In this document: positions 1 through 15,358 of the stretch, piece by piece
Layout of the letters: each line of letters starts with the position of its first letter
How positions within the stretch are numbered: the first letter of the stretch is position 1
Assembly (NCBI GenBank): GCA_001751225.1
Contig: MAXT01000348.1
Coordinates: 1-15,358, forward strand
DNA length: 15,358 nucleotides
Source of the DNA: Desulfuromonadales bacterium C00003107
GTDB lineage: Bacteria; Desulfobacterota; Desulfuromonadia; Desulfuromonadales; Syntrophotaleaceae
Reading direction: 5' to 3'
The notes under the pieces: generated by a model
The model's input: only the letters and a program-made list of their open reading frames with translations
The model's database searches: none
What the model was told of the DNA's origin: nothing
Made by a program: the position numbers and the translations under genes

Positions 1-703
1 CTTCGATACCGGTATAGTTTCGCAAATGTAGCATATCGACCTCTGTCTGCATGCGCAAAAATGCTTGTTTAAATTCATCGAAAGTGCGCACAAGGCAGGA
101 TTCAAGGCGGCCGTCAAAAGGCTGTTTTCTGATATTTTCGATTATAATACGGTGGGTTTTCGTATCACCGGCCAACAACCCGACACGGTCTCCACCTGCA
201 AACGGTTGCATCTGAAAAACCAGCTCATTGGTGAGATCGACCTCGCCCATGCCGGTTACGTTGGAGCGGGGATATCCATAATCAGCCGGGTGCTTGTTGA
301 CCCCACAAAAAACAATCGGCAGGTCGGTATCCTTGAGAAACGGCGCCACCAGATACTGTTGGGCGTTGTCGTCCGAGGCGATCAGCACATCGGGCCGGAA
401 CTTCTCGACCACTGCTTTGGCCCTGAGCCCAGCCTGGTGACCGAACGCCTCCGACTTGTTGCGCTTGGTGTCCATACGCCAGATCTTCAGTTCGACCCCG
501 CTATCCGCCAGCACCTTCTGGATGCCGCGGCCGATGCCGTCAGTCCATTCATAGCCCGCGTGGTAGGAGTCGACCCAGAGGATTCTCTTGCCCCGGTAGC
601 GCGCCGGCGCTTGGCCATCGTCCGTGGCCGCCAGGGCCGGACCGCAGCAGAGCCAGCCGAGCAGCAGCAGACAAAAACCCCTTAATGGCCAGCGCAATAT
701 CAT
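1..703 (-). CDS. Periplasmic substrate-binding protein, PF04392/COG2984 type (partial, C-terminus beyond window)
   Basis: The reading frame is open from an ATG at 703 to the left edge, giving 234 codons with no stop. The N-terminus has a basic start, a hydrophobic core rich in Leu and a likely signal-peptidase site after GPALA, so the product should be exported. The mature part begins with the ILWVDSYH.GYEWT block and carries RPDVLIASDDNA and VFCGVN segments shared with the two genes upstream of it at 765-1766 and 1832-2872. The family is annotated as the periplasmic component of an uncharacterised ABC system, and related domains also serve as extracytoplasmic sensors. A GGGGAGGGAT stretch lies just before the ATG, and a TTG two codons on is an alternative start. 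This copy is the most diverged of the three: at the presumed ligand pocket it has NKHPADYGYP where the others have NWDAS.YGFP. The ligand is unknown. Confidence 0.85.
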   Translation of the reverse strand, partial: MILRWPLRGFCLLLLGWLCCGPALAATDDGQAPARYRGKRILWVDSYHAGYEWTDGIGRGIQKVLADSGVELKIWRMDTKRNKSEAFGHQAGLRAKAVVEKFRPDVLIASDDNAQQYLVAPFLKDTDLPIVFCGVNKHPADYGYPRSNVTGMGEVDLTNELVFQMQPFAGGDRVGLLAGDTKTHRIIIENIRKQPFDGRLESCLVRTFDEFKQAFLRMQTEVDMLHLRNYTGIE

Positions 704-764
704 ATCCCTCCCCAAAGTCGCTTGCTATCTGTACAGTTCCTGAGAAAATCGCTCTCGCGACCGC

Positions 765-1766
765 TCAGCGCAACGCCTCCTGGCCAATGACCTTGTTCGC
801 CGCGGTAAGTGCTTCCACCGGCAATTGAATGCCGGCCGCCTCGGCCATCTTAAGATTAAGAGTCAGGCTGGCCTTTTCGTTAGCGGCCAGCGGAATATTT
901 CCAGGCTTTGTGCCGTCTAAAATCCGCAGAGCAGTACTCGCCGCCCACTCACCCTGCTCTTCCGGCACCTTCGCCACGGTAAAGGCGACGAAGCGCTCCA
1001 TATACGCAAGGCGAGAACCGGTGGGCAAAGCCACATTCTGCGCCAAAAATTCTTCGGCAAGAACCGGATCCCAACCGGGCATATCGGAATGATTAGCAAT
1101 GTAGACCATGTCAACTTCCTGCTGAGCCTGCAGAAAAAGCTCTTTAAATTCAGTAAAGTTTTTGGCCAGGTAGGATTTCATCTGGCCGTTGAAGAAATAT
1201 TTATTGTAGACACCAACTAACTTGCGTTCAGTGGCCGTATCGGCGCTGAGATAACCGAGCCGAGACCCTTTGGCGTAGCGCCGCAAATGCCGCACGAGAG
1301 CCATTACAGGCTCAACTTCCACCATACCGGTGACGTTGCGACAAGGAAAGCCATAAGGCGAGGCGTCCCAGTTGATGCCACAGAAAACCACCGGTGTCGT
1401 AGTGTTTTTAAGATAAGGAACAACCAGATACTTGGCGGCGTTATCATCCGAGGCAATCACCACATCGGGACGAAACTCTTTGATCACCGACTTGGCCTTG
1501 AGCGCCGCCTGCTTCCGGCACCCCTCCTCGACAATCCACTTGGTATTCATTCGCTCAATGCGCAATTCCACGCCGCTGCCCTGCAGGGATTGACGAATCC
1601 CTCGTTCGATACCAGCGGTCCAGGCATAACCCTCATGGTAGGAATCAACCCAAAGGATCTTTTTACCCTGATATGGCTGAGAGGTCTTGGCTGGTCCGGA
1701 AAGGGCCAGCGCAGGCTGCAAAAGGAAAAACAACAGAAAGGAACTCGCAAGTTTTTTACGCAACAT
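765..1766 (-). CDS. Periplasmic substrate-binding protein, PF04392/COG2984 type (middle paralogue)
   Basis: The 333-residue product starts with a clear signal peptide (MLRKKLASSF followed by a Leu/Phe core and cleavage near ALALS). No lipobox Cys is seen, so it should be a soluble periplasmic protein. The two-lobed binding-protein fold is indicated by ILWVDSYHEGYAWTAGIERG near residue 37, RPDVVIASDDNAAKYLV near 100, VVFCGINWDAS.YGFP near 126 and a C-terminal PEEQGEWAASTALRIL segment. It is the closest relative of the 1832-2872 product and lies 65 nt downstream of it in the same orientation, so the two are probably co-transcribed. The Shine-Dalgarno match is weak (AAGG about 10 nt before the ATG). 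Its leader contains a small inverted repeat, TTCTA/TAGAA, at 1781-1794. No permease or ATPase gene is visible, so the family-level transporter label is unproven here and a sensory role is equally possible. Confidence 0.88.
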   Translation of the reverse strand: MLRKKLASSFLLFFLLQPALALSGPAKTSQPYQGKKILWVDSYHEGYAWTAGIERGIRQSLQGSGVELRIERMNTKWIVEEGCRKQAALKAKSVIKEFRPDVVIASDDNAAKYLVVPYLKNTTTPVVFCGINWDASPYGFPCRNVTGMVEVEPVMALVRHLRRYAKGSRLGYLSADTATERKLVGVYNKYFFNGQMKSYLAKNFTEFKELFLQAQQEVDMVYIANHSDMPGWDPVLAEEFLAQNVALPTGSRLAYMERFVAFTVAKVPEEQGEWAASTALRILDGTKPGNIPLAANEKASLTLNLKMAEAAGIQLPVEALTAANKVIGQEALR

Positions 1767-1831
1767 GATTTATTGCCTTGTTCTAGTTTTAGAATTTCTC
1801 TTTGTTAATCAGAAAAGATTTTTTTTGTTTA

Positions 1832-2872
1832 TTATTTATTCCCGTAGGCCTCTCGTCCAATAACTGTCGCTGCTTCAAGGGTCTCAACAGGGAAAGTTAC
1901 GCCAAGGGCCTGAGCCATCTTGAGATTAATGATTAGACGACCGCGCTCGTTTTGGGCCAAGGGGATATCGGTCAGTGCCCGACCACCCAGGATCTCCAAG
2001 GCGGTATCAGCCGCCCATTCTCCCTGCTCTTCGGGGTCTTTGGCAAGGGTAGTCAGGACAAATGGAGCCATAAACGGGTTGTGGGAACCAGTGGGAATCC
2101 GGATGTGTTCGGCTAGGAAGGCCTCAACGGTGGCCGCGTCCCAATCGGCGATGCCTGAATAATTGTAGATATAAAGCATGTCGACCTCGTCCTGGGCCTG
2201 CAAAAAGGCCTCTTTGAAGTCGGTCAGAGTCCGCACCAAGTAAGTCTTCATCTCGCCAGCGAAAAAACGGCGATTGTAGTACTCGATGATCTTCCGCTCG
2301 GTAAATACATCCCCGCTGAGGTAGCCAACACGACGCCCTTTGGCATAGCGAGATAAGTGTTCGACTTGGTTCTCAACCAGATCCACTTCCACCATGCCGG
2401 TGACATTGCGAGCGGGAAAGCCATAAACAGAAGCATCCCAGTTAACGCCACAGAATACCACCGGCAATTCGGTGTTCTTCAAGTAGGGCACCACCAAGTA
2501 CTTGACGGCGTTATCGTCCGAGGCGATCATCAGATCCGGACGAAAAGCATCGATCTCTGCCTTGATCCTTAAGGCGGCCCCACGTATCTGGGCTTCGGAA
2601 GAGCGCCGTTTACTGTCCATGCGGACGATACGCAGCTCAACACCGCTATCCTGTAATACCCGGCGAATACCTTGTTCGATACCGGCAGTCCATTCGTAGG
2701 ATTGGTGATAGGAGTCGACCCAGAGGATTTTTTTACCAGGGAAAGAGCGGCGGGAAGAAGAAGCCGACTCACCGGCTGCCGCCCCGCCAGAGCACAACGA
2801 CATCGCCAGAGTGGTCAAAAAAACCAAACGGAAAAGCTGTCTCATCAACCTGCTGCGTGTCTTCCAAAGCAT
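1832..2872 (-). CDS. Periplasmic substrate-binding protein, PF04392/COG2984 type (promoter-proximal paralogue)
   Basis: This is the first gene of the three-gene binding-protein cluster. I chose the ATG at 2872 because GAGGTG sits 4 nt before it; a TTG at 2884 and an ATG at 2845 are also in frame. From 2872 the protein has 346 residues, with a basic N-region (MLWKTRSRLMRQLF), a hydrophobic core and cleavage near GGAAAGES. The mature part shows KKILWVDSYHQSYEWTAGIE, RPDLMIASDDNAVKYLVVPY, VVFCGVNWDASVYGFP and PEEQGEWAADTALEIL, nearly superposable on the 765-1766 product. The divergent neighbour is a bd-like oxidase operon, so a shared control region separates them. There is no lipobox. The substrate is not deducible from sequence. 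Membership in the PF04392/COG2984 family is by motif recognition, not by a search. Confidence 0.88.
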   Translation of the reverse strand: MLWKTRSRLMRQLFRLVFLTTLAMSLCSGGAAAGESASSSRRSFPGKKILWVDSYHQSYEWTAGIEQGIRRVLQDSGVELRIVRMDSKRRSSEAQIRGAALRIKAEIDAFRPDLMIASDDNAVKYLVVPYLKNTELPVVFCGVNWDASVYGFPARNVTGMVEVDLVENQVEHLSRYAKGRRVGYLSGDVFTERKIIEYYNRRFFAGEMKTYLVRTLTDFKEAFLQAQDEVDMLYIYNYSGIADWDAATVEAFLAEHIRIPTGSHNPFMAPFVLTTLAKDPEEQGEWAADTALEILGGRALTDIPLAQNERGRLIINLKMAQALGVTFPVETLEAATVIGREAYGNK

Positions 2873-2943
2873 AGAGCACCTCAAAACAAGGTTTTGCTGC
2901 CCCTCTTGTAAAAAGAAAACCGCCCTTTTCAGGAATTGTACAG

Positions 2944-2957
2944 TTGTTGCCGATCAA
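2944..2957. promoter_or_regulatory. FNR/CRP-family-like binding site
   Basis: The sequence TTGTT-GCCG-ATCAA matches the FNR consensus TTGAT-N4-ATCAA at 9 of 10 defined positions. Its centre is 78 bp upstream of the ATG at 2872 and about 363 bp upstream of the ATG at 3314. That places it near or just downstream of plausible leftward promoter elements, so repression of the binding-protein genes is one reading; distant action on the oxidase-like operon is another. Short motifs of this kind do occur by chance, and no regulator gene is in view. Confidence 0.35.
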
Positions 2958-2984
2958 TGAACATAAAGGAAGAGACCTGATTCT

Positions 2985-3001
2985 ATATAGTAAAACTATA
3001 T
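2985..3001. repeat. Short inverted repeat, possible operator
   Basis: ATATAG at 2985-2990 and CTATAT at 2996-3001 are perfect inverted copies separated by TAAAA. The repeat overlaps the AT-rich block where the leftward promoter for the binding-protein genes would be expected, so it could be an operator. It could equally be a by-product of AT-rich promoter sequence. Confidence 0.35.
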
Positions 3002-3135
3002 TTTGTGATCTGTCTGGAAAATGCAACCAAAATATTCATCATTACACTGCCCTAAGCTACATGCTTTAAAAATCCCCCTGCACAACGCCAATATCACTCA
3101 GGCAACCATCAAACAACTGCAGAGACTCGGCGCGA

Positions 3136-3144
3136 TGCTATAAT
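3136..3144 (+). promoter_or_regulatory. Extended -10 promoter candidate for the bd-like operon
   Basis: TG-C-TATAAT is a perfect extended -10 element on the plus strand. No good -35 hexamer lies 16-18 bp upstream, which is tolerable for extended -10 promoters. Transcription would begin near 3151 and give a leader of about 160 nt before the ATG at 3314. The element lies between CTCGGC (3126-3131) and GCCGAG (3159-3164), an inverted repeat with a 27-nt spacer. A second, weaker possibility is a perfect TTGACA at 3253-3258 that lacks a good -10. Confidence 0.4.
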
Positions 3145-3251
3145 TAACGGAGAATACAGCCGAGCAGGCTCACTCCCCTCACCCAAAATACGTTCGCCAG
3201 TCAATACTGCCAGCACATCTGTACCTTGGGCTGATATCATCTATTGCCGGG

Positions 3252-3272
3252 TTTGACAAAGCGGCCGTCAAA
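3252..3272. repeat. Inverted repeat in leader of bd-like operon
   Basis: TTTGAC (3252-3257) and GTCAAA (3267-3272) form a perfect 6-bp inverted repeat with a 9-nt spacer, 41 nt upstream of the start codon at 3314. The left arm contains a consensus TTGACA. It may be a regulator site or a weak RNA hairpin; it has no U-tract and so is not a terminator. Confidence 0.3.
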
Positions 3273-3313
3273 AAGGCATTAGAACTAATAAGATTATTCT
3301 CTCAGGAGAGTTC

Positions 3314-4867
3314 ATGAACTATCCAGTTTGGTACCTGCCAACCATTGGCGGCGGCACCTTGATTGCCCTGATCGCCATCGGTCATGTGTTCATCTCCCAC
3401 TTTGCTGTCGGCGGGGGCCTGTTGCTGGCCTTGAGCGAATATCTGGCCCGCAAACGTAAGGACGCCGGGTTGCTGGCTTTTACCAAACGCTTCGCCCGAG
3501 TCTTCGTCCTGCTAACCCTAGTTTACGGTAGCATAACCGGGGTCGGCATCTGGTTTGTCATTTCTCTGGTGCAACCGGGCGGCACCTCTTTACTCATTCA
3601 TCAATTCGTCTTCGCCTGGGCGGCTGAATGGGTCTTCTTTCTGATCGAAATCGTCGCCATCTCGGTCTATCTCTATTCCTTTGATCGCATGGCACCGACC
3701 ATCCATCAAGCGGTGGGCTGGATTTACTTTGGCGCCGCCTGGTGCAGCCTGTTTATTATCAACGGCATCATCACCTTCATGCTCACTTCCGGCAACTGGG
3801 CCAGCAACGGATCGTTCTGGAGCGCCTTTTTCAATCCGAGCTTCTGGCCATCCCTGATCTTTCGCACCTTGATGACCGTCATCATTGCCGGTTTGTTCGC
3901 CCTGCTGTTCAGCTCTCTGAGCAAAGACCTGAAGCTGCGTCGACAGCTGGTTCGCTACTGTTGCAGCATGGTGTTGCCGGCATTAATTGCCATCATACCG
4001 ACGGCATGGTGGTATCTTCAAGTCCTGCCGCAGCCCGCCAGAGACTTGGTCCAAGCAGGCTCTCCTACCGTTGTCCGGGCCCTGCACGGAGGTGCTCTCG
4101 GGGTTATTCTTATCGCTTCGGCCCTGCTGCTAAGCCTCTGCTTTCCAATTCGTTATCGCCGCTCTCTGGCAGTCCTGGCTCTGGCCTCGGGCCTGCTTCT
4201 GATGGGCAGCTTTGAATGGACCCGGGAGGCGGCCAGGCGGCCCTTTGTTGTGCAACAGGCGATGTTTTGCAACGGTGTGATTCCCGACCAACTGCAGGAG
4301 ATCCAAGAGCAGGGATTCCTGGCAAAGGCGCGCTGGAGCCAGGTACATCAGGTCGCCGCTGACCCCGCCGCTGCGGGTCGTGAACTTTTCAAATTTCAGT
4401 GTTACTCATGCCACACTCTCAACGGCCCCAACAACGACCTTCTACAGCGAACCCGTTCTCTTGACCAGACCGCCCTCGCCGGTTACATCGGCAGCCTGCA
4501 TCGGGTTCGATATTTCATGCCCCCCTTTGCCGGCAATAAAGATGAGCGCCAAGTCCTAGCGGCCTTTCTCACCGACGGCCTGTTCCCCAGCTTTGAGAAG
4601 CCCGCCGAGCCGCCAAAAGGAATTCATCCAGACCAGTTGCTCTTTGAACAAAACTGCACCCTGTGCCATACCACTGAACTCGTCAAAGACCGCACCGGCG
4701 ACTGGTCGAAGTCCCGCATTCGCAATGCTCTCGACCATCTGAATCGGCTTCATTCAACCATGCCCGACTATAAGGGAACGCCGAGTGAAAAAGATCGTCT
4801 CGCCGAGTATATTTTTCATCTGAATCGTTCGGCCGCTCAACAGCCGGCCAAGGGAGTCGCTCCATGA
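3314..4867 (+). CDS. CydA-like bd-superfamily subunit fused to a di-heme cytochrome c
   Basis: The 517-residue protein has about eight membrane helices (residues ~12-44, 61-87, 97-122, 132-157, 180-202, 213-237, 255-277, 283-299) and then a periplasmic C-terminal domain with two heme c motifs, C363-YS-C-H367 and C448-TL-C-H452, with probable Met ligands M402 and M483. By hand alignment to E. coli CydA, H24 matches H19, E112 matches E107 with the same spacing to the DR pair, E105 lies near E99, and W302/E305/R308/P310 match the WFVAEYGRQPW region including E445. The heme b558 ligand H186 is absent: there is no His between 132 and 257. M393 aligns with Leu257. The Q loop is reduced to about 15 residues and helix 9 is missing, which puts the C-terminus outside, where heme c is attached. 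Positive loops support this topology. The start has AGGAG 5 nt upstream. Probable role: a reductase of O2 or a similar ligand, fed by c-type electrons rather than quinol. Confidence 0.85.
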   Translation: MNYPVWYLPTIGGGTLIALIAIGHVFISHFAVGGGLLLALSEYLARKRKDAGLLAFTKRFARVFVLLTLVYGSITGVGIWFVISLVQPGGTSLLIHQFVFAWAAEWVFFLIEIVAISVYLYSFDRMAPTIHQAVGWIYFGAAWCSLFIINGIITFMLTSGNWASNGSFWSAFFNPSFWPSLIFRTLMTVIIAGLFALLFSSLSKDLKLRRQLVRYCCSMVLPALIAIIPTAWWYLQVLPQPARDLVQAGSPTVVRALHGGALGVILIASALLLSLCFPIRYRRSLAVLALASGLLLMGSFEWTREAARRPFVVQQAMFCNGVIPDQLQEIQEQGFLAKARWSQVHQVAADPAAAGRELFKFQCYSCHTLNGPNNDLLQRTRSLDQTALAGYIGSLHRVRYFMPPFAGNKDERQVLAAFLTDGLFPSFEKPAEPPKGIHPDQLLFEQNCTLCHTTELVKDRTGDWSKSRIRNALDHLNRLHSTMPDYKGTPSEKDRLAEYIFHLNRSAAQQPAKGVAP

Positions 4868-5928
4868 ATCCACTGATCCCTCTGCCGGACCCTATCCCCG
4901 TCTCTTCGGGGTACCTTCTCGCTCTTCTTTTGCTGGTGTTTCCCCTGCACCTACTGTTCATGAACTGCCTGCTCGGCACCACGGCAGTAACACTCTATCT
5001 GCAGCGCCGCTCCGATGCTGTAGCCAACCAGCTTGCGATAGAATTGAGTCGTGCGTTGCCTTTGGTTATGGCCTTCGTCGTCAATTCAGGGGTTGCGTCA
5101 CTACTTTTTCTACAGGTATTGTACGGCCAGTTCTTTTATACCAGTTCGATCCTCATGGGCAGTTACTGGCTAGCCATTATCCCCCTGCTGATCGTAGCCT
5201 ACTATGCCCTCTATTGGGTCGACTTCCGCTATCGGCGCCTCGGTCGGCAGCGTTGGCTGCTACTTTCCGGCGTGTTGTTTGTGTTACTGCTGGTTCCATT
5301 TCTATTCAGCAACAACATGACCCTGATGCTCCATCCGCAACGCTGGTCGGCCTACTTTAGTCAGGACAACGGAACTCTGCTGAACCTAACAGATATCACC
5401 CTCTGGCCCCGCTACGCTCATTTTATTGTTGCCGCCCTTGCCGTCGGCGGCCTGTTTACAGCCACCTTGGGCCGCTGTTATCGATCGAGGGCGCCGGAAC
5501 TGGCCGCCTATGCCCGAAACCTGGGCATGACCCTGTTCAGCCGCCTGACCTTGCTGCAATTGCTCATCGGCCCTTTGTTTCTATTCAGCCTGCCCCAACC
5601 GTTGCGCTGGCAAATCCTTGGCGGTTCGCCTCTGGCGACCCTGCTTATCACCGCCGCCCTAGTCCTGGTGACAGCTTTGCTGGTCAACGCTTTTCAGCAG
5701 CGTGTGCTGACCAGCCTGGCTCTGCTGGTTCCCCTGGTCTGCTGCATGGTCTCCCTGCGAGCATGGCTGCGTAGCGCCTTTTTGCAACCCCACTTCACCC
5801 TCGACCAGTTACAGGTCTCCCCCCAATACTCTCCCCTATTGATCTTTTTAATTGTCCTGCTGTTCGGTAGCAGCGTGATTGGCTGGCTGATCTACCAGGC
5901 CACAAAGGCAGCCCGACAGAGCTCATGA
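4864..5928 (+). CDS. CydA'-like membrane partner subunit of the bd-like complex
   Basis: The ATG overlaps the previous stop (ATGA), which indicates translational coupling and a 1:1 complex. The 354-residue product has about nine hydrophobic helices (near 16-46, 63-88, 95-119, 131-148, 181-204, 223-242, 256-277, 281-299, 327-347), with basic loops predicting N-out and C-in, as in CydA. It aligns with the upstream subunit: H29 in PLHLLF with H24, the LPQP...GGSP loop (243-256) with LPQP...AGSP (239-251), and W301...P309 with W302...P310. H186 in WPRYAHFIVAAL falls at the heme b558 ligand position of CydA. The Glu residues corresponding to E107 and E445 are missing (Leu108, Ser304). It is therefore better described as a degenerate CydA paralogue than as CydB. 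It may hold a low-spin heme b; this is an inference from alignment by eye. Confidence 0.75.
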   Translation: MNPLIPLPDPIPVSSGYLLALLLLVFPLHLLFMNCLLGTTAVTLYLQRRSDAVANQLAIELSRALPLVMAFVVNSGVASLLFLQVLYGQFFYTSSILMGSYWLAIIPLLIVAYYALYWVDFRYRRLGRQRWLLLSGVLFVLLLVPFLFSNNMTLMLHPQRWSAYFSQDNGTLLNLTDITLWPRYAHFIVAALAVGGLFTATLGRCYRSRAPELAAYARNLGMTLFSRLTLLQLLIGPLFLFSLPQPLRWQILGGSPLATLLITAALVLVTALLVNAFQQRVLTSLALLVPLVCCMVSLRAWLRSAFLQPHFTLDQLQVSPQYSPLLIFLIVLLFGSSVIGWLIYQATKAARQSS

Positions 5929-6001
5929 GGGAAAGGTCCTTGGCATCAAACAAAACAAGTATTAGGAAGTCAGGATTCAGAACAGGCAGGAGCAACAGGT
6001 T

Positions 6002-6712
6002 TCAGGGGTAATCGCCGCGCAGATAAGCAGCACAATCACCCTGTAGCGGGCAGTCACAGCAGAGCGGTTTTGTACGGCAATACTGTTTGCACTGCTCAAC
6101 AATAAGGGCGTGATATTCGTTGAAGAGATCGCTGTTGTGCGGCAGGTGAGTCATGAACATTTGACGGACCTTGTCATAGGACTCCTTCCCCTGTAGCAGA
6201 CCTAAACGACCGAAGAGCCGCCGGGTATAGGCATCGACCACGAAGGAAGGCCGATCGCCAGCATAGAGCAGGATGGAATCAGCCGTCTCCGGCCCCACCC
6301 CCTTGCAGCACAACAATTCATCTCTTACTTGCTGCAGAGGACCACTCAGCATAGCGCCCAAGTCGCCGGCATAGTGGTCCATGAGGTAAGTGGCAAAAAG
6401 CTGTAAACGTTCGGCTTTCTGACGAAAAAACCCGCTGGGTCGGATCAGTTCCTCCAGCCGTTGGCGATCCATCCACAACAGGCTAGCGACTGTAAGGGGT
6501 GCCTCATCTTTAAGGGCAGCGATGACTCCCTCGACATTACGCCAAGCGGTATTCTGGGTCAGAATCGCCCCGACCACCACTTCAAAAGGACTTTCTGCGG
6601 GCCACCAATGCAAGGCCCCGAAATGTGTCAGCAAACGATTAAAGATATCGTCCAAACACCCAGTCAGCGGCTTCGCCATCGTTCCCACTTTTCCTCTCTG
6701 TAGATCAACCAT
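6002..6712 (-). CDS. Endonuclease III-related HhH-GPD DNA glycosylase (COG2231 type)
   Basis: The 236-residue protein has the HhH-GPD fold of base-excision repair glycosylases: HWWPAESPFEVVVGAILTQN near residue 35, the helix-hairpin-helix segment CCKGVGPETADSILLYAG, and the catalytic Asp in VVDAYTRR. Endonuclease III has a lyase Lys in the hairpin (GRKTA); here the position is Glu (GPETA), so a monofunctional glycosylase without AP-lyase chemistry is likely. Four C-terminal cysteines spaced C-X5-C-X2-C-X5-C should bind a 4Fe-4S cluster; the canonical Nth first gap is six. The ATG at 6712 overlaps the comF stop by 8 nt but lacks a Shine-Dalgarno sequence. A GTG at 6688 (GAGAGG upstream) or the ATG at 6679 may be the real start. 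It is the last gene of the long minus-strand run and converges with the bd-like operon. Confidence 0.88.
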   Translation of the reverse strand: MVDLQRGKVGTMAKPLTGCLDDIFNRLLTHFGALHWWPAESPFEVVVGAILTQNTAWRNVEGVIAALKDEAPLTVASLLWMDRQRLEELIRPSGFFRQKAERLQLFATYLMDHYAGDLGAMLSGPLQQVRDELLCCKGVGPETADSILLYAGDRPSFVVDAYTRRLFGRLGLLQGKESYDKVRQMFMTHLPHNSDLFNEYHALIVEQCKQYCRTKPLCCDCPLQGDCAAYLRGDYP

Positions 6713-7460
6713 GCAGCCGAGCCCGGGCTAGAACGGCCACGGCCACCTCACTAGCACCACCATCGAGCAGAGTGCGACTGCACTCGCGGGCTGTGGCACC
6801 AGTAGTCATTACATCGTCGACCAACAACACCCGCTCACCATTTAAAGACCTACTCAAGGCAAAGGCGCCACGAAGGTTACGTCGACGCTGGACCGCCTTG
6901 AGTCCAATCTGAGGCGGTGTAGGACGGATGCGCAGCAGCAACTTAGACGCCACGGGTACCTGCCAACTACGCCCCAGGGACTTGGCCAACAACAGCGCCT
7001 GATTGTAGCTGCGCTGACGCAGTCGGGAGACGTACAAGGGAACAGGTAGCAGCAGGTCGGGACTAAAATCATCCAGCGGTCCCTGCAGTGCCTCCTTCAT
7101 CAACGCCGCCAGAGGCCGGTCGAGGTTGAAGTCTCTCTCATATTTGAATTTTTGTACGGCCCGACGCAAGGTTTCGTCGTAGAGGCCAACACTTTTGGCC
7201 CACAAAAATGAGGGAGGGTCCTGCAGGCAGGATTGGCATAGATGATCGCCACCATCCATTGCGGGAAAGGGCAGATCGCAATGTGAACAACGGGGAGATA
7301 CTACGGGAATAATGGCATCAAGGCAGGACGAACAAAAGAACGCCGATGCTTGTAAGGCCTGGCGACAGAGGGGGCATACCGGAGGAAAACAGAGATCGGC
7401 CAGGCCGATCAATTCCTGGCGCAGATACTGCCAGAGGATCTTGGGGCTGCTGAAGCTCAT
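6705..7460 (-). CDS. comF: ComF family phosphoribosyltransferase-like protein
   Basis: From the ATG at 7460 the protein has 251 residues. This start is preceded by GAGGAGC with a 7-nt spacing; a GTG at 7484 lies in frame but has no such site. Four Cys pairs in the first 80 residues (C29-C32, C43-C46, C58-C61, C75-C78) form the zinc-binding N-terminal part seen in the ComF/GntX family. The C-terminal phosphoribosyltransferase fold shows the PRPP-binding motif VLLVDDVMTTGAT at 211-223. ComF takes part in DNA uptake in naturally competent bacteria, but many homologues occur in species not known to be competent, so competence should not be assumed. It starts 39 nt after gpmI and its stop overlaps the possible start of the glycosylase gene. 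Confidence 0.93.
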   Translation of the reverse strand: MSFSSPKILWQYLRQELIGLADLCFPPVCPLCRQALQASAFFCSSCLDAIIPVVSPRCSHCDLPFPAMDGGDHLCQSCLQDPPSFLWAKSVGLYDETLRRAVQKFKYERDFNLDRPLAALMKEALQGPLDDFSPDLLLPVPLYVSRLRQRSYNQALLLAKSLGRSWQVPVASKLLLRIRPTPPQIGLKAVQRRRNLRGAFALSRSLNGERVLLVDDVMTTGATARECSRTLLDGGASEVAVAVLARARLHG

Positions 7461-7499
7461 CAAGATAGCTCCTCGCCACGCCACCGGCGGATCGAGGGA

Positions 7500-9041
7500 T
7501 TAATCCTGCAACAGGCTACAACCGGTCATCTCCGGCGGCTGAACCACATCAAGCAACTGCAGCAGGGTCGGCGCGATGTCGGCCAATTTGCCACGGCGAA
7601 GCGAACTGTGTTGGCGATCAGGATCGACCAGAATCAAGGGAACCGGGTTGGCGGTATGGGCCGTATGGGGCGAGCCGTCCTCCGCGCTCATCTGCTCGCA
7701 GTTACCGTGATCAGAAGTGATCAGCAGACTGCCTCCGGCAGCCAGAACAGCATCGACCACCTGGCCGACACAGCCATCGACAGTTTCCATGGCCTCGACC
7801 GCCGCCACCATGATGCCGGTATGACCGACCATGTCCGGATTGGCAAAGTTAAGCACGATCAGATCGTAGCAACCTCCAGCCACTCGCTCCAACATCTCTG
7901 CGGTAACCTGCGGCGCACTCATGGCCGGCTTCTGATCGTAGGTGGCCACCTCCTGCGGCGAGGGGACCAGCACTCGCTCTTCACCGGCAAAAGGGCTCTC
8001 GTTACCACCATTGAAAAAGAACGTAACGTGGGCGTATTTCTCCGTTTCAGCAATACGTAACTGCTGAAGACCGGCCTTGGCTATCGCCTCGCCAAGGATG
8101 GCGGGATAGCTGGCCGGAGAAAAAGCCACCGGCAGGGCAAAAGTTTCATCATACTCGGTAAGGCAGACAAAACCAGCCAACCGAGGACTCTTGGAGCGCT
8201 GGAAACCGTTGAATTCACATTCGGTGAAGGTACGACTGATCTCCCGCGCCCGGTCAGCGCGAAAGTTGAAAAAGATCAGACCATCGCCGTCATCGACGGT
8301 ATTTGAAGAACCATCATGATTGATAATGCAGGGTTCAACGAACTCGTCCGTCTGGCCGTTACCATAGGCTTTGGCAATCGCTTCAGCACTGCTGGCTAAG
8401 ATTTGCCCCTGGCCCTCGGTCATGGCCCGATAAGCTTTTTCAACCCGATCCCAACGGTTGTCACGATCCATGGCGTAATAACGCCCGATGACTGTCGCCA
8501 CCCGGCCGAGGCCGATGGCAGCCAGGCGCTCTTCCAACTGGGCCAGGTAGCTTTGACCACTCTGGGGCGGGGTATCGCGACCATCGAGAAAAGCATGTAT
8601 GCAGACTTCGGAGACGCCCTGTTGTCTGGCCATTTCGACCAGGGCGTAGAGGTGGTTATTATGAGAGTGGACACCGCCGTCGGAGAGCAGGCCCATAAGG
8701 TGCAATTTGCCGCCACTGCGCTTAACCTCAGCCATGGCTTCAACCAACACAGGATTGCTGAAGAAATCACCCTGCTCGACAGCCCGACTAATGCGGGTCA
8801 ACTCCTGATAAACGATGCGGCCGGCACCAATATTGAGATGGCCGACCTCCGAATTGCCCATCTGTCCCTCGGGCAAGCCTACGGCAAGCCCAGAGGCATC
8901 GATTTCGGTGGTGGGATAGTCGCGACGTAATCCGTCCAGACGTGGAGTACGGGCCTGGCAAGCAGCATTGTCCTCGCAACTCGGGTTAATGCCCCAGCCG
9001 TCGAGAATCATCAGGACCAACGGGCGACGTACTGCAGGCAT
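7500..9041 (-). CDS. gpmI: 2,3-bisphosphoglycerate-independent phosphoglycerate mutase
   Basis: This 513-residue cytoplasmic enzyme interconverts 3- and 2-phosphoglycerate in glycolysis and gluconeogenesis and needs divalent metal, typically Mn2+. It belongs to the alkaline phosphatase superfamily. The metal site begins at LMILDGWG (D14), the phospho-acceptor Ser is S64 in [17 protein letters not shown], and the second metal-binding cluster is [11 protein letters not shown] near the C-terminus, followed by HTANPVPLI. The length matches the family norm of about 510. The start ATG lies 2 nt after the stop of the TPR gene, so the two are probably translationally coupled; GGAG is 13 nt upstream and the ribosome binding site is otherwise weak. 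No cofactor-dependent mutase is visible in the window. Confidence 0.98.
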
Positions 9042-9043
9042 GA

Positions 9044-10402
9044 CTAGTCCCGTTCTCCGTGGTGAATTGCACGAACTTCCAGAGCAGGCAGGATTGCGAT
9101 TGAGGGCACATCACTTAGATCCAGGCAGCCCCAACAATCACACTGATCGCAGCGCCCTTGCCAGGAATCTGCCCCCGCGCCGCACTTTTGGCAAACATAG
9201 GCAAAGCGGAACCGATCTTCCCCTCCCAACGCCTTCTGGTATTCTGCCACCGCATCGCTCAAGCGCTGACGACGCATGTGACTTTCGGCCAACACCAGAT
9301 GCAGTTGCGGAAAATCTGCACCACTCTTTTCCAGACCGTGGAGCTGCTCCAAGGCCTCGTCGACCATTTCCACCCGCAAACAGAACTTGCCGAAAAAGAA
9401 GCGCAGCAACAGATCGTCAGGATGTTCTGCCACCTGCTGCCGATAGTAATCCAAAAGGGTAGTCGGATTTTCCTCGGCCATAGCCTGTTGCTCCAGGCGC
9501 TTAAGAAACACGCTGTTACCAAAACGCCGATAGCCGGCCTGCCAAGTTGCCGCCGCCTGCTCAGAACGCCCCTGCTGACGGAGCATTTCTCCCAAAGAGA
9601 CCTGGGCCGGCAAAAAGTCGGGGGCGTCCTTGGCCAGTTTCTGATAACCAACCAATGCCTCGTCAAAGTGCTCTTCGGCTTCCGCTTGCTGGGCCGTCTG
9701 ATAGCGCAGGCCGTTGAGCAGGTCCTTTTCGGCAACTTGAGCCTCGCCGGTGCTCTTTTTTACCAGCCGTTTCTGCACTGCAAGAGCATCACTCCACTGC
9801 TGCTGAGCCTGATAGAGATCGCGCAATCCAACCTGGCCCTGATAATTATCCCCATCCAGATCGAGCAGTTCACGATAACAATCCGCCGCCTCGCTTAACC
9901 GCTGAGTCTTCCCATAGGTCTCGGCCAGAGTAAAGAGTATGGTGAGATCCTTGGGAGCGAGCTTGCGGGCACGCTGCAGCAGACTAATGCTTTCGTCTAC
10001 TTCACCTTCGGCCAGCTGGACCTCGGCCAAGGCACTTAACACCTCGATGCGACCGCCATCCATGCTAAGGGCCTTTTGCAACAATCTGCGGGCCTTGGTG
10101 CTGTCCCCGGAACGCAACCGTGCCAGACCTTCACGGTGCAGCTCGACCACTTCCCGCTCTCGTTTTTCCGAGCGGGTGCGCCGCCAGCCCTTAAGCATAT
10201 AGCTGGCCGCCCCGTAAAGATGCAGTAGATAACCGATGGTCAAACCCAACACAATGCAGGCCACCACCACGATCGCCGGAGAGGCATGTAGTACATAGTC
10301 CGGATAGAAGACAATGGCCATTTCTGCGGGATTAAGCTGCAGAAAATAGATAAAAAACAACATGAACAGGATAATCAGCAGCAGTAGAGCCATGATGGTC
10401 AT
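9044..10402 (-). CDS. lapB: LapA-LapB-like fusion: membrane-anchored TPR protein with rubredoxin-like zinc domain
   Basis: The start at 10402 is set by a perfect AAGGAGGAGGA site; an ATG at 10444 without such a site is in frame. The 452-residue protein begins with two membrane helices around an [13 protein letters not shown] segment and ends this part with [12 protein letters not shown], closely resembling E. coli LapA (residues ~1-75). Then come about eight or nine TPR-like helical repeats (80-390) and a C-terminal metal knuckle (C404-X2-C407 ... C418-X2-C421), as in the rubredoxin-type domain of LapB/YciM. In E. coli, LapB works with FtsH to control LpxC and hence lipopolysaccharide synthesis, and LapA is a separate neighbouring gene. 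Here both appear in one chain. Function in LPS control is inferred by homology. The gene lies between rlmH (38 nt upstream) and gpmI (2 nt downstream). Confidence 0.85.
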
Positions 10403-10440
10403 AGTCCTCCTCCTTGGTCGCCGAGGCGACAAACAGTGCT

Positions 10441-10914
10441 TCAACGATTATGGTAGGGCTCATTACGCAAGATGGTAAAACCCCGATAAAGTTGTTCAAG
10501 CAATAGCAGTTGCGCCATTTGATGGGTCAGGGTCATTGCCGAGAGGGACAGCAGTAGATTGGCCCTCTCCTTAACGGTACGGCTCAAGCCATAGGCGCCA
10601 CCGATGGCAAACAGCAATTCACCGGTACCCTCTAGCATATGCCGGCCAAGAAACTCGGACAGCTCTTCCGAACCCAAATTTCGTCCCTGTTCGTCGAGGG
10701 CGACAAGATAGGCACCAGCCGGTACCCGGGCCAGGATACGCTCGCCCTCTTGTTTGCGAATCGTCTTGGGGTCGGCCTTGGAACCGCCCTTGGCCTCTTT
10801 AAGCTCATGGCTGTTAAAGGCGATGTAGCGTTGGATGCGGCTGGAATATTCAGCCACGCCTTCCCGTAAAAAAGGCTGTGAAAGCTTGCCAACGCTGATC
10901 AGTCCGATTTTCAT
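10441..10914 (-). CDS. rlmH: 23S rRNA (pseudouridine1915-N3)-methyltransferase RlmH
   Basis: The 157-residue protein has the family's usual length and N-terminus (MKIGLISVGK). It is a small SPOUT-class, SAM-dependent, homodimeric methyltransferase that acts on pseudouridine 1915 in helix 69 of 23S rRNA in the assembled ribosome. Visible signatures are LVALDEQG near residue 70, the knot motif FAIGGAYGLS at 102-111 and the conserved C-terminus ending PYHNR. I prefer the ATG at 10914, which overlaps the rsfS stop as ATGA, over an in-frame start at 10980 that would add 22 non-conserved residues. It follows rsfS, another ribosome factor, an arrangement conserved across many bacteria. Confidence 0.97.
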   Translation of the reverse strand: MKIGLISVGKLSQPFLREGVAEYSSRIQRYIAFNSHELKEAKGGSKADPKTIRKQEGERILARVPAGAYLVALDEQGRNLGSEELSEFLGRHMLEGTGELLFAIGGAYGLSRTVKERANLLLSLSAMTLTHQMAQLLLLEQLYRGFTILRNEPYHNR

Positions 10915-11315
10915 GAAGGGTCTGCTGGCCCCTCGGGCTGGGTCTCTTCGCCAACGGTCAGTTCCGCCGCTTCGCTCCAAAGGCCATCCAGATCGTAAAA
11001 TTCCCGCACCGAGTCCTGAAAAATGTGCACCATGACATCACCATAATCGATCAGCACCCAACGCCCTTCTTTCATGCCTTCAATGGCCAGGGGCATGGTG
11101 GCGTGTTCCTTTTTCAGGCCAAGATGGATAGAGTCGGCCACCGCTTGCACTTGACGATCAGAGCGGCCCGAAACGATCAGCAGGTAGTCGGTCAGCGAAG
11201 AGATCTTTCGCACATCGAGCAGACGGACATTGAGGGCCTTCTTGTCCAGGGCATAAGCAGCACAGAGCTGCGCGCGTTCTTGGGTTTGCAAAATCTTTAT
11301 AACCTTTCCCGGCAA
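10911..11315 (-). CDS. rsfS: Ribosome silencing factor RsfS
   Basis: The product (134 residues from the TTG at 11315) belongs to the RsfS/YbeB/iojap family, which binds ribosomal protein uL14 and blocks subunit joining when nutrients are scarce. Family signatures are LDVRKISSLTDYLLIVSGRS, RQVQAVADSI and WVLIDYGDVMVHIFQDSVRE. No ATG is available at the 5' end. The choice is between the TTG at 11315, which overlaps the nadD stop by 19 nt, and the TTG at 11291, which lies 5 nt past it with AAAGG about 11 nt upstream; the true start is uncertain. The C-terminus has an acidic tail (EETQPEGPADPS). The stop overlaps the rlmH start. Confidence 0.94.
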   Translation of the reverse strand: MPGKVIKILQTQERAQLCAAYALDKKALNVRLLDVRKISSLTDYLLIVSGRSDRQVQAVADSIHLGLKKEHATMPLAIEGMKEGRWVLIDYGDVMVHIFQDSVREFYDLDGLWSEAAELTVGEETQPEGPADPS

Positions 11316-11953
11316 CGATATAAATCGTGCTGGCAGATGTAATCTTCAACAACAGAGGGGACTAAATAACGGATGGAACCTTGTGCAGCGATCTGCTGGC
11401 GAATCTGGGTCGAGGAGATATCGAGGAATGTCTCCTGCAGCAAAACCACCCGGTTACCACTACAGTGTAGCAAAATATTCGACTGTTTATCGTAACAGAA
11501 CTGCCCCCGTATGACAACGGGCAGCAGCGCCAGCGGATCGTCTCCGGCGTGGCCTGGGCGGGCGGCCACCACCAGGTTTGTCAGTTCGAACAGGCGGGAA
11601 TAATCTTTCCAGGTATCGATGGCCCGGTAGGAGTCCATGCCAATAATAAAATAGAATTCGTCCTCCGGAAACTGAGTATGCAAAATTTCCAGAGTTGCGA
11701 CTGAATAACTCTTTCCCGGTCGCTGCGCTTCGAGATCGCAGGCAGAGAAGTACGGGTTGTCAGCCACTGCCGCCTCAACCATGGCATAGCGGTGGGCAAA
11801 GGGGATATCGTCTGCCAACGGCTTATGAGGGGGGGTCGCCGCCGGCATGAATAATACCCGGTCGAGCCCGCAGGTCAGGCGCACTTCTTCAGCGATCCGC
11901 AAATGAGCCAGATGAATAGGATTGAAGGTCCCGCCGAGAATACCGGTCTTCAT
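11297..11953 (-). CDS. nadD: Nicotinate-nucleotide adenylyltransferase NadD
   Basis: The 218-residue enzyme transfers AMP from ATP to nicotinate mononucleotide to make deamido-NAD in NAD biosynthesis. The nucleotidyltransferase signature GGTFNPIHLAH is at residues 7-17, with H14 and H17 as the phosphate-binding histidines. Other family blocks are FMPAATPPHKP, FIIGMDSYRAIDTWKDY and the C-terminal ISSTQIRQQI. Length is typical. It starts 30 nt after proA, with a weak AAGGGA site, and its 3' end overlaps the probable rsfS start. The nadD-rsfS-rlmH order is common in bacteria. Confidence 0.97.
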   Translation of the reverse strand: MKTGILGGTFNPIHLAHLRIAEEVRLTCGLDRVLFMPAATPPHKPLADDIPFAHRYAMVEAAVADNPYFSACDLEAQRPGKSYSVATLEILHTQFPEDEFYFIIGMDSYRAIDTWKDYSRLFELTNLVVAARPGHAGDDPLALLPVVIRGQFCYDKQSNILLHCSGNRVVLLQETFLDISSTQIRQQIAAQGSIRYLVPSVVEDYICQHDLYRCRERL

Positions 11954-11983
11954 TGTTGCAAATCCCTTTCCCTGCTCACCGAG

Positions 11984-13240
11984 CTAGGGACGAACCTGGC
12001 CATCACCAAGCACCACAAATTTTCGAGTGGTCAGATCTTCCAGACCCATGGGACCGAAGGAGTGGAGCTTAGTGGTGGAAATACCGATCTCGGCGCCAAG
12101 ACCGAACTGGTTGCCGTCGGAGAAACGGGAAGAGGCGTTGACCATGACCACACTGCTATTGACCTCGCGCACGAAGCGCTGGGAATTACGGTAGTCGTTG
12201 GTAACGATAACCTCTGTATGCAGGGAACAGTACCGACGAATATGCTCGATAGCCTCGTCGATATCTTCGACCACCTTGACCGCCAGAATCAGATCAAGAT
12301 ATTCGGCGCTCCAGTCCTCTTCCGTAGCTGCGACCACCTCGGAGGCAAATTCGCGGGTCACAGAGCAACCGCGCAACTCGACGCCCTTGCCCTTGAGGGT
12401 AGCAACGATGCGCGGCACGAAAGTCTCGGCGATGTCCTTGTGAATCAGCAGGGTTTCCATTGCATTGCAAACCCCGGGTCGCTGGACCTTGGCGTTAACA
12501 CAAATACGCTCGGCCATCTCGTAATCGGCGCTGGCATCAATAAACGTATGACAGACCCCTTTATAATGCTTGATGACCGGAATCCGGGAATTCTCGCTGA
12601 CAAAGCGAATCAGACCTTCACCGCCACGAGGGATGATCAGGTCGATATATTCTTCCAGCTTCAGCAGTTCGGTGATCGCGGTACGATCGGTGGTGGTCAC
12701 CACCTGCAGGGCACCGGCAGGCAGGCCCATAGCCAGCAGTTCCTTCTTCAACACAGCACCGATGGCGACGTTGGAATTAATGGCTTCTGAACCGCCACGC
12801 AGCACTACCACGTTGCCGCTCTTCAAGCACAGGCCTGCGGCATCGGCGGTCACGTTGGGACGAGATTCGTAGACGATGCCGATCACCCCCAAAGGGATAC
12901 GCATGCGGCCAACCTGAATACCGTTGGGCCGCCGCCGCATGTCGCTAATTTCACCGACTGGATCGGGTAATTCAGCGACCTCGCGCAGGCCATCGGCCAT
13001 ACCGGTAATGCGCTCGTCGTTAAGCATTAAGCGATCGATCATGGCAGCGGACAGACCCTTTTGCCGAGCACGTTCCAGATCCTTCTCGTTAGCTTCAACA
13101 AGGGCCGGAGCGGCCTGCTCTAAAGCATCGGCCATACGCCGCAACATATCGTTCTTGGCCGTGGCCGACAGGTTGGCCATGATTCGTGTTGCCTGTTGCG
13201 CTTCTTGCGCCAGCGCCAGCATCTGTTCCTGAATCGTCAT
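11984..13240 (-). CDS. proA: Glutamate-5-semialdehyde dehydrogenase (gamma-glutamyl phosphate reductase) ProA
   Basis: The 418-residue enzyme reduces gamma-glutamyl phosphate with NADPH, the second step of proline synthesis. It has the aldehyde dehydrogenase fold: the IPLGVIGIVYESRPNVTAD region near 115-133, SGNVVVLRGGSEA near 141-153, and the catalytic Cys C258 in KVQRPGVCNAMET. The N-terminal QEAQQATRIMANLSATAKN segment is typical. The start is well defined: AAGGAG at 13247-13252 overlaps the end of proB, 6 nt before the ATG. The gap to proB is 3 nt, consistent with the two enzymes passing on a labile intermediate in a coupled pair. Confidence 0.98.
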   Translation of the reverse strand: MTIQEQMLALAQEAQQATRIMANLSATAKNDMLRRMADALEQAAPALVEANEKDLERARQKGLSAAMIDRLMLNDERITGMADGLREVAELPDPVGEISDMRRRPNGIQVGRMRIPLGVIGIVYESRPNVTADAAGLCLKSGNVVVLRGGSEAINSNVAIGAVLKKELLAMGLPAGALQVVTTTDRTAITELLKLEEYIDLIIPRGGEGLIRFVSENSRIPVIKHYKGVCHTFIDASADYEMAERICVNAKVQRPGVCNAMETLLIHKDIAETFVPRIVATLKGKGVELRGCSVTREFASEVVAATEEDWSAEYLDLILAVKVVEDIDEAIEHIRRYCSLHTEVIVTNDYRNSQRFVREVNSSVVMVNASSRFSDGNQFGLGAEIGISTTKLHSFGPMGLEDLTTRKFVVLGDGQVRP

Positions 13241-13243
13241 TGC

Positions 13244-14398
13244 TCACTCCTTACAAATAGCGGCCCGTTGTCCAGCCTGCTTTTTCAATACCAAATTGTC
13301 TCGATGAACCACCTCGGCACCATACTGGTAGCCGAGCAGCCCTTCGATATCCTGAGAATTATGCCCTTGAATACGCACCAGTTCAACCTGAGAATAGTTG
13401 ATGATGCCCCGGGCGAACTCGCGCCCCTCGGGATCGCAGAGTCGCACCGCATCGCCTCGTTCGAAACTCCCCTCAATTACGGAGATTCCCGAGGGCAACA
13501 GACTCTTACCCTTAGCCACCAGCGCATGGCGAGCCCCTTCATCGACCAACAGACGGCCGCGGGGCTTCTTGGTAAAAGCGATCCAGTGCTTACGGGCCGT
13601 GAGACGGTCGACCGCAGGCAGAAACCAGCTGCCTAGCTCCTCACCGGCAAACAGCCGGGGCAGCACCCGTGGCTGACGGCCGTTGACGATGACCGTGCTG
13701 ACGCCATAGAGGGAAGCCAACTTGGCCGCTTCGATCTTGGTCGCCATACCGCCGGTGCCAACCTCGCTGCCGGCGCCGCCTGCCATCGCCTCGATCTCTG
13801 GGGTAATATGCTCGACCCTGGAGATGAGCCTGGCCTGGGGATTTGTTCGCGGGTTACTGTCGTAGAGACCATCGACATCGGACAGAATCACCAGCAGATC
13901 GGCCTCGGCCAGGTTAGTCACCAGAGCCGAAAGATTGTCGTTGTCACCGAAACGGATTTCGTCCACCACCACCGTGTCGTTCTCGTTGATGATAGGAATG
14001 ATGCTGAAGTCGAGCAGCGTCATGAGGGTATTGCGGGCGTTGAGAAAACGCCTCCGGTTGGCCAGATCGTCCCGGGTCAGCAGAATCTGCGCGACTCGCC
14101 GATCACCGACACGAAAAGCGTCTTTGTAAAAGCGCATCAGCCGGCCCTGGCCGATAGCCGCTGCTGCCTGCTTGAGGGGAATGGTAGGCGGCCGGCCGAC
14201 AATGCCAAGATCGCCCTTACCGGCAGCTACCGCACCGGAAGAAACCAGCAGCACCTCGTAGCCCTGCTCGACCAGCTCGCAGAGATCGGCGACCAGCGTA
14301 TGGATAATGGCCGGATCAACACCATCGGTACCGACCAACACACCACTGCCGATCTTGATGACGACCCGTTTAACTTTTGCCAGAAGTTCTTTGCGCAT
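13244..14398 (-). CDS. proB: Glutamate 5-kinase ProB with C-terminal PUA domain
   Basis: From the ATG at 14398 the protein has 384 residues. GAGGG lies 7 nt upstream; the in-frame ATG at 14425 has no ribosome binding site. It phosphorylates glutamate, the first and normally proline-inhibited step of proline synthesis. The amino-acid kinase domain shows [50 protein letters not shown] and SDVDGLYD. The last ~100 residues form a PUA domain ([32 protein letters not shown]), as in long-form ProB. A sigma70-like promoter lies 50-80 nt upstream (14449-14478), so proB can be transcribed independently of obgE. Confidence 0.98.
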
Positions 14399-14440
14399 GC
14401 CCGATCCCTCTTCGCAAACCGGCATAATTGCTTATGAATT

Positions 14441-14460
14441 TGCACTGAATTTTACGTGCA
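14441..14460. repeat. Inverted repeat over the proB -10 element
   Basis: TGCAC and GTGCA form a perfect 5-bp inverted repeat with a 10-nt spacer that contains the proposed -10 hexamer. There is no U-tract, so it is unlikely to be a terminator. A repressor site is possible but the arms are short. Confidence 0.3.
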
Positions 14461-14478
14461 TCGCCGACAGCCTGTCAA
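14449..14478 (-). promoter_or_regulatory. Sigma70-like promoter upstream of proB
   Basis: Read on the minus strand, TTGACA (14478-14473) is followed after 18 nt by TAAAAT (14454-14449), which matches TATAAT at five of six positions. The -35 overlaps the obgE stop codon. Transcription would begin near 14442, about 44 nt before the proB ATG. The -10 lies inside an inverted repeat, TGCAC (14441-14445) and GTGCA (14456-14460), that could be an operator. Support is from sequence match only. Confidence 0.5.
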
Positions 14479-15358
14479 GCCGGACCAAACTCGTCAAAGT
14501 CTTCGCCAGAACGCAGCCGGGACAGTTCCTTTGCGACACAAGCCACCAGTTCCTCGAGACCGTCCCTGCTGACCGCCGAAACCATCAAGGTTTTGAAACC
14601 CCGCTCGGCAAAGATCGCCGCGATGGCGTCTGCCTGCTCGCGCACCTCGGTCACATCGGACTTGCTCAACACTACAATCTGCGGTTTTTCCAGCAGCTTC
14701 GGATTATGCCGCTCCAGTTCCCGGTTGATGGTATCGAAGCGTTCCACCGGATCCCCCTCCTGCAGATCGGTCAGATCGACCATATGCAGAAACAGATCGG
14801 TACGTTCGATATGGCGCAAAAAGCGGGTACCCAGACCGTGCCCTTCGCTGGCGCCCTCGATGAGACCAGGGATATCCGCCACAACGAAACTCTGATAACC
14901 ACCGTAACCCACCACGCCGAGATTAGGCACCAGGGTGGTGAAGGGATAGTCGGCGATCTTGGGCCGGGCTGCGGATATCGCGGAAATCAGGGTCGACTTG
15001 CCAGCATTGGGCATACCCACCAGGCCGACATCAGCCAGCAGTTTGAGTTCCAGGCGCAGCCAGATCTCGTCACCGGGCATTCCCGGTTGCACATGACGGG
15101 GTGCCCGGTTAGTGCTGGTCTTAAAGCGGGCATTCCCACGCCCCCCCTGACCGCCCTTGACGGCCACAAAGCGCTGCCCCCGGTCCTTGAGATCGGCCAG
15201 CACTTCGCCACTCTCCTGGTCGTAGACCAATACGCCTGGTGGCACAAGGATCAACAGATCCTCGCCATTTTTACCATGACGGTTCGCACCCATGCCATGG
15301 CTGCCCCTCTTGGCTTTGTAGCGGACCTTGTAGCGTAAATCAAGCAAGGTTCCTAAAC
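14475..15358 (-). CDS. obgE: Obg/CgtA family ribosome-associated GTPase (partial, N-terminus beyond window)
   Basis: The frame is open to the right edge and encodes about 294 residues; the first ~45 residues of the glycine-rich Obg fold are outside the window. The visible part begins in LGTLLDLRYKVRYKAKRG and contains the Obg-fold end (KGGQGGRGNARFKTSTN). The GTPase domain follows with G1 GMPNAGKST, G2 in YPFTTLVPNLG, G3 ADIPGLIEGA, a variant G4 SKSD in place of NKxD, and G5 SAVSRDG. The protein stops about 20 residues past G5 and so has no C-terminal OCT extension. Obg acts in late assembly of the large ribosomal subunit and binds ppGpp in several bacteria. Upstream rplU and rpmA would be expected to the right of the window, by comparison with other genomes. 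Confidence 0.97.
   Translation of the reverse strand, partial: LGTLLDLRYKVRYKAKRGSHGMGANRHGKNGEDLLILVPPGVLVYDQESGEVLADLKDRGQRFVAVKGGQGGRGNARFKTSTNRAPRHVQPGMPGDEIWLRLELKLLADVGLVGMPNAGKSTLISAISAARPKIADYPFTTLVPNLGVVGYGGYQSFVVADIPGLIEGASEGHGLGTRFLRHIERTDLFLHMVDLTDLQEGDPVERFDTINRELERHNPKLLEKPQIVVLSKSDVTEVREQADAIAAIFAERGFKTLMVSAVSRDGLEELVACVAKELSRLRSGEDFDEFGPA

Follow-up and report, generated by a model that had tools for sequence, protein, structure and literature searches.

The window, a stretch of 15,358 nucleotides from Desulfuromonadales bacterium C00003107 (contig MAXT01000348.1), contains two adjoining genes, A and B. Their products probably form a complex of the cytochrome bd superfamily (we put this at about 60%) in which periplasmic c-type cytochromes, instead of quinol, would supply the electrons for reducing O2 to water; sequence and structure prediction show the fold, the residues, the topology and the gene pairing on which this reading is built. 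As far as we have seen, the pair belongs to a known kind that is apparently uncharacterised in detail. The features concerned are:

3314..4867, + strand: subunit A, 517 aa, a membrane protein of CydA type that ends in two cytochrome c domains
3347..4279, + strand: CydA-fold domain of A, residues 12-322, helices 1-8, without helix 9
4025..4063, + strand: helix 6-7 loop of A, residues 238-250, at the place of CydA's quinol-binding Q-loop (from helix bounds, lengths and control residues)
4214..4243, + strand: end of helix 8 of A, residues 301-310; E305 and R308, which pair with E. coli E445 and R448, are in 81/81 rows
4364..4576, + strand: first cytochrome c domain of A, residues 351-421, with CYSCH at 363-367 and Met402, both in 81/81 rows
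4625..4834, + strand: second cytochrome c domain of A, residues 438-507, with CTLCH at 448-452 and Met483 as probable axial ligand
4864..5928, + strand: subunit B, 354 aa, a nine-helix CydA paralogue in which His29 and His186 are invariant and Met295 and Arg299 nearly so

The initial annotation had described A as having a CydA-like helix pattern, a short helix 6-7 loop in place of the Q-loop, no helix 9, a periplasmic C-terminus and two c-heme sites, and all of this was borne out. A matches PF01654, and its predicted structure superposes on CydA, a comparison that had been set beforehand as a refutation test. In the fold of helices 1-8 A resembles the canonical quinol bd oxidase CydAB (qOR; E. 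coli bd-I and bd-II, G. thermodenitrificans); it differs in lacking helix 9 and, by the helix bounds, the Q-loop, which is reduced to 13 residues. The C-terminal tail is predicted to be periplasmic. The kinship with CydA is drawn from the PF01654 match, the hmmsearch of helices 1-5 and the structure; a global hhalign of A against canonical CydA, forced over the full length, gave a probability of 0.17% (E 0.25).

E. coli CydA residues H19, E99, E107, H126, E445 and R448 correspond to H24, E105, E112, H131, E305 and R308 of A, which are retained in 80-81 of 81 rows with a single gap at position 24; the truncated L060 is the only row without the protein start. This pairing was taken from the hmmsearch alignment to 5doq and from the global hhalign, which are both weak in helix 8 (5.3 bits for this stretch of the 5doq alignment) and give the same pairing there. 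The C-terminal half was misaligned in a MAFFT alignment with E. coli CydA, which was kept out of all residue claims. We take H19, E99, E107, E445 and R448 to belong to the oxygen site of E. coli CydA, and H186 and M393 to be the ligands of heme b558. From the retained residues we infer that O2 would be the substrate of A.

The residues of the quinol side are missing from A. The b558 ligand H186 is replaced by F183 (77 F, 3 L and 1 V among 81 rows), the loop with K252 and E257 is absent, and in helix 7 only Pro251 is nearly invariant, so there is no equivalent of R391 or M393. Each of K252, E257, H186, R391 and M393 occurs in 30/30 sequences of the canonical control, made up of the 30 best-scoring matches of the canonical CydA search. 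Because all of these are lost, heme b558 appears, on sequence grounds, to have gone from A along with the quinol site.

Four residues are conserved in A and new with respect to CydA: H29 (80/81, one gap), H96 (79/81), R184 and E301 (both 81/81). H29 (window 3398-3400) and H96 (3599-3601) occupy the positions of canonical Pro24 and Asp90, each 30/30 in canonical CydA, and are a possible extra cofactor site.

The c hemes are the other addition to the canonical plan. A matches PF13442, a Pfam model named for cbb3 subunit III, and with a cytochrome c domain where electrons would enter it is like the cbb3 and caa3 oxidases with a fused or bound cytochrome c (CcoP), whereas its catalytic domain is of the bd and not of the heme-copper type. 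Identification of A itself as cbb3 subunit III (CcoP) was rejected: the full-length TIGR00782 model has a cut-off of 179.95 and scores 15.6 bits. Chance occurrence of the CXXCH motifs was rejected as well, as was an assembly fusion artefact, the identical architecture being found in L002, L003 and L014 at 93, 84 and 77% identity. Since the quinol-binding part is gone and two cytochrome c units are attached, A probably takes its electrons from cytochromes; entry from c-type cytochromes, proposed in the initial annotation, is still the most likely reading, although one reached by inference.

The start of B overlaps the end of A by ATGA, and B adjoins A at 78/80 loci, in either gene order; L056 has an octaheme A with no B found beside it. 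The initial annotation, confirmed in what it had observed, had missed both this CydA-like partner with its conserved His and Met and the loss of the two b558 ligands from A. His29 and His186 of B are present in 76/76 rows and in 11/11 divergent forms, and Arg183 is also kept. We take His186 to stand where CydA has a ligand of heme b558, beside the quinol site. The alignment of Met295 to A may be off by about two residues. The profiles of A and B are related (hhalign 96.7%, E 3.2e-10). B has a CydA-like fold, and in its ten best structure entries the chain shown is CydA throughout, on which basis B was rejected as a CydB, although Foldseek alone ranks CydB chains among the first. No Pfam family scored above cut-off for B, no significant sequence match was found among solved structures, and hhalign against canonical CydA, forced over the full length, gave a probability of 0.07%. 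Like A, B has no Q-loop: residues 243-255, mainly a short helix, separate helices 6 and 7. The complex would contain a CydA-like B where canonical CydAB has CydB.

In the simplest mechanism heme c would receive the electrons of a periplasmic cytochrome and hand them to the heme pair and on to O2. A reduced cytochrome would dock onto the c-heme domains at the C-terminus of A, from which electrons would reach a heme pair bound by helices 1-4 and 8 (His24, Glu105, Glu112, Glu305, Arg308), and O2 would be reduced there with protons drawn from the cytoplasm. B would be a catalytically degenerate CydA copy in the place of CydB, probably binding a b-type heme through His29, His186 and/or Met295, which would substitute for the heme b558 lost from A. 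For the host this would probably serve oxygen scavenging or microaerobic respiration. Tentatively, the scheme may be extended to a division of hemes between two CydA paralogues: A would hold the O2-reducing pair fed by its attached c hemes, b558 would survive in B (His186 with Met295 or His29), and the c module would be freely exchangeable, with 1-8 CXXCH on A and 0 or 2 on B, wiring the O2 reduction of anaerobes directly to different periplasmic or outer-membrane cytochromes. This extension is possible rather than probable.

A scan of genome contigs gave 110 confirmed relatives, of which 80 were retained. By record title their hosts are mostly Desulfuromonadia and Desulfobulbia, plus a small number of MAGs under the labels Acidobacteria, Aminicenantes, Myxococcales or Bacteroidota; named isolates such as Trichlorobacter thiogenes, Malonomonas rubra and Desulfogranum species carry the pair, so that it could be tested in them. 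At least one CXXCH is present on A at 80/80 loci: one in 5, two in 11, three in 30, four in 4, six in 1, seven in 1 and eight in 28, the frames with six and seven extending to the end of their loci. The di-heme character claimed in the initial annotation therefore holds for the A of the window, which has two motifs, and is not a defining trait, since relatives have one to eight. In a tree of the window, 79 relatives and 8 canonical outgroup rows (L060 left out), 46 forms with one to four CXXCH make up one starred group (SH-aLRT 99), and the count on A switches at least 18 times; the root is unsure, as long branches meet there and a quick method was used.

In the octaheme A of 28 loci (among L044-L081) a seven-CXXCH domain is fused onto a one-heme A. 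Cytochrome c7 and MtrC/MtrF-like models exceeded the cut-off for this extra domain in the three scanned by Pfam. In L057 (5613-7112) the seven-CXXCH domain forms a protein of its own, whose start resembles a signal peptide.

Across the phylum 82/395 genomes match at E <=1e-3; by hand tally about 70 reach 1e-41 or better. Of these, 48 hold forms of 29-41% identity, with open frames mostly of about 440-475 aa. In the 11 divergent loci inspected (8/48 from the phylum and 3 from the class search) each A has one CXXCH, with B alongside, and keeps the equivalents of H19, E99, E107, H126, E445 and R448, except that the H126 position is Leu in one; H96 of A is Arg in 5/11. Two CXXCH are carried by B itself in 6/11 (L146, L149, L150, L151, L155 and L156). 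In L172, a ninth of the 48, a one-CXXCH A adjoins a B without CXXCH. An extra gene with two CXXCH lies immediately upstream of A in L146, L155 and L156.

In the bd superfamily, the OR-C family (Murali, Gennis and Hemp 2021, ISME J) reportedly has cytochrome c and no quinol site. A, having the one and not the other, agrees with this reported definition. Three points are added here: the b558 ligands are lost, the partner is CydA-like and has invariant His, and heme numbers spread widely; any of them may already be in the paper that defined OR-C. The earlier remark that surveys had recorded members of this kind is correct. OR-C is named as one of three cytochrome bd superfamily families in the available parts of PMC10839748, PMC11707229 and PMC13189123. 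According to the parts available of PMC10839748 and PMC12342949, OR-N CydAA' of Nitrospirota and Nitrospinota also has two CydA-type subunits and a putative cytochrome c donor; compared by these descriptions A-B is similar, but has its c hemes covalently part of A. Searches of an open-licence library turned up no biochemistry of a c-bearing bd member, which may exist elsewhere. For Desulfuromonas and Geobacter lovleyi, two genome papers name, in the parts available, only a cydAB-type bd oxidase (PMC8235581, PMC3403914). A 2021 review, as far as its text was available, states that every cytochrome bd known to date is a quinol oxidase (PMC8225038). A bd-type enzyme fed by cytochrome c, if true, would break this quinol-only rule, show how the O2 site works without heme b558, and tie an oxidase directly to the periplasmic cytochromes of anaerobic metal and sulfur bacteria.

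For cable bacteria a CydA homologue has been reported, most being without a complete bd oxidase (available parts of PMC10030654, PMC12093952 and PMC11247825), and A-B might be this homologue. The truncated globin PF01152, sought as a marker of cable genomes, was found in 0/8 genomes of the genus and 0/20 of the family to which G328 belongs and in 14/395 of the phylum. At the six globin loci inspected, out of 15, no ORF of more than 140 aa had the CXXCH to be expected of a globin-multiheme fusion, and no cable genome was recognised.

Three other readings of A-B were weighed. The pair could still be a quinol oxidase: B would oxidise quinol at a new site close to its His186, and the c hemes of A would only relay electrons to the oxygen site. 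The retention of His186, Arg183 and Met295 in B would suit this, as would the window, among whose ORFs no quinol:cytochrome c complex was recognised (by eye, five ORFs by Pfam). The missing Q-loop of B argues against it, as does the variation from one to eight c hemes, which is to be expected of a docking module, and we regard this reading as unlikely. The octaheme form above all raises the question of an electron conduit, linking periplasmic or outer cytochromes with the membrane without being an oxidase. The eight CXXCH of 28/80 A proteins, the cytochrome c7 and MtrC/MtrF-like matches and the separate protein in L057 point that way; the invariance of the proton-path and active-site heme residues would then have little reason, and a conduit seems quite improbable.

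A bd-fold reductase or detoxifier of nitric oxide or another nitrogen oxide, fed by c-type cytochromes, is given a similarly small chance. It draws on the gene neighbourhood and on hosts that are, judged by their names, mostly anaerobes. A cytochrome of the octaheme PF11783 family lies directly 3' of A-B in 7 Geobacter-type loci, as L011:10924-12423 by Pfam and in six other loci by membership of the same cluster, and could be a pointer to nitrogen oxides. Flavodiiron-type proteins occur near three loci: an ODP/flavodiiron gene adjoins A-B in L041 (Pfam), L042 has a member of its cluster (clustering), and a flavodiiron-like ORF is near the divergent A of L177 (by eye). Such neighbours fit a defence against O2 or NO. 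This evidence is thin, with Pfam scans of neighbours at five loci only, and the tested acidic and His residues of CydA O2 chemistry are retained, which speaks against this reading.

The source MAG (G000; 2.53 Mb, 86.8% complete, 7.3% contaminated) has A as its sole PF01654 match and carries one heme-copper oxidase subunit I; no PF02322 (CydB) partner was found in this 86.8% complete assembly. Within the genus, G119, G120 and G121 add a canonical CydA, and G000 and the 99% complete G122 show the A type only. B is present in 74/277 genomes of the class; by hand tally a canonical CydA (E 1e-100 or better) accompanies B in 58 of these 74, is missing from 13 and was undecidable in 3, so A-B is often not the sole bd-type oxidase. 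The gene order 3' of A-B is common to L002, L048, L059 and, by eye, the window. On the other side, divergent to A-B, three tandem paralogues (2-715, 765-1766 and 1832-2884, minus strand) share an ILWVDSYH motif and signal-peptide-like starts; one matches no Pfam family, and two match PF04392, ABC substrate-binding.
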